A DNA stretch of 64,000 bases, taken from positions 1-64,000 of the forward strand of contig DATIJL010000001.1 of NCBI GenBank assembly GCA_035478595.1, in the 5' to 3' direction. The notes under the pieces were generated by a model. The model ran no database searches and was not told the DNA's origin. It saw only the letters and a list, made by a program, of their open reading frames with translations. The translations under genes and the position numbers were made by a program. Positions 1 through 64,000 of this stretch are shown here, piece by piece; position 1 is the stretch's first letter, and every line of letters starts with the position of its first letter. Source of the DNA: Candidatus Chromulinivoraceae bacterium. Its GTDB lineage: Bacteria > Patescibacteriota > Saccharimonadia > Saccharimonadales > Saccharimonadaceae.

Positions 1-131
1 ACTGGCGCAGGAGCGTTCCGCTCCGGCGCCAGCGAGAAACACTCACCACGTATCTCGACTACTACAACCAAAGGCGTGTACACTTAGGATTGCAGTTACG
101 AACACCTGCGGAGATGTTGCAAAGGTCTTGA
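1..131 (+). pseudogene. C-terminal tail of a DDE/rve-type transposase (cut by window edge)
   Basis: Frame 3 is open from the window edge to a TGA at 129-131. The last ~30 residues contain DYYNQRRVHLGL and RTPAEML, the usual C-terminal signature of integrase-core transposases (IS481/IS3-like: Y-N-x-x-R-x-H-x-x-L followed by TPAE). The catalytic core would lie left of the window, so I cannot tell whether the element is intact. It ends only 12 bases before the stop of the converging frameshifted gene at 143-620. I see no right-hand inverted repeat that I could pair. Confidence 0.6.
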
Positions 132-142
132 GTTCTCTACGG

Positions 143-620
143 TCACCTGGCACGCCTTTGGAGTAATCTCTCAATAAGATCTGCTCGTTCCACCGTGCCA
201 GATTTACACTCATTTTCATCAAGCAAGCTCCAAACTTGGTAGATTAGACCTTTCTTCATGAGGGAGGTCGAAGAATCGTAGACCAGCTTTTCGTTTATTT
301 CAAGCGACTGATCGGCGGTAATGTCGATGATTGTTGGCTCACTAAAATTATCCTGGTAATGCTGTAGCCAGACGTGTAGTGGAATAAGCGGTGTCAGCTT
401 GTTTGCATCGTACACGGCACCAATTGCTATCTTGAAGTAGCCGTCAACTGCCTGGCGATTGAAAGCTCGATAAAGTACGATCGACGTTGCCGAACACTGG
501 CCAGTAGAAAGCGGCTTGCCGGCGATTGGTCGCAACTTTGGCGAAGCCGTTTCCTCGCACCATACCTGCTCGCACGCCTCTCGATGTTGACTTAAAATTC
601 TTTATTTTCTTGTTTTCCAT
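143..620 (-). pseudogene. Frameshifted YunG-like Cys/His/Asp protein
   Basis: A 130-codon frame (143-535) shows GQCSATSIVL, HVWLQ and IIDITADQ, with C14, H54 and D71 counted from the TTG at 535. This spacing fits the putative Cys-His-Asp triad of the YunG-like family (papain/transglutaminase-like fold). The family resemblance continues upstream of that TTG (VWCEETASP corresponds to the family's SWSKETAYP), so 535 is not the real start. The only good start is ATG at 618-620 behind AAAGGA, but it is in another frame (MENKKIKNFKSTSR...). The frames would join if two bases (GA) are missing from the GAGAG run at about 577-583. It is therefore a recent frameshift or a sequencing error. The family call is from motif memory, not a search. 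Confidence 0.5.
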
Positions 621-680
621 ATGCTAAAAATCCTTTCATATTTAGATGAAGGTACGTGTTATTCAATTTCTTAAGTATGT

Positions 681-2918
681 CTAGCTATCAGCGCCAGCAA
701 GATCATCGAGACTGTTAATCAGCACTTCGCGCGGGCGGGCGCCGTCAGCCGGGCCGATAATTCCCTGTTCTTCCATTTCTTCAATAATCCGTGCGGCACG
801 TGCATAGCCTACGCGCAGACGACGCTGCAGGAGACTCGTACTAGCCTTGCCGCTCTCTACTACGACTCGGACAGCGTCCTTGTACATATCGTCATCACCA
901 TGGCCATCAAAGTCCATAACTACGCCACCCTTGCCATTAAGCTGAACGGGTTGGCTAATAATTTCATCGTTGTATTGTGGTGCGGATTGCATACGAAGAT
1001 GATCAGTGATTTTCATGACTTCTTCGTCCATCACCCAGGCACCTTGAATACGTTTTGGTTTACTCATACTTGGCGTAAGAAGCAGCATGTCGCCCTGACC
1101 TAGGAGTTTTTCGGCGCCAATCTGGTCGAGGATAGTACGACTGTCGATCTGACTAGCTACAGTAAACGCAATACGAGCTGGAATGTTGGCTTTAATAAGA
1201 CCAGTAATAACGTCCACGCTTGGGCGCTGTGTCGCGAGTACGAGGTGAATACCTACGGCACGTGCTTTTTGTGCCAAACGTACAATCAACGCTTCAACGT
1301 CGCGCGCTGCAACCATCATAAGGTCAGCAAGTTCGTCGATAACAATCACAATGTATGGCATCGCACCATCATCAACTCGCTGTTCATTACCATCCGTGTC
1401 TTCGACAGATATCTTTTTACTACCGGACTGAATTTTTTGATTATAGCTCTTAATGTCACGAAATTTTTCTTCGGCTAATAATTTGTAACGACGTTCCATC
1501 TCATTAACTGCCCATTTAAGCGCGCTGATGGTTTTTTCAGGCTCTGTGATAACTGGGGTTAAAAGATGTGGAATATCTTCATATGGCGCCATTTCAACTT
1601 GCTTAGGGTCAACCAAAATTACCTTCATCTCGCTCGGACTGTTGCGATAAAGGAGGCTCGTTAACAAGGTGTTAATCATGACTGACTTACCACTACCCGT
1701 CTGACCAGCGATAAGCAAGTGAGGCATTTTATTTAGTTCACCCACAACAGCCTCGCCCGAAATATCCTTGCCGATAGCAAATGCCAACGGCTCATGATTT
1801 GACTTCCACTGCTTAGCCGTTAGTACGCCATAAAGACGAACATCGGCAGCTTTACGGTTTGGTACTTCAATACCAACAGCGCGCTGTCCTGGAATAGGTG
1901 CTTCGATACGCAGTGTCTGGGCTGCGAGATTGAGTGCAATATTAGTCTCAAGAGCGGTAATGCGAGTCAACTTGACACCACTTGGTGGTTTTAAGGTGTA
2001 CTGCGTTACCTTAGGACCAATATTTGCGCCCTCCATCTCGACTTCAATGTTAAATTCGGCTAGCGTGTCGCGGATAGTCTGGGCGTTCTGCTGTACATCA
2101 CCAGCATCAGCTGGTGATTGTTTTTTCTCAAGCAAATCAACACTTGGCGCTTGCCAATTGGGGTCACTGACAGCAACCAGCGCAGCTTGATCTTCAGCGG
2201 CTTTATCTTGCTTAATACTGCCACGAAGGCTTGAGAGGTGTGCACCCTTCTTACCCATAAGCGCGGCCTCTTCTTGGTCCAGCGTCGGCACACCAGCATT
2301 TAACTTAAGTTCGCCAATTGCCTGATGTTTGGGTGAAGTCTCCGATGCCTTACGCATAACCTGCACATTGGCCTCTTGCTCACTGAGTTCGCGACGAGAA
2401 ACCTCCCAAAGTTTCTTAATAACAGCGAACGGGGATACGCGTACAACAAATAATGTAGTGATGAGTATAAGAAGTACATAGATAAATACAGCAACGCCAG
2501 TATTTACCATAGCTAACATGCCACTGTTGACTGCAATACCAACAAAACCGCCTGTCGTTTGGCCAGCACTGTTTTTCATAAGACCAAACAAGCCCGCAAA
2601 CCACACAATAAGCAGTGTGGTCGCGAGCTTCATGACGAATGGCAAGCGATTATTTTCTGCCCTAAATACTTCGACGGCAATATAGACAAAGAGAAGAGGG
2701 ATAACGTACATAGCATAGCCGATACTATTGAGTGTCGCCCGGTGCAGCCACTCTAGTACTGGGCCGCCCGTGCCAAACCATGCCAGCACGAACAGGATGG
2801 ACACAGCAAGTAACATGACTGCGCCTACTTGTGCCCAAAAACCCGACGGCAGACTATGCTGTGGTGTTTGGACTTTTGCTTTTCCCCTACTGTGCGATGA
2901 TTTTTTTCGTTTGGCCAT
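681..2918 (-). CDS. ftsK: DNA translocase FtsK/SpoIIIE
   Basis: This septal DNA pump clears and resolves chromosome termini during division. The 745-residue protein has a basic N-terminus, about four membrane segments (roughly residues 25-165), a charged linker, and a RecA-like motor. The motor shows Walker A GQTGSGKS and Walker B YIVIVIDELADLM. A C-terminal winged-helix gamma domain follows (about residues 680-740, with LLQRRLRVGYARA), which normally reads KOPS-type sequences. The length is typical for a short-linker FtsK. It is transcribed from its own promoter (TTGCAA-N17-TATAAT, 2975-3003) and is followed by no same-strand gene nearby. Confidence 0.95.
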   Translation of the reverse strand: MAKRKKSSHSRGKAKVQTPQHSLPSGFWAQVGAVMLLAVSILFVLAWFGTGGPVLEWLHRATLNSIGYAMYVIPLLFVYIAVEVFRAENNRLPFVMKLATTLLIVWFAGLFGLMKNSAGQTTGGFVGIAVNSGMLAMVNTGVAVFIYVLLILITTLFVVRVSPFAVIKKLWEVSRRELSEQEANVQVMRKASETSPKHQAIGELKLNAGVPTLDQEEAALMGKKGAHLSSLRGSIKQDKAAEDQAALVAVSDPNWQAPSVDLLEKKQSPADAGDVQQNAQTIRDTLAEFNIEVEMEGANIGPKVTQYTLKPPSGVKLTRITALETNIALNLAAQTLRIEAPIPGQRAVGIEVPNRKAADVRLYGVLTAKQWKSNHEPLAFAIGKDISGEAVVGELNKMPHLLIAGQTGSGKSVMINTLLTSLLYRNSPSEMKVILVDPKQVEMAPYEDIPHLLTPVITEPEKTISALKWAVNEMERRYKLLAEEKFRDIKSYNQKIQSGSKKISVEDTDGNEQRVDDGAMPYIVIVIDELADLMMVAARDVEALIVRLAQKARAVGIHLVLATQRPSVDVITGLIKANIPARIAFTVASQIDSRTILDQIGAEKLLGQGDMLLLTPSMSKPKRIQGAWVMDEEVMKITDHLRMQSAPQYNDEIISQPVQLNGKGGVVMDFDGHGDDDMYKDAVRVVVESGKASTSLLQRRLRVGYARAARIIEEMEEQGIIGPADGARPREVLINSLDDLAGADS

Positions 2919-2974
2919 AACTATTTTTTATTATATCCCGATATAAGCGTTTTCGCTTACGGTTTATAAGCAAT

Positions 2975-3003
2975 ATTATAGCAAAAATTACAATATTTTG
3001 CAA
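2975..3003 (-). promoter_or_regulatory. Promoter of ftsK
   Basis: On the minus strand TTGCAA (2998-3003), a 17-nt spacer and TATAAT (2975-2980) make a near-consensus sigma-70 promoter. The leader of about 50 nt contains a small GTAAGCG-AAAA-CGCTTA hairpin. Confidence 0.7.
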
Positions 3004-3015
3004 ATAGCTTATGTT

Positions 3016-5175
3016 TTAGTATGCGCGTGTGTCTTCGCGAGTGCGAGGCTCAACCACTTCGGTATCAGGTACCTGACGTGGTGGAAACTTTTGCGGCGGC
3101 AAAGGCGGCATGACATTATCGTTTTTTGGACGATCATTGCGATCATTATGATCACCGCGATCGTTTACTCTGTTACGTCCTTGCGGTGAATTACCACCAC
3201 CACCGATCTCGTTTACAACAGGAATAACGATTGGCGTACGGCGCGTCTGGTCATACAAGATGTGGGTAATCTCGTCCTTGAGTTCTTTTTTAATAACATC
3301 AAGATCGATCTTTTTACCGCCAAAGCTACGGGCAACCTTTTGCTTAAGGTACTGACGGATAGTTCCCATCAATTCTTCGCTATCACGGAGGTAAATAAAC
3401 CCACGCGAAATGATATCTGGACTAGTCAGCAGACGACCAGTACCGCGCTGTACCGTTAATACCACCACAAACATACCTTCGTTGCTCATGTGGATACGAT
3501 CTTTAAGAACCACCTCTGATACAATAGCGCCGTTATCGTCGTACATAATACCACCAACCGGGACACGGCCAGCTTTTTTAGCACCTTCAGGTGTAATTTC
3601 AACGATATCACCAGCGTCACAAACAAAGATATTCTCTCGTGGGATACCGGCTTCTTTTTCAGCAATCTCGGCGTTATGAACCAACATGTGGAATTCACCA
3701 TGATTTGGCAGATAGTAGGTTGGATTAAGCGCGCGAATGAGCTTAACATGGTCGTCGTAGTAACCGTGACCAGAAAGGTGCAGTGGACCAATGCCGGTAA
3801 GATGTGTTTTGCCGTTTTGAATGACTTCACTTCCCTCTCGCATCAGACCGTCGACCGTACGAACAACATATTTCTCGTTGCCCGGAATCGGGTTAGAGCT
3901 AAATACAATAACATCGGTGTTTTTAATCTTGATGAATTTGTGGCTACCACTCGCCATGCGGTTAAGCACAGCATTAAATTCGCCCTGACTACCCGTACAG
4001 ACAATCGTCACTTTACCATCAGGCAACTTAACGAGGTCTTCCATCTTAACCACGACGTCCTTAGGAATCTTGATTGTTCCGGTACGAAGAGCTACCTCAA
4101 GGTTTTGGATCATACTGTAACCAGCAAATGCGACTTTTCGATCGTGTTTTTTTGCTTCATCCAAAATAAGTTGGATACGGTGTAGCTGACTACTAAAACA
4201 GCTAATGATAAGACGGCCATTCGGGTATTTTTCCATTACCTGGCCCATACTGTGCTGAATGTCAAGCTCTCCATGAGTATGAGAGCCTTCACTTTCACAG
4301 TTTGTGCTTTCGTTCATGAACATAAGAATGCCTTCTTTGGTGGCAATTTCGGTCATGCGGTCGAGGTCGAATTTGCGTCCATCAACAGGCTGCTCTTCCA
4401 TACGCCAGTCACCCGAGCTGATGATAACACCGAGAGGTGTCCGGATAACAACAGCTGCTGCATCTGGAATAGAGTGATTAACGCGAACCATCTCAACTGA
4501 AAAGCTGTCACAAAGCTGTACGCGTTCGTGAGCTTCAGGATCAAGTACATGGTAATCTGGCGCAAAGCCACTCGTAGCTTCTTCCATTGTGCGCTGTAAC
4601 ATACCAACCGTAAATTTAGTAGCATACACAGGTGCAGGAATCTTATCGATAAGATGGCGGAACGAGCCGATGTGGTCAAGGTGTCCGTGTGTAAAAACGT
4701 GTCCTCGGATACGGTGCTTGTTTTCTTCAAGATAAGTTATATCAGGCGTAATGTAGTTAATGCCGGGATAGTCGGCACCTGGGAACAAAAAGCCCATGTC
4801 AATGATAATAATGTCGTTATCGTATTCGATAGCCGTCATGTTTTTACCAATACCCATTTCACCAACGCCACCGATAGGAATAACCTTAAGGGTTGGACGT
4901 GGTGCTTTTGAGCGTTTTGGCTGGTCAGCCAAACTAAACTGGCGACCATTGTATCCGTTATAAACGGATTTGTTCACCGGAACGTTTACCATGTGCTGTG
5001 AGGCACGAAGGTTAACGTTTTCAGAGGTACGGCGCTGCGCACGAAACACCTCGCCTTTGCGAGTTGTCGTGTTATTTAACACCGTATTATTAGATTTTTG
5101 TCGTTGTTGTTGCCCTTGCTGAGGGCGTTTGGATGCGTCGTCACTTGGGGCGTTCGCGAGTCTTCGTTGACCCAT
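3016..5175 (-). CDS. rnj: Ribonuclease J, long paralogue
   Basis: RNase J is a metallo-beta-lactamase/beta-CASP endo- and 5'-3' exoribonuclease for mRNA decay and rRNA maturation. The 719-residue protein carries the zinc motif THGHLDHIG, the downstream beta-CASP motif region, and LSGHGYYDD. It has a basic, Gln-rich N-terminal extension of about 90 residues and a low-complexity C-terminal tail of about 60 residues rich in R, N, D and P, both lacking in the second paralogue at 6983-8830. The start follows GAAAGGTAAC. Its promoter (5280-5308) diverges from the GC-rich gene at 5384. The tail could be a protein- or RNA-docking arm, which is inference. Confidence 0.93.
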   Translation of the reverse strand: MGQRRLANAPSDDASKRPQQGQQQRQKSNNTVLNNTTTRKGEVFRAQRRTSENVNLRASQHMVNVPVNKSVYNGYNGRQFSLADQPKRSKAPRPTLKVIPIGGVGEMGIGKNMTAIEYDNDIIIIDMGFLFPGADYPGINYITPDITYLEENKHRIRGHVFTHGHLDHIGSFRHLIDKIPAPVYATKFTVGMLQRTMEEATSGFAPDYHVLDPEAHERVQLCDSFSVEMVRVNHSIPDAAAVVIRTPLGVIISSGDWRMEEQPVDGRKFDLDRMTEIATKEGILMFMNESTNCESEGSHTHGELDIQHSMGQVMEKYPNGRLIISCFSSQLHRIQLILDEAKKHDRKVAFAGYSMIQNLEVALRTGTIKIPKDVVVKMEDLVKLPDGKVTIVCTGSQGEFNAVLNRMASGSHKFIKIKNTDVIVFSSNPIPGNEKYVVRTVDGLMREGSEVIQNGKTHLTGIGPLHLSGHGYYDDHVKLIRALNPTYYLPNHGEFHMLVHNAEIAEKEAGIPRENIFVCDAGDIVEITPEGAKKAGRVPVGGIMYDDNGAIVSEVVLKDRIHMSNEGMFVVVLTVQRGTGRLLTSPDIISRGFIYLRDSEELMGTIRQYLKQKVARSFGGKKIDLDVIKKELKDEITHILYDQTRRTPIVIPVVNEIGGGGNSPQGRNRVNDRGDHNDRNDRPKNDNVMPPLPPQKFPPRQVPDTEVVEPRTREDTRAY

Positions 5176-5279
5176 AGTTTATATATGTTACCTTTCAAAG
5201 TATTTATTAGTTACAAACAAGTCCTATAAGTTGCAGCTATTCAGTAAGAAACAGATGAAGCTGCGGTCTAGTAAGTAAG

Positions 5280-5308
5280 AGTATAGCAAAAGATCTGTCT
5301 TTTGGCAA
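5280..5308 (-). promoter_or_regulatory. Promoter of the long RNase J gene
   Basis: Minus-strand TTGCCA (5303-5308), N17, TATACT (5280-5285). It gives a leader of about 95 nt that contains a GCAGC/GCTGC stem. Its -35 lies only ten bases from the -35 of the divergent promoter at 5318-5346. Confidence 0.7.
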
Positions 5309-5317
5309 TAGATAAAA

Positions 5318-5346
5318 TTGACATAAGCGTTAATATGTGTTAATAT
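5318..5346 (+). promoter_or_regulatory. Promoter of the GC-rich membrane-protein gene
   Basis: TTGACA (5318-5323), N17, TAATAT (5341-5346). Transcription should begin near 5353. This rules out the ATG at 5345 and supports the start at 5384. Confidence 0.75.
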
Positions 5347-5383
5347 GAGTACAGTTCGCCCCACCCGAGATGAGGAGACGCAC

Positions 5384-5761
5384 ATGTCCATCACCCCCGA
5401 CAAGTCCAGCACTAAGAAGGAAGAGCGCACTCCGTTCTTCTCCGAGACCGAAAAGAGGATCTACGGCTGGTATGGCTTCACGGCCATCATGGTCATCTGC
5501 ATGATCGGCGGCGTTTTCGCTGCCGCACTGACGTTCACCATGACCAGTTCGTCCGTCCCCACCACCGGTGGCCTTACCCTGCTCTGGCGGATCCCGCTGG
5601 GCACCGTCTGGATCGTCTGGACTCTCGCCATCTGGTACAAGACCGCCAAGTTCTGGGACCCGGCCGATGTCGAGTGGGTGGACACACTCCTGAAGAACGT
5701 CCGACACTACATCAAGCTGCCGTTCCAGTCCTTCAGGAAGCCGCGTCTTCGCCGCAAGTGA
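5384..5761 (+). CDS. Small two-TM membrane protein, GC-rich orphan
   Basis: I do not recognise a family. The 125-residue product has a charged N-terminus (to ~25), two hydrophobic helices (about 31-53 and 64-85), and a basic C-terminus ending RKPRLRRK, so it is probably an inner-membrane hairpin with cytosolic ends. I chose the ATG at 5384 because GAGGAG lies six bases upstream and the promoter places the transcript start near 5353. Codons end almost always in C or G (GTC, CTG, ATC, ACC), unlike the AT-balanced neighbours, which suggests acquisition from a high-GC organism. It stands alone, with its own promoter and terminator, between native minus-strand genes. Confidence 0.8.
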   Translation: MSITPDKSSTKKEERTPFFSETEKRIYGWYGFTAIMVICMIGGVFAAALTFTMTSSSVPTTGGLTLLWRIPLGTVWIVWTLAIWYKTAKFWDPADVEWVDTLLKNVRHYIKLPFQSFRKPRLRRK

Positions 5762-5768
5762 GGCGATC

Positions 5769-5832
5769 GCCAGGCCGTTCAGGAATCGAGGTTCAACCTC
5801 TTCCTGCGACGCGCCTGGCTTTTCGCTTTTTA
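5769..5832 (+). terminator. Long hairpin terminator after the GC-rich gene
   Basis: GCCAGGC (5769-5775) pairs with GCCTGGC (5813-5819), with inner arms CAGGAA/TTCCTG and GAGGTT/AACCTC. TTTTCGCTTTTT follows. Confidence 0.8.
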
Positions 5833-6426
5833 GGCCCCTTTTTTAAGCTTTTCAATCACTTTGGGTACACGCAAAAAATCATCAATGAGTGTTTGGCGCA
5901 TACCACCATTATAAAGAGCCGCAGCAGGGTGATAGAGGGGCACAATAACTACCTTCTTGTCACCAAACGTTATTCGTTTTGCCTCGCCATGAACTTGACT
6001 AATTTTAGCTTCGGGTAAAAAATATTCCATACTGTGACGACCCAATGTCACAACCACCTTCGGTGAAATGACATCGAGTTGACGCACTAAATACGGCCAG
6101 AAGGCCTTTTTTTCTTCGGGGAGTGGGTCACGGTTGTTCGGTGGACGGTATTTGACGATATTAGTAATGTATACGTCGTTTCGCACCAGTCCAGCTTGTG
6201 CCAGCATTTCGTTTAAAAACTTACCAGCCGCACCGACAAACGGTATTCCCTGCTCGTCCTCGTTTTTACCGGGGGCTTCGCCTATAAAAACAATCTCAGC
6301 GTCCAGATTGCCGTCGCCAATAACCAGCTGCTTAGCGGTCGAGGCAAGGTCAGGACAGACAGCATTCTGCAAAATATCATCACGTATCTGGTCGAGCGCT
6401 CGTTGTTTATCCATTTCATCTTCCAT
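5830..6426 (-). CDS. Family 4-type uracil-DNA glycosylase, cluster cysteines mostly lost
   Basis: The enzyme removes uracil from DNA. The 198-residue protein shows GEAPGKNEDEQGIPFVG (the active-site GEAPG and downstream PFVG), TNIVKYRPPNNRDPLPEE, and the C-terminal YHPAAAL motif. Canonical family 4 enzymes bind a 4Fe-4S cluster through four cysteines, including the C of KCRPP and one about 16 residues later. Here these are Tyr (KYRPP) and Phe/Trp (AFWPYL), and only C24 of the N-terminal pair remains. Either the cluster is gone or the fold is stabilised otherwise. The start ATG at 6426 has no clear Shine-Dalgarno; a second ATG is four codons downstream. Confidence 0.88.
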   Translation of the reverse strand: MEDEMDKQRALDQIRDDILQNAVCPDLASTAKQLVIGDGNLDAEIVFIGEAPGKNEDEQGIPFVGAAGKFLNEMLAQAGLVRNDVYITNIVKYRPPNNRDPLPEEKKAFWPYLVRQLDVISPKVVVTLGRHSMEYFLPEAKISQVHGEAKRITFGDKKVVIVPLYHPAAALYNGGMRQTLIDDFLRVPKVIEKLKKGA

Positions 6427-6507
6427 TTTACACGCTCATTCGGCCGAATAGCAAAAACCAAACCAGTGTCGCTAGTACGCATTCTCATAGCACGCTATAG
6501 TAATGCC

Positions 6508-6915
6508 ATGGAAGATATTTATAAAGCGAGTGGCATTATTATCATAGACCGCAAGGTTTTAGTCGAGCGCTCACAAGGAAAAGATTTTTTTATTCATCTT
6601 GGTGGAAAAATCGAACCAGGCGAGACCCCCAAGCAAGCGCTCATTCGAGAATTAAAAGAAGAAATACAAATTAACGTTATTGAAGATGATCTGGAGCTTT
6701 TTGACCAAAACTCGGCACCAGCCGCCAATAACCCAGAGGTCGATGTACACATGGACGTCTACCTGGTAAAAAAATGGACAGGAGAAATATCCGCCGACAG
6801 CGAAGTCGAAGAACTCCGCTGGATTACATCAGACGTACCGAAGGATATAAAGATTGGTTCGATTATGGAGCACGAAACAATCCCCAAGCTAAAAGCAGCA
6901 GATCTAATTGACTAG
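6508..6915 (+). CDS. Nudix hydrolase
   Basis: The product is 135 residues with a Nudix box starting GGKIEPGETPKQALIREL and continuing KEEIQI; it fits GX5EX7REUXEEXGU except that the late Gly is Gln. It should hydrolyse a nucleoside diphosphate linked to another moiety; the substrate cannot be told. The ATG at 6508 is chosen because TATAGT (6496-6501) ends six bases before it, so the mRNA is probably leaderless. Longer in-frame starts upstream would lie outside the transcript. A bidirectional terminator at 6933-6968 separates it from the converging RNase J gene. Confidence 0.85.
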   Translation: MEDIYKASGIIIIDRKVLVERSQGKDFFIHLGGKIEPGETPKQALIRELKEEIQINVIEDDLELFDQNSAPAANNPEVDVHMDVYLVKKWTGEISADSEVEELRWITSDVPKDIKIGSIMEHETIPKLKAADLID

Positions 6916-6932
6916 CCAGCCCCGGAAATAAA

Positions 6933-6968
6933 AATAACCCCCGCAGTTTTAGCGGGGGTTATTTTTTA
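6933..6968. terminator. Bidirectional terminator
   Basis: AATAACCCCCGC / GCGGGGGTTATT with an A-run on one side and TTTTTT on the other. It ends the Nudix gene (+) and the RNase J paralogue (-). Confidence 0.85.
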
Positions 6969-6982
6969 TTTACTTGACCAAT

Positions 6983-8830
6983 CTAACACATGTCGGCGGC
7001 GGGTCTTGCAATGATGTTGTCTCGATGTAAACCGGCTACATTTACTACTGGTATTACGATCGGTGTTTGGCCAGTCTGCTCGAATAAATACGCAGCCGTC
7101 ATGTCCTTTAGGGCGTCTTTTAGCTGGTCAATACCTGCCCGTGACATACGTTTTGCTACAGGCAACCTACAAACCTTTTGTCGGAGACCATCCATAATCT
7201 TGGCGTTATCACGTATCGACAGATGACCGCGCGTAATAATGTCCGGGCTACTCGCCTGTCGTCCCGTCGTTCTGTCTAGCGTCACAATAACCACCACAAA
7301 ACCGTCTTCTCGAAGAAGCAGCCGGTCTTTGGTGACAATCTCGGGCACGACACTTCCCGTCTGGTCTACCAGGAGCGCACCAGCCGTCACCCGGCCAGCC
7401 TTTCTTGGCACCTTTGTCTGGTCAAACTCGGTCACGTCGCCGTTATCAACCATAATAATAGTACGCTTGGGCAGACCTTGCAGTAGACCTACGTCTTTAT
7501 GATATTTGCGGTTGAGCGCCCCGCCATAAATTGGCATGAGATAGTTCGGGCGTGTCAGTTGAATCATTTCGGCATGTTCATCTCGATTACCGTGTCCAGA
7601 TACATGAAGCGGTCCGCAACCATCTATCTCGTGCGTTGGATGACGGAATAGCTTTGCACCAAGCGTTGTTACACTATCGCCAATCCGCTGGTAGCTTTGT
7701 TCGTTACCCGGAATTGGCGTGCTGCTAATGACGACGTTGTCACCCTTTTTCAGCTTGATATATTGGTGCTCGCCAATTGCCATCCGGCTTAGCGCCGCGC
7801 CTGGTTCGCCCTGGCCGCCAGTACAGATAATCACCAACTGGTCGTCAGGTATCTGCCCGGCTTCGCGCATACTAACTAACGTGTTCTTTGGTATTTTTAA
7901 ATTGCCTAACCGCACTGCGAGCTCGGCAACCGTTGTCATACTGCGACCATCAAATGCCACTTTACGGCCAAAATGTGCCGCCGCCATTACAATCATCTGG
8001 ATACGGTTCATGTTCGACGAAAATGTCGCGGCGATAATTCGCCCATGCACTTGGTCCATTAATTCGTAAAAGCTGTCCTGCAATGTTCGTTCGGTTGGCG
8101 TCCGTCCTGGCTTGGTTGTATTAGTGCTCTCGCTCATCAAGAGCAGCACGCCTTCGTCCCCCAGCTGCTTGAGCCTGATAATATCACTTGGCATAGCGTC
8201 AAGCGGCTCGGGATCAAGCCGAAAATCACCAGTGTTGATGACTCGGCCAACTGGCGTATCAACCACGATAGCCGAGCATTCCGGAATCGCGTGGGTGACA
8301 CGGACAAGCTCAATTTTCAACTCTCCAAGGCTGACTCGTTCGTGTTTGTCCATATCGAGTGCCCTACAATTAGGCTGGAAATCGACGCCGTCTTCGTTAG
8401 CCTTTTCAAACTGGGTTTGTACCATGCCAATCGTAAACCGGCTGCCGAATATCGGAGCTGGGAACTTTGGCACGATATGGGTGAGGCCGCCAATGTGGTC
8501 TAGGTGGCCGTGACTAATAACATATCCGCGGATTTTGTGGCGAATAGATTCTAGGTATTCTGTTACCGGAATGGCATAGTTAATGCCAGGCAAATCAATC
8601 CCTAGTTCAAACCCGCAGTCCAGAATCAGTGCATCGTTTCCGTACTCTAGTACGATCATATTCTTTTCACCAATTCCCTGCTGGCCGCCCAGCGGGATAA
8701 TCCGTAGTCCGCCTGGGGTTGCCGACGCGTTAACGGTTTTGGTTGTCCGGTAAGGCCTCACAAGGCGCTCCGCTTTGTCACTTTTACGGCGCGATGCATG
8801 CGTGACATCGTATTTATTTGTTTCTTTCAT
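6983..8830 (-). CDS. rnj: Ribonuclease J, short paralogue
   Basis: This is a second RNase J-type metallo-beta-lactamase/beta-CASP nuclease (615 residues) with SHGHLDHIGG, GDFRLDPEPLD and LHVSGHGNRDEH intact, so it is probably catalytic, unlike some RnjB proteins. It lacks the long tails of the paralogue at 3016-5175. Start at ATG 8830 (MKETNKYD), which follows GGAGAAAAAACTAT; an upstream in-frame start would add 14 residues without a ribosome site. Upstream, on the same strand, is pnp, so three RNA-decay enzymes lie within 8 kb. Confidence 0.92.
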   Translation of the reverse strand: MKETNKYDVTHASRRKSDKAERLVRPYRTTKTVNASATPGGLRIIPLGGQQGIGEKNMIVLEYGNDALILDCGFELGIDLPGINYAIPVTEYLESIRHKIRGYVISHGHLDHIGGLTHIVPKFPAPIFGSRFTIGMVQTQFEKANEDGVDFQPNCRALDMDKHERVSLGELKIELVRVTHAIPECSAIVVDTPVGRVINTGDFRLDPEPLDAMPSDIIRLKQLGDEGVLLLMSESTNTTKPGRTPTERTLQDSFYELMDQVHGRIIAATFSSNMNRIQMIVMAAAHFGRKVAFDGRSMTTVAELAVRLGNLKIPKNTLVSMREAGQIPDDQLVIICTGGQGEPGAALSRMAIGEHQYIKLKKGDNVVISSTPIPGNEQSYQRIGDSVTTLGAKLFRHPTHEIDGCGPLHVSGHGNRDEHAEMIQLTRPNYLMPIYGGALNRKYHKDVGLLQGLPKRTIIMVDNGDVTEFDQTKVPRKAGRVTAGALLVDQTGSVVPEIVTKDRLLLREDGFVVVIVTLDRTTGRQASSPDIITRGHLSIRDNAKIMDGLRQKVCRLPVAKRMSRAGIDQLKDALKDMTAAYLFEQTGQTPIVIPVVNVAGLHRDNIIARPAADMC

Positions 8831-8939
8831 ATAGTTTTTTCTCCGCGGTTTTTGCGGTACCAAAACAAGCATTTTGGCGTTTAATAATAAAGATTAGCGC
8901 AAGTGTTCTTGGCCAAATGTGACAAGATTTACCATAAAT

Positions 8940-9060
8940 CTGGTCTGATTTGTTCAAGAAGGGGGGAGCCCGTAACGAGCGTCTTAGTTACTTCATTATA
9001 GCACAACAATGAAAAATAGCAATGATTAGGTGAAAGGCAGAGCTTGCCCTTCACCTACAT
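8940..9060 (-). promoter_or_regulatory. pnp/RNase J intergenic promoter region
   Basis: On the minus strand a GGTGAAGGGC/GCCTTTCACC hairpin follows pnp. TTGCTA-N16-TATAAT (TATAAT at about 8996-9001) then starts a leader of about 165 nt for the downstream RNase J gene. No known riboswitch is visible in that leader. Confidence 0.55.
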
Positions 9061-9068
9061 TACATCTG

Positions 9069-11186
9069 TTATTGAGCGTCTTTAAGACTCAAACTGAGAC
9101 GGCCACGTTCGTCGATACCGGTCAGTTTTACCTTAACCATTTGACCTTCGTGCAGGACATCGGTCACCTGCTCAACACGCTCGTTTGAAAGCTGCGAAAT
9201 ATGAACCATACCATCGATACCGGGCATAATGTTTATGAATGCTCCAAAGTCCTTGATACTAACTACTTTACCGTCGTAGATTTTGCCGACTTCTGGCTCT
9301 TCGGTCAGGCTCTTAATCCAGGCAAGAGCTTTTTCGATCTTGGTTGTGTCTGCAGCAGCAACGGTTATGAGACCGTCGTCCTTGATATCAATTTGGGCAC
9401 CGGTTTCGGCGGTAATTTTATTAATCACCTCACCACCCTTACCAATAACAGCTCCGATCTTATCTGGGTTAATTTTGATTTTCTCAATACGTGGAGCAAA
9501 CGGACTAATGGCAGTACGCGGAGTAGCTAACGTAGAGATCATGTGTTCAAGAATGAACGCACGGCCAGGCTTAGCTTTTTCGAGCGCCTGACGAAGGATA
9601 TCTACTGGCAGGCTGTGGAGTTTCATATCCATCTGCAAGGCTGTGATGCCGTTGGCTGTTCCGGTTACCTTAAAGTCCATATCACCGGCAAAATCTTCGG
9701 CGTCAGCAATATCACTGAGCACGTACGGCGTGTCGCCGTCCATCATCAGGCCCATAGCGATACCACTCACCGGTCGTTTAAGAGGTACGCCAGCATCCAT
9801 AAGTGCAAGACAGCTGCTACATGTTGCAGCCATAGAGGTAGAGCCATTCTGGCTCATGATTTCGGTCACGCTACGAATAGCGTATGGAAATTCCTCTTCG
9901 CTTGGAAGCACTGGAATAAGTGCACGTTCTGCAAGATAGCCGTGACCGATTTCACGGCGACCAGGACTACCAAGACGACGAACTTCGCCTACTGTGTAGC
10001 CGGGCGCGTTGTAATGGTGCATATAGCGACGCTCGTAGTCATTCTGCTCCATCGTATCAACCATTTGTGCATAGCTAAGTGGTGCTAAGGTAACGATGTT
10101 CATGCCTTGAGTGACACCGCGGGTAAAGAGCGATGAGCCATGTGTACGAGGCAAGATACCCACTTCGCTTGAAAGTGTGCGAATTTCGTCGAGTTTACGA
10201 CCATCAGGACGCGTACCATTCGCTACAATGCCCTTGCGGACATCTTTATGAAGAGCCATTGTAAAGGCTTCGTCGTATTCACCGCGAAGTGCCTGGTATT
10301 CGTCTTCACCAACTTTTTTGACCATGTCGTCATGGAACTGAGTGCGAAGCACTGAAATCATTTCGTTGCGTTCTGGGTATGGACGCTGGAGATCTTCACC
10401 AATCTTGCCTTCCATCCACTCGTCAACAACAGTCTGGATGGCGTCGTTTGGAAGCACGAGCTCATAGGTAAGTGGTTCAACTCCGACTTTTTCGATCAAC
10501 TGACGCTGCAACGCGATTGCCGGCTGAAGTTTTTCGTGCGCCCAAGCGATTGCGTCTGTAACAACATCCTCACCTACTTCATTTGCGCCAGCCTCAACCA
10601 TCGTAACGCCTTTTTCGATACCAGCAACCACAAGGTCAAGATCGCTTGCTTCGCGCTCATCACTCGTGGCAAATGCCTTGAACTCGCCATTTACGCGAGC
10701 AACACGCAGGCCAGCTACAGGACCATCAAATGGCGCACCCGTAAGCATAAGAGCTGTGGAAGCGGCGATCATCGCAATAGAATCAGGGCGGAATGCCGGA
10801 TCCATAGAGAGAACACTTGCAACCACTTGGACTTCTTGGCGATACCCTTTTGGAAACAATGGACGAATCGGACGGTCAATTAAACGGCCAATAAGAATGG
10901 CTTCGTCGCTTGGACGGCCCTCACGCTTGATGAAACGGCTGCCACTGATTTTTCCGGCTGCATAAAATTTTTCTTCATAGTCCACGCTCAGTGGGAAGTA
11001 GTCCATGCCGCTAATGGGATTCTTGCCCACCATAGCCGTACCAAGTACAACAGTATCGCCATACTTTACTAGGACACTAGCAGATGTACGAAAACCGACA
11101 CGGTTGACCTCTAGTGTAAGTGGCTGACCGCAGAGATCAGTGGTAACAGAGATAATCTCTTTACCGTTAGGGTTGATAGTAGACAT
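9069..11186 (-). CDS. pnp: Polynucleotide phosphorylase
   Basis: This phosphorolytic 3'-5' exoribonuclease has 705 residues, the normal length. It carries two RNase PH-like domains (about 1-230 and 310-540), a KH domain with IGAVIGKGGEVI (~560-615), and a C-terminal S1 domain with VGKIYDGKVVSIKDFGAFI (~620-700). The start ATG follows GGAGGACATTC. The minus-strand -10 TATAAT at 11311-11316 gives a leader of about 115 nt, a place where pnp autoregulation acts in other bacteria. The leader sequence itself shows no match I recognise. Confidence 0.95.
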   Translation of the reverse strand: MSTINPNGKEIISVTTDLCGQPLTLEVNRVGFRTSASVLVKYGDTVVLGTAMVGKNPISGMDYFPLSVDYEEKFYAAGKISGSRFIKREGRPSDEAILIGRLIDRPIRPLFPKGYRQEVQVVASVLSMDPAFRPDSIAMIAASTALMLTGAPFDGPVAGLRVARVNGEFKAFATSDEREASDLDLVVAGIEKGVTMVEAGANEVGEDVVTDAIAWAHEKLQPAIALQRQLIEKVGVEPLTYELVLPNDAIQTVVDEWMEGKIGEDLQRPYPERNEMISVLRTQFHDDMVKKVGEDEYQALRGEYDEAFTMALHKDVRKGIVANGTRPDGRKLDEIRTLSSEVGILPRTHGSSLFTRGVTQGMNIVTLAPLSYAQMVDTMEQNDYERRYMHHYNAPGYTVGEVRRLGSPGRREIGHGYLAERALIPVLPSEEEFPYAIRSVTEIMSQNGSTSMAATCSSCLALMDAGVPLKRPVSGIAMGLMMDGDTPYVLSDIADAEDFAGDMDFKVTGTANGITALQMDMKLHSLPVDILRQALEKAKPGRAFILEHMISTLATPRTAISPFAPRIEKIKINPDKIGAVIGKGGEVINKITAETGAQIDIKDDGLITVAAADTTKIEKALAWIKSLTEEPEVGKIYDGKVVSIKDFGAFINIMPGIDGMVHISQLSNERVEQVTDVLHEGQMVKVKLTGIDERGRLSLSLKDAQ

Positions 11187-11341
11187 GAATGTCCTCCTTT
11201 TTTAACTCGCCTATTAAAAGATAACGGCGAATAAGTAACGGGTGTGGCATTTCTTTGTTCAAAAAATATCGCATCCACCACTTACGTAACCGCTGCAGCG
11301 AGCTACCTCTATTATAGACTATCTGACCGAATGAATACAGG

Positions 11342-11347
11342 TATAAT
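11342..11347 (+). promoter_or_regulatory. -10 element of the whiB gene
   Basis: TATAAT lies 31 bases before the GTG start. The -35 position (11319-11324, CTATCT) is poor, so the promoter may need an activator or have low basal activity. The pnp -10 is on the other strand at 11311-11316. Confidence 0.55.
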
Positions 11348-11378
11348 AAAATGGTACACACCTAAGGAGGAGATGACC

Positions 11379-11639
11379 GTGGACTGGCGCAAGCGCGCCG
11401 TCTGTCGGGATGAGGACCCTGAGCTTTTCTTTCCAATCGGCAAGAAAGGGCCCGCCGCCAAACAGACGGAAGAAGCCAAAGCAATTTGCCGTCGGTGTCC
11501 CGTCAGCGACCAATGTCTCGAGTGGGCACTCACAAGCGGCGAAGATACGGGTGTCTGGGGAGGACTGAGCGAAGACGAACGACGAGCATTGAAAAGCCGA
11601 AGAGCTAAGGCAAAGCGTCGCCAGAAGCCCCGTTCCTAA
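11379..11639 (+). CDS. whiB: WhiB1-type iron-sulfur transcription regulator
   Basis: WhiB-like proteins carry a 4Fe-4S cluster, bind region 4 of the primary sigma factor, and respond to NO/O2. They are typical of Actinobacteria and their phages. The 86-residue product has the four cluster cysteines at C9, C37, C40 and C46 (CRRCPVSDQC), DEDPELFFPIG near the N-terminus, the sigma-contact turn GVWGG with W60, and a basic DNA-binding C-terminus (KSRRAKAKRRQKPR). From memory, spacing and wording follow mycobacterial WhiB1 almost residue for residue. I chose GTG 11379, eight bases after AAGGAGG, because it gives MDWR at the N-terminus as in WhiB1; an ATG at 11373 is too close to the ribosome site. 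Codons are GC-rich, unlike the neighbours. It stands alone. Confidence 0.93.
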   Translation: MDWRKRAVCRDEDPELFFPIGKKGPAAKQTEEAKAICRRCPVSDQCLEWALTSGEDTGVWGGLSEDERRALKSRRAKAKRRQKPRS

Positions 11640-11649
11640 CGTACAACGG

Positions 11650-11681
11650 TCTGAGCCCCACCGCAAAGGGACTCGTTTTTT
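11650..11681 (+). terminator. Probable terminator of whiB
   Basis: GAG-C-CCC pairs with GGG-A-CTC and is followed by G and six T. The stem is short. Confidence 0.5.
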
Positions 11682-12161
11682 CTAAGCCAATGTCTCGATA
11701 ATATTTGTCAGACGTTTGCGTAGTCGATTAATACGCTCCTGCGGATCAATTTGTTCTCGAATTTGCGCACGTGAAAGCACGGCTGCACTCGTTTTGCCTC
11801 GAACATGCAAACTACATCGCAAATCTTCGCAACATAAAAATGATACTGAACGGATTGGTGAGGTCTGAAACGTAATAACTGCCGAGTGAGTCCCTCGCTG
11901 CCATGTGGCACAGATATCACAGATGATCGCCTCAACCCTCCCCCGACTACCCGGCGTTCGCTTGCTTAGGCCATATGGTACGACGATGTCTAAAAACGGT
12001 ATGATCAATACTCCTTCGTTACCCTGTTTATTGGCAACGCCCAAGAAATCACGATCTTCCCATTCGGTGATTTCCTCGGGGATGAACCGAAGTTCACGCT
12101 TTAATCGTGGTTTTAGCGGCCTTACAAGCTGGGTAAATTGTTCACGAGTGATCACATTCAT
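11682..12161 (-). CDS. FBP-domain (FusB/FusC-like) EF-G-binding protein
   Basis: The 159-residue protein matches the FBP family, named after FusB, which binds EF-G through a treble-clef zinc finger and helps release it from the ribosome. Likely ligands are C81 and C84 (CDIC), C110 or C111, and C116, in a context (DLRCSLHVRGK) typical of the family. A WEDRDFLG segment lies in the N-terminal half. Its ATG overlaps the TGA-side end of the GreA-like gene by four bases, so the two are translationally coupled and probably transcribed from the leader at 12661-12725. A role in elongation or ribosome stress is inferred from the family and the partner. Confidence 0.78.
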   Translation of the reverse strand: MNVITREQFTQLVRPLKPRLKRELRFIPEEITEWEDRDFLGVANKQGNEGVLIIPFLDIVVPYGLSKRTPGSRGRVEAIICDICATWQRGTHSAVITFQTSPIRSVSFLCCEDLRCSLHVRGKTSAAVLSRAQIREQIDPQERINRLRKRLTNIIETLA

Positions 12162-12619
12162 AGATACAGTATAGCCCTTATACAGCTCGCATCGCGACCA
12201 AGGATAACTTTGTCACCTACTTTTTTCCCTCTTAGTATAATTGCAAGCGGCGCTTGGGCACTCATTACTACCGCACCCTCCCGAGACTGACCAGCACGAA
12301 GCGTCCAGTCGCCGGCAATAAAGTACGTCTTGCCGTTTTCCAGCTTGACCGTTGAGCCAATCCCTACCATTTCTTTTTTAATTGGTGGAATACTAGGCAA
12401 ACTGTCGCGTATAACCTGGCGAAGCTTCTGTAGCTCAGCATCTAGCAGTGACTGTCGGTCACGAAGTGCATCAAACGGCGCATTATCATGCCAGGTTTCA
12501 GAGGACTGGTTAAATACCTCGTAGAACTCTGGTCCCAAACTGAGAATTTCCGCTTCAAGTTCGGCAATTCGCTGACGAGCAGCTTTTTTATCTTCATCAA
12601 GTATGATGAGCTCTTTCAT
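12158..12619 (-). CDS. greA: GreA/GreB-like transcript cleavage factor
   Basis: Gre factors insert a coiled coil in the RNA polymerase secondary channel and trigger cleavage of backtracked RNA. The 153-residue product has an N-terminal coiled coil (about 1-75) with the tip segment WHDNAPFDALRDRQ. A FKBP-like C-terminal domain follows (GIGSTVKLENGKTYF to RGKKVGDKVIL). Divergence from canonical GreA is considerable, so it could be a Gre-fold regulator rather than the main GreA. SD AAGGAG stands before ATG 12619. It is the first gene of an operon with the FBP protein, behind a structured leader shared with the divergent Nudix gene. Confidence 0.75.
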   Translation of the reverse strand: MKELIILDEDKKAARQRIAELEAEILSLGPEFYEVFNQSSETWHDNAPFDALRDRQSLLDAELQKLRQVIRDSLPSIPPIKKEMVGIGSTVKLENGKTYFIAGDWTLRAGQSREGAVVMSAQAPLAIILRGKKVGDKVILGRDASCIRAILYL

Positions 12620-12660
12620 AAGAAAGCTCCTTAAAAATTAATTTACAAGAATCGTCAGCG

Positions 12661-12748
12661 GTTCGGCTCGTCCGAACATGCACGAATAGAGGATCCCTGC
12701 TGGATCATAGTAATTATCAAGTATAGCAAATATACAGGCCACCACCAA
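12661..12748 (-). promoter_or_regulatory. Promoter and two-hairpin leader of the greA-like operon
   Basis: On the minus strand TTGGTG (12743-12748), N17 and TATACT (12720-12725) start a transcript. Its leader folds into hairpin 1 (GATCC-AGCAG-GGATC, 12692-12706) and, after 13-14 nt, hairpin 2 (GTTCGG-ACGAG-CCGAAC, 12661-12677). About 30 nt follow to AAGGAG. The same arrangement occurs on the other strand at 12756-12817. Confidence 0.7.
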
Positions 12749-12752
12749 CCCA

Positions 12753-12817
12753 TGCTATAATCGTAACAATACGATCCTATGGGATCCACTATGCGTCTAC
12801 GTTCGGACGAGCCGAAC
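12753..12817 (+). promoter_or_regulatory. Promoter and two-hairpin leader of the divergent Nudix gene
   Basis: An extended -10 (TGCTATAAT, 12753-12761) starts a transcript. Hairpin 1 is GATCC-TATG-GGATC (12773-12786) and hairpin 2 is GTTCGG-ACGAG-CCGAAC (12801-12817). The ribosome site CAAGGAG follows about 27 nt later. Hairpin 2 is identical in sequence to that of the minus-strand leader. Confidence 0.7.
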
Positions 12818-12856
12818 CTCTAACGGTCAAATTTACTTTAATCAAGGAGAGCTTGT

Positions 12857-13312
12857 ATGCAAGAACGACGAATTGCCGTACGAGGCATTATATACAAAGA
12901 TGGAAAACTACTCAGCCAACGCTTAAAAGCGTATCGACGTAATGATCGCGACTTTTGGTGTACTCCAGGTGGTGGTCTAGATATTGGTGAATCGATTGAG
13001 GATGGCCTACGCCGTGAAATGATTGAAGAAACTGGTATTGACCCTAAAATTGGTCGCTTGCTTTTTGTTCAACAATTTTCTGAGGATGGCAAAAAGGAAC
13101 AGATGGAATTCTTTTTTCTGATTGAAAATCCGGAAGATTACGAAACGATTGACCTTACGACAACCACGCACGGCGAACTGGAAATCGAACATGTCGAGTT
13201 TATCGACCCGAAATCAGAGGTTATACTCCCTGCTTTCCTTCAAGAAATCGATCTCCAAAAATACATCGAGAACGTCCAGCCAGTTACCGTTTATAACGAA
13301 ATAACGAACTAA
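12857..13312 (+). CDS. Nudix hydrolase
   Basis: The 151-residue protein has a full Nudix box (GGGLDIGESIEDGLRREM then IEETGI), in the order GX5EX7REUXEEXGU. The N-terminus is short, and the protein is close in size to ADP-ribose or nucleotide-cleaning MutT-type enzymes; the substrate is unknown. The ATG follows CAAGGAGAGCTTGT. It is divergent from the greA-like/FBP operon and shares its two-hairpin leader, which suggests joint control. Confidence 0.87.
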   Translation: MQERRIAVRGIIYKDGKLLSQRLKAYRRNDRDFWCTPGGGLDIGESIEDGLRREMIEETGIDPKIGRLLFVQQFSEDGKKEQMEFFFLIENPEDYETIDLTTTTHGELEIEHVEFIDPKSEVILPAFLQEIDLQKYIENVQPVTVYNEITN

Positions 13313-13323
13313 ATCCGTAAACT

Positions 13324-13349
13324 AAAAACTCCGCAATTATTTGCGGAGT
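13324..13349 (-). terminator. Terminator of rpsO
   Basis: ACTCCGCAA (13328-13336) pairs with TTGCGGAGT (13341-13349), with an A-run on the plus strand that gives a U-tract for minus-strand transcripts. The rpsO stop codon lies inside the hairpin. Confidence 0.75.
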
Positions 13350-13603
13350 CCTAGTTTGGCGACAGTTGCCTTGTAGCTTTCAAAGTCTTTCGACTCGAGG
13401 TATTTCAGCAACCTTTTGCGGCGACCTACCATCTGGATAAGACCGCGGCGAGCCATGTGGTCATGCTTGTTAGCCTTGAGGTGCTCGGTGATTTCCTTGA
13501 TACGAGATGTCAAAACTGACGCTTGAGCCTGTGGGGATCCAACGTCTTCTTTGTGTGTCTGTGTCAGGGCGAGTGCCTTGGCTTTATCTTCTGCTGTTAT
13601 CAT
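13337..13603 (-). CDS. rpsO: 30S ribosomal protein S15
   Basis: This is a primary 16S rRNA-binding protein of the small subunit platform. At 88 residues it has the family length and motifs (DVGSPQAQASVLTSRI, KHDHMARRGLIQMVGRRKRLL). Start at ATG 13603 (MITAEDK); the promoter TTGAAA-N17-TACAAT (13613-13641) ends nine bases before it, so the mRNA has practically no leader. That leaves no room for the S15 autoregulatory pseudoknot seen in E. coli. Confidence 0.96.
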   Translation of the reverse strand: MITAEDKAKALALTQTHKEDVGSPQAQASVLTSRIKEITEHLKANKHDHMARRGLIQMVGRRKRLLKYLESKDFESYKATVAKLGLRK

Positions 13604-13645
13604 CAAGAATGTATTGTACCAGAGTAACCCTGGTTTTTCAACAGG

Positions 13646-14353
13646 TTAGTTCCAGGTTATTGTAAAGGAGTACGTTTTTATCTCGTCCGGACGTAGCAAT
13701 TCGCCTTCTCCTGGCTTTTCTTCTAGAAATGCAAAACCATTCTGTGATGGTTCTATACAGAGGTAATCTCCCAATTGATCAGTCCACTTCACCCATACAG
13801 GCAAGCCGGTCGATTGAAGTGTGACCGTTCGCTTCTCTAACTGCAATGCATGTATATCGCCGGTAAAAAACCGTGCCTCGTTCAGCTCATTGAGAGCCTG
13901 CTTTTCATCGTCGAGTACAGCTGAACTACCAAGTAGTGCAAAATACGGATGAAATGCCGGTGCTACTCGTAGATCAGATCCGCCATTATTAGTAAGTTCC
14001 AAGGTCATCATAAGTCTCTTGGCACCCAATTGATAAGTCAGTACCGAGTTTAAATGCCGATAGCCATCTGGACCATTAGCTAATGTCAATAAAATCGAGC
14101 TATCGGTCTTATCCGTGACTTCCCAAACTGATTCACGCCCGAATCCATGCTGCGCCTGACCAGTCACGCCACCCGGTCCAAAGTTAGGAAGGCATACATG
14201 AGAGCCACCTCGTTTTTTAGCTATACCCTCTTCGGTTTTTAAAGTTCTCTTAGGGAATAGGATGTCACCCTTATCATCAGACAAATTGGTGAGACACCCC
14301 CCTTCTGGATCGACGATTGCCTTTGTTGCGTCATTCCAAATTTCTATCTCCAT
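13646..14353 (-). CDS. Aldose 1-epimerase family protein
   Basis: The 235-residue protein resembles the short galactose-mutarotase/hexose-6-phosphate mutarotase (YeaD-like) branch. It has GGCLTNL early, a central HGFGRESVWEV (substrate His), and FHPYFALLG (second His). It would interconvert sugar anomers in the cytosol. The ATG follows GGAGGGTGCT directly after the truB stop, so it is co-transcribed with truB. It is shorter than canonical GalM (~340 residues). Substrate unknown. Confidence 0.82.
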   Translation of the reverse strand: MEIEIWNDATKAIVDPEGGCLTNLSDDKGDILFPKRTLKTEEGIAKKRGGSHVCLPNFGPGGVTGQAQHGFGRESVWEVTDKTDSSILLTLANGPDGYRHLNSVLTYQLGAKRLMMTLELTNNGGSDLRVAPAFHPYFALLGSSAVLDDEKQALNELNEARFFTGDIHALQLEKRTVTLQSTGLPVWVKWTDQLGDYLCIEPSQNGFAFLEEKPGEGELLRPDEIKTYSFTITWN

Positions 14354-14362
14354 AGCACCCTC

Positions 14363-15025
14363 CTAGTTTTCGATACCAAAGTCTCGTAGTTGCTTGGCGT
14401 CTGTTACATTCCATATGCCGATAGAAAGCCGACGCAGCTCTCTACAGTATGCGCCAGTTCCTAGTTTTTCGCCAATATCCACGCCGAGACTGCGAATGTA
14501 TGTTCCACTACTTACGTGAGTTCGAACCTTAAGATAAGGATACTCATAATTAATACATTCCAAGCTATATACAGTTATGGTGCGCAAAGGGATTTCAACC
14601 TCTTTTCCATCGCGAGCCAGCTTATATGCACGCTGACCATTAACTTTAATCGCACTAAAAATAGGTGGTCGCTGCTGTATTTCGCCAGTAAACTCCGTCA
14701 GGACAACGTCGATTTCGTCTCTGCTTGGCTTACGTGAGGAAATATTAGTTAGCTCCCCTTCCGTATCGCCAGTCGTACTTGTTTTTCCTAACTCAAATGT
14801 CGCCTCGTATACCTTATCTTGCTTAGTATAGTGGGATGCATTACGACACTCTTTACCAACAACCAGTATCATGAGACCCGTTGCAAAAGGATCAAGTGTG
14901 CCCGTATGACCTACCTTCACCTTTTTGTCGGCATGTTCACTTAAAACACGTCGGAGTCGAGCTACGACACCAAAGCTCGTCATTCCTGCAGGTTTGTCTA
15001 TACATATAATTCCATCGTCTATCAC
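14363..15025 (-). CDS. truB: tRNA pseudouridine-55 synthase TruB
   Basis: TruB makes Psi55 in the T-loop of tRNA. The 220-residue protein has KPAGMTSFGVV, the catalytic loop HTGTLDPFATGLM (catalytic Asp), and GTYIRSLGVDIG. It lacks the C-terminal PUA extension of longer TruB proteins. Start is GTG 15025; TATACT (15033-15038) ends seven bases upstream, which implies a leaderless mRNA. Confidence 0.93.
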   Translation of the reverse strand: MIDDGIICIDKPAGMTSFGVVARLRRVLSEHADKKVKVGHTGTLDPFATGLMILVVGKECRNASHYTKQDKVYEATFELGKTSTTGDTEGELTNISSRKPSRDEIDVVLTEFTGEIQQRPPIFSAIKVNGQRAYKLARDGKEVEIPLRTITVYSLECINYEYPYLKVRTHVSSGTYIRSLGVDIGEKLGTGAYCRELRRLSIGIWNVTDAKQLRDFGIEN

Positions 15026-15095
15026 GCATACCAGTATACCGAACCATTGTCGTTTTATATCTTAAATCATCACCCTACTCCGGTATACTAATGTT

Positions 15096-15782
15096 ATGAA
15101 GAAGATTATTTTTGGCATTTTTGCCCATCCCGATGATGAAGCGTTCGGCCCAAGCGGCACGCTCCTTTTAGAAACAAAAGCTGGTGCCGATCTACACCTT
15201 ATCACCCTCACAAGTGGTGATGCTGGCGTAAATCTCGACGGTCACAGTGACCTTGGTTCGGTTCGACTCGAGGAGTGGCGCAAAGCAGGTGCACTTATGG
15301 GCGCGTCGACAATGGAATATTTCGGCTACAAAGATGGCAAACTCGATAATCAAAGCATGATAGAAATCGCCGATCGTCTTATCGACTATATCGGAAAGAT
15401 GTTAAAAACCGCTCCCGAAGACACGGAGGTCGAATTTATGACGCTCGATCTCAACGGCCTTACTGGCCATATCGATCATATTGTGGCAGCCCGCGCAGCC
15501 TGCCTTACGTTTTACACACTCAAAAAGTCTGACAACCGCCTGACAAGGATTCGATTTAGTTGCATTCCCGATAGTATCTCTCCTACTGACAACACCGACT
15601 GGATCTATATGGAAGCCGGTCATCCCCTAGAAGAAATTGACGAAACCGTCGATGCCAGGCATCTTCGTGACGAAATTCTCGAAATTGTACATGCTCACCA
15701 CACACAACGTGACGATGGTGAAACATACATCAAAAACCGAGGCGCAGACCTCGGTTTGAATTACTTTTTAGCTAAATCCTAA
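15096..15782 (+). CDS. PIG-L/LmbE family N-deacetylase
   Basis: This zinc-dependent de-N-acetylase family acts on GlcNAc-linked compounds (bacillithiol, mycothiol, antibiotics or lipids). The 228-residue protein carries the diagnostic AHPDDEAFGPSG and the distal zinc-ligand motif GHIDHIVAARA. The substrate is unknown; no thiol-biosynthesis neighbours are present. TATACT (15084-15089) ends six bases before the ATG, so the mRNA is leaderless. It overlaps the converging large DHH-like gene by four bases at the 3' end. Confidence 0.88.
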   Translation: MKKIIFGIFAHPDDEAFGPSGTLLLETKAGADLHLITLTSGDAGVNLDGHSDLGSVRLEEWRKAGALMGASTMEYFGYKDGKLDNQSMIEIADRLIDYIGKMLKTAPEDTEVEFMTLDLNGLTGHIDHIVAARAACLTFYTLKKSDNRLTRIRFSCIPDSISPTDNTDWIYMEAGHPLEEIDETVDARHLRDEILEIVHAHHTQRDDGETYIKNRGADLGLNYFLAKS

Positions 15783-17692
15783 CCCTGGCCAGGAATCTTA
15801 AACTGGGCCGGGTCGTTAGATTGTGGAGGTGTGACGGGTACTGGATTAGCTGTTGCTCCAAAAACATCCTCTAATTTGTCCGGAGGTAGCGCACCCGAAG
15901 GCGCTGATGCATCAGGCATTGTAGGCATAGGAGGTAGTGTTGAAAAGTCTGGCATAGGAGGCATTGGTGGCAGTGACATTGGGGGAGGAACCGGTTGAGG
16001 GTTTGGAGCCGGTGCAGACTCTGACATGACTGGCGCACCCGAGGGTGTATACGGTACAGCCCCAAATGCTGCATCAACAGCAGCACGCGCTTCTTCGTGA
16101 GGCGAGCGATTGGCGCGATCGATATCTGCCAACGTTTCTTTTGGCTTTGGCGCCTCTATCACTGGGGTCGGAATAGGTGGCAATGCCGTACTTGCAGCAT
16201 TAACCGATGAGGGCGCATCCTCACGGAACGGATCTACCATTGGCGATTCTATCTCCGGTTGTGAAGCGGCATTCAGTGGTGACTGAAAGGTTGGGGTACT
16301 ATTACCAACGTAGCTATTACCACCGTGGGTCAAAATAGTATGATTACGTTCATCCTCAAGATCACGACGTTTATCTTCTTCAGCCTGTTCGGCTGTCGCA
16401 TTAAGCGTCCCACCTAGACTTGGAGCCTGCTCGCTCGCTTGCCAAGGCGCAGCAACAGGAGTCACTGATTTAGGTGATTGTTCAGCAGCTTCATCAACCT
16501 CCGCACCAGCGGCAGCGAGATCTTTTTGCAAGTCAGCGACTGATGGCGTAGTACCAGCGGCAGCGGCCGGAGCTACAGAAGCGAGCTGTTGAGCAAGGTT
16601 TTCTTCAGCCTTTGCTGCAGCTGCTTCCTGTTGAGCTGCGGGAACTTCTTTAGCCTGCTTCGCCAGTTCATCCTGTGCTGCTTGAGCGGCAGCGGCCTGT
16701 TTTTCTTCCTCTGTTTGCTCAGCAACTTCATCAAGACTACCCTCTTTTTCGTGAGAGATAACAAGTGAACCATCATCAGCCTTCTTTTTAGCGGTCGCTA
16801 GCTTTTCTACGGCTGGCTTTTTGGTAAGCTTAGTCGACTCACCCTCTGCTAGATCTGTCGTACCGTCCGAGTTTGCACTGGTCGAAGCTGTACTGTTACT
16901 ACCCGCGTTTGGCGTACTATCGTTGCCGATTTCGTGTGCTTCTTCCAGTTTTGAGGCAATCAGCTGCTGATTGGCGCCGGCTGACATAAGTTGCGCGGCA
17001 ATCGTCATCACGCGTGATGACGTCCGATTATTGCTGAAGCGATCAGTTGCGGCTACGATACCCGTTAAGAACGCCGTGGCGATCTGGTCATCCAATGTGC
17101 CCTTATCGCTCTTGAGTGATTCGACAAGGCTCACAAGCATCTCACTCAGGCTACTAGCGTTTGACTCCCGCCAATTAATGCTGCCGAGAGCGCTCTCGTT
17201 TTCTCCTGCACAAATAGACACGACTGTTGCATCGTGCAAGATCCGTCCATGAGCAGAAAGCGCACCGTCAAGATCATCTTTATCTCTCACACCCAATGCA
17301 AGAACAAGCTCAACGTTATAGTCACCTTGACTGAATTCAAGGTCGTCACCAGTGATGGTCGTGCGATACGGCGTAATAAATATCTTCACGACATCACCAT
17401 CCACCTTATAGCGAAGATGGTCGGCCTTTTCTTTGTCTAGTGCAATAATAAAGTCACGCAAACTATCGACAGTGTTCTCGAAAGTTTTTTGTGGATCCAA
17501 GAATGTAATAGCTGGAGGCACTTGTCCACTAAAGACAGCCGTAGCGTGCTTATTCATTTTATTAAGCAACAAAGTAAGTCCTAGTGCAGCACTCAGCTCG
17601 TCAACTGACGGGTTGGTGCTTACAGTCACCAGGATATTGCTGCTGTTCTTTACCTTATCGGCGATTTGCTGCTTAATGTTGCCATCGTTCAT
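15779..17692 (-). CDS. Degenerate DHH-domain protein with long Ala/Pro-rich tail
   Basis: The product has 637 residues. Residues 1-265 look like a DHH-family phosphoesterase fold: STNPSVDELSAALGL replaces the DPDAIGS motif, and SICAGENESALGSINW stands where NIDHHxxNxxFGxIN is expected, followed by ASSLSEML. The metal ligands (DHH) are absent, so it is probably not an active phosphoesterase. Residues ~265-430 are Ser/Thr then Ala/Glu/Lys-rich (coiled), and 430-637 are Pro/Ala-rich with repeated PPMP and PIPTP segments. No signal peptide or membrane helix is seen. It may be a scaffold or nucleotide-sensing protein. The start ATG has no strong ribosome site. Confidence 0.6.
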   Translation of the reverse strand: MNDGNIKQQIADKVKNSSNILVTVSTNPSVDELSAALGLTLLLNKMNKHATAVFSGQVPPAITFLDPQKTFENTVDSLRDFIIALDKEKADHLRYKVDGDVVKIFITPYRTTITGDDLEFSQGDYNVELVLALGVRDKDDLDGALSAHGRILHDATVVSICAGENESALGSINWRESNASSLSEMLVSLVESLKSDKGTLDDQIATAFLTGIVAATDRFSNNRTSSRVMTIAAQLMSAGANQQLIASKLEEAHEIGNDSTPNAGSNSTASTSANSDGTTDLAEGESTKLTKKPAVEKLATAKKKADDGSLVISHEKEGSLDEVAEQTEEEKQAAAAQAAQDELAKQAKEVPAAQQEAAAAKAEENLAQQLASVAPAAAAGTTPSVADLQKDLAAAGAEVDEAAEQSPKSVTPVAAPWQASEQAPSLGGTLNATAEQAEEDKRRDLEDERNHTILTHGGNSYVGNSTPTFQSPLNAASQPEIESPMVDPFREDAPSSVNAASTALPPIPTPVIEAPKPKETLADIDRANRSPHEEARAAVDAAFGAVPYTPSGAPVMSESAPAPNPQPVPPPMSLPPMPPMPDFSTLPPMPTMPDASAPSGALPPDKLEDVFGATANPVPVTPPQSNDPAQFKIPGQG

Positions 17693-17845
17693 GAAGGAGA
17701 GTTCCTAAACGTTTTTTATTTTTATGAGACTTTGATGGAACTATACCATAAGTAGTTTAAGTGAGTCAATATACTATTGGTTATAGGCATCCCCTGTCCG
17801 CATCCTTCTCTGGAGACTATTCTTAAATAGGTGTCATTGAATCAT
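17693..17845. other. Upstream region of the DHH-like gene, no gene seen
   Basis: About 150 bases of AT-rich sequence lie between the DHH-like gene and the IS66 insertion. I see no convincing ORF or RNA. Confidence 0.5.
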
Positions 17846-17853
17846 AACGGAGT
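17846..17853. repeat. Target-site duplication, left copy
   Basis: AACGGAGT directly abuts the left IS66 end and is repeated exactly at 19464-19471. Eight bases is the normal IS66 duplication length. Confidence 0.9.
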
Positions 17854-19463
17854 GTAACTGCTCACTGCCCCAACTGCGCCAACGCCTTGAAATAGCCTTG
17901 GGGTGCTGTGCGCCACGTAGTGGTGCACAGCGAAAGGACGGTGGCTAGTGCTTGCGCTCCTCGCTCAGACTTAGAGCCAAAGCTCCGCTTTCGCTTTAGT
18001 ACCAGCTGTCGTAAATCCCGTTCAGTTCGGTTGTTGTCACACGGTGTATCTTTTAGGAGACAGACGAATAGTCTGTCTTTCCCAGCTCTTTTGAGCTGGG
18101 CTTTCAGCCTCGTGAGTTTCTGTGGTTCACCAGCTCCCTCCGGTGCTGGTTGGTTGGCCAGTCGCTGTACTCGCTGCCAGAGTGTTTCGGCTTGCTGTTC
18201 TCGTACGACTTCGTCGTACGGTTCGTTGAGATACGTTCGTAGGTCTTGGTAGATACCAGCGAAGCTGGCATACCACAGCTCAACATACGGAAGCTGTTCT
18301 TCCGGAAGATGGGCATTGTAGCGGAGATCACGAATAGTCCTGTAGAGATGTGCCCAGCAGAGCTGCTGAGTCCCGGGGAGTGACTCGCTGCGGTACGCAG
18401 CGTAGTCGTCCGTAATACGGACGCCAGCAAAGGGCTGGTCGCTGTCCTCTCCGAATAGTGTGTGAGCATACGTCGCTCCGCGACTTTGCTCCAGGGCAAA
18501 GTAGACCTTTGCGCTCGTCCCGTCACAGAGATTCCATGCATAGCCATGACCCTGCTGGTCTTGGATTGGCCAGGGTGTTTCGTCGGCATGCACCACTGGT
18601 GCGGCTCGGATGTCGCTCTTCAGCTGAGTGTACGCCGGTAGCCAGGTTTGGTGTTGTTTCTGGAGGATATGAGCAATCTCACCGTCGGTGACGGTGAGAT
18701 TGTAGAGCGAAAGGAGCAGGCCGGTTGTTTGAGCGTAGCTCAACCCAACCACCGAAATGAGATGACAGACCAGAAGACGAGTATTGGAGCCAAGCGTCAC
18801 CGCCTGACCGCTGAGATCTTTATTCCCTCCGGTTGCGGCTCTGCCGCAGGCGAGGCATTCGCCTCGCTCAATGAGATACTTTGTCACTAACTGTGGTTGG
18901 TAGTCACGGGTCAGCTCGGGGAGCGGGATATCCTCTTCGTAGCGTTCGTGGATGGTCGTCTTGTTTGGATTGAAATGACCACCACAAGCGCAGGTGGCAG
19001 GAAGTGGCAGTGCCACTTCCTGCGTTACAGCGCTTGCTGGCGGCAATGGCCGCCGGTAGGAATCCTTGCTGCGAGGCTGCTTCGGTAGCGCAAAGAGAGT
19101 GGGAGTTACAGCGGGCGTTCCGCCCGCTGGTGGCCGTTTCTTCTTGCCGAAGACCATGGTTTGGAGTTCGGCTATTTGGATAGCCTGAGCGTCAATCTTC
19201 TCGAGGGCTTGAGCAAGCAGCTGACGCAGCTCAACATTCTCCGCTCGGATTACTTTGTTCTCAGCTTTGAGCTCAGCGATCTGACGCCGGTCACGAACAT
19301 GCAGCTTCCGCAGGTTGCGGAGCTCTACCATGCGCGAAGCGATAACGTCATCTGTGAGTTTTCGAGACATACGTGTGTTACAAGCTTTGTTTGTTTTTTA
19401 GTTCGTCCTAAACTAAAGTTTAGTCCGAACTGCCCTGAGGGGCAAGGGGGTGTGAGCAGTTAC
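17854..19463 (-). mobile_element. IS66-family insertion sequence, single-gene type
   Basis: The 1610-bp element is bounded by inverted repeats GTAACTGCTCAC (17854-17865) and GTGAGCAGTTAC (19452-19463) and an 8-bp direct target duplication. It has one gene, tnpC-like; tnpA and tnpB are absent, as in the ISBst12-type subgroup. Perfect duplication and an intact transposase indicate recent insertion. It landed just upstream of the promoter of the GC-rich gene at 19550. Confidence 0.92.
17862..19370 (-). CDS. tnpC: IS66 family transposase (TnpC-like)
   Basis: The 502-residue transposase has an N-terminal coiled coil with a leucine-zipper-like region (about 1-75), a linker, a zinc-binding segment (CACGGHFNP ... 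CLACG), and the catalytic core with VVHADETPW and ITDDYAAYRS. Near the C-terminus the IS66 segment CDNNRTERDLRQLVLKRK is present. The stop codon lies inside the left inverted repeat. Its length is full for the family, so it is probably active. Confidence 0.95.
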   Translation of the reverse strand: MSRKLTDDVIASRMVELRNLRKLHVRDRRQIAELKAENKVIRAENVELRQLLAQALEKIDAQAIQIAELQTMVFGKKKRPPAGGTPAVTPTLFALPKQPRSKDSYRRPLPPASAVTQEVALPLPATCACGGHFNPNKTTIHERYEEDIPLPELTRDYQPQLVTKYLIERGECLACGRAATGGNKDLSGQAVTLGSNTRLLVCHLISVVGLSYAQTTGLLLSLYNLTVTDGEIAHILQKQHQTWLPAYTQLKSDIRAAPVVHADETPWPIQDQQGHGYAWNLCDGTSAKVYFALEQSRGATYAHTLFGEDSDQPFAGVRITDDYAAYRSESLPGTQQLCWAHLYRTIRDLRYNAHLPEEQLPYVELWYASFAGIYQDLRTYLNEPYDEVVREQQAETLWQRVQRLANQPAPEGAGEPQKLTRLKAQLKRAGKDRLFVCLLKDTPCDNNRTERDLRQLVLKRKRSFGSKSERGAQALATVLSLCTTTWRTAPQGYFKALAQLGQ

Positions 19464-19471
19464 AACGGAGT
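19464..19471. repeat. Target-site duplication, right copy
   Basis: AACGGAGT, identical to 17846-17853, immediately follows the right inverted repeat of the IS66 element. Confidence 0.9.
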
Positions 19472-19474
19472 TCG

Positions 19475-19503
19475 TTGCAGATTAAATATCTTTGTGTTAT
19501 TGT
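19475..19503 (+). promoter_or_regulatory. Promoter of the 87-residue GC-rich gene
   Basis: TTGCAG (19475-19480), N17, TATTGT (19498-19503), only a few bases outside the IS66 right end. The leader contains CATGCA and AGGAGGTCCA, also present in the leader at 23570-23600. Confidence 0.6.
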
Positions 19504-19549
19504 ATGCATGTTCCATGCAACTCGCCTTTTTCTCAGGAGGTCCAGACCA

Positions 19550-19813
19550 ATGAGAGATTTCGATCTCTACTACCACCCCGCCGGCGCCGGTACGACGAGC
19601 GAGCCCGTCGTGATCACCTTCACGTTCCGGGTGCTCTCCCCGTCACTCGACGAGCTGCGCGAACAGCTTCCCGATACCGTTCTCCTTACGGAGACCGGAC
19701 CGAAGAGCTTCCGGCTCACTGGCGTCACTCCCGAGATGACGCGCGTCGAGGCTCTTGCAGTCTTCGACAAGCTCGTCCGGGACAACGGATGGAAAGGCAA
19801 GCACTTCGCCTAA
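19550..19813 (+). CDS. Unrecognised 87-residue GC-rich orphan
   Basis: I do not recognise a family. The product is soluble and acidic in the middle (SPSLDELREQLPDT), without a membrane helix or cysteines, and ends DKLVRDNGWKGKHFA. A strong AGGAGG precedes the ATG by nine bases. Codons end mostly in C or G, unlike rpsT downstream, so it belongs to the same foreign-looking group as 5384, 11379 and 23600. A perfect 16-bp hairpin without U-tract closes the unit. The alternating hydrophobic pattern (PVVITFTFRVLSP ... SFRLTGV) suggests a small alpha/beta domain. Confidence 0.75.
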   Translation: MRDFDLYYHPAGAGTTSEPVVITFTFRVLSPSLDELREQLPDTVLLTETGPKSFRLTGVTPEMTRVEALAVFDKLVRDNGWKGKHFA

Positions 19814-19827
19814 GTAGGAACCCCGTC

Positions 19828-19866
19828 GTCAGGCACTGCGTGCAGCACATGCACGCAGTGCCTGAC
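19828..19866 (+). terminator. Perfect 16-bp hairpin after the GC-rich gene
   Basis: GTCAGGCACTGCGTGC pairs with GCACGCAGTGCCTGAC around a 7-nt loop, with outer CCCG/CGGG. No U-tract follows, as in many actinobacterial terminators. Confidence 0.75.
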
Positions 19867-19882
19867 GCGGGATAATCACCAC

Positions 19883-19911
19883 TTTACATTTCGCACCTTT
19901 TACTCTATAAT
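19883..19911 (+). promoter_or_regulatory. Promoter of rpsT
   Basis: TTTACA (19883-19888), N17, TATAAT (19906-19911). The leader is about 40 nt and ends with AGAGGTAAAGAGG before the ATG. Confidence 0.7.
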
Positions 19912-19957
19912 CACACCTTGATTGTATCTATAACTTATAAGAGGTAAAGAGGAAATT

Positions 19958-20356
19958 ATGCCAATCATCAAATCAGCCATTAAACGAATGAAGCAGACTA
20001 TTGTTCGCCGCGACCGCAACGTCGGTATTAAGCACGATATCAAGACTGCAACTAAAGCTTTCATGGCAAACCCAACAAGCGAGGGTCTTTCAAAGGCTCA
20101 CAGCGAGCTTGACACTGCAGTTAAAAAGAAGCTCCTTAAAAAGAATACTGTTGCCCGTCGCAAGAGCCAACTTTCTAAAGTTGCTAAGGACGCCGGTGTT
20201 AAGCTAGCTACTGCTAAAAAAGCAGCTGCTCCTAAAACCACTGCCGCTAAAACTCCTGCAGCTGCGAAGAAAGCAGCTCCTAAAGCCGCGACTGCGGCCG
20301 TTAAGAAACCTGTTGCAGCCAAGAAACCTGCTGCAAAAAAGCCAGCAGCTAAATAG
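19958..20356 (+). CDS. rpsT: 30S ribosomal protein S20 with histone-like tail
   Basis: The first ~85 residues are a normal S20, a small subunit 16S-binding helical protein (KSAIKRMKQTIVRRDRNV, ARRKSQLSKVAKDAGV). About 45 residues are added, made only of A, K, P, T and V with repeats of the AAKKPA type, like bacterial H1-like and HU-tail sequences. The usual length is about 87 residues; this one is 132. The tail may bind RNA or DNA non-specifically, which is inference. A bidirectional terminator follows at 20374-20407. Confidence 0.93.
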   Translation: MPIIKSAIKRMKQTIVRRDRNVGIKHDIKTATKAFMANPTSEGLSKAHSELDTAVKKKLLKKNTVARRKSQLSKVAKDAGVKLATAKKAAAPKTTAAKTPAAAKKAAPKAATAAVKKPVAAKKPAAKKPAAK

Positions 20357-20373
20357 TACTCTGCTCTTTCTAT

Positions 20374-20407
20374 AAAAATACGCCGCGTAAAATGCGGCGT
20401 ATTTTTA
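20374..20407. terminator. Bidirectional terminator rpsT/holA
   Basis: AAAAATACGCCGC / GCGGCGTATTTTT around a short loop. Confidence 0.85.
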
Positions 20408-21313
20408 TATACACGCAACTTTTATAAGTGCACGCTCAACTAAAAGCCACGGGTCAGTGGCAGAGGTTTTAGCCACCGTGTCTGCCTCAGCAAAGGCAGT
20501 GACTACTTTTTTAGCACCACTACGACCAAGTTTTTTTGCAGCCGGTGCAAGCTTGGAAAGCGCGTATGGGTGTACACCCATATCCTTGGCGACTTCGGCA
20601 GACGGTTTATCGCTTATTGCAAGAACTGCGAGTTGTACCGCTTGACCACTTAAAAGACCAAGCAGTCTGAAGGCATCTTCAGTGACCTCAAGTGTTGTCA
20701 GTATTTTTTTAATTTTGGGTGCGTCACCTTTTAAAGCAGATTCAAATAACATAAAGACGTTCTCTAACGGGTTTGCCTCGATAAGTTCCTCTATCACCTC
20801 GGGCGATACAATATCCACCACGGACAGTTTTTCAAGCGCCTGAGCAAGCAGCCATTGGTCAACACCGACCCGGTCTATAAGTTTATGCGCACTTTTTTTA
20901 TCCAATGAATAGCCAAGCCGTGTCGCCTCGCTAATCACCCATTGTTCAGCTTTTACCGTGTCGCGTTCAGACCACAAAGTCGACTCTTTAATAATGGCTA
21001 CTTTTTGCAACTCTTTGTATGTTTTTATTCGTTTATCCGGCTTTGCTTCTATCAAAACAACTTGCACGTCATCGCTAATACGTGGCAACCAATCTATAAA
21101 ATTGCTCCAAATCGGCTTATTTTCAGAGAGATTTTTAATAATGACCAATCGTTTTGAAGCAAATAGTGTCGCTCCCATTAAGAGATCGGGCAACTGTTTA
21201 ATCTCAAGCTCGCTACCATCGATACGTTCAGCCACTCCATCAAACGAACTAACGATCTCACGAACTGTACGATCATTCTCAAAGCTATTTTCACCTGTTA
21301 CAAGAATTATCAT
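20405..21313 (-). CDS. holA: DNA polymerase III delta subunit
   Basis: The delta subunit opens the beta clamp within the clamp loader. The 302-residue protein shows MIILVTGENSF at the start (beta-strand of the AAA-like domain without a functional P-loop), FASKRLVIIKNL, the mid-region DQWLLAQALEKL, and the C-terminal collar (LLSGQAVQLAVLA). Identity across the family is low, so the call rests on the N-terminal strand pattern, length and collar. It is followed by fpg on the same strand upstream with a six-base gap. Confidence 0.85.
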   Translation of the reverse strand: MIILVTGENSFENDRTVREIVSSFDGVAERIDGSELEIKQLPDLLMGATLFASKRLVIIKNLSENKPIWSNFIDWLPRISDDVQVVLIEAKPDKRIKTYKELQKVAIIKESTLWSERDTVKAEQWVISEATRLGYSLDKKSAHKLIDRVGVDQWLLAQALEKLSVVDIVSPEVIEELIEANPLENVFMLFESALKGDAPKIKKILTTLEVTEDAFRLLGLLSGQAVQLAVLAISDKPSAEVAKDMGVHPYALSKLAPAAKKLGRSGAKKVVTAFAEADTVAKTSATDPWLLVERALIKVACI

Positions 21314-21319
21314 CTATCT

Positions 21320-22189
21320 CTATTCTACCTGACAATGCGGACAAATGTGCGTTCCACGACCGGCTACCTTAAACTTGATGATCGTCGTGCCGCAACGAAG
21401 ACACGGCTTGCCCTCGCGCCTGAACACACGCGCAAAGGTGAGATAGCTTCCTTTTTTGCCTTCAGCATTTACATAGTTTTTATCCGTACTTCCGCCCTTT
21501 TCAATGGCCGTGTTCATAACACTGCGAAGTTCAGTATATAGCCGAACAAATTCCTCCTGTGTTATGTCTCCGACAAGACGTTTTGGATGGATTTTGGCAC
21601 CCCATAGACTCTCGTCTGCATAAATATTTCCCACTCCTGCAATGACCGTTTGATCTAATAACGCCGCTTTAATACTAGTCTTCGCTCGCCGTTTAAAGCG
21701 CTCGGCAAATTCAACCGCCGTAAATTCTTCCCCTAGCGGCTCGGGGCCAACCTTTTTCATAAAATCAATATTCGGCACCTCAGCAGTTGGCATAAGACGT
21801 ACCCAACCAAACTTACGCTGGTCATTAAAGTAAAGATGAGACTCATCGTCAAACGTAAAAACAACCCTAGTGGAGCGGTCCGGAAGTGCTCCAACAAGAC
21901 TTTCATTTGGGTGCCCAGCCCCAAAGCGTGCCGATTTTGCAACAAACACCATTTGACCAGTCATTTTAAGGTGAATAACTAAGGTGTAGGAAGTAGAAAG
22001 ATCAATCAGCAGCACTTTTGCCCGCCGACGAATATCTGTTATTTTTGCACCAATCAAAAAGGCCTCAACGTCTGCCGCTGCATTTGGGAACCCTTTAGGC
22101 GTGTCGTGCGTCACCGCCTTAATAATACGACCGACAATCAAGTCTTGAAGCCCTCGACAAACCGTCTCTACCTCCGGAAGTTCAGGCAT
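21320..22189 (-). CDS. mutM: Formamidopyrimidine-DNA glycosylase
   Basis: Fpg excises 8-oxoguanine and other oxidised purines with an AP-lyase step. The 289-residue protein begins PELPEVETV, whose Pro2 is the nucleophile and Glu3 the acid. It has the helix-two-turn-helix VIAGVGNIYADE and the C-terminal zinc finger CLRCGTTIIKFKVAGRGTHI followed by CPHC. Length is normal. Its 5' end overlaps the HAD gene by eight bases. Confidence 0.96.
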   Translation of the reverse strand: MPELPEVETVCRGLQDLIVGRIIKAVTHDTPKGFPNAAADVEAFLIGAKITDIRRRAKVLLIDLSTSYTLVIHLKMTGQMVFVAKSARFGAGHPNESLVGALPDRSTRVVFTFDDESHLYFNDQRKFGWVRLMPTAEVPNIDFMKKVGPEPLGEEFTAVEFAERFKRRAKTSIKAALLDQTVIAGVGNIYADESLWGAKIHPKRLVGDITQEEFVRLYTELRSVMNTAIEKGGSTDKNYVNAEGKKGSYLTFARVFRREGKPCLRCGTTIIKFKVAGRGTHICPHCQVE

Positions 22190-22757
22190 TATTTTGTTCC
22201 ATGAGAGTCATCAGAGTATCACGACATTGTTCAACGTCTTTAAAAATAATTCCTTGCATACCTACCAGCTCAGCGCCTTGTACATTTACGGCGATGTCGT
22301 CGATCATAATACACTCTTCTGGCAATAAACCCAACTGCATTGCCACATACCGGTAAGCCTCGCTATTAGGTTTTGTCATACCAATCTCGCTCGAGAGAGC
22401 CACGATATCAAATAACTCCTTGAGTTCATCTGCTGTAAAGCTCCTCTCGATTGCGCCACGGCCGATATTGCTAAGCATCGCACACTTATACTGTGATTTT
22501 AATGACGCGACCAACTTAACCATATCGATACTTTTTATTTCCTGCGTATGAATAATTTCGCGGATTTCATCTGGTGTTTTATTCGTCAACTCACTCACCT
22601 GTTGAATGTATTCGTCCTGCGAGATATAGCCCCTGTCTGAGGCATGAGCAAGATCATCAAAAGCCTGACGGTTAGTCGCCGACGTTATGGACCGTAAATA
22701 AGAAAGACTGCCATGTACGAGAACGCCATAGCAGTCAAAGATAATTCCTCGTATCAC
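22182..22757 (-). CDS. HAD-superfamily hydrolase
   Basis: The 191-residue protein has motif I FDCYGVL (nucleophile D8; Tyr at the +2 position as in haloacid dehalogenase/epoxide-hydrolase-like members). It also has AMLSNIGRG (motif II), a Lys in MTKPNSEAY (motif III), and IMIDDIAVNV (motif IV). A helical cap lies at 15-85. The substrate is unknown. Start GTG 22757 is seven bases after TATAAT (22765-22770), hence a probable leaderless mRNA; it is translated together with mutM. Confidence 0.88.
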   Translation of the reverse strand: MIRGIIFDCYGVLVHGSLSYLRSITSATNRQAFDDLAHASDRGYISQDEYIQQVSELTNKTPDEIREIIHTQEIKSIDMVKLVASLKSQYKCAMLSNIGRGAIERSFTADELKELFDIVALSSEIGMTKPNSEAYRYVAMQLGLLPEECIMIDDIAVNVQGAELVGMQGIIFKDVEQCRDTLMTLMEQNNA

Positions 22758-22765
22758 ATTGTCTA

Positions 22766-23386
22766 TTATAGACTAAGCGTACTATTTGTGCCGAGGTTAA
22801 GTTTAGAAAGCAGTGTTTTTTGATCCGGAATTTGAGCTAAGAATAGACTACTAACCTGAGAAACACTGGCTTTAAACGAACCAGGCGATCCTTTACAGCT
22901 AGACGTCCACAGCTTTTTCACTGTGCTATCACCCTGCAAAACTTCAAACTCATACACAAGACCTGTTGCGCAAACACCGCGGGTGTCGTTCTTGTCACCG
23001 GTCAGTTCGTCACCAGTCATAAGATTTGCCTTATCGAGCGCATATACTAGCTGCTCATAGGCCTGCGTATTATTATCATAACTTTTAGCATCGATTTGTT
23101 GCTCTAAATAACCCTGGTAAGTTGTCAAGGCACGGCTAAATGGATTAATAACTACTTGATATGAATGAAAATTCTCGTTAGCAACAATCGGACCGCGTAC
23201 GGTCATCCGAACGCTATGATCAACAGAGGTTGAAAGCAATGCGTCGCGACCAGGATTACTAGCGGCCGGCTGCGCATTACCGCTAAGTAGCATGCGTCCC
23301 ACAGATACAAGTGCCGCGATAGCGATCGCAATGACGACAAGAACGAGGATAACGGGGACGATTCGATTTGAGTTGCCTCTATACAT
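22766..23386 (-). CDS. Unrecognised membrane-anchored protein
   Basis: I do not recognise a family. The product of about 206 residues has one N-terminal membrane helix (about 9-34, VPVILVLVVIAIAIAALVSV) and an extracytoplasmic part with two cysteines (VCATGL, SSCKGSPG) that could form a disulfide. I prefer ATG 23386 (MYRGNS); an upstream ATG at 23431 would add 15 residues. TTGACT-N17-TAACGT stands just before 23386, which favours the shorter form. Confidence 0.65.
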   Translation of the reverse strand: MYRGNSNRIVPVILVLVVIAIAIAALVSVGRMLLSGNAQPAASNPGRDALLSTSVDHSVRMTVRGPIVANENFHSYQVVINPFSRALTTYQGYLEQQIDAKSYDNNTQAYEQLVYALDKANLMTGDELTGDKNDTRGVCATGLVYEFEVLQGDSTVKKLWTSSCKGSPGSFKASVSQVSSLFLAQIPDQKTLLSKLNLGTNSTLSL

Positions 23387-23527
23387 ATTATTTACGTTAT
23401 CACTTTTTGGTCTAAAAGTCAATCCAAGCATTTATCTTTGTCCGTTGTTTTGTGTTGATTTTTTAAGCGCAAGCTCTATTACTTTAATCCATCATATCAT
23501 CAATATTGTTTTTGTCAATACAAAGAG

Positions 23528-23556
23528 TTGAAATTAATCTGTAAATATTATATAAA
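23528..23556 (+). promoter_or_regulatory. Promoter of the 167-residue GC-rich gene
   Basis: TTGAAA (23528-23533), N17, TATAAA (23551-23556). The leader carries CATGCACATTCGCACC and AGGAGGTCCA, resembling the leader of the 19550 gene. Confidence 0.7.
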
Positions 23557-23599
23557 AGATAAGGTTTGGGCATGCACATTCGCACCAGGAGGTCCATCA

Positions 23600-24103
23600 A
23601 TGCCTACGCCACCGTCTGCTCAACAGCTCCTCGACACGTTCCTACTCGGAATGACCTGGCTGCGCGAGGATAGGCCCGACATACTCGCCCGACCGGGGAG
23701 TAGTATCTTCTCGGCAATACGCCTGACCGGCGTCGTAAGTGAAGGTCAGCGTAAGCTTCTTGCCCGCAACACCCAGCTCATCACGCTGGCAATGCGACAC
23801 GGCGAGATCATCAAGGGAACGAGGCGGCCGCCGAAGCGCCTGCTGGAACCACGCGTAGCCACCACTGACAAGTATCTACTGACTCTGGTTACCGATTCGA
23901 GTCTCCAGTTCGACAAGTTGTTCGGTAGTCGCGGCTATCAGCACATCATCACCGAGTCCGGCATGATCTACGCACGGCAGATCGCACCACAATATGCGGC
24001 CATCCTTGACCGCGCGAAGTTCAACCATGCGTGGGAGGTCTTCAAGACGCAGATGCGTGCTAAGAACGCGCATAACCGCAGAAGAAGGCGGGATCTCCGA
24101 TAG
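23600..24103 (+). CDS. Unrecognised 167-residue GC-rich orphan
   Basis: I do not recognise a family. The product is soluble, mainly helical, and basic at the C-terminus (RAKNAHNRRRRRDLR), which may bind nucleic acid. Start at ATG 23600, nine bases after AGGAGG; the promoter at 23528-23556 excludes the longer frame. Codons are C/G-ending, unlike holA, mutM or polA around it. It is a lone transcription unit with a GC-rich hairpin and a U-tract terminator behind. The segment SSIFSAIRLTGVVSEGQRKL could be a small helix-turn-helix-like core, but this is not certain. Confidence 0.75.
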   Translation: MPTPPSAQQLLDTFLLGMTWLREDRPDILARPGSSIFSAIRLTGVVSEGQRKLLARNTQLITLAMRHGEIIKGTRRPPKRLLEPRVATTDKYLLTLVTDSSLQFDKLFGSRGYQHIITESGMIYARQIAPQYAAILDRAKFNHAWEVFKTQMRAKNAHNRRRRRDLR

Positions 24104-24187
24104 GTGGCAGTCCCCCATCCGACGAAGAAGTGTCCATCCGCATCACGCGTGAAGCAAAATACGGTGAAGATGACTTCGAGTGGTGAC
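24104..24187 (+). other. GC-rich stretch, possible small or broken ORF
   Basis: After the 167-residue gene one frame reads like protein (SDEEVSIRITREAKYGEDD then FEW and a TGA) but has no good start. Another frame opens with GTG at 24104. Both have the biased codons of the preceding gene. It may be a remnant of a second gene or the 3' part of a frameshifted one. Confidence 0.3.
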
Positions 24188-24230
24188 GAAACCAAGACCG
24201 ACTAGCTCTCCTTCGTGAAGATAGTCGGCC

Positions 24231-24298
24231 ATTCCCGGCCTGAATTCATTTCTCAGGCCGGGAATGACCACTCAATGACCGCAAAACGGTCTTTTTTA
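24231..24298 (+). terminator. Double terminator after the GC-rich gene
   Basis: A perfect 13-bp hairpin ATTCCCGGCCTGA/TCAGGCCGGGAAT (24231-24265) without U-tract is followed by GACCG-CAAAA-CGGTC and TTTTTT (24277-24298). Confidence 0.8.
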
Positions 24299-24305
24299 TT
24301 TAACT

Positions 24306-26861
24306 CTATAAAACTCCCCAATTTTTACCAGTCGTCACATCTACTTTTAGTTTGACTTTTAGCTCTGGGTAGATATTTTCCATCGTTGCCTTTAAAAGGT
24401 TAGCTACCTTTTCAGCGTTTGCCTCAGGACATTCAATTAAAATGCTATCGTGAATTTGCAGTACTTGCTGACCAAGATCACCTAGTTTTTCATCTACCTC
24501 TAACATCGCCATCTTCATGAGATCAGCCTCCGTCCCCTGAATCGGCATATTTGCTGCAGCGCGCTTGGCGCTCTCTCGCACCATAAAGTTACTACTATTA
24601 ACATCTGGCGTGGGACGGCGGCGACCAAAGTATGTCTCGACGTAGCCTTCGTTTTTTGCTTTTTCAAGTGTGGCATCAATAAATTGACGGATCGGCGCTC
24701 GTAACAAAAAGTATTGATCAATAAACGTTTTTGCCTCAGTAAAACTCATACCAGTTGCCGCAGAAAGACCATGGGGGCTCATGCCATACAACACGCCAAA
24801 ATTAATAACCTTAGCGGCGCGACGTTGGTTTTTCGTCACTTCTTCAAGTGGTATTCCATAAGCCTCGCTGGCCGTTTTAGTATGGATATCGGCACCGTCA
24901 TTAAAGTCGTTGATCAACTTTTCATCGCCAGCAAGCACTGCGGCAAGGCGAAGTTCAAACTGAGAATAGTCGGCACTTACGAATACATTCCCCTGCTCCG
25001 GCACAAACGCTTCCCGAATGCGACGACCAAGATCACTTCTAACGGGAATATTCTGAAGATTCGGATTAGTACTAGAAAGCCGACCCGTACTTGCAACGTC
25101 CTGGTTAAAGGTTGTGTGGATTCGCCCGTTTTCGTCCGCAAGTAACGGGAGAGTATCTACATAGGTATTTTTGAGTTTAGCAAGCTCACGCGTACGTTCA
25201 ATGAGTTCGATAATCGGGTGCTGGCCACGCAGCTTATCAAGCTCCTTCTGACCAGTGCTATAACCTGTCTTACCCTTTTTAATACCAGCAATCGGAAGTT
25301 GCAGCTTAGTAAATAGCACCTCGGAAAGCTGCGCCGGACTACCTATATTAAATTCATGACCAACCATCTCATACATCTGGCTTTCAAGCTCACTATGCTC
25401 CGAGGCAAGCTCTTCACTCATAGCAAGCAACAATGTTTTATTCACTTTAATACCCTGCTGCTCCATGCGATAAAGCATATAGGTAAGTGGAAAGTCGAGG
25501 TCGTGCGCAACGTTAGCTACCTTTGGCACGTCATCCAAACTTTTTAGCTGTGATTCGTAAATCGACCAAAGTGCGGCCATGGTCTGCGCAGCATCTGACT
25601 CGTTAATATCCGATGGAGAAAGACCACTAATTGAACGATCTCGCATAAGCGGATCGATCAAAAACGCTGCTTGGCGAATATCATGGATATCGCTAAAATG
25701 TAATTCTACTCCTTCATCGTGCGCGACATGATAGAAGGCCTTTATGTCGTAAGCAATCAGCTTAGTTTTTTCAAGCACGTGCCAAGATTCCAAGGTGATA
25801 CTCGAGAAAGGACGACGCGAGAATGTCGTCTTATCGAGTGATAACCAAAGCTCACTGTCGTTATAATGAATAAAAACCGTATCATCATTACTACAGGTAA
25901 GTTCGACAGGCCACTCTACCTCTTTTAGCATAGGAACAACCGACGGCGACGTTTGCATATCAAACAGACTACTCTGTGCAGAGTCGTTATGCTGCATATG
26001 CTGAGGTAAACGACGCACTAATGAATGGAACTCGAATCGTTTTAATAAATCAGCAAGCTTAGCCGTATCAAGATCATGTGCGTCCATTGCTTCAAGATCT
26101 AAGTCAATGGGCGCATCACACCAAATACGAGCTACTTTTTTACTCAGATAAGCTGATTCCTTCCCTGCCTCGAGTTTTGCAGCAACACTTGGTTTCACCT
26201 TCTCGAGGTTTTCATAAATACCATCGAGTGTCTTAAACTCTTGCAAAAGCTGGATCGCAGTCTTTTCACCGATACCCGGAACACCAGGAATATTATCGCT
26301 ATTGTCACCCTTTAGAGCCTTAAGATCGAGGAACTGATCAACGCTAATGCCGTATTTTTCTTCAAAATAGGCTGGCGAGTACTGTTCGATGTCAGTAAAT
26401 CCTTTCTTAAGAGCATACACATGCACAAGCGGACCGACTAACTGAAGCATATCGAGGTCGCTAGTGATAAGGCAGGTTTCTATTCCTTGCTCGGTTGCCT
26501 TTTCAGCAAAACCACCCATAATGTCGTCGGCTTCGTAATCGTCTAGTTCGTAGAGTGGCCAGCTAAAGGCATCGAGCAGTTCGTTTAAGAGCGGCAACTG
26601 TACAAAAAAATCTTCAGGCGGTTTTTTACGACCGGCTTTATAGGTAGGCAACATTTCCAGTCGCTTGCGGATACTTGTTCCTTTTTTATCCCAGGCAACA
26701 GCAACATAATCAGGCTCGAGCTTTTTTATAACTTCAAGAGCCAGGCTGGCAAAACCGTAGACACCACCAGTCGGCGTCCCATCACGTAAGGACAGACCGG
26801 GCATTGCATAATAACCGCGATAAAAAACACTTTTACCGTCTATAACAACCAGACGTTTCAT
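24306..26861 (-). CDS. polA: DNA polymerase I
   Basis: The 851-residue protein has a 5'-3' exonuclease (about 1-290; DYEADDIMG, GDNSDNIPGVPGIGEKTA), a middle 3'-5' exonuclease-like domain, and a family A polymerase domain (VSADYSQFELRLAAVLAG, RRAAKVINFGVLYGMSPHGL, QIHDSILIE). The proofreading site is degenerate: the usual D-x-E of Exo I is missing (VELTCSNDDTVFIHYNDSEL stands there), as in Bacillus-type Pol I. TATACT (26868-26873) ends six bases before the ATG, so the mRNA is leaderless. Confidence 0.95.
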   Translation of the reverse strand: MKRLVVIDGKSVFYRGYYAMPGLSLRDGTPTGGVYGFASLALEVIKKLEPDYVAVAWDKKGTSIRKRLEMLPTYKAGRKKPPEDFFVQLPLLNELLDAFSWPLYELDDYEADDIMGGFAEKATEQGIETCLITSDLDMLQLVGPLVHVYALKKGFTDIEQYSPAYFEEKYGISVDQFLDLKALKGDNSDNIPGVPGIGEKTAIQLLQEFKTLDGIYENLEKVKPSVAAKLEAGKESAYLSKKVARIWCDAPIDLDLEAMDAHDLDTAKLADLLKRFEFHSLVRRLPQHMQHNDSAQSSLFDMQTSPSVVPMLKEVEWPVELTCSNDDTVFIHYNDSELWLSLDKTTFSRRPFSSITLESWHVLEKTKLIAYDIKAFYHVAHDEGVELHFSDIHDIRQAAFLIDPLMRDRSISGLSPSDINESDAAQTMAALWSIYESQLKSLDDVPKVANVAHDLDFPLTYMLYRMEQQGIKVNKTLLLAMSEELASEHSELESQMYEMVGHEFNIGSPAQLSEVLFTKLQLPIAGIKKGKTGYSTGQKELDKLRGQHPIIELIERTRELAKLKNTYVDTLPLLADENGRIHTTFNQDVASTGRLSSTNPNLQNIPVRSDLGRRIREAFVPEQGNVFVSADYSQFELRLAAVLAGDEKLINDFNDGADIHTKTASEAYGIPLEEVTKNQRRAAKVINFGVLYGMSPHGLSAATGMSFTEAKTFIDQYFLLRAPIRQFIDATLEKAKNEGYVETYFGRRRPTPDVNSSNFMVRESAKRAAANMPIQGTEADLMKMAMLEVDEKLGDLGQQVLQIHDSILIECPEANAEKVANLLKATMENIYPELKVKLKVDVTTGKNWGVL

Positions 26862-26882
26862 ATCTTTAGTATATCAGTTTTA

Positions 26883-27950
26883 CTAGGATTTACGGTTGAC
26901 TAGGTAGTCAGCCAGCTGTGCTAAGTACTGAATGAAAGCGGTGTCGGTTTTTTTATCACCGTCAAGTACTGCCAGAGCAGCCTTTTCATGTACAATCTGC
27001 CGCTCTTTTGCATAATCTAATGCACCCGTTACTTCAAAGATATGGCGAACACCATCACAATCCTCAATGGTGGCGTTTTCATTCCCTAAGACCGACTCAA
27101 GCGTAGCTCTCTGCAAACTATCACCATGGTGTAACGCATAGTATGCCAGAAGCGTTATTTTACCTTCGCGAATATCATCATTATTCCCCTTACCCGTTTC
27201 ACCCGTCGCACCGAATGAACCAATAATATCATCGGCAATTTGATACGCACATCCCGCATGAATAGCGTAATCATACAGATTTTTCGTTACTCCGATGGCG
27301 CCCGCAAGCTGTGCACCGAGTTCAATCGGACTTAAAAACGTATAATGTGCCGTTTTACGGTGCAGTACCGACTCGATAGCCTCTTCACTGAGCTCGCTCC
27401 GCGTTACCTCATTAAAGACATCGTCCAGTTGACCGTTAATAGTAACCAGAACATTTTCATTAAACTGCTCACCTGCACGTCTCGCAATCGCTGCATCTAC
27501 CGGCAGTGTCAAAAGCTCGATAATTGCCTGTGGAGGACCAGAATATGCAACATTCATCGCTTGAACCTCGCCATAGCGAAGTGCGTTACCCTTAAGATTA
27601 TGCTCTTTTGCGTACGTTTCGAGTAGGATATGTGCCGATGGGCCACCTCGACGAAGTCGTGAACGATCGGCGATATCGTCAACAATAAGAAGAGATGTTT
27701 GAATAATTTCAAAAACACGGGCCGCACCAAGTGCCACGACATCGTCCTTGCCGCCATGTGCGTAATAACTTCGCATCGCAAGCACGCCGCGCAGTCTTTT
27801 ACCACCACGCAGGAGTACGTCGCAATATGCATCGATAGGCGCTCTGTTGCCAATTGTTTTATTTTGTTTCCACCGTTCTGCAAATTCCTGCAGGTCGGCG
27901 CTAATCGCCACCGCTAGTTCACTATCTGTAGCTAAGGATAAATGTTTCAC
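26883..27950 (-). CDS. Polyprenyl diphosphate synthase, actinobacterial-type motif
   Basis: This trans-prenyltransferase condenses isopentenyl diphosphate to a geranylgeranyl- or longer diphosphate for lipid carriers. The 355-residue protein has FARM LLIVDDIADRSRLRRGG (DDxxD) and SARM YQIADDIIGSFG followed by DDIREGK. The third SARM Asp is Gly; this DDxxG plus GDDLREGK-like wording is common in actinobacterial enzymes (from memory). Chain length cannot be read safely. Start GTG 27950 lies six bases after TATACT (27957-27962), a leaderless arrangement. Confidence 0.88.
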   Translation of the reverse strand: MKHLSLATDSELAVAISADLQEFAERWKQNKTIGNRAPIDAYCDVLLRGGKRLRGVLAMRSYYAHGGKDDVVALGAARVFEIIQTSLLIVDDIADRSRLRRGGPSAHILLETYAKEHNLKGNALRYGEVQAMNVAYSGPPQAIIELLTLPVDAAIARRAGEQFNENVLVTINGQLDDVFNEVTRSELSEEAIESVLHRKTAHYTFLSPIELGAQLAGAIGVTKNLYDYAIHAGCAYQIADDIIGSFGATGETGKGNNDDIREGKITLLAYYALHHGDSLQRATLESVLGNENATIEDCDGVRHIFEVTGALDYAKERQIVHEKAALAVLDGDKKTDTAFIQYLAQLADYLVNRKS

Positions 27951-28072
27951 CGTCCTAGTATAGACGTATTCTTTCTTTTGTTGAAATGATTTTACGCGTA
28001 CAAAAACATCATAGTTGTATTTACAGCAGTTATGCTATAATCTAAATTCTGTCACTTACATAAGGAGTACGC

Positions 28073-28618
28073 GTGAACATATTGCTTATCACTGGCGAAA
28101 GCGGCGTTGGTAAAACAGCCATCGGCCTTGCTGTCAGTAAACAACTCCGCGCCACCTTTTTACGAAGTCGGGATATTGCCCGCTTTCTCGCTCATCGCGA
28201 AGGTTTTACAGGCGCACACGACTGGATCAAAGCCCTGGGTCTTAAGACGGCTGCCGAAGCTGTCCATAATGAAATACTTGCTGCAGTCGATAACGCTCAA
28301 TCGGATGCGCTTATTGTCATCGATGGCGTCTACGACACACAGCTTTTGACAAAGATTGAGGAACGAGTTGGGAAAGATTCGATGCATATTGTTGAGATTA
28401 CCGTTCCTAAAGATAAACGCCTCGATCACACTGACACCTCAGACCCAGATGAAACGAGTGCGATCCAACAAGAGATGGAGTTCTTAGACGGTCTTAAAAA
28501 GAGTGCTGGCCTATACGGCGTTACTAATAAGGCTGAGCTTGTCGTTGAGAACCTTCATATGGATTCGTCAATCGAAGTTATCACCGCCTTCCTCGCAAAG
28601 CATGCATCAGAGGTATAG
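28073..28618 (+). CDS. P-loop nucleotide kinase-like protein
   Basis: The 181-residue protein starts MNILLITGESGVGKTAIG with a Walker A motif. It shows DALIVIDGVYD (Walker B-like) and an arginine-poor lid region, so it resembles adenylate-kinase-like or dephospho-CoA-kinase-like proteins without clear family residues. Start is GTG behind AAGGAG. An extended -10 TGCTATAAT lies at about 28037. It is followed after 34 bases by another small P-loop kinase on the same strand, and the two may be functionally paired. Confidence 0.65.
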   Translation: MNILLITGESGVGKTAIGLAVSKQLRATFLRSRDIARFLAHREGFTGAHDWIKALGLKTAAEAVHNEILAAVDNAQSDALIVIDGVYDTQLLTKIEERVGKDSMHIVEITVPKDKRLDHTDTSDPDETSAIQQEMEFLDGLKKSAGLYGVTNKAELVVENLHMDSSIEVITAFLAKHASEV

Positions 28619-28652
28619 GTAGCAGTCAGACTCTTTGATATACTAAGGGTCG

Positions 28653-29231
28653 ATGAAACACTACGAAAATGTTAAGATTATCGCCTTTGTCGGCCTTGCT
28701 GGCAGTGGTAAAAGTACAGCAGTTGAGTACCTAACCGAAAAAGGTTACCCAAAAGTTTATTTTGGTGGCGTCATCTATGACGCGATGCGCGAAGAAGGAA
28801 TCGAAATCACTCCAGAAAGCCAAACGAAATTCCGCGAAGATATTCGCGCTAAAGAGGGTAACGACTTTGTAGTTAAGCGGATTATTAAGCAAATTCACGA
28901 GCTTGTCGAAGCCGGTCAGCATCGTATTATCGCCGACGGTCTTTATACCTGGAGCGAATACAAAATTATGAAACATGAGTTTCCGGGTGAGCTTACAACC
29001 GTTGCTGTTGTTGCGCCACGACACCTACGTCATCGTCGGCTCGCTGAACGACCTGAACGACCGTTCAGTGCTACCGAAGCCGATCAACGAGATTGGACGG
29101 AAATTGAAAACCTTGAAAAGGGTGGGCCCATTGCTATCGCCGACCATTTTATTATGAACGACGGGGATCTCGATAACCTCCATAAACAGCTCAATAACGT
29201 TTGCGAAGATATCGAATTTTACAACCAATAA
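28653..29231 (+). CDS. AAA/dephospho-CoA kinase-like (UPF0200-type) kinase
   Basis: The 192-residue protein has Walker A VGLAGSGKST, then GYPKVYFGGVIYDAMREEGI and FREDIRAKEGNDFVVKRI. This follows the archaeal-type dephospho-CoA kinase/UPF0200 pattern (G-x-G-K-S, G-D-V-I-R-E, R-x-x-x-G). The substrate is not certain. TATACT (28639-28644) ends eight bases before the ATG, so it can be transcribed independently of the kinase upstream. A U-tract terminator follows at 29230-29261. Confidence 0.72.
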   Translation: MKHYENVKIIAFVGLAGSGKSTAVEYLTEKGYPKVYFGGVIYDAMREEGIEITPESQTKFREDIRAKEGNDFVVKRIIKQIHELVEAGQHRIIADGLYTWSEYKIMKHEFPGELTTVAVVAPRHLRHRRLAERPERPFSATEADQRDWTEIENLEKGGPIAIADHFIMNDGDLDNLHKQLNNVCEDIEFYNQ

Positions 29232-29261
29232 AAAACTCCGCCGGTAGGCGGAGTTTTTTAT
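29230..29261. terminator. Bidirectional terminator before rpoD
   Basis: AAAAACTCCGCC / GGCGGAGTTTTTT hairpin; it serves the + strand kinase and the minus-strand dnaG-rpoD operon. Confidence 0.85.
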
Positions 29262-29272
29262 ATCATCACTTC

Positions 29273-30283
29273 TTAACTCAGGTATTCGTGCAACTTCTTG
29301 GCATCTTTGTGCTTACGAAGCTTGGCGAGCGCCTTAGCTTCAATTTGACGAATACGCTCACGAGTAACCGCGAACTCCTGCCCTACTTCTTCTAGCGTGT
29401 GGCTTTTACCGTTTTCAAGACCAAAGCGCATCTTAACGATTTTTTGTTCACGCTCTGAAAGAGTTGAAAGTACTGCTTGAACCTGCTCCTTCAAGAGTTG
29501 ACTAGTTGCAGACTCTTCTGGTGTTGCACCATCTTCATCTTCAATAAAGTCACCCAAGACACTGTCTTCGTCTTCGCCATCTCGCCCAACACCAGCATCG
29601 AGGCTAGTAATATCTTGCTTGATTTTGATGACATACTCTACTTTTTCAGGCTCCATCTCAAGCTCTTTTGCTAGCTCTTCGATAGTTGGCTCGCGGTTGA
29701 GCTCTTGAGTCATACGACGCTGCGTGCGGAGCAGCTTATTGATCGTCTCTACCATGTGTACTGGAATACGAATAGTACGCGCTTGATCGGCAATAGCACG
29801 AGTAATCGCCTGACGGATCCACCAGGTAGCATAGGTGCTAAACTTGAATCCCTTGTCCGGGTCGAATTTTTCGACGGCGCGAAGGAGACCGGTGTTACCC
29901 TCTTGAATCAAATCAAGAAAATCAAGACCACGGCCACTATAGCGCTTGGCAATGGACACTACTAGACGCATGTTAGCCTCAGCCATTTTATCCTTTGCAC
30001 GCTTGTCACCGGCAACCACTTTTTTTGCCAATGCCAGTTCTTCTTCTGCAGAAAGTAGAGGAATTTTACCAATTTCACGGAGGTAAAGTCGTACGCTGTC
30101 ATCACTGACGTCGTCGAAGTACTCGCCGCTGTTTAGCGTATCGATATCATCTTCTTCTTCATCTACCAGTTCATCAATGGCCGGTTCATCTAGATCACCG
30201 AGCGGACCGCCGCTGGCATCAACAACCTGGTCGTCATCCTCTTCATCAACAATTGGCTTCGTTACATCGCTATCTTTGACCAC
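29273..30283 (-). CDS. rpoD: Primary RNA polymerase sigma factor
   Basis: The 336-residue sigma-70 factor has an acidic N-terminus instead of a full region 1.1, region 1.2 ([18 protein letters not shown]), region 2 ([33 protein letters not shown]), region 3, and region 4 with [18 protein letters not shown]. The canonical C-terminal HPSRS-type segment after KLR is replaced by [13 protein letters not shown]. It is the second gene of the dnaG-rpoD operon and overlaps dnaG by 14 bases; rpsU is missing from this classical operon. Confidence 0.96.
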
Positions 30284-32009
30284 GCTTTATCTCCTTTATA
30301 AGTTCATAATGTTGCCTGCGCAAGCGTTCCACTTCAGCCACAAGGCCATCATGTTCCGCTTGTTCAATTTGCTGTTCGAGTTGGTTTTTTTCGTGTTCGG
30401 TTTTATATTGGCGGAGCAGTTTGGCTATTTCTAAATATTGGTCGCTTTCGTTCCAATTGCCATATCGTTTCTCGGCCCGTAATAATATTATTTTCACATA
30501 GTCATCGAAGTTTTGCAACTCCTTTGGCGTATCGGTCACCGGTGTTCGCTCCGGACTAGCAAGATACCGGGCTACCACTTGTGAAGCGTCAGCACCCAAA
30601 ATAGAGACGTCCAACCCTTCAAACAGATCATGCGAACGTGGTACACCGAGTGCCAAACCAAGTACTGTATCAATATGATCATATACCGGCGCCGCGTTTT
30701 CAGAGTGATCAACGACAGACTTTAGCTCGCTCACTTCTCTTTTACCGCCCGCAGCCAGCTTCGCCTGAACCGCCTCAAGTGATGAACCGACCATACGGGC
30801 AATCTTTTTTTCATAGTGATCGCGCTCAACTGGGTCCGAAAGACCCCTCACCACGTTAAGACCAGCTGTCGTGAACGCTCGTTTGCCACTTGCTGTTGTG
30901 ATGTCTTCACGGTGAGAATACTGGTCTAAAATCCAATCAACTGCAGGTTGTGCCGTATCAATCGCCTGTTGCCAAAGCGATGGATCTTTCTGAATAAGCT
31001 CGTCCGGATCTTTTGCGTCACCAGGTAACGTAATAATGGTCAGTTCTATTCCAGCTTCGCTGGCGATAGGAATGGCACGTTCAGTCGCCGCGACGCCCGC
31101 TTTATCACCATCAAATGCCAGACGTACGTTACCAGTGAGCCGCCTAAGAGCACGCAAGTGGTTTTCGGTCATAGCCGTCCCTGCTGTGGCAACCACCTGC
31201 TTAACACCTGCTTGGTGACTACTGACAACATCTAGATTACCTTCAACAATAACCGCGTAGTCACTGGTGCGAATAGCTTCCTTTGCTTGAGATAATCCAA
31301 ACACGTGACGTCCTTTGTCATATAGAAGTGTTTGCGGCGTATTAAGGTATTTAGGTGCGTTAGGATCGTCTGCTAGAATGCGGGCCGTAAACCCAATTAC
31401 TTGTCCCGTTCCATCCATTAGCGGTACAGTCATACGACCACGAAACATATCACCACCAAACCGATTGGTAAGACCAGCATCAGCAAGTTCCTGGCGGCTA
31501 AAACCTTTTTTAGTTAAAAACTGCACCAACGCATCACCTGTTGTTGGCGCGTAGCCAATTTTAAATTCCTGAACAATCTCTTTTGAGAGACCTCGTTTCT
31601 TAAACACATATTCGAGTGCATGTCGGTTCTTCAGCAAGCTATGTTGATAGTAATTTGCTGCTAAGTCATGCGCTTCTTGCAGCCGTTTTTTACGCCGCGA
31701 AAGCTCACGACTATCTTTAGACTCGAACTGGCTAAGGTCAACGCCAGCTTTTCGAGCGAGGTGCTCAAGTGCCTGGCGAAAATCCATTCCTTCAGCCTCC
31801 ATGACAAAACTAAAGATGTCGCCACCCTTATTTGAGGAAAAATCATGCCAAATATGCTTGTCGGGACTCACAAAAAAACTTGGAGTTTTCTCACCAGAGA
31901 ACGGACTTAGACCTTTGAAGTTACGCCCAGCCCGTTTAAGCTGAACGTACTCACCAACGACGTCTTCGATATTAAGACGCGCCCGTACTTCTTCCTTGGC
32001 ATCCTGCAT
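30270..32009 (-). CDS. dnaG: DNA primase without zinc ligands
   Basis: DnaG makes the RNA primers at the fork. The 579-residue protein keeps the N-terminal fold ([20 protein letters not shown]), but the CHC2 zinc ligands are gone: CPFH is SPFS (S35, S38) and CFGC is DFSS (D56, S59). The TOPRIM core is intact ([17 protein letters not shown] with Glu; LAFDGDKAG). The C-terminal helicase-binding domain is short. TATAAT (32016-32021) ends six bases before the ATG, so the operon mRNA starts leaderless. Confidence 0.94.
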
Positions 32010-32115
32010 ACTTTAATTATACCATCTTTACCCCTGTTTATAAGAGAGGTCGGGCACGCATTTAAACCGTTAGCTTATTGCCCGCCTGAGCTGGGCATGG
32101 TTTAATAAAGATACA

Positions 32116-32760
32116 ATGTATCCGGATCAAAATCAGCAGCAACCAAATCAACCATCACCAACCCCACAGCCACAATATTCTATTGACTACCTTAATCAGA
32201 TTGCGCCGAAGTCACAAAAAAATGGGCTTAGTAATCGATTATTTCTTATGATAGCGATAGGCGGCGGGCTTTTAGCGGTTATTATCGGTGCGTTTATGCT
32301 GTTCGGAGGTGGTGGTGGCCCCACTACTGACATGCAGCATCTTACCGCCCGGATAGAATCACTCAGCACAGTTGCCACGACCGCGCAAAAGAACATCAAG
32401 AGCAACTCACTAAGTGGTACGAACAGTAACCTAGTCATCTTCTTTACCAATGCTGACCGCGACATCGCCACACCACTAAAAAACAATGGTCTCGATATTA
32501 AAAAGCTCGATAAAACCATCGTCACATCAGAGGCAGAGACCGACTTAAGCGCCAAACTTGAGGATGCTCGGCTCAATGCCGTATTTGACCGAACCTATGC
32601 GCGTGAGATGAGCTACCAACTTGCCACCGTTCAGGCACTCATGAAAAAGATTTATAATTCAACAAACAGCAAATCGATGAAAGACTATCTTTCATCAACC
32701 AACACCAATCTCATCCCTCTCGTTAAACAGTTTAACGATTTCAGTGCAACAAGCGCTTAG
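32116..32760 (+). CDS. Unrecognised single-pass membrane protein
   Basis: I do not recognise a family. The 214-residue product has a Pro/Gln-rich cytosolic N-terminus (~1-35), a membrane helix (about 44-64, LFLMIAIGGGLLAVIIGAFM), a Gly-rich hinge (FGGGGGP), and a helical extracytoplasmic domain to the end. Such Pro/Gln-headed single-pass proteins look like lineage-specific envelope proteins. It sits divergently from dnaG. An AT-rich -10-like TAATAA lies seven bases before the ATG. Confidence 0.7.
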   Translation: MYPDQNQQQPNQPSPTPQPQYSIDYLNQIAPKSQKNGLSNRLFLMIAIGGGLLAVIIGAFMLFGGGGGPTTDMQHLTARIESLSTVATTAQKNIKSNSLSGTNSNLVIFFTNADRDIATPLKNNGLDIKKLDKTIVTSEAETDLSAKLEDARLNAVFDRTYAREMSYQLATVQALMKKIYNSTNSKSMKDYLSSTNTNLIPLVKQFNDFSATSA

Positions 32761-32763
32761 CGG

Positions 32764-33102
32764 CTAATCCTTTGCGACAAGATCGTAACTTAAACGAACG
32801 AGATCTTTAATCTCATCATCGGATAACTGACCACTGCAAATAATTGTGTTCCAGTGTTTCTTATTCAAATGATAACCTGGTATGACGGTTTCATATTTTT
32901 CACGTAGTACCAGTGCGAGCTGAGGGTCGCACTTCAAACTAACACGAAGTGGCTTGCTGTTATCAGTAATGATTGCGAAAAGCTTACCTTCTCCTGTTTC
33001 TTTATGGCCTATTTTATAGACAGACGTTCCCTCGCCAAAGGGAAAATCAAGCCAGGTATTAGGAAAGCTAAGCAGATATTGTTCTAATTCTTTGTGTGTC
33101 AT
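32764..33102 (-). CDS. MmcQ/YjbR family protein
   Basis: The 112-residue protein has the family features: FPNTWLDFPFGEGTSVYKIG at the N-terminus, LRVSLKCDPQLALVLREKY, and PGYHLNKKHWNTI. The fold is CyaY-like and the family is often labelled DNA-binding, but its function is not established. It lies nine bases downstream of the oligoribonuclease gene and is probably co-transcribed. Confidence 0.85.
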   Translation of the reverse strand: MTHKELEQYLLSFPNTWLDFPFGEGTSVYKIGHKETGEGKLFAIITDNSKPLRVSLKCDPQLALVLREKYETVIPGYHLNKKHWNTIICSGQLSDDEIKDLVRLSYDLVAKD

Positions 33103-33110
33103 AGGAGGAG

Positions 33111-33656
33111 CTACTTAGCGTGTACTTTCGTCAGGTAGTATTTTAGTTCTTCAATACTGCCACGGATATCATCGAGAGCACGGTGTGTCTGAGGCTTAGG
33201 GAATTTTTTACCATACTTACCTTCAAATACAACCTTCCAGGCGCTCACGTCGAGCATGCGATAATGAAGTCTCGAGTCTAAACGTGGCCACTGACTTACG
33301 ATAAAACGACGGTCCATATGAATCGAATTACCAGCAAGCAAAACTGGTTCATCTTCTTTATAGTGCTCGCCAATGAACTTTAGAAGCTCTTCCTCTATAT
33401 CTAAAAGATCTCTACCGTGTGTATTTTGCGCCAGTAGACCTTTTTTAGATTCGGGATTAGCATCCCAAAAAACGCTGTTGGCCGCAAGGCGTTCCTCAAG
33501 ACTTAGATCTTCATTCTTTACAATTCCCTGATACGTTGCAATTTCGTGAAAATCCCAATCCGTTGCAATAGCCGCGACCTCAAGGATAAGATCGTTATTC
33601 GCGTCAAGACCTGTCATTTCCAGGTCTACCCAAAAGATTTTTGCTTGCTTACTCAT
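33111..33656 (-). CDS. orn: Oligoribonuclease
   Basis: Orn is a DEDDh 3'-5' exonuclease that degrades 2-5 nt RNA fragments, including pGpG. The 181-residue protein has FWVDLEMTGLD (first D-E), LAGNSIHMDRRFI, and HRALDDIRGSIEELKYY (distal H-D). Length is normal for Orn. TATAGT (33663-33668) ends six bases before the ATG, so the transcript appears leaderless. It complements the PNPase and RNase J enzymes elsewhere in the window. Confidence 0.93.
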   Translation of the reverse strand: MSKQAKIFWVDLEMTGLDANNDLILEVAAIATDWDFHEIATYQGIVKNEDLSLEERLAANSVFWDANPESKKGLLAQNTHGRDLLDIEEELLKFIGEHYKEDEPVLLAGNSIHMDRRFIVSQWPRLDSRLHYRMLDVSAWKVVFEGKYGKKFPKPQTHRALDDIRGSIEELKYYLTKVHAK

Positions 33657-33694
33657 GCTTCTACTATATACTCCCCGTACCTCTCCGCCAAACT

Positions 33695-34087
33695 TTAGCG
33701 TTTATCAGGCGTAAACTTGAGGCTAAGCGAGTTAATACAATATCGTTTGTCGGTCGGCGTGTCAAAACCTTCGCCTTCAAATATATGGCCTAGGTGACTG
33801 CCGCAATTTGAGCAAGTAACCTCCGTCCGACTCATTCCGAGCGTGTCGTCAGTATGAAACTTCACGCTGCCTGGCTTTGCATCGTAAAAGCTTGGCCAGC
33901 CGCACTGCGCATCAAACTTAGTCTTACTATCAAACAAAACTTGACCGCACGCACCGCAGGCATATATGCCATCAGCATATAGTCCATCGTATTCACCACT
34001 AAATGGCGCTTCAGTGTTTTTTTCTCGAAGTACGGCAAATTGCTCCGGCGTTAAAACCTCTCGCCACTCCTTGTCTGTTTTGTGCAT
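33695..34087 (-). CDS. msrB: Peptide-methionine (R)-S-oxide reductase
   Basis: MsrB repairs oxidised methionine. The 130-residue protein has zinc cysteines in CGACGQVLFDS and TCSNCGSHLGHI, the substrate region CGWPSFYDA, and the catalytic Cys in RYCINSLSL. It lacks an MsrA partner or signal peptide, so it is cytosolic. The ATG lies just after the argS stop with a weak ribosome site; it may be co-transcribed with argS. Confidence 0.95.
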   Translation of the reverse strand: MHKTDKEWREVLTPEQFAVLREKNTEAPFSGEYDGLYADGIYACGACGQVLFDSKTKFDAQCGWPSFYDAKPGSVKFHTDDTLGMSRTEVTCSNCGSHLGHIFEGEGFDTPTDKRYCINSLSLKFTPDKR

Positions 34088-34106
34088 GAGCCCCCTTTTT
34101 TAAATG

Positions 34107-35795
34107 TTACATTTTTTCAGGCACTTCGATGCCAAGTATATCCAGCCCTTGAGTAAATACATGACTCACTCTTTTAAGCACGTCTAGACGTGCGGATTTT
34201 TGCAAATCCGTCACGCTACCCGTTGCAACTGGCGTTTGTTCATAATAACGGTTCAGTTCACGTGCAAGTTCATACAGGTATGTTGCGATTTTGTGAGGTT
34301 CAAGATCACGAGCGCTTAGACGGACAATCTCTGGATATTCCAGTAATTTTGCAAGTACTGTTTTTTCGGCCTCATAATCATAGTCCAGCTGAGGACTCGT
34401 TTCAATCATCTTGTTGTCATCGATGATTTTGTTTACACGTACGGCGGCATACTGAATATATGGTCCGCTAAAACCAGTCAATGCAAAAATATTTTTCCAG
34501 TCGAACAAGATGTTAGTTCGTCGGTCAGCTGCAAAATCGCTAAATTTAATAGCACCGAGCGCAATCTTCTTTATGTCCTCTTCGCTAACGTCGCGATCAC
34601 TTACAAGCTGGCGAGCCTTTTCCTCTGCAGTATCTAGCAACTCCTCCATAAGCACTACACCTTTGCGACTACTCATCTTTTCGCGCATACCGTCCTCGTT
34701 GATTTGATCAATCATACCAAACCATAGATGAATGAGCTCCGTCTTTATACCAAGTTTTTTGGCCATGGCAAATAACTGTGTAAAGTAGAACTGCTGCTCA
34801 CTGCCTACCGCATAAATAACCCGGTCGGGATGCCAGTGTTCTTCGCGGAATAAAATCGTCGCAAGATCAGTTGTTGCGTACAAAGCAGCACCATTGGACT
34901 TTTGGACCAAAAGTGGCACATCAAAACCAAATTCATCAAGCGGCACAATGATAGAACCGTCGTCGTTTTTAATTGCAACACCAGAATCTATCAACGTTCG
35001 CACTGCATCTTTCCCCTTGGGTGCAAAAAATGCTTCGCCGTATTCGTAATCGGTCGTTATTTTAAGCCGATCCATAATTTCATGAATATGGGCCAAAGAA
35101 ATGTCGTTGAAGCGCCTGCTATACGCCTTTGCCTGCTTATCGTCGTTTTCAAGTTTAATGAGCCATTCCTGCACTTGGTCAGCTAGTAGATGCTCACCGC
35201 GCTCTTTCTCTTCTTTTAGGGCTTTTTTGGTCTCTATATAAACACGACCCAGTTCGTAGACACCGTCACGGGCCAGCTCTTCTTCGCTACTAAACTTTAA
35301 AAAGCCAACTACCCATGTACCAAATGGCGCACCGTAGTCGCCCAGATGGTTATCGGTAATCACCTTCCAGCCAGTAGTCTCCATGAGTCGACGAACAGCC
35401 CAGCCCTGATTACCCGGACGGAGATGCCCGATACTATATGGCTTAGCCATGTTCTGGCTCGGGTATTCTACAACAACCGTCTTGCCAGCACCATCGTTAT
35501 TCGCTCCGTATTCAGTAGACCAGCTGTTCTGAAGCGCATCGGCGAGAGACCGTGCAGTAACACGCATATTTATAAAGCCAGGCCCCGCAATCGTGATTTC
35601 AGAGAAATCACCTGTTTCACGTAGCTTAGCGGTAATAGCCTCGGCTATTACGCGTGGATTTTTACCGAGAGGTTTTGCAAGTTGCATAGCAACATTCGTT
35701 GCATAGTCGCCAAACTGAGAGTCTGGGCGAGTAAGGGTGACTGGTTGAGTCACACCAAAAAGTTCATTAATAACATGAGAAATTTTTGTATCCAT
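34107..35795 (-). CDS. argS: Arginyl-tRNA synthetase
   Basis: This class I synthetase charges tRNA-Arg. The product of about 562 residues has the HIGH-like SIGHLRPGNQG and the KMSKS-region variant MREKMSSRKGVVLMEELLD. It also has an N-terminal Add-1 domain (IAGPGFINMRV) and the C-terminal DALR anticodon-binding domain (YIQYAAVRVNKI). I prefer ATG 35795 over an adjacent GTG at 35798; TATAAT (35804-35809) ends eight bases before the ATG. Confidence 0.96.
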   Translation of the reverse strand: MDTKISHVINELFGVTQPVTLTRPDSQFGDYATNVAMQLAKPLGKNPRVIAEAITAKLRETGDFSEITIAGPGFINMRVTARSLADALQNSWSTEYGANNDGAGKTVVVEYPSQNMAKPYSIGHLRPGNQGWAVRRLMETTGWKVITDNHLGDYGAPFGTWVVGFLKFSSEEELARDGVYELGRVYIETKKALKEEKERGEHLLADQVQEWLIKLENDDKQAKAYSRRFNDISLAHIHEIMDRLKITTDYEYGEAFFAPKGKDAVRTLIDSGVAIKNDDGSIIVPLDEFGFDVPLLVQKSNGAALYATTDLATILFREEHWHPDRVIYAVGSEQQFYFTQLFAMAKKLGIKTELIHLWFGMIDQINEDGMREKMSSRKGVVLMEELLDTAEEKARQLVSDRDVSEEDIKKIALGAIKFSDFAADRRTNILFDWKNIFALTGFSGPYIQYAAVRVNKIIDDNKMIETSPQLDYDYEAEKTVLAKLLEYPEIVRLSARDLEPHKIATYLYELARELNRYYEQTPVATGSVTDLQKSARLDVLKRVSHVFTQGLDILGIEVPEKM

Positions 35796-35838
35796 CACCC
35801 TGTATTATAACAGAGGCAAAAAGATAGACACAATTTAG

Positions 35839-35982
35839 TTATTCGTCGGTCTGTTCGTCTTCAACTGGCGCAAACACGGTAGTTGTTGAAACCGGACTAA
35901 TTCCCCTAATTGTATGTAGGAGTACACGTAGGGTGTCCATATCGTCGCTTGTGATTTCAGGTGTTTTTTCGTCTTCGATCAT
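35839..35982 (-). CDS. Small acidic orphan protein
   Basis: A 47-residue frame, MIEDEKTPEITSDDMDTLRV onward, ends VEDEQTDE. It is preceded by AAAGG and fills the space between argS and the pilin gene. No family is recognised, but composition and codon use are like the native genes. It could be a regulatory or adaptor peptide. Confidence 0.5.
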   Translation of the reverse strand: MIEDEKTPEITSDDMDTLRVLLHTIRGISPVSTTTVFAPVEDEQTDE

Positions 35983-36081
35983 GTTTTTATTTGCCTTTTA
36001 TCCTACTTAAACATTAGCACTTTTAAGGACTAATGTCAAGTCCATACAAAACAACCCGCTCATGGTGGTATAGTGAATAGT

Positions 36082-36624
36082 ATGAAAAGAACCACAAGCG
36101 GTTTCACTGTTGTTGAACTGCTTATCGTTATCATTGTCATCGCCTTACTAGCTGCTATTACGATCGTAGCTTATAACGGCTTTCAGGACCGTGCCAGAGC
36201 AGCAGTAGTTTCCGATGACCTAAAGAATATTGAGAAAGGCCTGCGTGCTTATGCCTCTGAGAAGCAATGGGCATCGTGGCCTCGAGATAATGCTATCGAT
36301 CCAAATGTTCCCGGTGGTAGTCCTACTATTCAGAACCTCGTTGCAGATCTCCCAGGACTCTCTACCTATTTAACTGCCGCCCCATCGACAAGTTATTTGC
36401 CTACTTCGGCGTGGACATATGACTATAGCGGCGATACAAAATCGAGCTGCGGCACACTATACAATGGTACAAACCTCATTATCACCGGCGTTACCCAGGC
36501 AGTCGCAAGCAATGTCGATACGCAAATAGACGATGGCGACAATAACTGTGGCCGTATTCGCTATGATTCAAGCGCCTTAAAGCTTTTCTACTCGCTTAGC
36601 TATACTAATGACCTAAGTCTCTAG
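36082..36624 (+). CDS. Type IV pilin-like protein (prepilin)
   Basis: The 180-residue product has the class III prepilin signature: a short basic leader (MKRTTSG), cleavage-site motif GFTVVELLIVIIVIALLAAI with Glu5, and the amphipathic N-terminal helix. The globular domain follows with two C-terminal cysteines (SSCGTL, NNCGRI) that probably form the D-loop disulfide. Pili are used by Saccharibacteria for surface motility and host contact. TATAGT (36069-36074) ends seven bases before ATG 36082, so the mRNA is leaderless; an upstream GTG is less likely. No pilus assembly genes adjoin it here. Confidence 0.9.
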   Translation: MKRTTSGFTVVELLIVIIVIALLAAITIVAYNGFQDRARAAVVSDDLKNIEKGLRAYASEKQWASWPRDNAIDPNVPGGSPTIQNLVADLPGLSTYLTAAPSTSYLPTSAWTYDYSGDTKSSCGTLYNGTNLIITGVTQAVASNVDTQIDDGDNNCGRIRYDSSALKLFYSLSYTNDLSL

Positions 36625-36634
36625 ACCTATGCTA

Positions 36635-36669
36635 ATAGGAATGTCGACAAGCTTATCGACATTCCTATA
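36635..36669. terminator. Terminator between the pilin gene and pyrG
   Basis: ATAGGAATGTCGA / TCGACATTCCTAT near-perfect hairpin. The following T-rich run is weak. Confidence 0.7.
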
Positions 36670-36687
36670 TTTGTTCTAAGTTTGACG

Positions 36688-38289
36688 CTACTGCTTCTTT
36701 TTAGCTGCTGCGATCAAACCCAAAAAAAGCGGATGTGGTCGAGTAGGACGACTTCTAAATTCGGGGTGAGCTTGCGTAGCAACAAAATAATCATTAGCTG
36801 GCGCCTCTATAAACTCTACAAGTTTGCCATCAGGAGAGTAGCCACTAACTGAAACGCCACCTTTCTCAATATCCTGCATAAATTTCTGGTTCACCTCATA
36901 GCGATGGCGGTGCCGTTCGATAATGTCGAGGGAGTTATATAACCCGGCAATTTTCGAACCTTCCACAAGTCGGGCTGGATAATTTCCAAGACGCAAGGTA
37001 CCTCCGGTTGATTCCTTCCCTTCTTGACCCTCCATAATATAAACGACATTCTGTTTAGTGTCATTAAATTCATTGCTATGTGCGTCTTTAAGACCACTTT
37101 TCTGTGCAGCGGCAATGACTGCCGTCTGAAGGCCAAGACAGATGCCAAGGTATGGTTTGTTATGGTCAAGAGCATAGCGCGCAGCGGCAATCTTACCCTC
37201 AACGCCACGCGAACCAAAGCCACCTGGCACCAACAGTGCATCTACCTGCGAGAAATCATCCTCGGTTGCCTTCTCGGCATTAATCCACTGAATTTTAAGA
37301 CCCACTTCTTGGTCCCACGCAGCCGATTTGAGCGCCTCCGTTACAGAAAGATACGTGTCCTCATTATCCATATATTTAGCTACGAGACCAACCGTTACGG
37401 TTTGTTCTGGCTTACTAGTTTGTGCATGAACAATTTTTTCCCACGATGAAAAATCAGGTGTCGAATGAAGCCCAGAGAAGTTCGTAAGCATCTTGTTTAA
37501 ACCGTTAGCGGCGATAATGAGAGGAATACGAAAAACGGTATCTACATTTGGCATAAGCTGCACGTTTTCCTCTGGAACGCCACCGAATAGACTGATTTTT
37601 TTGGCAACGCTAACAGGAGCTGGTTCGTCAGTACGCACTACGACACAATCCGGAACAATACCAAAACCGCGGAGATCATTTAGTGCATTTTGAGCTGGTT
37701 TGGTTTTAAACTCCTTGCTCGTGCCAATAAACGGTACGTACACCACGTGCACGAACAAACATTTATCACGACCTACCTTTTGGGCAAACTCACGAATTGC
37801 CTCAATATAGCTGAGCCCTTCATAGTCCCCCACCGTGCCACCTATTTCCACAATGTGGACATCACTGCCTTCACCTGCTTTTAAAATAGCACGCTGGATA
37901 GCCTGTGTAAGATGCGGCACGAGTTGTACTGTCTTCCCACCAAATTTTCCAGCGCGTTCGTCGGCAATAAGTTCTGATAATAATCGGCCCGAAAGTGTGG
38001 CGTTTTTTTGCGTTAGTTCTATATCCAAAAAACGTTCGTAATGGCCTAAGTCGAGATCCGTTTCGGCACCATCTTTAGTAACAAAACACTCTCCGTGCTC
38101 CGCAGGATTCAAAAGGCCCGCATCTACATTGAGATACGGGTCACACTTTTGAATTGAAACGACAGCACCTTTTGCTTGCAGTACGGCACCTATGCTAGCA
38201 GCGGTAATGCCCTTTCCTACCCCCGAGAGTACACCCCCAGTTACAAAAATATATTTTTCTTTTCGCCCATGAATTAATGAATTCTCCAT
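36688..38289 (-). CDS. pyrG: CTP synthase
   Basis: CTP synthase aminates UTP to CTP using glutamine. The 533-residue protein has the synthase domain starting KYIFVTGGVLSGVGKGI (P-loop), EIGGTVGDYE, and the glutaminase domain with the nucleophile elbow YLGICLGLQ and HPEFRSRP. Length is normal. TATAAT (38298-38303) ends eight bases before the ATG. An NrdR-box-like palindrome lies over its -35 region (38322-38337). Confidence 0.97.
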   Translation of the reverse strand: MENSLIHGRKEKYIFVTGGVLSGVGKGITAASIGAVLQAKGAVVSIQKCDPYLNVDAGLLNPAEHGECFVTKDGAETDLDLGHYERFLDIELTQKNATLSGRLLSELIADERAGKFGGKTVQLVPHLTQAIQRAILKAGEGSDVHIVEIGGTVGDYEGLSYIEAIREFAQKVGRDKCLFVHVVYVPFIGTSKEFKTKPAQNALNDLRGFGIVPDCVVVRTDEPAPVSVAKKISLFGGVPEENVQLMPNVDTVFRIPLIIAANGLNKMLTNFSGLHSTPDFSSWEKIVHAQTSKPEQTVTVGLVAKYMDNEDTYLSVTEALKSAAWDQEVGLKIQWINAEKATEDDFSQVDALLVPGGFGSRGVEGKIAAARYALDHNKPYLGICLGLQTAVIAAAQKSGLKDAHSNEFNDTKQNVVYIMEGQEGKESTGGTLRLGNYPARLVEGSKIAGLYNSLDIIERHRHRYEVNQKFMQDIEKGGVSVSGYSPDGKLVEFIEAPANDYFVATQAHPEFRSRPTRPHPLFLGLIAAAKKKQ

Positions 38290-38321
38290 GGGATTTCATT
38301 ATAGCACATTTATTCATCATA

Positions 38322-38369
38322 ACGCTATATGTAGCGTCTATGTTGTTTATTATACGCTACTTATGGTAT
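38322..38369 (-). promoter_or_regulatory. NrdR-like box pair at the pyrG promoter
   Basis: ACGCTATATGTAGCGT (38322-38337) is a clean 16-bp palindrome like NrdR boxes. It covers the -35 position of the pyrG promoter (-10 at 38298-38303). A weaker partner, ACGCTACTTATGGTAT (38354-38369), lies 32 bases away and overlaps the end of zwf. The nrd operon carries related boxes at 45474-45610. Confidence 0.6.
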
Positions 38370-39636
38370 GTGTAGACGATCCCTTTGGGTAAATGAACAA
38401 CGGTTGATCGGCCATTTCCCAACTAGTCAAGACGGGTTGTAAAACACGCCAACTTTCCAAAACTTCATCTCCAGACGTAAAGAGACTCTTTTTAGTGGCG
38501 ATGGCATCCACGAGTACTTGCTCATAGGCATCAGGCAAGATATCGTCTTCTGCGTACGAAAAATTGAGCTTCTGTCGTTCAAACTTGCGTTCGTAACCAG
38601 GTTTCTTTGTAAAGAGCTCAATCTCGATTCCTTCGTCCGGCTGAATCCTAAATACAAGGCAGTTGCTCTGCGCATCGTGAAACTTGCGAAAGAACACTCG
38701 TACTTCGGTACTTTTTTTGTTCATCGCTTTTCCGGTAGTGAGGATGAGAGGAACGTTCTTCCACTTTCTATCACTTGAAGCAAGATGCAACGATACAAAT
38801 GTCTCGGTGAGACTTCCATGATTATCAACCTCATGTTGGTAGCCCTCGTACTGAGCGCGCACCGCCTGACGTGGATCGGCGGAAATTATACTTTTTAAGG
38901 CCGATAACCGTTGTTCAGGCATGGTATTCCAATCAAAATTAGCCGGAATATCCATAAGCACAAGTGACAGTAATTGCATCAGATGACCTTGCAAAAAGTC
39001 ACGCAATGCTCCCGTCTGTTCGTAAAAACTAGCGCGTCCTTCTATGCCTATTTTCTCGAGAGCGACTACCTCGATCTTCTCAATCGCATCGCCATTCCAT
39101 ACGTGGCCAAATAACGCATTACCTCCTCTAAAAGCAACGATGTTCTGTGCCATTTCCTTAGCAAGGTAATGATCAATCCTGTAAATCTGTGTCTCATTAA
39201 AATACTGTGCCGTACGCGAAATTACATCACGCGCGGAGGTTAAATCAACTCCAAACGGTTTTTCAAATAATAATTTAACGTTCGGTGTGTTTATTCCAGC
39301 CTGTCCAAGAAAGTCGACAATTTGTCCCGCTGCAGTAGGTGGAACTGAGAGGTAAATTAAGAGCTGCTCATCATTGTTTAGTGAGATCCGCTCTTTAAGC
39401 CTGTCGTAATCGACTTTACGGGCCATATCCATAGTAAACACAGTGATGTATGGCTCGAGTACACTATCGTCCAGAGATGATCGTAATAATTCAGTGACAT
39501 TAACCTCGCGACGCGAAACGCCAATAATTTCCAGTGGTTTTGCCACCCCGGCACGAATAATAGAGCTGAGTGCAGGAAGGAGTTTACGAGTACTAAGGTC
39601 TCCCGTAATACCAAAGATCAGAAGTTTGGTTTTCAT
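38350..39636 (-). CDS. zwf: Glucose-6-phosphate 1-dehydrogenase
   Basis: This enzyme oxidises glucose-6-phosphate with NADP(+) at the head of the pentose phosphate pathway. The 428-residue product has the dinucleotide motif IFGITGDLSTRKLLPAL, LLFEKPFGVDL, and the active-site RIDHYLAKE. It is shorter than typical G6PD (~490). I chose ATG 39636 because TATAAT (39643-39648) ends six bases upstream; a longer frame to 39744 has no family match. Confidence 0.93.
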   Translation of the reverse strand: MKTKLLIFGITGDLSTRKLLPALSSIIRAGVAKPLEIIGVSRREVNVTELLRSSLDDSVLEPYITVFTMDMARKVDYDRLKERISLNNDEQLLIYLSVPPTAAGQIVDFLGQAGINTPNVKLLFEKPFGVDLTSARDVISRTAQYFNETQIYRIDHYLAKEMAQNIVAFRGGNALFGHVWNGDAIEKIEVVALEKIGIEGRASFYEQTGALRDFLQGHLMQLLSLVLMDIPANFDWNTMPEQRLSALKSIISADPRQAVRAQYEGYQHEVDNHGSLTETFVSLHLASSDRKWKNVPLILTTGKAMNKKSTEVRVFFRKFHDAQSNCLVFRIQPDEGIEIELFTKKPGYERKFERQKLNFSYAEDDILPDAYEQVLVDAIATKKSLFTSGDEVLESWRVLQPVLTSWEMADQPLFIYPKGSSTHTISSV

Positions 39637-39754
39637 ATATCTATTATAGCCCGGTTTGCTTAAGAAGTACGGTATATTGAAGAGCCCACCATCCTCACCA
39701 ATAAAGATAATCAAGGGAAGAAGAGGTACGCACGGCCCGTGCAAGACTTCTCAA

Positions 39755-41062
39755 CTACTGCACCCCTGCTACTATATAGACGATAAGCCAGCTATTTAGA
39801 CAAATAATAACTCCAGCAATAACTCCAATAACCATTTTTAGCCAAGTCCGATTTGCAAACTGACCCATATGTTTTTTACTGCTCGTTACATAGATAAGCG
39901 GCAAAACGGCAAACGGAAGCTGTAAACTCAGAACAATCTGACTAAAGATAAGAAGGCGTGAAAGCCCAGAGCCTCCAAACAATAGAGCAATAGCGACTGC
40001 CGGTATAATAGCAAGCGAACGTGTAATAAGCCGTCTGATCCATGGCTTCAGTTTTATATTCATAAAGCCTTCAAGGATAATTTGTCCCGCCAGTGTAGCG
40101 GTTACTGTAGAGTTCTGTCCGGAAGCAAGAAGAGCAACGCCAAATAACACGCTCGCTATACCCACGCCTAATAGCGGAGTGAGTAGCCGATATGCCTGGT
40201 CTATGTCTGCGATGTCATGGTGTCCTGTAGTAAAGAAGGCGGCGGCTGCAAGAATAAGAATGGCCGCGTTTACAAAAAAGGCTAACGAGAGTGCAATAGA
40301 TGAGTCGATTGTTGCAAACTTTATCGCTTCTTTTTTGCCCTTTTTATGCAGCTCGTGGGCACGAGTTTGTACGACCGCAGAGTGTAAATAGAGATTATGT
40401 GGCATGACAGTTGCACCAAGAATTCCCACGGCAATGAAAAGCATTTCTTTGTTAGTAAAAAGCTCACGGACCGGTATAAAGCCCATCATAAGAGGTGCTA
40501 TTTGTGGCTGAGAAAAGATAAGTTCAAGTCCGAAACAAATAACCACAATGGCAATGAGCGCAATAACCAGCGCCTCTAGCCAGCGGAAGCCTTTCTTTTG
40601 AAGAAATAATAGCAGTAACACGTCCAGCCCCGTTACAACAATGCCTATAGGAAGTGGAACATGAAAAAGTAGTTCAAGTGCAATGGCCGTTCCGATAACT
40701 TCGGCCAAGTCGCAGGCAATGATCATTATTTCGGCCATTATCCATAGCAGGACGTTCGTCCAGTAAGGAAAGAGCTTACGACAAATCTGCGCTAGATCCA
40801 TGCCTGTCACTATCCCCAGCTTGACCGTCAGGTGCTGAAGAAACATCGCGAACCCACTCGAAAGTAATATGACAGAGAGTAATGAATAACCAAATGCGGA
40901 GCCGCCGGCAAGGTCAGTTGCCCAGTTTCCTGGATCCATATAGCCCACTGCCACCAAATAGCCTGGACCAGTAAACGCGAGTAGTTTACGAATAAACGAC
41001 GCGTTTGACGGTGGTATGGAAATAGAGCGATGAACTTCGCTTAAACTCTGAAGCGCACTCAT
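39755..41062 (-). CDS. mntH: Nramp family divalent metal transporter
   Basis: This is a proton-coupled Mn2+/Fe2+ importer. The 435-residue protein has about 11 membrane segments, the TM1 metal-site motif GYMDPGNWATDL, and the TM6 motif VMPHNLYLHSAVVQTR. Its start overlaps the stop of the CYTH gene by four bases. Manganese import is notable next to a class Ic (Mn/Fe) ribonucleotide reductase 700 bases upstream; the functional link is inference. Confidence 0.95.
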   Translation of the reverse strand: MSALQSLSEVHRSISIPPSNASFIRKLLAFTGPGYLVAVGYMDPGNWATDLAGGSAFGYSLLSVILLSSGFAMFLQHLTVKLGIVTGMDLAQICRKLFPYWTNVLLWIMAEIMIIACDLAEVIGTAIALELLFHVPLPIGIVVTGLDVLLLLFLQKKGFRWLEALVIALIAIVVICFGLELIFSQPQIAPLMMGFIPVRELFTNKEMLFIAVGILGATVMPHNLYLHSAVVQTRAHELHKKGKKEAIKFATIDSSIALSLAFFVNAAILILAAAAFFTTGHHDIADIDQAYRLLTPLLGVGIASVLFGVALLASGQNSTVTATLAGQIILEGFMNIKLKPWIRRLITRSLAIIPAVAIALLFGGSGLSRLLIFSQIVLSLQLPFAVLPLIYVTSSKKHMGQFANRTWLKMVIGVIAGVIICLNSWLIVYIVAGVQ

Positions 41063-41667
41063 TTTTCTCCCATTCTAGGAGAAAAATCATGCGGAAGAGG
41101 CGCACCAAAGTGTACTTCAGGGAGATCGATAACACCGCGAATACCGTTTTTAAATGCATATTCACGCTCATATAGAGCATCGACATGTCCAAAAATGACA
41201 GTATCCCACGAAAGACCAAGTTTTTGCGCTACGCCACGTATAACCTGTTCACTTTCGCCCTCAATTTCGATATACGGCTTAAGCCATGGCCACTCATCAA
41301 TAACTACCTCTGTACCGTCGAGCATCCAGGTCTCACGCCTACTCTCCTGAAATGTTTTGTAGTGCCAACCGGCCTCTGAGAAAATCTCAACTGTTTTATC
41401 AAAGTCGCTCACTTCTACCTCGAGCTCCTTAACACTATCTATTGCCGAGGCGGCGGTGTCCGCTCTCCGTTTAAATGTCAGCGTAACTTTGTTTCCCTCA
41501 TCGCGCACGCGAATAAAAGAATGCTCTTTTTCGTGGTGAGGTTCCTCAATTAGGGCGCGTTTCATAAGGCGCATTGGATGTTCACACACGGCACTCACTT
41601 CTTTAAGTGCGTGCCGAATAGCCTCGATGTCGATATCTGCAAACTTGACTTCTATCTCTGTTTTCAT
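41059..41667 (-). CDS. CYTH domain protein
   Basis: The 202-residue protein shows the CYTH signature EIEVKF (ExExK) and alternating charged strands (FIRVRDEGNKVTLTFKR, VVIDEWPWLKPYIEIEG). CYTH enzymes hydrolyse inorganic or thiamine triphosphate or act as class IV adenylate cyclases; which applies here is unknown. The ATG follows AAGGAGATTGC. It is coupled to mntH. Confidence 0.87.
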   Translation of the reverse strand: MKTEIEVKFADIDIEAIRHALKEVSAVCEHPMRLMKRALIEEPHHEKEHSFIRVRDEGNKVTLTFKRRADTAASAIDSVKELEVEVSDFDKTVEIFSEAGWHYKTFQESRRETWMLDGTEVVIDEWPWLKPYIEIEGESEQVIRGVAQKLGLSWDTVIFGHVDALYEREYAFKNGIRGVIDLPEVHFGAPLPHDFSPRMGEK

Positions 41668-41736
41668 GCAATCTCCTTGAGGGCAAAACGGACATGGCTA
41701 GTACGCCACGCCCGCTTTGTAAATTATGTGTTCGTC

Positions 41737-42729
41737 TTATTTACTCTTTGTATCGCCAGCGTTTACTTCGTAGCTAGTATTGGTGCTTTCGAAAAAGTTC
41801 ACAAGTTCCAGTGTATCGTTAGCGGTAGCCATCCACTTAGCTGGGTTTGAGACCTTGTAGTGCGCATCAAAACCAAGCTCTTCAAGACGGCGGTCAGCCA
41901 GATATTTAACGTACTGGTTAATGTAGTCAGCATTAAGACCCAAGATGCCATTTGGTAGAAGGTCTTTATTGTACTGCTCTTCCATATCCACACCATCTAG
42001 GATCATCTGTTTGATTTCATCCGCAAACTCCTCCGTTTGAAGATCTTCATTTTCTTCGAGTACGGTTAAGATGAGATTGATACCAAACTTAAGGTGTAGA
42101 CTCTCGTCGCGAACTACCCAGTCAATTAAACTTCCAAAGTTACGCAACAGGTTTCGCTGACGGAAGCTGAGCGCAACCATGAAACCGCTATAAAACCAAA
42201 TACCTTCAAGAATAATATTGTAGGCAATAAGGTTTCGGATGAAATCCTTTTTACCTTCAGTTGTGGTAATATCGAGTGTTTGCTCGGTCATACGTTTGAT
42301 GTATTTTGTCTCAAACTCCTCTTTACGAGCCATGCTTGGCGTTTCGACGTGAGCAGCGTAAGCTTTGTCACGATCGATCGGGAATGTCTCAAGCACATAC
42401 TCGAAGCTCATACAGTGATTCGCCTCTTCCCACATTTGCTTTGCAAGATATAGATGGCATTCAGCAGCGTTAACATATGGATAAACACCAAAAGCAAGAG
42501 CTTTATTTACGAGCAACTCGTTTGGATTGAAGTAGCTCATAAGGAACTCGAGTGCATGACGCTCTTCGTCACTCATTTTTTTCCAGTCGGCGAGGTCCTG
42601 ACCAAGCTGGATCTCATTTGGAAACCATGTATTAGCAACGGCCTGATTATAGAGGTCGTATGCCCATTGGTAGTTGATTGGCTTAAGGAGCAACCCGTCC
42701 TGAATTCCTGAACCTAAAATCTTTGACAT
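41737..42729 (-). CDS. nrdB: Ribonucleotide reductase beta subunit, class Ic type
   Basis: NrdB houses the dimetal site that starts the radical for dNTP synthesis. In this 330-residue protein the first metal ligand position is Glu71 (NELLV), followed by E102-x-x-H105 (WEEANH), and then Phe109 where E. coli has radical Tyr122. Spacing (31 residues from first ligand to the E-x-x-H Glu) equals that of E. coli and Chlamydia. Glu first ligand plus Phe defines class Ic, which uses a Mn/Fe cofactor. RDESLHLKF supplies the later ligands. The ATG follows AAGGAGAATACTCT. Confidence 0.93.
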   Translation of the reverse strand: MSKILGSGIQDGLLLKPINYQWAYDLYNQAVANTWFPNEIQLGQDLADWKKMSDEERHALEFLMSYFNPNELLVNKALAFGVYPYVNAAECHLYLAKQMWEEANHCMSFEYVLETFPIDRDKAYAAHVETPSMARKEEFETKYIKRMTEQTLDITTTEGKKDFIRNLIAYNIILEGIWFYSGFMVALSFRQRNLLRNFGSLIDWVVRDESLHLKFGINLILTVLEENEDLQTEEFADEIKQMILDGVDMEEQYNKDLLPNGILGLNADYINQYVKYLADRRLEELGFDAHYKVSNPAKWMATANDTLELVNFFESTNTSYEVNAGDTKSK

Positions 42730-42744
42730 AGAGTATTCTCCTTT

Positions 42745-42921
42745 TTACTGACAGCCTTCACACATGAGAAAATCTTGCGGATCAATCGGAGCAGCCATTT
42801 GACCACTCTGTTCAGCCTCTTCGTTAGCTTGATCTTGAGCCGCTTGCATTGCAGCATCGATTGCAGCTAGTTTTTCTTCAAGTGTCATTTCGTCATTGAT
42901 GATTGTGCTTGCGTTTGCCAT
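42745..42921 (-). CDS. Detached C-terminal redox tail of NrdA
   Basis: This 58-residue protein (from ATG 42921, MANASTIINDEMTLEEKLAA) has a helical Glu/Ala/Gln-rich body and ends FLMCEGCQ, the CxxCQ ending of class I NrdA proteins. In those proteins this flexible tail re-reduces the active-site disulfide. The NrdA encoded upstream (42944-45346) ends without any such cysteines. The gene lies between nrdA and nrdB with AGGGGGG as ribosome site. Its frame is open upstream into the end of nrdA, so a +1 slip before the nrdA UAG would fuse the two, but separate initiation is simpler. C54 and C57 would be the shuttle pair. Confidence 0.75.
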   Translation of the reverse strand: MANASTIINDEMTLEEKLAAIDAAMQAAQDQANEEAEQSGQMAAPIDPQDFLMCEGCQ

Positions 42922-42943
42922 GGTGTTATTCCCCCCTTTTTTT

Positions 42944-45346
42944 CTAAACTGTTTGCTTGGCTTTAGTGAAACCGAAACCGGCTTTGCGTTGACCGCCACC
43001 GAGAGTTTCTGCCTTATTTACTTTAACGGTACTTTGTTCTGCCTGATGACGTGGTTTTACGTGCAGGTAGTAGGTTGTCTTAAGGCCTTTTTTCCAGGCC
43101 GAGCTGTAAATATCTACATACTCATCAATATCACGTGTCTCAAGGTACATATTGCGGCTAATTGCTTGGTCAACCCATTTTTGTGCACGCGCCGCAACTT
43201 CGATAAAGGCATACGGACTAAGTTGGAAACTAGTTTTGTATACATCTTTTACTCGCTGTGGAATCTGTTCAATCTGTTGGACGTCTCCCTGCAAGCGAAG
43301 CACGTCTTCTTTAACATTATCCCAAAGACCAAGTTCTTTTAGGTCACGTACGAGATTGACGTTTACCTCGAGGAACTTACCGTTAAGAGTTGATCGAGAG
43401 AAGATTTGAGCGAATTGTGGATCAAGGCCAGGAGTCGTGCCGGCAATATGTGCAATGTTAGCCGTTGGCGCGATAGCCATCAACGTGGCGTTGCGCATAC
43501 CCTTTTTGACCTTAATACGAAGCTTGTCCCAGTCAAGACGAGATTTGCGGTTAACCTCTACTTTAACCTTACGGTCTTCTGCCAATTTATCGAGTGTATC
43601 GAATGGCAGAATACCTTGACTCCAACCACTTCCCTTGAATGTTGGGTAAGTACCGCGGGTTTTAGACATATCTGCCGACTCATCAATTGCTTGGTAGCTA
43701 ATGAACTCTGCTAACTGGTCCATCAGGTCATAAGCCTCTTCAGACTCATAACTGTAGCCCAGTTTTTCGATTACGTCAGTAAAGCCCATCATACCGAGGC
43801 CAAGTGCGCGGTTTTGTGTGTTGGAACGCATTGCCTCTGGAATTGGCGTGTTGGTAATATCTACCAAGTTATCGAGTTGGCGGATGGCACTACGCGTGCT
43901 TGCCTCAAGACGCTCCCAGTCCCATGTTTTATCCTCTTTAAGGTGTGCAGCAAGGTTAATGCTCACAAGGTTACAGACAGCAGTATTATCCTGGTCTTGC
44001 GGTAAGGTAATTTCCGTACATAGGTTTGAAAGATGGATCGTACTCGTATTGTTGTTGAGAGCACGAACATTGATTGTGTCCTTCCAGGTAAGCCAAGGAT
44101 GACTTGTTGCCTGAAGCGTAATAAGTATCTGACGGAATTGTTCGCGGGCCTTTGTCTTATTAAACTCACGCATCTCGCCTTTTTCAGCCTTTTTAATGTA
44201 CTCTTTGTAACGAGCTGAAAATTCTTCACCGTAAAGTTCAGGTAAATCTGCGACTTCAGCCGGATCAAACAGATACCAGTCTTGGTCTTTTTGCACGCGC
44301 TTCATAAACTCATCACTTATAAATACTGCTGTGTTCGCTAGACGCGTACGAAGATATGGATCACCCGAGTTCTGCTTAAGATCCAGGAATTGTGGAAAGT
44401 TAAGATGCCAGTTTTCCATATATAATGCAGCTGCGCCAGCCTTCTTGCCTTTTCGCGATACAGCAAATAGGGCCGTGTCGATCATTTTCATGAATGGAAT
44501 AGGGCCAGTCGACTCGGTATTGGTTGTTTTTACCGGGCTGCCGGCAGCACGAAGCTTATTAAGACTAATACCGATACCACCAGTACCCTTGGCAATCCAC
44601 ATAACGTCTCGTACGCCTTTTGCGATGGATTCCATATCGTCTTGAACTTCCAAAAGAAAACAGTTGGACAGCTGTGGAAAAGAACCACCAGCGTTTACAC
44701 GAGTACTACCACCAGGAACGTAATCGAGGTTACTCATGTGACGGTAAAAATCAATCGCTGCCTCAGTTGGGTTCTCCTCATTAAAACTCAGACCCATAGC
44801 AATACGCATATGAGTAAACTGTGGAACTTCAATCGGAGCGCCGCTTTGTTTACGAAGCGCATAGCGGTTCTTATTAGTAACAACCCCGAGATACTTACTA
44901 AGATGATCGCGTGAAGGATCGAGTGCTTTCGAGAGTTTTTTAAGATCAAATATCTTCCCGTTCATACGCTCATCAAGAAGGCCATCAGAAATACCCTGCT
45001 TAATATATTCTGGGAATTTTTGTTCGTGAAGCTTCTTCAGCTCTTTTTCGTCAACATAATCACCTAGAATGTTTTTGTAGATATTTTTTAAAAGGAGACG
45101 TGCAGCAATCTTATCAAAATCTGGATCATCCTTAACATTCTGAAGCGCTGTATGAATAACTGCTTCATCAAGCTGCTCACTCGTAATACCATCGAAGAGC
45201 GTTAACTGAAGTTCGGTCGCAACCTGAACAACCTTTTGAATTTGATCTGGAAGACCCTCGCTGGCTTTTACCAATGCGAGATTGATCTTATTAGCGTCAA
45301 ATGGTTCGCGGGTGCCATCGCGTTTTACCACATGAATTTCGCTCAT
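42944..45346 (-). CDS. nrdA: Ribonucleotide reductase alpha subunit (lacks its C-terminal tail)
   Basis: NrdA reduces NDPs. The 800-residue protein has an N-terminal ATP-cone (~1-90, VVKRDGTREPFDANKINLAL), the redox cysteines C229 (LSNCFLL) and C458 (AVCNLVSINLA), and the thiyl Cys443 in NLCTEI with its N-x-C-x-E triad. PTANIAHIAGTTPG is also present. It ends GFGFTKAKQTV without the redox CxxC tail, which is encoded by the next gene. The mRNA leader is about 145 nt, under an NrdR-boxed promoter. Confidence 0.96.
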   Translation of the reverse strand: MSEIHVVKRDGTREPFDANKINLALVKASEGLPDQIQKVVQVATELQLTLFDGITSEQLDEAVIHTALQNVKDDPDFDKIAARLLLKNIYKNILGDYVDEKELKKLHEQKFPEYIKQGISDGLLDERMNGKIFDLKKLSKALDPSRDHLSKYLGVVTNKNRYALRKQSGAPIEVPQFTHMRIAMGLSFNEENPTEAAIDFYRHMSNLDYVPGGSTRVNAGGSFPQLSNCFLLEVQDDMESIAKGVRDVMWIAKGTGGIGISLNKLRAAGSPVKTTNTESTGPIPFMKMIDTALFAVSRKGKKAGAAALYMENWHLNFPQFLDLKQNSGDPYLRTRLANTAVFISDEFMKRVQKDQDWYLFDPAEVADLPELYGEEFSARYKEYIKKAEKGEMREFNKTKAREQFRQILITLQATSHPWLTWKDTINVRALNNNTSTIHLSNLCTEITLPQDQDNTAVCNLVSINLAAHLKEDKTWDWERLEASTRSAIRQLDNLVDITNTPIPEAMRSNTQNRALGLGMMGFTDVIEKLGYSYESEEAYDLMDQLAEFISYQAIDESADMSKTRGTYPTFKGSGWSQGILPFDTLDKLAEDRKVKVEVNRKSRLDWDKLRIKVKKGMRNATLMAIAPTANIAHIAGTTPGLDPQFAQIFSRSTLNGKFLEVNVNLVRDLKELGLWDNVKEDVLRLQGDVQQIEQIPQRVKDVYKTSFQLSPYAFIEVAARAQKWVDQAISRNMYLETRDIDEYVDIYSSAWKKGLKTTYYLHVKPRHQAEQSTVKVNKAETLGGGQRKAGFGFTKAKQTV

Positions 45347-45473
45347 CCCTAATCCCCTGCTACTTTTATTATTTATATTTCTGCCCTCACACCCCGTCTC
45401 TCAGGGTGCAAGAAAGATACCGCCCGTAGCGTTAACGTTACCCTCCTTGCTAAATGTGTGTTTTTATTGAACT
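45347..45473 (-). other. Long nrdA leader
   Basis: The ~145-nt leader carries AAGGAGGG followed by GTTAACGCTACGGGCGG and a CACCC...GGGTG hairpin (near 45392-45412), about 35 nt upstream of the nrdA ribosome site. I cannot match it to a known riboswitch. Confidence 0.35.
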
Positions 45474-45527
45474 ACTACATATATAGTGTCTGAATATGAC
45501 TATAGACGCTATATAGCCGGTTTTCAA
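45474..45527 (-). promoter_or_regulatory. nrd promoter with a pair of NrdR-like boxes
   Basis: Minus-strand TTGAAA (45522-45527), N17, TATAGT (45499-45504). Box GACGCTATATAGCCGG (45505-45520) fills the spacer, and box ACTACATATATAGTGT (45474-45489) lies just downstream. Their centres are 31 bp apart, the three-turn spacing expected for NrdR. Confidence 0.75.
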
Positions 45528-45563
45528 GCATATTTTGTGAGTTTTAATTACCACATGCGACCT

Positions 45564-45610
45564 AACACTTTATAGCGTTCTGTTTGTTATTTACAACGCT
45601 ATATATAGAA
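45564..45610 (-). promoter_or_regulatory. Second NrdR-like box pair with possible second promoter
   Basis: Boxes AACACTTTATAGCGTT (45564-45579) and AACGCTATATATAGAA (45595-45610) have centres 31 bp apart. They overlap a candidate minus-strand promoter TTGTAA-N16-TATAAA. Confidence 0.55.
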
Positions 45611-45743
45611 GTGAAAGTTATGAAACACTTAGCGATCACAGCCCTACCTACCTACTAACGCAACCCAGAGCCGATCGACAACACCGTACATTATGGAATT
45701 ATCCTGCCTTCACCGACTAAGACACCTCCATTTCGTATATATA
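45611..45743. other. Spacer between nrd control region and tRNA-Ser
   Basis: No gene, repeat or RNA is evident in this stretch. Confidence 0.5.
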
Positions 45744-45780
45744 TGAAAAAATGACCACTATATATGTGGTCATTTTTTCA
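45744..45780. terminator. Terminator of tRNA-Ser
   Basis: GAAAAAATGACCAC / GTGGTCATTTTTTC hairpin around an ATATATA loop, directly after the tRNA 3' end on the minus strand. Confidence 0.85.
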
Positions 45781-45870
45781 TGGCGGAGAGAACAGGATTC
45801 GAACCTGCGATACGGTTGCCCGCATACACGCTTTCCAAGCGTGCGCCTTCAGCCACTCGGCCATCTCTCC
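45781..45870 (-). tRNA. tRNA-Ser(GGA)
   Basis: The minus strand starts GGAGAGATGGCCGAGTGG. It has an anticodon stem CACGC/GCGTG with loop TTGGAAA (anticodon GGA), a long variable arm (typical of serine tRNA), a T-arm with GGTTCGAATCC, and acceptor CTCTCC. Discriminator G and CCA are encoded. Length is 90 nt with CCA. Confidence 0.95.
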
Positions 45871-45966
45871 TAATACTTTCTATTTTACCAGATTATATCA
45901 GTTGTATAATTTACCGGCACTTATGGTTGCTTTTCTCTTTAAATCAAACCTATAATAAGACACAGA

Positions 45967-46773
45967 ATGGCCAAAACGAAAACCCCGCCAGTTATAGAAC
46001 TGAGAGGCCTTACCAAACGGTACGGATTGGGGGATGCCGAACAAACAGCGCTCGATGAAATTGATCTAGTCATTGAAAAAGGCGAATTCATCACCATAAT
46101 GGGACCAAGCGGCTGCGGCAAAACCACACTTCTCAATATCATCGGATTACTCGACCGTGCAAACGGTGGCGAGTATTTTCTTGATGGAGTATCAGTAGAA
46201 CGAATGAGCAGTGCTCGCCATGCCCGTGTGCGCAGCCAACAAATTGGAATTGTATTTCAAAGCTTCAATCTTATTAATCGGCTTTCTGTTATAGAAAATG
46301 TTGCCCTTCCCCTTGCCTACAAGGGTATGAGTCGTACTAAGAGACTACGCCAAGCGAGCGAAAGTCTCAAGAACTTCCACCTCTCAGAGCGTGAGTACTA
46401 TATGCCATGGCAGCTTTCGGGCGGACAGATGCAGCGCGTAGCGATTGCCCGAGCCCTTGTAAACAATCCGTCTATTATTTTGGCAGACGAGCCAACCGGA
46501 AATCTAGATAGCCGTTCAAGCCATGTGATCATGGAAGAGTTATCCGACATTCATAAACGCGGCAATACTATTATTATGGTTACACACAACCCCGATCTCA
46601 CCACATATGCCTCACGCGTGATTCACATGCTCGATGGCACAATAGACAGCGACACAAAGACGCCGATCGTTATTGAAAAACCAGCACCAAAGGTTTCAAT
46701 GGGAAGTCGCCGAATCAAGACCGCCAAGTCTACTAAAAAATCAAAAACGAAAGCGAAAGCGAAGAAAAAATGA
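45967..46773 (+). CDS. ABC transporter ATP-binding protein (MacB/LolD type)
   Basis: The 268-residue ATPase has Walker [10 protein letters not shown], signature [15 protein letters not shown] and Walker [15 protein letters not shown]. It ends in a Lys/Thr-rich tail of about 30 residues ([18 protein letters not shown]), longer than usual. It drives the FtsX-like permease encoded next, with which it overlaps by four bases (ATGA). TATAAT (45951-45956) lies ten bases before the ATG. The substrate is unknown; export or mechanotransmission roles are known for the MacB family. Confidence 0.92.
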
Positions 46774-48002
46774 GTCGTCCATTATTTATTGAACATTTTC
46801 AAAACGCCTACCATTCGCTTCGTCTCACCAGAATGCGCACCGCACTCACGACGCTCGGTGTAGCTATAGGCGTTGCTAGCATTACGGTCATACTTTCGTT
46901 AAGCAGTGGCATTGCCCAAGTTATCTCACACCAAGTACAGGAACTCGGTGGCAACATAGCCGTTGTCCGTCCTGGCGTACAACATAATGACCTTGCGGGT
47001 TTTGCAAACCCTACAATCGAACAAAATTACACAACTAGTACTATTACCGAACAAGACCTGTCTGATATTAATCAGATTAATGGTGTTGATAAAGCAGCAC
47101 CATTAATGGTTATAAACGGCACACTAAAATCTAAATCGAACACCGTAAAGCAAAGTACGATAGTCGCCACGACACCAGAGCTTGCTGATATCGCACAGCT
47201 GCCTATTGCCGATGGTCAGTTTATCGATAGCGTAACCAATAAAAATACTGCCGTTATTGGCAGCAAGCTCGCAGTAGATCTCTTTGGAACTGATCAACCT
47301 ATTGGACAAAGCTTCACCACCAACGGGCAGCAGTTTACTATCATTGGCATCTTAAAGCCGATGAACAACCCTATCAACTACAATAATATAGATTTCGACC
47401 ATACACTCATACTAAGCCTTGAGAGTGGAAAAACCTTCCACCAAGGTACGGCCCAAATTCAACAAATTGATGTTAGTGCAAAAAACAAAGATGACCTACC
47501 TCGTATCATTAACGACATTACCAGTAAAATGACGGGAAATCATCTTGGTGAGCAGGATTTCAGCGTGCTTTCTGGTCAACAAGTCTCTCAGCCTACAAAT
47601 AGGTTTTTTATCGCACTCACCGTGGTTATGACCATTATTGCTAGTATCTCCTTGCTTGTAGGCGGCATAGGCATCATGAACATTATGCTCGTTGGCGTTG
47701 CCGAGCGTACTCGCGAAATTGGTCTTCGCAAGGCTGTAGGTGCTAGCAATGGTAATATCGTTATGCAGTTTCTAGTAGAGTCACTTATTATCAGTATCCT
47801 TGGTGGCATTTTAGGTTATATTGGCGGCTATTTGATTGCATTTATTATCAGTACATTTCTCACGTTTAACCCAGCCCTCACCTGGCAAATCGCCGTGGCA
47901 GCTCTCAGCACATCCATCGTAGTTGGGGTTATCTTTGGACTTTACCCTGCTCTTCGCGCAGCGCGCAAAGACCCCATCGAGTCTTTGCGACACTATCATT
48001 AG
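46770..48002 (+). CDS. MacB/FtsX-type ABC permease
   Basis: The 410-residue protein has one N-terminal membrane helix (TALTTLGVAIGVASITVILS), a large periplasm-like MacB_PCD domain (~45-270), and three C-terminal helices (FtsX domain), ending with YPALRAARKDPIESLRHY, typical of MacB. It forms the complex with the ATPase at 45967-46773. In a monoderm-like cell it may export peptides or sense the envelope, which is inference. Confidence 0.92.
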   Translation: MSRPLFIEHFQNAYHSLRLTRMRTALTTLGVAIGVASITVILSLSSGIAQVISHQVQELGGNIAVVRPGVQHNDLAGFANPTIEQNYTTSTITEQDLSDINQINGVDKAAPLMVINGTLKSKSNTVKQSTIVATTPELADIAQLPIADGQFIDSVTNKNTAVIGSKLAVDLFGTDQPIGQSFTTNGQQFTIIGILKPMNNPINYNNIDFDHTLILSLESGKTFHQGTAQIQQIDVSAKNKDDLPRIINDITSKMTGNHLGEQDFSVLSGQQVSQPTNRFFIALTVVMTIIASISLLVGGIGIMNIMLVGVAERTREIGLRKAVGASNGNIVMQFLVESLIISILGGILGYIGGYLIAFIISTFLTFNPALTWQIAVAALSTSIVVGVIFGLYPALRAARKDPIESLRHYH

Positions 48003-48005
48003 CTT

Positions 48006-49049
48006 TTAGTCGTCCAGTTGTTTTTTGAGTTTTTCAATAAGCTGTACAGGCGTTGGGTCGACGCCATTTAGTACCGCTACGTAAATACTTACAAAATCAG
48101 CCAAAATACTGCCCCATAGCATTTGAGCAATAACACTTTTGCCTTTCATTTTGATTTCCATAGCCTTAGGGCGTTGACCACTTAATAAGCGATCACTGAT
48201 TTCAATACGCTTTAAGATGCGTGGGTGTTCAAATTCACTTACAAGATCAAATATGGCGAACGGCTTTTCTACAGGGTGCGAAGTCCATCCAATAAACTCG
48301 TTGTGATTAAATTCGGGATACTCGTTCCAAAATGAAACATTTTTAGCATTTTCGTTCCAACTAATCTTCCACTTGTAGGCAACGGGCGACATAAGACTAC
48401 CGGCATAAAATACTGGGGTTTTACCGACACTCATAAGAGCAAGCTGCTTGGCATAGTTTTTATCAGTCGTAGCGCCACTGACCCAGTTCAAGGTCTCTTC
48501 GCCAAGCCAGTCAGCACAATCCGCAATCTCGGCAAAACGATCAAAGGTTGTAACACCAAAATGGGCCAATATTGCGATGAGGGCACGGAGATTATAGATA
48601 ACAGCCATCCGTGGTTGAAAGTTTGCCGGTAAAGACACGTTCGCAATCGAGTTGTCACTCGCAATCTTTTGAAGTTTACCACCAGAGGCGATGATAGCGA
48701 CTTGGGCAGATTTGGCTCGAGCGGCTTCAAGACCGGCAAGTGTCTCCTCGGTGTTACCCGAGTAGCTACTAGCAATTACCAGCGTATTGTAATTTACATA
48801 CTCTGGAATATCGTAGGTACGAATTACTTCAAATGGAATGGTAAATTCACTCTTAAGCCACGATTTAGCCAAGAGTGCCGCTAAAGCAGAGCCGCCCATA
48901 CCTACGACTACAACGTGGTCAATCTGTCGGCCATCATGATCAGGATGCAAAACCTCGACTGCAAACCTTGCCTGCTCAAATTGAGAGGCTGCGATCCCTA
49001 ACGCATCCTCAGGATCGCGTTGTTTTAAAACATTATTATCATCCAACAT
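48006..49049 (-). CDS. Bifunctional phosphoglucose/phosphomannose isomerase
   Basis: The 347-residue protein has two SIS domains. It shows VVVGMGGSALAALL, SSYSGNTEETL (sugar-phosphate binding Ser), and the C-terminal PGI/PMI region with WNEYPEFNHNEFIGW (catalytic Glu/His). It interconverts fructose-6-P with glucose-6-P or mannose-6-P and is the usual PGI in several CPR lineages (general knowledge). It converges with the ABC operon with only three bases between stops. Confidence 0.92.
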   Translation of the reverse strand: MLDDNNVLKQRDPEDALGIAASQFEQARFAVEVLHPDHDGRQIDHVVVVGMGGSALAALLAKSWLKSEFTIPFEVIRTYDIPEYVNYNTLVIASSYSGNTEETLAGLEAARAKSAQVAIIASGGKLQKIASDNSIANVSLPANFQPRMAVIYNLRALIAILAHFGVTTFDRFAEIADCADWLGEETLNWVSGATTDKNYAKQLALMSVGKTPVFYAGSLMSPVAYKWKISWNENAKNVSFWNEYPEFNHNEFIGWTSHPVEKPFAIFDLVSEFEHPRILKRIEISDRLLSGQRPKAMEIKMKGKSVIAQMLWGSILADFVSIYVAVLNGVDPTPVQLIEKLKKQLDD

Positions 49050-49163
49050 GCCGAATGCACCCCCTACTTTTAACCCTTAACGGATTCATTTTCTTTACTC
49101 ATCTGCTCCTATTATGATACAGTATTTAGTAAAGAAGCATAAGTAGTAATATTAGAGGTGGGC

Positions 49164-49673
49164 ATGGATATTCAACCAACAAGTCAGCAACCAATTAGCG
49201 ACGACCAAGAGCTAGCTAAAGTGCTCGCTGGCGTCAATCAACAAGCCGAGGAAGCCGCTGCAGCGCCAGTTGCTAGCGACACGCCAATAGAGCCTATTGC
49301 ACCTCTTCCCGACCCCATGACAGTGCCACCAGCGCCAATTGAGGAGCCGGAACCTGCCAGTACGATGCCCGTTCCAATGTCAGCACCCGCTCCAGTTGTC
49401 ATGCCAAGTGTGCCAGCCATTCCTAGTGACCTTGAAACAATCAAGCAAGACGCCCTAAGCGAACTTCGTCCTCTTGTCGACAAGCTTAATGTTTCACCTG
49501 AAGAAAAGTTCGATACATACTTGCTCTTACTTCGTTCTACAGATGATCAAGCCCTTATCGCTCCAGCACACGAGGCTGCACGCAACATCGCTGATGAGGC
49601 TCGTCGTGCACAGGCACTTCTCGACGTCATTAAAGAGATTGATTACCTCTCTAACCCGCCTCAGAACGCGTAG
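49164..49673 (+). CDS. Unrecognised Pro-rich/helical protein
   Basis: I do not recognise a family. The ~169-residue product has an N-terminal Gln/Ala-rich part, a Pro/Ala/Val-rich linker (about 45-95), and a helical C-terminal domain (LETIKQDALSELRPLVDKLN ... ARRAQALLDVIKEIDYL). No membrane helix. ATG 49164 is preceded by GAGGTG. The Pro-rich linker recalls the tail of the DHH-like protein at 15779-17692, but no shared domain is clear. Confidence 0.7.
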   Translation: MDIQPTSQQPISDDQELAKVLAGVNQQAEEAAAAPVASDTPIEPIAPLPDPMTVPPAPIEEPEPASTMPVPMSAPAPVVMPSVPAIPSDLETIKQDALSELRPLVDKLNVSPEEKFDTYLLLLRSTDDQALIAPAHEAARNIADEARRAQALLDVIKEIDYLSNPPQNA

Positions 49674-49750
49674 CATCTCGTACTTTCGACTTACATAGAA
49701 CCACAGTCTTGCTTAAACTTTAGCTCACTAGATTCGACGGTTAGGATACT

Positions 49751-49800
49751 AGAGCAACCTCTCACCTTTTGTTTTTACAAGTTGGCCGGTTGCTCTTTTT
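49751..49800 (+). terminator. Terminator after the Pro-rich gene
   Basis: AGAGCAACC / GGTTGCTCT with a long loop, followed by TTTTTG. Confidence 0.65.
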
Positions 49801-49894
49801 GTTCGTCTATCGTCTTATCGCGTAGTAGCCTATAATAGCGATGGTTTCCAAAGACAACAATAGACTTTGTACGTAACATAAAGGAGATATCTAA

Positions 49895-52147
49895 TTGTTT
49901 AAAATCCTCGGCCTCCATCGTAGACGTAATGCAGGCATTATTCTTATTCTTGCCATGATATTCATAGTCGTGTCATTTACCTATGGATTGAGCGTAACAA
50001 GTAAGCTCAGTAACGGAGGTTTCGAAAGTTCCACCTCAGAATCAACAAAAGCTCTTGCGACAATCAACCAGCAATTTAGTAAGAGTCAATCGTCCATGAT
50101 CATTCTGTTCAGCGGTGGTCATATTGGATCAACGACGAGCGGTACCTACCAGGCAGAGGTAGAGCAATCACTCATCACGCTTAAGTCCGACAGCAACGTT
50201 ACGTCTATGGAAAGTTACTACACAACAGGAAGTCCAGCGTTTCTTTCCAAAGATCAGCAGAGTACCTACGTACTTGTTGGATTAAAGGGAGATGATAACC
50301 ACCAGGCAAGTGAAGCTGCCATTTTGCAAGACAAAATAAAGAGCGATAGACTTGATATTTCGTTCGGTGGTAAGGCTATCATCAATAATGCGATTACACA
50401 GCAGATCAATAAAGACCTTAAGGTATCTGAGGTCGTCTCTTTCACGATACTTGCTGTACTATTAGTTATTGTTTTTCGTGGAGTTATTGCAGCTCTCGTT
50501 CCATTACTCCTTGGTGGATTTGCAATACTTGGTGCATTTCTTGCCTTAAGAATTCTCGTTGATTTTACCTCAATCGTTACTTATGCGTTGAATATTGTAA
50601 CGTTAGTAGGTCTTGGACTGGCTGTTGATTATTCGCTCCTCATTGTGAGTCGTTTTCGTGAAGAGATGCATATACACAAGAACGATACGTCAAAAGCTCT
50701 GGCTATCACGATGCATACTGCTGGACGAACCGTTTTCTTTAGCGGACTAACAGTTATCATGAGTCTTCTTGGACTACTCGTCTTCCCTCTCGACTTTTTG
50801 CGAAGTATGGGACTTGCAAGCGCATCAACTGTTATTGTTGCTATGCTCGCCGCACTCGTTGTGCTGCCGGCTCTCTTACGTTTACTTGGCCGACGTATTA
50901 ACTGGCTTTCATTTGGATCAGCACGTCGAGTTGATCGAGCTGCTAGTAGAGGTGAGCGGATCGAGGATAAAGTCAGTATATGGTATAAGACGGGTAAATT
51001 CTTTATGGGGAGGCCGATTGTAACTGCAGTCGCCGCTATTGCTATTTTGCTATTTGCGGGTGCTCCATTCCTTCATATCAAACCCTCACTACCCGACTAT
51101 AAGGTGCTGCCGACTGACAGCTCCGTTCGCCAAGTGAGCGAACGTTTAGATCAAGATTTTAGCTTTAGCTCATCACCAATCACGATCGTCTACACGACGA
51201 ACGGTTCTCCTGTGAGTGAAGCCAACATAGCCTCTTTATACGGATACGTGCAGAAATTACAAGGGTTGGCCGGCGTAAATAGCGTAAATAGCGTTATGAA
51301 CATTCCTCATGTAACTAATCTCGGTCAATACCAGGCTATGTATTCGAATTTTGAAAGTAATAGTGAGATGCAAGGTCGAACCGCCTCTGAACTCCATGGC
51401 GACACGGCGCTCATTGCCGTTAACCAAAGTTTTGACGCCGACTCACAAGAAGCGCGAGATTTGGTTGCAACAATTCGTAAGGTTTCACAACCTAGCGACG
51501 CGGTAATACAAGTGGGCGGCCAATCTGCCGCACTAGCTGATCAACTCTCGATTATTGGCACATATGCGCCATACGGATTATTGATTATAGCAGGTACACT
51601 CTTCGTACTTCTCTTCCTTATGCTTGGAAGTATCGTCATCCCTATCAAGGCACTTATCCAAAACTTCTTATCTTTAACAGCATCGTTTGGTGCACTGGTT
51701 TGGATTTTTCAAGACGGTCACTTAGCAAATGCGTTGCACTTAACAGCCGTCGGCTCAATAGATGCGACACAGCCAGTCCTTATCTTTGCTGTTGCGTTTG
51801 GTCTGTCTATGGACTATTCAGTCTTCCTCTATAGTCGTATTAAAGAGCAATATGACAAACTTCATGACACTGAGGAAGCAGTACTTGCTGGATTACAAAA
51901 AACTGGCTCGATTATTACCTCCGCCGCTATTCTCCTTTTCGTTGTAGTTGCCGCTTTTGCTACATCGAGAATCGCTGTTTTGCAGGAAATTGGGGTAGGG
52001 CTTGCTATCGCCATACTAATTGATGCGTTTCTTGTACGTATGGCTCTCGTCCCAGCTCTCATGCGAATCCTTGGTGTATACAACTGGTGGGCACCAAAGT
52101 TTCTTAAAAGCCTACACGAGAAGCTCGGGCTGAGTGAGAATTCATAA
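49895..52147 (+). CDS. MMPL/RND family transporter
   Basis: The 750-residue protein has two repeats of an N-terminal helix, a large extracytoplasmic domain, and five further helices. Proton-relay-like Asp residues occur in TM4 (GLGLAVDYSLLIVSRFREEM) and TM10 (AFGLSMDYSVFLYSRIKEQY), the MMPL signature. These exporters move lipids or hydrophobic compounds in Actinobacteria. Start is TTG 49895, eight bases after AAGGAG. It is monocistronic. Confidence 0.92.
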   Translation: MFKILGLHRRRNAGIILILAMIFIVVSFTYGLSVTSKLSNGGFESSTSESTKALATINQQFSKSQSSMIILFSGGHIGSTTSGTYQAEVEQSLITLKSDSNVTSMESYYTTGSPAFLSKDQQSTYVLVGLKGDDNHQASEAAILQDKIKSDRLDISFGGKAIINNAITQQINKDLKVSEVVSFTILAVLLVIVFRGVIAALVPLLLGGFAILGAFLALRILVDFTSIVTYALNIVTLVGLGLAVDYSLLIVSRFREEMHIHKNDTSKALAITMHTAGRTVFFSGLTVIMSLLGLLVFPLDFLRSMGLASASTVIVAMLAALVVLPALLRLLGRRINWLSFGSARRVDRAASRGERIEDKVSIWYKTGKFFMGRPIVTAVAAIAILLFAGAPFLHIKPSLPDYKVLPTDSSVRQVSERLDQDFSFSSSPITIVYTTNGSPVSEANIASLYGYVQKLQGLAGVNSVNSVMNIPHVTNLGQYQAMYSNFESNSEMQGRTASELHGDTALIAVNQSFDADSQEARDLVATIRKVSQPSDAVIQVGGQSAALADQLSIIGTYAPYGLLIIAGTLFVLLFLMLGSIVIPIKALIQNFLSLTASFGALVWIFQDGHLANALHLTAVGSIDATQPVLIFAVAFGLSMDYSVFLYSRIKEQYDKLHDTEEAVLAGLQKTGSIITSAAILLFVVVAAFATSRIAVLQEIGVGLAIAILIDAFLVRMALVPALMRILGVYNWWAPKFLKSLHEKLGLSENS

Positions 52148-52263
52148 CACTATTGGAATTGCGAGCCTACGTCCCCTACATGCATTCCTGCCATCATAAC
52201 AGCGATGCAGCACTATATAATAATAGGCTCAGGCGCTTTGACGAAGCTTTTTCAGCCTAAATA

Positions 52264-52686
52264 CTAACCCTCTACCACCTTTTTCAGGTTCGTAAGAATC
52301 ATGCTCCATACACCAAGAGACTTATCTCGTGCTTCTACAGAAGGGAGGTTTTCTTCATGGATGGCCACCGTTGTTCCCCCCTCTCTTCCCGACAAAATAA
52401 ACTGAACAAGTTCATAATTTTCAGGCACATCCGCCTGTCCTGTTCGTGAGCTAAAGTGCGTATACGAAAGCAGCTTATTCACTTCTATCTTCTGAATTAT
52501 TCCTTTGTCTTCGTAAGCCTTGCCCTCCCACTCGCCTCGAAACATAATGGGGCTGCCGACTTTCCAGTCTGATTCCACGTTGGTACCGAAGAACCATTTT
52601 TTTACGATTATCGGATCGGTGATCGCTTGCCATACTTCGCTACTTGGAGCATCTATCTCTATAAAGGCATCTGACGTTATATTCAT
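52264..52686 (-). CDS. SRPBCC (AHSA1-like) domain protein
   Basis: The 140-residue protein has the AHSA1/START-like pattern: IEIDAPSSEVWQAITDP, KKWFFGTN, and a C-terminal helix (DKSLGVWSMILTNLKKVVEG). Such small hydrophobic-ligand-binding domains include Hsp90 co-chaperone-like and polyketide-type proteins; the ligand is unknown. The ATG follows AGGAGAAAATAAAT. Confidence 0.85.
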   Translation of the reverse strand: MNITSDAFIEIDAPSSEVWQAITDPIIVKKWFFGTNVESDWKVGSPIMFRGEWEGKAYEDKGIIQKIEVNKLLSYTHFSSRTGQADVPENYELVQFILSGREGGTTVAIHEENLPSVEARDKSLGVWSMILTNLKKVVEG

Positions 52687-52699
52687 ATTTATTTTCTCC

Positions 52700-52901
52700 T
52701 GACTCTTAGAGTAAAAAATGGATTTGCAAAATAGCTATTTACCATAATAGCCACGGACTTAGACCAATGCAACAGACATGATTCAAATCAGAGAGATACT
52801 CTGAATGTGGAGCACTGCTGTCGAACAGCATTCGCGCCTCTATTATACGGCGCGTAATCAAAGACTAGTCTTATGACACGAAGTAATACTTTCGTAAATC
52901 A
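52700..52901. other. Spacer without gene
   Basis: About 200 bases downstream of the SRPBCC start show no ORF with a ribosome site and no strong structure beyond a short GCTGT/ACAGC hairpin. Confidence 0.5.
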
Positions 52902-52930
52902 TTGCCATAACATATTATTTATTTTATAAT
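52902..52930 (+). promoter_or_regulatory. Strong promoter of a small GC-rich transcript
   Basis: TTGCCA (52902-52907), N17, TATAAT (52925-52930). Transcription should start near 52937. Confidence 0.75.
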
Positions 52931-52970
52931 AAAACGCCGGAACAAGGCGCCTGAGACCGATTGGACAGAC

Positions 52971-53084
52971 GTGAGTAAGCTCGATCAGTACAAGAAGTTC
53001 ATCAGCGCTGCTACGGCAGGCACGCAGGTGGTGGCGGCTCGGTTCGTCGCACCTGGCTTCCGAGCCACACTGGATCGTCACTGA
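52971..53084 (+). CDS. Possible 37-residue GC-rich peptide (or non-coding transcript)
   Basis: The GTG-started frame has the same C/G-ending codons as the other GC-rich orphans (AAG, CTC, TAC, TTC, ATC) and ends LDRH. There is no good ribosome site, and the frame is open further upstream without an ATG, so it may be a small gene with a non-canonical start, a remnant, or an RNA. The transcript is closed by a 10-bp GC hairpin and a second terminator. Confidence 0.35.
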   Translation: MSKLDQYKKFISAATAGTQVVAARFVAPGFRATLDRH

Positions 53085-53126
53085 CATGGGTCACACGCTG
53101 AACCAGATGCACTGACGTCGGTCTGA

Positions 53127-53161
53127 GGCCGCGGGGTTGCCATACCGGCTTCCCCGCGGCC
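53127..53161 (+). terminator. GC-rich hairpin without U-tract
   Basis: GGCCGCGGGG / CCCCGCGGCC with a 15-nt loop. Confidence 0.7.
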
Positions 53162-53186
53162 GATCTCACACCAAGCGAGTTTATCT

Positions 53187-53218
53187 AAAAACAGATCCCT
53201 GTTTGGGATCTGTTTTTT
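53187..53218. terminator. Bidirectional terminator, groEL side
   Basis: AAACAGATCCC / GGGATCTGTTTTTT around a TGTTT loop; it serves groEL on the minus strand and the small transcript on the plus strand. Confidence 0.85.
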
Positions 53219-53235
53219 GTTTATTCGTCAACGAT

Positions 53236-54882
53236 CTACATCATTCCCATGCCAGGCATACCACCGCCCATTGCAGCGGGAGCTTCAGACTCTGGCACAT
53301 CCACCACTAGCGCACCCATAGTAGCTGCTGTCGAGGCAATAGAAACAGCATTTTGGACAGCTTCCTTAGTAACGCGAGCGGGGTCGATAACCCCCTCTTT
53401 CTTTACATCAATCAAACCTTTTTCAGGAGCATTTACGTTAACACCAAAGCCTGGCTTAGCTGACTCTACCTGAGCAAGTAGAGCCTCGCTATTAAGACCT
53501 GCATTAGCCATGATCTGAAGGAATGGCTGCTTGAGTGCATTCTTGAGGATTTGACGTCCAGCACTGATACTATCGGCACCATCAGCAACAATCCCCATAG
53601 AAAGGTTAACGAGTGTCACACCACCACCAGCTACAATTCCTTCGGCAAGTGCTGCTTTTGTTGCAGCAACAGCATCATCGACACGGAACTTCTTTTCATC
53701 GATTTCAGTTTCACTGGCACCACCAACTTTAATAACAGCAACCTTACCGCTTAGCGCTGCTGCGCGCTTTTCGTACTGTTCTTTGTCGTATTCACTTGAG
53801 GCATTCTCAGCCTGGGTGTGAATTTGCGCGATACGTGCTTTTACTTCTTTTGCGTCGCCAGCACCCTCAATAATGGTCGTTTCGTCTTTACCAACGATCA
53901 CCTTGCGAGCACTACCAAGCACATCGAGTTCAGCACTTTCAAATGTAATACCCCGATCCTCGCTAATAACTGTTGCACCTGTTAGAATCGCGATATCTTC
54001 GAGGATTTCTTTGCGGCGGTCGCCAAAAGCTGGAGCCTTAACGGCTACAGTATTAAAGACACCCTTCAGCTTGTTGAGTACAAGCACGCTTAGCGCCTCG
54101 CCTTCAATGTCATCGGCAATAAGAACAAGGTCTTTCTTACCTGCCTGCGCGAGTTTTTCAAGCATCGGCAAGAACTCTTGTACGCTTGAGATCTTTTTAT
54201 CAGTAATAAGAACTGCTGGTTTCTCATATACAGCTTCTTGACGGTTCATGTCGGTCGCAAAAAGCGCACTGACAAATCCACGATCAAGACTGAAGCCTTC
54301 TACGACTTCAGCTTCCATCTCTAGACCCTGGCCAGCCTCTACCGTTACCACGCCATCTTTACCAATCTTAGCAATCACGTCGGCAATAAGCTTACCGATA
54401 CTAGCATCGCCAGCACTGATCGTCGCAACTTCAGCGACGCGGTCTTTTTTGCCTTCAATGCTCTCCGCCAATGCGTCAAGCTGTTTTACAATCTCGCTGC
54501 CTGCAGCCTCAATACCCTTACGAAGCTCTTGCGGGTTGTGGCCAGCTGCAATCAGACGGTTTGCTTCTTTAAGGATGTTATAGATAAGAACGGTCACAGT
54601 AGTTGTTCCGTCACCTGCCACCTTATTAAGCTTGCTCGCAGCCTGCTTAATAAGTTCTGCACCTACTTTGTAGCCAAGCGTTTCATCATCATTCTCTGGC
54701 AGATCAACACTTTCAGCGACCGTCACGCCGTCATGCGTTACTGTTGGACCACCGTAACCTTTAGCGATAACAACATTGCGACCCTTTGGCCCGTAGGTTA
54801 CTTTTACTGCATCATAGAGCGCTTTCGCTCCGCCAAGTACGCGAGCGCGCGCATCTTCATCGTAAAAAACTTTTTTAGCCAT
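53236..54882 (-). CDS. groEL: Chaperonin GroEL
   Basis: The 548-residue chaperonin subunit has full length, GDGTTTVTVL (ATPase Asp), the apical domain, and a C-terminal GGGMPGMGMM tail. It is downstream of groES in one operon (gap 69 bases) and under the CIRCE-controlled promoter at 55247-55289. Confidence 0.98.
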   Translation of the reverse strand: MAKKVFYDEDARARVLGGAKALYDAVKVTYGPKGRNVVIAKGYGGPTVTHDGVTVAESVDLPENDDETLGYKVGAELIKQAASKLNKVAGDGTTTVTVLIYNILKEANRLIAAGHNPQELRKGIEAAGSEIVKQLDALAESIEGKKDRVAEVATISAGDASIGKLIADVIAKIGKDGVVTVEAGQGLEMEAEVVEGFSLDRGFVSALFATDMNRQEAVYEKPAVLITDKKISSVQEFLPMLEKLAQAGKKDLVLIADDIEGEALSVLVLNKLKGVFNTVAVKAPAFGDRRKEILEDIAILTGATVISEDRGITFESAELDVLGSARKVIVGKDETTIIEGAGDAKEVKARIAQIHTQAENASSEYDKEQYEKRAAALSGKVAVIKVGGASETEIDEKKFRVDDAVAATKAALAEGIVAGGGVTLVNLSMGIVADGADSISAGRQILKNALKQPFLQIMANAGLNSEALLAQVESAKPGFGVNVNAPEKGLIDVKKEGVIDPARVTKEAVQNAVSIASTAATMGALVVDVPESEAPAAMGGGMPGMGMM

Positions 54883-54951
54883 TTCTACTCCTCTTACTTT
54901 TATTCACAAAAACCTCACTATATAGATTTAGTTCGATTCTCTTAATATTCG

Positions 54952-55215
54952 TTAAACAGTAGCTAGTACGTCTTCCTCTTTAACAATCAGATATTCAGTA
55001 CCATCAATTTTAAGCTCAGTGGTTGAATATTCTTTGTAGATGATTTTATCGCCTACTTTTATACCTTTGACATCCGGCCCGACAGCTTTAACTTCAGCCA
55101 TGACCGGTTTCTCTTTTGCGTTATCTGGTAGATAAATACCACTTGCCGTTTGCGTCTTTGCAACTTCTCGAACCGAAACGACACGATCCGCCAGAGGTTT
55201 AATAGGTGTACTCAT
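54952..55215 (-). CDS. groES: Co-chaperonin GroES
   Basis: The 87-residue protein caps GroEL. It has PLADRVVSVREV at the N-terminus, a mobile loop (KTQTASGIYLPD), and GDKIIYKEYSTTELKIDG. The ATG follows GGAGGAAATTTC. First gene of the heat-shock operon. Confidence 0.97.
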   Translation of the reverse strand: MSTPIKPLADRVVSVREVAKTQTASGIYLPDNAKEKPVMAEVKAVGPDVKGIKVGDKIIYKEYSTTELKIDGTEYLIVKEEDVLATV

Positions 55216-55246
55216 GAAATTTCCTCCGTTTTACTTACGTAACTTC

Positions 55247-55289
55247 ATTGTAAATAAAAAAATTAGCACTTGCAAGCAGCGAGTGCTAA
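55247..55289 (-). promoter_or_regulatory. groES promoter and CIRCE operator
   Basis: Minus-strand TTGCAA (55270-55275), N17, TACAAT (55247-55252). The CIRCE repeat TTAGCACTT-N9-GAGTGCTAA (55263-55289) overlaps the -35 and spacer; it differs from consensus at one base. HrcA binding there would block polymerase, so heat-shock repression by HrcA is expected. Confidence 0.88.
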
Positions 55290-55308
55290 TTTTTTGTTGT
55301 TTTATCTT

Positions 55309-55746
55309 CTATGCAATCTTCAACAGTTCGCCTTTGGTAGCAGCTGGAACGAAGTTACCAGCCAAAACAACATCGCGAATTCGCTTAAGACCGTTTTCCA
55401 GGTCAATCAGTTTAGCATCTTCACGGTAGAGTTCGATTGTATTAACTTTTTCAAGATCATCATAACCCACAACTGCAGCTCCAGAAAGCCCGCCCGTAGA
55501 AATGTATGTTTTAGCGGCTTCTCGGTCGCCGGCACCACCATCCACCACGCTTCTACCCTGAAGACGTAAACCTTCAACAACAGCATCAGCAATATGTTTT
55601 TGGTTTGGCTGGTAAACAACCACGACGTTTCCGATAGTTGGGAGCCAGTCGGCAAGTGCCTTACCAACATTCCAAGCGCACTCAACTGTGAGGCCCGTCT
55701 CTTCTGTACCGCGAATATCGTATGCACTTATCAGTTCTTCACTCAT
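55309..55746 (-). CDS. Stand-alone phosphohexomutase domain I-like protein
   Basis: The 145-residue protein matches only the first domain of phosphomannomutase/phosphoglucomutase (ISAYDIRGTEETGLTVECAW, VGKALADWLPTIGNVVVVYQ). The phosphoserine loop TASHNP is replaced by a segment with STGGLSGAAVVGYDDLEKVN, so catalysis by the usual mechanism is unlikely. The protein is complete: its ends are natural and a stop precedes the CIRCE region. It may bind sugar phosphate or a mutase partner. Confidence 0.68.
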   Translation of the reverse strand: MSEELISAYDIRGTEETGLTVECAWNVGKALADWLPTIGNVVVVYQPNQKHIADAVVEGLRLQGRSVVDGGAGDREAAKTYISTGGLSGAAVVGYDDLEKVNTIELYREDAKLIDLENGLKRIRDVVLAGNFVPAATKGELLKIA

Positions 55747-55858
55747 TTGTATCTAGTGTGTAGCATTTCAAATAGAAAAACAACCCCAACTCTACAATTT
55801 AGCGCAGCTTTATGCTGGTTAGTTTTCTTGTTTTCATACATCTTGTACAATACAGGTA

Positions 55859-56899
55859 ATGACCATACATTTCGCCTCACCAGACCAAATTGAAGATTGG
55901 GATGCACATATTCTCTCAAACCCAGATCATGGCAACGTGTTCCAGAGTTATGAATTTGCACAGCAAAAGAGACTCGGTAGATGGACACCCCGTTTTATCA
56001 TGGCTGGTAACACTGCTATTACCGTACTAGAGAAACGTCCGTTTGGATTTTCGAAGTTATGGTATCTACCTAAAGGCCCGGGCGTTTCAACCATCCGACA
56101 GCTGGACGACCTTCTGCCTGCACTTAGAAACTTCGCGCAAAAAAATGGGGTATTTGCCATCAAAATAGAGCCGGAGCTCCTGAAAAAAGAAGAGACGCTC
56201 GCAGATCTTATGAAGCTAGGTCTAAAGCGCGTGCGTCCAATCCAGCCAAACTTCTCTACTGTTACGCTTGATATTTCGCCAGATCTAGACACAGTTATGG
56301 CTCACCTCAACCAAAAGGGTCGCCACGCCATTCACCGTGCTGAACGCGACGGTGTCATTACAAAACGTGTCGAGGCTACTGATGAAAATTGCGACATCAT
56401 GTATAACTTGCTCGCCGAAACGGCCGCTGATTCGTTTAACATACGTGACAAGGAATATTATATTCGCTTTTGGAAGCGATATGCCGAAGCTAATCTTGGA
56501 CAATTATTTTTTGCTTATTTTGAGAATAAACCGGTTGCCGGCGCGTTCGCTCTTATATTCGGTAAAAAAAGCACCTATAAAGATGGGGCCTCGGTGCGAG
56601 AACGTACCGCCTATGGTGCGAGCCACCTCTTGCAGTGGGAAGTTATTACATGGGCAAAAGAGCGCGGAGCGATTATTCACGATCTTTGTGGCGCTCCACC
56701 ATCTAGTCAAATCAATAACTCCGATCACCCGCACTATGGCATAGGACGATTTAAGACAAGTTTCAATAAAGAAGTTACTGATTACATTGGCGCTTACGAT
56801 GTAGTTATTAACCCAACGCTCTACTCACTCTGGGAGAAGCTAGGCGAACGAGTTGCACTTCGCCTTCACTACACACTTCACCACGACAGTTATTACTAG
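55859..56899 (+). CDS. FemAB-like peptidoglycan aminoacyltransferase
   Basis: FemABX proteins add amino acids to the peptidoglycan stem peptide from charged tRNA. The 346-residue protein has two GNAT-like halves; it shows FRQ-like FQSYEFAQQKRLGRWTPRFI, YLPKGPGVSTI, and the C-terminal YGASHLLQWEVITWAKERGA and HDLCGAPPSSQ. TACAAT (55846-55851) lies seven bases before the ATG, so the mRNA is leaderless. It is next to murE, which fits wall-bridge synthesis. A paralogue is at 62028-63005. Confidence 0.88.
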   Translation: MTIHFASPDQIEDWDAHILSNPDHGNVFQSYEFAQQKRLGRWTPRFIMAGNTAITVLEKRPFGFSKLWYLPKGPGVSTIRQLDDLLPALRNFAQKNGVFAIKIEPELLKKEETLADLMKLGLKRVRPIQPNFSTVTLDISPDLDTVMAHLNQKGRHAIHRAERDGVITKRVEATDENCDIMYNLLAETAADSFNIRDKEYYIRFWKRYAEANLGQLFFAYFENKPVAGAFALIFGKKSTYKDGASVRERTAYGASHLLQWEVITWAKERGAIIHDLCGAPPSSQINNSDHPHYGIGRFKTSFNKEVTDYIGAYDVVINPTLYSLWEKLGERVALRLHYTLHHDSYY

Positions 56900-58189
56900 T
56901 TATTTTTTAGCCATGATTTCACGTACCACGTCACCGTCATTCCATGGAAGACGTTCACCATTCACAATACGGAATTGTTCATGGCCCATACCCGTAATAA
57001 GCACCGTGTCGCCCTTCATAGCGATCGAAAGCGCCTTGGCAATTGCCTCGCGTCGGTCACCCAACTCCGTGAGTTTAATCGATCCACCAGCTTGTTCTAC
57101 ACCCTCACGAACCTGATCGCGAATTGATTGTGGATCTTCGCTATAACTTTCATCGTCCGTCAGGACGATCCTGTCTGCATACTTTGCTGCGATCCCACCC
57201 ATAATTGGTCGTTTTCCCTTATCCCGATCACCTGTTGCACCGAACACCAATATAATACGGTTTTTGGTAATGGTTTTTGCCGACTCAAGCAACTTATCAA
57301 GCGCATCGGGTGTATGAGCGTAATCAACGATAACATCGAACCCTTTACCCTCTACGACGCGCTCAAAACGTCCAGGCACACCCTCTAGATTGGCGATACC
57401 TTCAACAATGTCATTAACACTCACCCCGAGCAGGTAGGCCGCAGAAGCCGCCGCTGTCATGTTGTAGATATTGAACTTACCAGGAAGTGCTGTCGCCAGC
57501 TCAATTTTAGTCTGATGATCGATAACAATCGTTGCCTCACTACCTTTTTTGTAAAGTTTTGTGCGGTCGATTCTCGCCTCCGCCTCTTGGTTCTCGCCAT
57601 AGGTGATCTTCTGAGCCGATGCTTTGTATTTGTCAAAAAAATCAAACCATTCGTCGTCACGGTTTAACACAATGAACTTTGGATCGCTCGCAAATAAAAT
57701 ACCTTTTGCCCTGGCGTAGTTTTCCATTGTCTTGTGATAGTCCAAATGATCTTGCGTTAGATTCGTCATAACCGCCACTTCAATAGGCACTGTAGAGAGT
57801 TTGTGCTGTTGTAGCGCATGACTGGTTATTTCTAGTACTACATAGTCAACCTTGTCTTTCTTTGCATCACGGAAAAACTGTTGCATACGCTCAGTAGTGG
57901 CTACAGTCGCATTAAGATCATTAATGTTGCGCTTACCAGAGACCTCAATAATAGCTGTCGTAAACATTGCTGTCTTATAACCAGCTTCTTTTAAGATCTC
58001 ATTTAAGTAATTACATGTGGTAGTTTTACCATTCGTGCCTGTCACGGCAATAACCTTGAGGTTCTTTGCTGGATAACCGTACTTTGCACTAATAAGTTGC
58101 ACGCGCCCTCGACGATACACCTCTTCTAACCCTCGGATTGCTGTCTCCGGCAGTAATTTTCTTACCCCTTTTACCACCTGTTGTTTCAT
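56900..58189 (-). CDS. murE: MurE-type UDP-MurNAc-tripeptide ligase, short N-domain
   Basis: Mur ligases add the third amino acid to the peptidoglycan stem. The 429-residue protein has VIAVTGTNGKTTTCNYLNEI, EITSHALQQHKL, NLTQDHLDYHKTME, FGATGDRDKGKRP and the C-terminal GMGHEQFRIVNG. The N-terminal UDP-binding domain is reduced to about 45 residues (usual full length ~490). The amino acid specificity motif reads DDESYSEDP instead of DNPR (meso-DAP), so the substrate cannot be assigned. TAAAAT (58196-58201) ends six bases before the ATG. Confidence 0.9.
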   Translation of the reverse strand: MKQQVVKGVRKLLPETAIRGLEEVYRRGRVQLISAKYGYPAKNLKVIAVTGTNGKTTTCNYLNEILKEAGYKTAMFTTAIIEVSGKRNINDLNATVATTERMQQFFRDAKKDKVDYVVLEITSHALQQHKLSTVPIEVAVMTNLTQDHLDYHKTMENYARAKGILFASDPKFIVLNRDDEWFDFFDKYKASAQKITYGENQEAEARIDRTKLYKKGSEATIVIDHQTKIELATALPGKFNIYNMTAAASAAYLLGVSVNDIVEGIANLEGVPGRFERVVEGKGFDVIVDYAHTPDALDKLLESAKTITKNRIILVFGATGDRDKGKRPIMGGIAAKYADRIVLTDDESYSEDPQSIRDQVREGVEQAGGSIKLTELGDRREAIAKALSIAMKGDTVLITGMGHEQFRIVNGERLPWNDGDVVREIMAKK

Positions 58190-58281
58190 ATTCTCATTTT
58201 AGCACCGTCTAGCTATAATCATTGTCACAATATCTACAACGCGTATATACTAAAATCATAAACATAGGGGGTCACACGTAT

Positions 58282-59451
58282 ATGAAAAAAGTAAGAATCA
58301 TACTTTTTGCGCTTCTGCTTGGGGTTGTTCCGCTACTCGCATTCGCCGGAACGTCCTACGCAGCAGATTTTATAAACGGTAATAACGTTATAGTTCAGAA
58401 GAACGAAACAATTGACCATACGCTATTCATTGCGGGTAATAATGTAGAGGTAGACGGAACTGTCAATGGTGACGTCTTCTGTGCTGGTCAAAATATTACC
58501 ATTAACGCAACGGTGAACGGTGATGTTATCTGCGGTGGCATGAACATAGAGATAGGTGGCACAGTAAGCGGCAGTGTGCGCGCAGCTGGGCAGGTAGTCA
58601 CTCTTACAGGCTCTATTGCCCACAATGCTAGTCTTGTCGGTAATACCGTCAAGGTAGATGCGAGTAGTAAAGTAGGAGAAGACCTTCAAACCGCTGGTAA
58701 TATTTCGACCATAAATGGAGCGGTTATGCGTGATGTTGATGCTGCCGGCAACACCGTTAATCTTAATGGTGTTATTGGTCGCGACATACAAGCCTACACC
58801 GATGACCTTCAGTTGCAATCTAATGCAAAGATTGGCGGCGGTGTTACCTATTATAGTCACAACCAACTCACAAAGGCTACCGATGCATCCGTCATTGGTG
58901 CAATAACTCAAAAACAGCCACAGGAACGACAAAAACAAACAGAGATGAATCCCGTTCCGGGCATTATCCTCTCGCTTGTCATGCTCCTTACGCTATCATT
59001 CACCCTCCTTGCCCTCTTCCCGCGCAAGCTTAAAAGCCTTACTGACCTGGCGCTCACTAAGCCTGGCACAACCATACTTATTGGCCTTGCTGCCTGTATT
59101 GGTGCGCCGGTCCTTATTATTGCCAGTTTTATGACTGTCATCGGTGTGTTTGTTGGGCTCACTCTTCTGTTTGCCTGGATAATCATTATGCTGATTAGTG
59201 GCGTGCTTGCCAGCTATTACACTGGCCGCCTAGTCTTTATGCGCTCAGCTCAGCACCCATTTGTTGTCATGCTAACGGGAGTACTGATTGTTTCGATTCT
59301 GCTTATTATTCCTATTGTGAATATCCTCACCATTATTGCGATCGGGCTTCTTGGCAGTGGCATGGTTATACGTCATATTTTTGCCACCACTTCCACGCCT
59401 CGCTACGAGACACTTAGTCACCCAACAAAACTACGAAAGAAGGCTCTATAG
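58282..59451 (+). CDS. Secreted polymer-forming (bactofilin-like) protein with C-terminal membrane helices
   Basis: The ~389-residue product has a signal peptide (KKVRIILFALLLGVVPLLAF). Repeated beta-helix turns follow (VDGTVNGDVFCAGQNITI, VNGDVICGGMNIEIGG, VSGSVRAAGQVVTL), as in polymer-forming cytoskeletal/bactofilin domains (~30-210). About four membrane helices lie at 230-375. I prefer ATG 58282 with AGGGGG upstream. It may form an envelope-surface filament or lattice; the topology places the beta-helix outside. Confidence 0.8.
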   Translation: MKKVRIILFALLLGVVPLLAFAGTSYAADFINGNNVIVQKNETIDHTLFIAGNNVEVDGTVNGDVFCAGQNITINATVNGDVICGGMNIEIGGTVSGSVRAAGQVVTLTGSIAHNASLVGNTVKVDASSKVGEDLQTAGNISTINGAVMRDVDAAGNTVNLNGVIGRDIQAYTDDLQLQSNAKIGGGVTYYSHNQLTKATDASVIGAITQKQPQERQKQTEMNPVPGIILSLVMLLTLSFTLLALFPRKLKSLTDLALTKPGTTILIGLAACIGAPVLIIASFMTVIGVFVGLTLLFAWIIIMLISGVLASYYTGRLVFMRSAQHPFVVMLTGVLIVSILLIIPIVNILTIIAIGLLGSGMVIRHIFATTSTPRYETLSHPTKLRKKAL

Positions 59452-59452
59452 T

Positions 59453-59848
59453 ATGAACAAAAAAATCATGTGGATCGTAGGAGCTATCATCGTCATCGCC
59501 TTAGCGTTAGGAGCATATATCGCCATGCAAAAGACCCCCACAACCTCTTCAAGTACAGCCAACTCCGGCAACCAAACAGCTGCGGCCACAATCACCTACA
59601 GTGCAAGTGGCTTTACGCCAAGTTCAACGACCGTTAAGTCGGGTGATATTGTCGCTGTTAAAAATACATCGTCACAGGAACTTCAAATGGACTCAGGTCC
59701 TCACCCCGCACACACCGACGATACTGACCTAAATATTGGTGCTGTTCCAATCGGTCAGACCGTCACCTTTACGGTCACTAAGAAAGGAACGTTCAGCTAT
59801 CATAACCACCTAAACCCAAGCGATGAAGGTAGCATAACGATTCAATAA
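59453..59848 (+). CDS. Membrane-anchored cupredoxin-like protein
   Basis: The 131-residue protein has an N-terminal membrane helix (IMWIVGAIIVIALALGAYIA), a Ser/Thr-rich linker, and a cupredoxin-like beta-sandwich (FTPSSTTVKSGDIVAVKN, GPHPAHTDD, GTFSYHNHLNPSDEGSI). The usual Cu ligand Cys is missing; several His remain, so copper binding is uncertain. It lies one base after the polymer-forming gene and one base before the DoxX gene, so the three form an envelope operon. Confidence 0.82.
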   Translation: MNKKIMWIVGAIIVIALALGAYIAMQKTPTTSSSTANSGNQTAAATITYSASGFTPSSTTVKSGDIVAVKNTSSQELQMDSGPHPAHTDDTDLNIGAVPIGQTVTFTVTKKGTFSYHNHLNPSDEGSITIQ

Positions 59849-59849
59849 T

Positions 59850-60230
59850 ATGAAGACAACGTTCGACCAAAAAAGAATCGTCTCACTGATACTCAGAATC
59901 GGACTGGCGTTTGCGTTTTTCTACGCAAGCCTCGCAGCGTTTGTATCTCCAAATGACTGGATAGGATACCTACCTCAAGTTATCCGAAATATCGTTCCAG
60001 GTACAACTATCCTTCCTATTTTCTCGAGTCTTGAGCTAATTTTAGCCGTTTGGCTATTAAGTAGTTGGCGACTAACGTATGCAGCCCTTGTAGCAGCAGC
60101 CATGCTCGGGGGTATTGTTATCCTCGACCCAGCTCTCCTATCTATCACGTTCCGTGACGTCAGCCTCGTGTTTATGGCTATCGCACTCTACGCTCTTGAG
60201 CTTGAGCCCCAACCTTCTATCAAAAAATAG
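59850..60230 (+). CDS. DoxX-like membrane protein
   Basis: The 126-residue protein has four membrane helices (LILRIGLAFAFFYASLAAFV at the start, SSLELILAVWLLSSW in the middle) and matches the DoxX family pattern. Members associate with quinone or redox processes, but the function here is unknown. It follows the cupredoxin gene after one base. Confidence 0.82.
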   Translation: MKTTFDQKRIVSLILRIGLAFAFFYASLAAFVSPNDWIGYLPQVIRNIVPGTTILPIFSSLELILAVWLLSSWRLTYAALVAAAMLGGIVILDPALLSITFRDVSLVFMAIALYALELEPQPSIKK

Positions 60231-60266
60231 TGCCACCCCTGTTGTTTATGGTACGATAGAAAAATA

Positions 60267-60830
60267 ATGAACGAGAAAATTGTATCTATCGACCAAGCAA
60301 TAGACCTCCTTAACCAAGGTGCTGTAGGTGTTATGCCCACAGATACCGTTTACGGCGTCGTTTCAAGGGCGACCGATCAGTCAGCGGTAAGGAGAATGTA
60401 TGCATTAAAGAGTCGGGAGCGAAAACCGGGAACGCTTATCGCCGCGACCACACGTCAGCTTCGATCACTTTCAGTTCCTCAGGTCGAAATCGACAAAGTA
60501 AAACGATGGTGGCCCAACCCTCTCAGTGCAGTACTTATCATGAATGGCAACGAGTATCTTCATCAGGGAGTAGGTGACATTGCTATGCGTGTTGTCGCCA
60601 ATCCAGGAATAAAAAGGGTATTAGAGCAAACCGGCCCACTTATTACTTCAAGCGCTAATCTACCGGGTAAGCCCGGGGCAACTACTGTTGCCGAAGCGTA
60701 TACCTATTTCGGCGATGCTGTTGATTTTTATGTTGACGGTGGTCGGATTGCCGACGCCCTACCCTCGACCATTATTCGTCCACGCGGAGACGTCATAGAC
60801 ATCCTGCGTCAAGGTTCCGTAACACTTTAG
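60267..60830 (+). CDS. tsaC: L-threonylcarbamoyladenylate synthase
   Basis: TsaC/Sua5 makes threonylcarbamoyl-AMP for t6A37 in ANN-decoding tRNAs. The 187-residue protein has VGVMPTDTVYGVV, the K-x-R segment ALKSRERKPGTLI, and SSANLPGKPGA (S-x-N). It is the short TsaC type without a Sua5 domain. TACGAT lies nine bases before the ATG, so it is near-leaderless. tsaD follows immediately; tsaB and tsaE are not in this window. Confidence 0.94.
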   Translation: MNEKIVSIDQAIDLLNQGAVGVMPTDTVYGVVSRATDQSAVRRMYALKSRERKPGTLIAATTRQLRSLSVPQVEIDKVKRWWPNPLSAVLIMNGNEYLHQGVGDIAMRVVANPGIKRVLEQTGPLITSSANLPGKPGATTVAEAYTYFGDAVDFYVDGGRIADALPSTIIRPRGDVIDILRQGSVTL

Positions 60831-60873
60831 AACCACTTTACTTACACCTACGGGCGCTTTATACTGTTTCGAG

Positions 60874-61959
60874 ATGAAAGTACTTGGCATCGAGAGCAGT
60901 TGTGATGAAACCGCTGCATCCATCGTTGAAGATGGACGCAGACTTCTTAGTAATGTCGTTAATTCGCAAATAGATATTCACGCCCACTACGGCGGGGTCA
61001 TCCCTGAGATTGCCGCACGTAGCCATATCGAGGTTATAAACCCCGTCATTAACCAAGCACTTAGAGACGCTAGCCTTACTTGGGATGATATAGATGCTAT
61101 TGCCGTTACCTACGCCCCAGGACTCGTCGGTTCGCTCCTTGTTGGCACCCTTGCCGCTCGCACGTTGGCCATTACAAAAAATAAACCGCTGTACCCCATC
61201 CACCATGTCGAAGGTCATGTGTACGCTAACTTTATCACTGAACAAACCGAACATCTTGGCCTCACTCTCCCATCTAAACAGCCCGAATTCCCTATGCTTG
61301 CACTTATCGTCAGTGGTGGACATTCACAACTCGTGCTATTTAAGGACCATGGTGACTATGAATTGCTTGGCCAAACTCAAGATGACGCCGTCGGTGAAGC
61401 TTTTGATAAAGTAGCTAAAATCATCGGTCTTCCCTACCCTGGCGGCCCGGCAATCGCAAGGCTCGCTCCTACAGGCAACGCACATAAATATCTTTTTCCA
61501 AAGGCACGTCTGCATAACCCATATGACTTTAGTTTTTCTGGCCTCAAAACAGCCGTTCTAAGGACTGTTCAACGTGAGGTAGGGGAAGATTACACTTTTC
61601 CCTCTCATGAGCTTCCTGCACGCTTAAATGACGTTCAGCGAGCGGATTTTGCAGCTAGTTTCCAGCATGTCGCGATTGAAACGCTTGTTGATAAGACAGA
61701 GAAGGCCTATGATGCATACTTGCCAAAGTCTGTTGTTATTGCAGGTGGAGTCGCAGCCAATCAAGAGCTGAGGTTGCAGTTGACCGCTCGCATTCCTATT
61801 TCCATCGAATATGCTCCAATGTCACTTTGTACTGATAATGCCGCGATGATCGCAACCCTCGGTTACTACTACGCACAGGTTAAAGAACCTGTAGATCCCT
61901 ACGATTTTGAAGTGATTCCTAGCGTCTCCATGGCCAAGACAGCCTGGAATAAATCGTAG
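60874..61959 (+). CDS. tsaD: tRNA N6-threonylcarbamoyladenosine transferase TsaD
   Basis: TsaD transfers the threonylcarbamoyl group to tRNA A37. The 361-residue protein has IESSCDETAASIVEDG, the metal-binding HHVEGHVYANF, DAVGEAFDKVAKIIGLPYPG and GGVAANQELR. Length is a little above average. TATACT (60860-60865) ends eight bases before the ATG, so tsaD can be transcribed leaderless in addition to read-through from tsaC. Confidence 0.97.
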   Translation: MKVLGIESSCDETAASIVEDGRRLLSNVVNSQIDIHAHYGGVIPEIAARSHIEVINPVINQALRDASLTWDDIDAIAVTYAPGLVGSLLVGTLAARTLAITKNKPLYPIHHVEGHVYANFITEQTEHLGLTLPSKQPEFPMLALIVSGGHSQLVLFKDHGDYELLGQTQDDAVGEAFDKVAKIIGLPYPGGPAIARLAPTGNAHKYLFPKARLHNPYDFSFSGLKTAVLRTVQREVGEDYTFPSHELPARLNDVQRADFAASFQHVAIETLVDKTEKAYDAYLPKSVVIAGGVAANQELRLQLTARIPISIEYAPMSLCTDNAAMIATLGYYYAQVKEPVDPYDFEVIPSVSMAKTAWNKS

Positions 61960-61969
61960 ACTAAGTCCT

Positions 61970-62011
61970 AATAAAAAGAAAACCTTTCAATATATGAGGT
62001 TTCCTTTTTAT
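61970..62011. terminator. Bidirectional terminator after tsaD
   Basis: AAAAAGAAAACCT / AGGTTTCCTTTTT hairpin between tsaD and the FemAB-like gene. Confidence 0.75.
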
Positions 62012-62027
62012 ATTCGTTGTTTAAAAA

Positions 62028-63005
62028 TCAACGATTTTTAAGTTTTTGGAGTACTTTCTTGCCTGCCGGCAATGCTTTTGTCCATACCGAGTAAAGGGGT
62101 GAGAGCGGCTTGTCATAAGAACCCGCCAACATATCCTCATGCGAAGCAAAGCCTTGTTTAAAAGTGCTGACACCATCATTCAAGAGACCGTTGAAGTCGT
62201 AGCGCTCGATCCCCCACTTTTTCATCGTCTGGACTACGTGCCATTTGAGTGCATAGTTAGCACGTAGCTGCTGTCCATCATCATTCATACCACCATAAAG
62301 CTCGAACGCCGTTTCTTGACTAATGGCGAGCCATAAGAATGCGATCGGCTTCCCTTCAGAGAACGCTGCAAAGACAGGTGAAAAATCGTCCATTTTTTCG
62401 TAGATGTCATGATAATACTTATCACTATGAATACCGAAACCAGCACGCTCTGCAGTCTGTTTATAGATAGTTAGACATCCGTCAAGCTCTTCCCTATTCT
62501 TTACCCTACGCACATCAATAGACTCACTGCCCGATTTTCGAATATACTGTCGAGTCTTTTTGGCCATATCCGCGAGCAGCTCATCTTCTGTTTTGGTTAG
62601 GTCAAGAATAAGAGTACGTGGGATAAGAATCGTATTAGAAGTTTGGATCCACCCTTTCGCTGATGGCATCTTTTCCCAGTCGGGCTCCACAGAGATTGCT
62701 ACAGCGCCATAAATATCTTTTACATATTCAGCCAAAGTATCAAGTACTACTTCCCTTACCTCTTCTGCTGCTACAGGCCCTCGGGGTACATATACTAATG
62801 CTTTAAATGGAAATGGAAGTTTACGAATCAACAACTGTGCCGCGCCAATGATCTTGTCGTCTTCCTTCACAAAGACTCTGCTTACCCGCCAGTTATGTGC
62901 CGCTTTTACTTCTCCCCACCCCCAAAGTTGGAGTGGATGGCCATTCCGTGTCAGGACTTCCTCGTCCCATTCTTCCTGTCGCTCGCAAGTGTCTACCGAT
63001 GTCAT
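62028..63005 (-). CDS. FemAB-like peptidoglycan aminoacyltransferase, second copy
   Basis: The 325-residue protein has the same two-GNAT layout as the gene at 55859 (HPLQLWGWGEVKAAHNWRVS, LVYVPRGPVAAEEVREVV, and YGGMNDDGQQLRANYALKWH with GIERYDFNGLL near the end). Two such enzymes would add two bridge residues, or act on different substrates. TATAAT (63013-63018) ends seven bases before the ATG, a leaderless start divergent from valS. Confidence 0.9.
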   Translation of the reverse strand: MTSVDTCERQEEWDEEVLTRNGHPLQLWGWGEVKAAHNWRVSRVFVKEDDKIIGAAQLLIRKLPFPFKALVYVPRGPVAAEEVREVVLDTLAEYVKDIYGAVAISVEPDWEKMPSAKGWIQTSNTILIPRTLILDLTKTEDELLADMAKKTRQYIRKSGSESIDVRRVKNREELDGCLTIYKQTAERAGFGIHSDKYYHDIYEKMDDFSPVFAAFSEGKPIAFLWLAISQETAFELYGGMNDDGQQLRANYALKWHVVQTMKKWGIERYDFNGLLNDGVSTFKQGFASHEDMLAGSYDKPLSPLYSVWTKALPAGKKVLQKLKNR

Positions 63006-63034
63006 ATTCTCAATTATACACTGTAAAAATATGG

Positions 63035-63163
63035 TATACTGATAAGTGAAACAAACACGCGAGGAAAAACATTGGAGGACACAATATCCACGTTTTCACA
63101 AGAAAACGAAGGTTATAGTTTGTGCTCTTTTTTCACGTGTAAATATCAATCGAAAGCACCCTT
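63035..63163 (+). promoter_or_regulatory. valS promoter and attenuator-like leader
   Basis: TATACT (63035-63040) starts a ~115-nt leader. A long imperfect hairpin (CACAA...CGTTTTC-ACAA-GAAAACG...TTGTG, about 63079-63124) is followed by CTCTTTTTT, so it looks like an intrinsic terminator upstream of the valS ATG. A GTG frame (63046-63201) with Val codons in the descending arm overlaps it. No T-box sequence is recognisable. Confidence 0.5.
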
Positions 63164-64000
63164 ATGAAGCTATCCAAGATCTACGACCCAAATCAATATG
63201 AGCCAAATATTTACGCTATGTGGGAAGAAGCGGATGCTTTTGCCCCAACAGGGAAGGGCGAGCCTTACAGTATCGTTATGCCGCCGCCAAATGCGAACGG
63301 GAACCTACACTTAGGACACGCACTTATGGGGGCGGTTGAGGACATTCTTATTCGCTATCACCGCATGACAGGTAAGGATGTTGCCTACATCCCAGGAGCC
63401 GATCATGCCGGTTTTGAAACTTGGGTTGTGTATGAGAGAGAACTCGCTAAAAAAGGTCAAAGTCGTTTCGACTTTTCACGCGAGCAGCTCTATAGCCAGG
63501 TATGGAACTTCGTCGAACAAAACAGAGGCAATATGGAGCTCCAACTACGAGCGCTAGGGGTAAGTGCCAGTTGGAAAGACCTCGTATTTACGCTCGATGA
63601 AAAAGTTATCGATACTGTCTTTGAAACATTCAAGAAGCTATGGGAAGAAAAGCTTATTTACCGTGGCGAACGGATTGTCAACTATTGTACCGTTCACCAA
63701 ACAAGTTTTGCCGATATAGAGGTGGAGCACAAAAACGAAAAAGGTAAGCTCTGGAAGATTGCATACCCCATGATGGACAAGATCGGCGAAATCATCATCG
63801 CCACCACACGTCCTGAGACAATGTTCGGTGATGTTGCGATTGCTGTTCATCCAGACGACGCGCGCTACAAAGACCTGATAGGGAAGCACGTCATGCTTCC
63901 GCTTACTGACCGCGAGATTCCAATTATCGCTGACGAGTACGTCGACCCTACATTTGGCACAGGAGCCGTTAAGGTTACTCCTGCACATGACCCTAATGAT
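63164..64000 (+). CDS. valS: Valyl-tRNA synthetase (5' part, runs off window)
   Basis: The 279 codons present show the class I core: YDPNQYEPNIYAMWEEADAF, PPPNANGNLHLGHAL (HIGH motif as HLGH), and GADHAGFETWVVYEREL. The start of the editing (CP1) domain follows (EIIIATTRPETMFGDVAIAV, FGTGAVKVTPAHDPND). It is ValS rather than IleS or LeuS by YDP...W near the start and by the TTRPETMFGD context. Start ATG 63164 has no strong ribosome site. The 3' part lies outside. Confidence 0.93.
   Translation, partial: MKLSKIYDPNQYEPNIYAMWEEADAFAPTGKGEPYSIVMPPPNANGNLHLGHALMGAVEDILIRYHRMTGKDVAYIPGADHAGFETWVVYERELAKKGQSRFDFSREQLYSQVWNFVEQNRGNMELQLRALGVSASWKDLVFTLDEKVIDTVFETFKKLWEEKLIYRGERIVNYCTVHQTSFADIEVEHKNEKGKLWKIAYPMMDKIGEIIIATTRPETMFGDVAIAVHPDDARYKDLIGKHVMLPLTDREIPIIADEYVDPTFGTGAVKVTPAHDPND

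Follow-up and report, generated by a model that had tools for sequence, protein, structure and literature searches.

A WhiB1-type regulator gene of actinobacterial ancestry beside pnp in a Patescibacteria-like genome

The Wbl family of regulators has been called exclusive to Actinobacteria in reviews (PMC6282962, PMC10245118), and our search of the open-access literature turned up no paper that connects WhiB, in a relevant sense, to Saccharibacteria, Patescibacteria, the candidate phyla radiation or TM7. The stretch of 64,000 nucleotides analyzed here (the window) nevertheless contains a whiB-like open reading frame, located on an 80.6-kb contig of a genome of 1.14 Mb that is 99.5% complete. 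Its size and gene content agree with the label 'Saccharibacteria-like' of the original prediction. This raises the question of how the gene came to be there, and in which cell its product acts.

The reading frame has a GTG start codon and a Shine-Dalgarno sequence (AAGGAGG at 11364-11370) 8 nt upstream. Its product matches the Pfam WhiB model PF02467 over its full length (1-65 of 65; E 1.4e-28, 99.7 bits, curated cut-off 23.6) and none of the models of NCBIfam. All four cysteines (C9, C37, C40, and C46, in the arrangement C-Xn-CX2CX5C) are present, as are the sigma-facing residues W3, F17, F18, and W60, the stretches DEDPELFFPIG and GVWGG, and the basic tail. The closest relatives of solved structure are the Mtb WhiB1 entries 5oay (E 3e-37) and 6ono (7e-36), with the structures of Streptomyces WhiB, WhiB3, WhiB4, and WhiB7 ranking well behind. 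In a reduced tree the protein falls inside the WhiB1 clade and not that of WhiB2, with 100/100 support. The WhiB1-type layout of the original prediction is thus borne out by residues, domain model, structures and tree, and by its sequence the protein is a member of the Wbl family (PF02467) of the WhiB1/WblE type (class I). As predicted for this family, it may bind an O2- and NO-sensitive [4Fe-4S] cluster.

Table 1. Features of the whiB locus and of the genes discussed with it (window positions unless a contig is named).
Feature	Coordinates	Strand	Basis or remark
whiB, WhiB1/WblE-type (class I Wbl)	11379..11639	+	86 aa; PF02467, WhiB1 structures, WhiB1 clade
Putative whiB promoter, CTGACC-18-TAAAAT, or TATAAT at 11342-11347, plus Shine-Dalgarno	11323..11378	+	consensus scan, sequence
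Weak hairpin and T-run 3' of whiB, possible terminator	11653..11680	+	-8.4 kcal/mol
pnp (polynucleotide phosphorylase), divergent neighbor marking the insertion slot	9069..11186	-	TIGR03591, E 1e-266
Family-4 uracil-DNA glycosylase	5830..6426	-	TIGR00758 over cut-off
rpoD, own primary sigma	29273..30283	-	region 4 end: Mtb SigA H516 and P517 are K and H
Radical-SAM/SPASM protein, the genome's only radical-SAM match	G000:C11:38186-38647 (L421)		CX3CX2C intact

With WhiB1, WblE, and WhcE of Actinobacteria (5oay, 6ono) the protein shares its length, the four cysteines, W3, F17/F18, GVWGG and the basic tail. It differs from them in its setting: its gene neighbors pnp on a chromosome from a different phylum, neither SUFBD nor NifU_N was detected in the genome, and the primary sigma factor lacks H516 and P517. 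This last difference belongs to the partner and not to WhiB; it lowers the claim that the protein works exactly like WhiB1, not its WhiB1-class membership.

In base composition the gene stands out, with a GC content of 59.3% compared to 46.5 ± 2.9% for the genes of the window; only 0.6% of 86-codon segments are equally GC-rich. The foreign codon use that had been noted before holds for base composition, but codon usage itself is only mildly unusual (lowest 4.4%). The gene had also been credited with its own promoter and its own terminator. Upstream, a plausible though putative promoter-like site matches 9 of 12 consensus positions (in shuffles, a mean of 0.6 for the region). The claim of a terminator is weak: the downstream hairpin was not called by the terminator scan and folds no better than shuffles (z 0.49).

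The high GC content (59%) and the patchy distribution described below would fit an assembly chimera, a concern raised with the original prediction, or a recent insertion without function. However, two genomes of other genera of the same family (G004 and G013) also have a whiB gene in this position, in divergent orientation to pnp, on contigs with pnp genes that share 84-86% identity with the window copy. The whiB is WhiB1-like in G004 and WhiB3-like in G013. A relative without a WhiB match (G029) has pnp, the FBP_C gene, a greA-like gene, NUDIX, rpsO, galM, and truB in the same order, and its site is empty: pnp and the gene beside it are not separated by a whiB. The slot common to other genera and the empty site rule out an assembly artefact. 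As many WhiBs of the class also lie beside rpoD or polA and their cysteine ligands are invariant, we regard chimerism or a functionless insertion as extremely improbable.

With respect to ancestry, the best 80 genome loci listed for the window WhiB are all from Actinobacteria, the closest being that of Modestobacter (79-81% over 72 aa). WhiBs of GenBank phages reach up to 57%, and those on IMG/VR contigs up to 72%. From these similarities a chromosomal donor looks closer than the known phages, though the tree does not pin the donor down. A phage origin was not supported: no phage genes were seen beside the locus, and in the tree viral and chromosomal WhiBs are interspersed. Of the proposal that the gene was taken from an actinobacterial host or phage, the actinobacterial ancestry was confirmed by the 80 best loci and the WhiB1 clade, but the phage source was not. 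The WhiBs of actinobacteriophages (e.g., TM4) are nevertheless a parallel, as Wbl genes acquired horizontally outside the actinobacterial chromosome, with repeated acquisitions as in the class studied here (PMC8612146). In contrast to these, the window gene is on no recognizable phage and is nearer to chromosomal WhiB1 than to the WhiBs of GenBank phages.

A single transfer, as first envisaged, is too narrow a description: the pattern is one of class-wide, patchy and repeated acquisition of several Wbl types. The WhiBs of the class resemble WhiB1, WhiB2, and WhiB3, as assigned from solved relatives and the tree, and WblA, as assigned from a reading of the sequence, and this presence of several types within one class points to repeated acquisition. 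In a tree of 140 rows, built on a short domain and with many forks unresolved, about 20 changes of the class label are required, and 5 are forced by well-supported branches alone. One class-wide origin of the WhiB1-like genes was rejected (five as one clade, p-AU 0.009), while a single origin of the window and G004 WhiBs was not (p-AU 0.39), the groups for these AU tests having been named after the first tree was seen. The other Wbls of the class (WhiB2-, WhiB3-, and WblA-like) have the domain, the ligands, the genome class and the same or neighboring slots in common with the window WhiB; they differ in Wbl subfamily, and several carry long N-terminal fusions without a Pfam match.

Taking class and phylum as the kinship levels of the genome search, we found PF02467 in 40 of 101 near relatives, in 109 of 393 genomes of the class (77 of 153 genera) and in 18 of 380 genomes of the phylum, all 18 of them within the class. 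Outside the class, but in the same phylum, WhiB was found in none of approximately 343 genomes (a number inferred from listing order), and among 14 control genomes only Corynebacterium gave a match. Some WhiB-bearing bins with the gene on small contigs (e.g., G120 and G414) could reflect contamination, but WhiBs beside rpoD, polA or pnp are not easily explained in this way. The cysteine ligands are kept in all 69 WhiB domains of the class (C9 in 68), W60 in 65 of the 69, and an aromatic residue at F17 in 64. Such wide and repeated presence in one Patescibacteria-like class breaks the Actinobacteria-only rule. Known members of this class live on Actinobacteria; if the class is Saccharimonadia, the WhiB-bearing class is also the group living on Actinobacteria.

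The genomic setting of these genes bears on their use. Of 16 WhiB-positive genomes with both genes mapped, 8 have WhiB no more than approximately 5 kb from rpoD, and a common gene order is rpoD, kinase-like gene, whiB, polA. Among the neighbors of 66 WhiB loci, polA occurs at 15 and pnp at 3; in the window, the slot of the rpoD/polA type, 13-18 kb from whiB, is occupied by a polyprenyl synthetase. In two genomes (G046 and G398), an additional sigma-70 gene lies close to whiB (L218:7972-9291 and L221:5984-6907), which suggests regulatory use in the own cell. A full-length WhiB with all ligands, its recurrence in the class, the conserved residues and the proximity to rpoD and polA together support the reading that we favor, at about even confidence: an acquired regulator of the cell's own transcription, acting via altered docking or in a cluster-poor state. 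It is weakened by the lack of a SUFBD or NifU_N match, by an own sigma factor without H516 and by neighboring extra sigmas without RHPS.

Further sigma-like genes were observed near rpoD in G004, G027, G344, and G075. Several WhiB2-like proteins have N-terminal extensions of up to approximately 300 aa, and the partner gene upstream of them matches no Pfam model. In L217:7957-9078, L224:9107-9910, L229:8740-9750, and L225:6088-8970, the WhiB domain is joined to an N-terminal region of 200-300 aa or heads a 960-aa protein; these fusions have no other Pfam match, and several overlap with an upstream gene of no known family.

On the sigma side, region 4 reads LRKHKD, LRKHRE or LRKNKD in the RpoDs of the class that were aligned (G102 could not be read in the same way), in WhiB-positive and WhiB-negative genomes alike, at the position where actinobacterial and other bacterial sigma factors of solved structure have LRHPSR. 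The extra sigmas of G046 and G398 also lack the RHPS motif. Among 30 genomes outside the class, the HP motif is kept in place in roughly a third. In Mtb, changing SigA H516 to Ala abolishes binding of WhiB3 (PMC10245118) and R515H abolishes that of WhiB7 (PMC3905903); WhiB1 may tolerate R515H (PMC6282962, a review). Loss of RHPS as an adaptation to WhiB was rejected, as genomes of the class without WhiB have lost the motif too, and so have many genomes outside it. That the sigma-facing residues are kept on the WhiB side, though the partner sigma has changed, is a puzzle for the mechanism.

A second puzzle concerns the cluster, whose ligands are kept in WhiB although the usual assembly genes were not found in the carriers we searched. 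The search for assembly genes covered two models, SUFBD_core and NifU_N (NifU/IscU). Neither model was matched in the window genome or in any of the 12 WhiB-positive genomes tested, and none of the 109 WhiB carriers of the class has a SUFBD (SufB/D) match over the cut-off (G206 has a fragmentary match below it). A SUFBD match is present in 58 WhiB-negative genomes of the class. We considered a mutual exclusion of WhiB and SUF, with zero overlap (Fisher 1.5e-9 by genome), and did not retain it: SUF is confined to five genera, so that the genus-level p is only 0.028, and the exclusion may stem from shared ancestry.

A further reading is a cluster-free role in the own cell, with zinc bound to the four cysteines or with cycling of these between dithiol and disulfide; the protein would bind DNA or handle disulfides without docking on sigma. 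The carriers without SUF/IscU matches are consistent with it, as is the DNA binding of Mtb apo-WhiB1 (PMC6282962). The family-4 uracil-DNA glycosylase of the cell has likewise dropped cluster ligands, three of the four cysteines that hold the [4Fe-4S] cluster in its relatives being lost (alignment to 4zbx and 1l9g), a loss common to G004, G013, and G029. However, the protein retains W60 and F17/F18, residues that serve sigma docking and the cluster pocket. In addition, although radical-SAM matches are missing from 8 of the 12 WhiB-positive genomes tested, the one in the window genome has its motif intact, suggesting that some cluster supply may exist. We consider a cluster-free role quite improbable.

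Both puzzles would be explained if WhiB were directed at the host. The protein would then move into the actinobacterial host, obtain its [4Fe-4S] cluster from the host SUF system, dock on host SigA (RHPS) and alter host transcription; phage WhiBs are thought to do likewise. There is a precedent in phage TM4, whose WhiB represses host whiB2 (PMC8612146). That the ligands and sigma-facing aromatics persist in cells where SUF and IscU were not detected and the sigma has changed argues for such a role, as do the patchy and repeated acquisition of several Wbl types and, within the phylum, the confinement of WhiB to the one class with known members living on Actinobacteria. The hypothetical idea of a host mimic gains indirect support from the lack of Fe-S assembly genes among those searched and of the sigma contact. 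Against it, many Patescibacteria that carry no WhiB have lost RHPS as well, so that the sigma change is not a WhiB adaptation, and some WhiBs lie beside sigma genes; we regard host-directed action as a serious rival, though somewhat unlikely. A broader proposal, that the class repeatedly takes actinobacterial Wbl genes for use on the host and that these WhiBs gain function only on reaching the cytosol of the host and capturing its SigA there, we judge unlikely. With ligands kept without SUF/IscU and sigma-facing residues kept opposite a changed sigma, the question of host influence becomes a simple one of binding, to region 4 of the own RpoD or to that of host SigA, and with it whether epibionts influence or follow their hosts.

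For the favored reading, a regulator of the cell's own transcription, we envisage the following. A WhiB1/WblE gene of actinobacterial origin would have been inserted singly beside pnp and then kept under constraint. The Wbl core would dock on the sigma/beta-tip region of RNA polymerase through the kept aromatics, with a sigma contact altered by the lack of His516 in the own sigma. The protein would alternate between two states, one bound to the cluster (or otherwise held by metal or a disulfide) and the other an apo form that binds DNA at promoters such as that of whiB itself, divergent from pnp. Action inside the own cell, sigma docking, cluster making and targets are here what we infer.

Two further features were observed around pnp. 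Its leader forms two successive hairpins in the window (11187-11285, minus strand) and at two other loci (L228 8316-8415 and L232 5070-5170), with z-scores of -1.1, -1.4, and -3.9, respectively. The lower stem (TAAGTGGTGG / CCCGTTACTTA) is conserved in the three genera and the sequence of the upper stem varies; the hairpins are likely a cis-regulatory RNA of pnp. Finally, an IS66-family transposase (17862-19370, minus strand), for which the best model match is just below its cut-off, lies in a region of raised GC content, flanked by the pnp-rpsO-truB genes on one side and rpsT on the other.

Follow-up and report, generated by a model that had tools for sequence, protein, structure and literature searches.

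Divergent Nudix and GreA-like leaders in a Saccharimonadia genome match the MDR-NUDIX RNA, a probable 5′-terminal cis-regulatory element

The window, by which we mean the whole 64,000-nucleotide stretch of DNA analysed here, contains two divergent transcription units, one encoding a Nudix hydrolase and the other a GreA-like protein together with an FBP protein (Table 1). Between them lies a 56-bp spacer holding two divergent promoters, and each side of this spacer is flanked by one copy, A or B, of the same leader element. The Nudix hydrolase belongs to a set of 25 Nudix-domain matches, seemingly many for a 1.14-Mb genome, and its gene is the sole one among them preceded by the element; the protein gave only weak matches to named Nudix subfamilies and to solved MutT/Nudix structures. 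Likewise, the genome has three GreA/GreB matches, and the motif precedes only the divergent GreA-like gene of the window. Its product scores far under the GreA cut-offs, and the anti-cleavage factor Gfh1 gave the best PDB match, a weak one (E 0.008). Regarding the wider neighbourhood, a WhiB-family transcription factor gene (11244-11639 (+), PF02467, 98 bits), from a family typical of Actinobacteria, is convergent with the FBP gene; it lies near the element in this genome alone among the loci examined and was rejected as a conserved partner of the motif. Adjoining RNase J and PNPase genes are also found near the element (6983-11186 (-)), and an IS66-type transposase gene (PF03050) is located at 17862-19370 (-).

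Table 1. Genes, promoter elements and leader RNAs of the divergent locus (window coordinates).
Feature	Position	Strand	Details
FBP (EF-G-binding/FusB-type C-terminal domain) gene	11682..12161	-	PF16571, 54.8 bits; overlaps end of GreA-like gene
GreA-like protein gene, divergent	12158..12619	-	153 aa; PF01272, 28.2 bits
Shine-Dalgarno AAGGAG, GreA-like gene	12627..12632	-	
MDR-NUDIX RNA (RF02918), copy A	12652..12711	-	leader of GreA-like + FBP transcript; P1 GATCC-AGCAG-GGATC; P2 TCGT/ACGA; P3 GTTCGG-ACGAG-CCGAAC
-10 box TATACT, GreA-like promoter	12720..12725	-	extended TG; motif base 1 follows after 8 nt
-10 box TATAAT, Nudix promoter	12756..12761	+	extended TG at 12753-12754; motif base 1 follows after 6 nt
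MDR-NUDIX RNA (RF02918), copy B	12768..12826	+	leader of Nudix transcript; P1 GATCC-TATG-GGATC; P2 down to 3 pairs; P3 as in copy A
Shine-Dalgarno AAGGAG, Nudix gene	12844..12849	+	
Nudix hydrolase gene	12857..13312	+	151 aa; PF00293, 56.2 bits

The window contains exactly two instances of the second leader hairpin, GTTCGGACGAGCCGAAC, located at 12661-12677 (-) and 12801-12817 (+); 0.06 matches with up to three mismatches are expected by chance, and 1 of 100 shuffles reached two. A first hairpin, GATCC-N5-GGATC on the minus strand and GATCC-N4-GGATC on the plus strand, is placed 14 nt upstream of it, and on both strands the Shine-Dalgarno (SD) sequence AAGGAG follows about 27–30 nt past hairpin 2. 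A sequence-only reading of this DNA had proposed just such a double-hairpin leader on both strands, with an identical hairpin 2 and an AAGGAG some 30 nt further on, and these features proved real. Its two-hairpin description captured P1 and P3 and overlooked the outer helix P2, which wraps hairpin 2 with four pairs on the minus strand and three of these four on the plus strand. The proposed likeness along the leader did not hold up: copies A and B resemble each other in the motif (46 of 60 columns) and the -10 region, whereas their linkers, with 18 identical positions, are no more alike than shuffled ones (mean 15.6, 95% point 19).

Using Infernal, we found that both leaders match the Rfam family RF02918 (MDR-NUDIX, type Cis-reg) end to end, over its full 59 positions. 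With a gathering score of 54.9 bits, cmscan returned 74.0 bits for copy A and 63.1 bits for copy B; a refined model, R1, gave 77.5 and 66.5 bits, respectively. These matches identify copies A and B as MDR-NUDIX cis-regulatory RNA and rule out a new RNA class; the class is already catalogued, and we do not claim its first description. MDR-NUDIX was reportedly described from TM7 originally, with MDR-transporter and Nudix genes. In the literature searched, which did not extend to the original RF02918 description, the motif's name and accession were absent, and the literature found reported no ligand, binding protein or regulation for it. The same search, again with the RF02918 discovery description outside it, returned no description of the GreA-like targets, the single Nudix ortholog, the coupling to the start site or the P1-less variant presented below, for which we claim no priority.

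Folding energy did not distinguish the two leaders from shuffled sequences (z 0.40 and -0.15); thermodynamic stability alone is thus unremarkable, and the evidence for RNA structure is covariation. This was assessed in 44 distinct copies, which had themselves been found with a structure-aware model, aligned by sequence with MAFFT and hence not fitted to the structure. Standard pairs made up 97.0% of the pair cells as compared to 82.7% in shuffles, 12 of the 15 base pairs in P1, P2 and P3 showed changes on both sides, and double-change cells numbered 91 versus 24.8. None of 500 shuffles was as high on any measure, and the signal collapsed on sliding. The compensatory changes that the earlier reading had suggested looking for in hairpins 1 and 2 are therefore present, spread over all three helices. 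Conservation also extends to unpaired letters, namely the 5′ ACUAU, C(N)CUA after P1, A36, the ACG in the P3 loop, and a C and a U after P3. The P1 arms and the loops, by contrast, are free to vary while the flanking bases are not, the spacing of the P1 arms ranging from about 2 to about 26 nt. A pairing of the P3 ACGAG loop with the CUCG before P2, judged by eye, was discarded, as one side is missing in many copies.

The distance between promoter and motif is nearly constant. Of 96 copies, 74 have their best -10 hexamer ending 6-7 nt upstream of motif base 1 and 78 have it at 5-8 nt, with the extended TG in 32 of these 78; the first motif base is an A in nearly all copies. In Nudix orthologs that lack the motif, the -10 box precedes the start codon by 6-7 nt in 9 of 13 cases, and none of these nine has an SD at the expected place. 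Nine motif-less Nudix messages accordingly look leaderless (loci L198, L200, L201, L204, L207, L209, L210, L217 and L220). Because the -10 spacing is fixed and recurs as the spacing to the start codon in motif-less orthologs, transcription can be taken to start at motif base 1, which very likely makes the RNA the 5′ end of the message, with the start falling on this base or within 1-2 nt of it. The simplest reading would be that motif, linker and SD together stand in for a leaderless start.

We found no sign of a riboswitch-type expression platform, either terminator or SD sequestration, in 96 leaders. The linker to the start codon has a median length of 41 nt for ABC, 34 nt for Nudix and 40 nt for GreA-like genes, and is G-poor (7.6% G vs 20% upstream). 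U-runs of at least six occur in only 5 of 96 linkers; a conserved terminator was not seen, and an intrinsic terminator in the linker was rejected. Similarly, pairing between the SD region and the motif, in a model that leaves pseudoknots aside, reached 0.172 in native and 0.173 in swapped leaders, which speaks against evolved pairing and led us to reject SD sequestration. Given that neither platform was seen, an effect on message stability or on ribosome access at the 5′ end appears likelier than a terminator or anti-SD switch.

The motif is by no means confined to this genome; confinement would have undermined the earlier reading. Class and family samples of Saccharimonadia yielded 97 copies, each lying in sense in the leader of an ABC exporter (58), Nudix (31) or GreA-like gene (8); the Nudix count comprises 30 loci plus a weak motif match (G427:C9) whose Nudix ortholog was identified by protein search. 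In a sample of the phylum, all eight carriers fell into one order, and the named records recovered with an exact-pattern search were Saccharibacteria or metagenome bins labelled only 'bacterium'. The exact pattern had no match in viral contigs, and viral spread was rejected on this ground. Most genomes lack the motif, 54 of 392 carrying it in the class sample, and 60 of 76 carrier genomes have a single copy. In the present genome, a third copy (contig C18, 49210-49276) scored 53.3 bits, just below the gathering score; it precedes an ABC exporter gene with a second exporter gene closely behind. The refined model, built from 44 copies, recovered the same three copies and none further. The genome thus has the motif on one gene or operon of each type, out of five ABC exporter membrane domains, 25 Nudix and three GreA/GreB matches. 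The largest target class, the ABC exporters, is not visible from the window alone.

The three target classes differ in how narrowly they are defined. When 30 motif-linked Nudix proteins were compared with 20 paralogs of this genome, the window Nudix was the best match for all 30, with 106-224 bits (self excluded) as opposed to at most 54 bits for other paralogs, and protein similarity thus places the motif-linked enzymes in one orthologous Nudix subfamily. Unlike these, the motif-linked exporters form several divergent groups. As a side observation, trhO (tRNA U34 hydroxylase, NF001133) is divergent from the motif at 35 of the 58 ABC loci and at four GreA-like loci (e.g. L057), its start codon often being about 30 nt upstream of motif base 1. 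For the transcripts in the window, the sequence-only reading had named GreA-like, FBP and Nudix products; FBP does not stand as a conserved or core target, its gene following only 2 of the 8 motif-linked GreA-like genes. Close GreA-like relatives (E below 1e-25) are encoded in 16 genomes, eight of which have copies found with the Rfam model and five remnants found with the refined model, four of them without P1 and one with P1 only; at the close relatives in G141, G206 and G427, neither motif nor remnant was seen. The P1-less variant, keeping P2 and P3, precedes the GreA-like gene in G080, G124, G324, G435 and G251, and the P1-only remnant is that of G346. The short P1-less variant lies directly after the promoter of GreA-like genes at loci L172, L173, L176, L177 and L069.

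The earlier suggestion of a cis-regulatory RNA common to both divergent transcripts is supported by the Rfam type, the covariation, the invariable sense-leader position and the fixed promoter distance. Considering these features together, we regard it as reasonably probable that MDR-NUDIX controls a small detoxification/stress regulon as a 5′-terminal cis-regulatory RNA that senses a ligand or a protein. The message would begin at or near motif base 1, so that the RNA folds as its 5′ end. Through conserved unpaired bases (5′ ACUAU, CNCUA after P1, the P3 ACG-N-R loop, and the C and U after P3), this folded end may bind a small toxic metabolite, a nucleotide or a regulatory protein, and binding would alter expression of the exporter, the Nudix enzyme and the GreA/Gfh1-like RNA-polymerase factor, with output through message stability or decay or through ribosome loading at the 5′ end. 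The target genes are probably switched under stress. That the element serves a transcription/translation stress response, as the sequence-only reading had it, is a guess, and coordination as a general rule is weakened by the single copy of most carriers.

What the RNA binds separates two narrower versions. It could tentatively be a strict small-molecule riboswitch, in which the RNA alone binds a ligand such as a nucleotide, or some toxic compound removed by the exporter and cleaved by the Nudix enzyme: the mixture of exporters and hydrolases recalls the guanidine and ykkC-2c riboswitches (PMC7266159), and unpaired bases are strongly conserved, whereas the element is small, a conserved expression platform was not found, and the persistence of the P1-less variant before GreA-like genes makes P1 dispensable there. 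A site for a trans-acting regulatory protein that alters translation or decay, which we consider somewhat unlikely, needs no such platform; the compact pair of hairpins, with a similar C-N-C/A-U stretch behind each, and the isolated P2/P3 variant, still located at the 5′ end, resemble protein-recognition units, yet a candidate protein has not emerged. It is unlikely that the element senses nothing and merely stabilises the 5′ end or enhances translation constitutively. A G-poor linker, a good SD and the placement of hairpins at the very 5′ end would suit this role, and as motif-less orthologs seem leaderless, the leader might do no more than supply a strong ribosome site; the conservation of single-stranded bases and exact loop letters, however, goes beyond what hairpin protection needs, the freedom to vary seen in the P1 arms and loops does not extend to their flanks, and the element is confined to three gene families. 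Finally, the fixed position relative to the -10 box and the inverted repeats common to divergent promoters could suggest that a repressor binds double-stranded DNA, the element being its operator at both start sites. The variable P1-arm distance, the RNA-like nesting of P2 around P3 with asymmetric junctions, and the identical orientation of every copy relative to its gene render an operator highly improbable.

Going beyond the 5′-terminal regulatory RNA that we favour, one can conceive of a sensor RNA with which the message literally begins. Acquiring or losing it would switch genes between a leaderless and a leadered, regulated state; it would act via decay, 5′-phosphate state or ribosome loading, and would unite one Nudix enzyme and the Gfh1/GreA-like factor in a single stress response of episymbiotic bacteria. 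Taken as a whole, we would call this distinctly improbable.

As an RNA class, MDR-NUDIX is an orphan, and few genetic tools exist for the host-dependent bacteria that carry it. Here, the set of targets is reduced to several ABC exporters, a single Nudix ortholog and a GreA-like factor, and the element is placed at the predicted first base of the message, so that the search for what it senses can start from defined constructs and substrates. According to a review of Patescibacteria genetics, inducible expression has yet to be developed, and riboswitches are put forward there as candidates (PMC11665869). MDR-NUDIX itself might serve as such a native control element.

With regard to known systems, ANTAR proteins bind two-hairpin RNA, and their target RNAs share with MDR-NUDIX two adjacent small hairpins in a 5′ leader. 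In MDR-NUDIX, however, the P1 loop varies in sequence and length, the P3 loop is a 4-5 nt ACG-N-R, and a third, enclosing helix is present; a search for ANTAR gave zero matches in this genome, but likewise zero in control genomes. Multidrug efflux pumps are under the control of guanidine riboswitches and NUDIX/HAD hydrolases under that of ykkC subtype 2c (nucleoside diphosphate), so that here, too, a shared leader element stands over NUDIX hydrolases or multidrug efflux pumps (PMC7266159). The MDR-NUDIX leaders differ in showing no Rfam match to the ykkC families and neither a terminator nor an SD switch. The closest relation is to RF02918 itself, to which the leaders correspond in sequence and structure over all 59 positions above the curated threshold and in preceding transporter and Nudix genes, whereas copies in the window and its relatives also precede GreA-like genes (8 of 97, with remnants before five more relatives).
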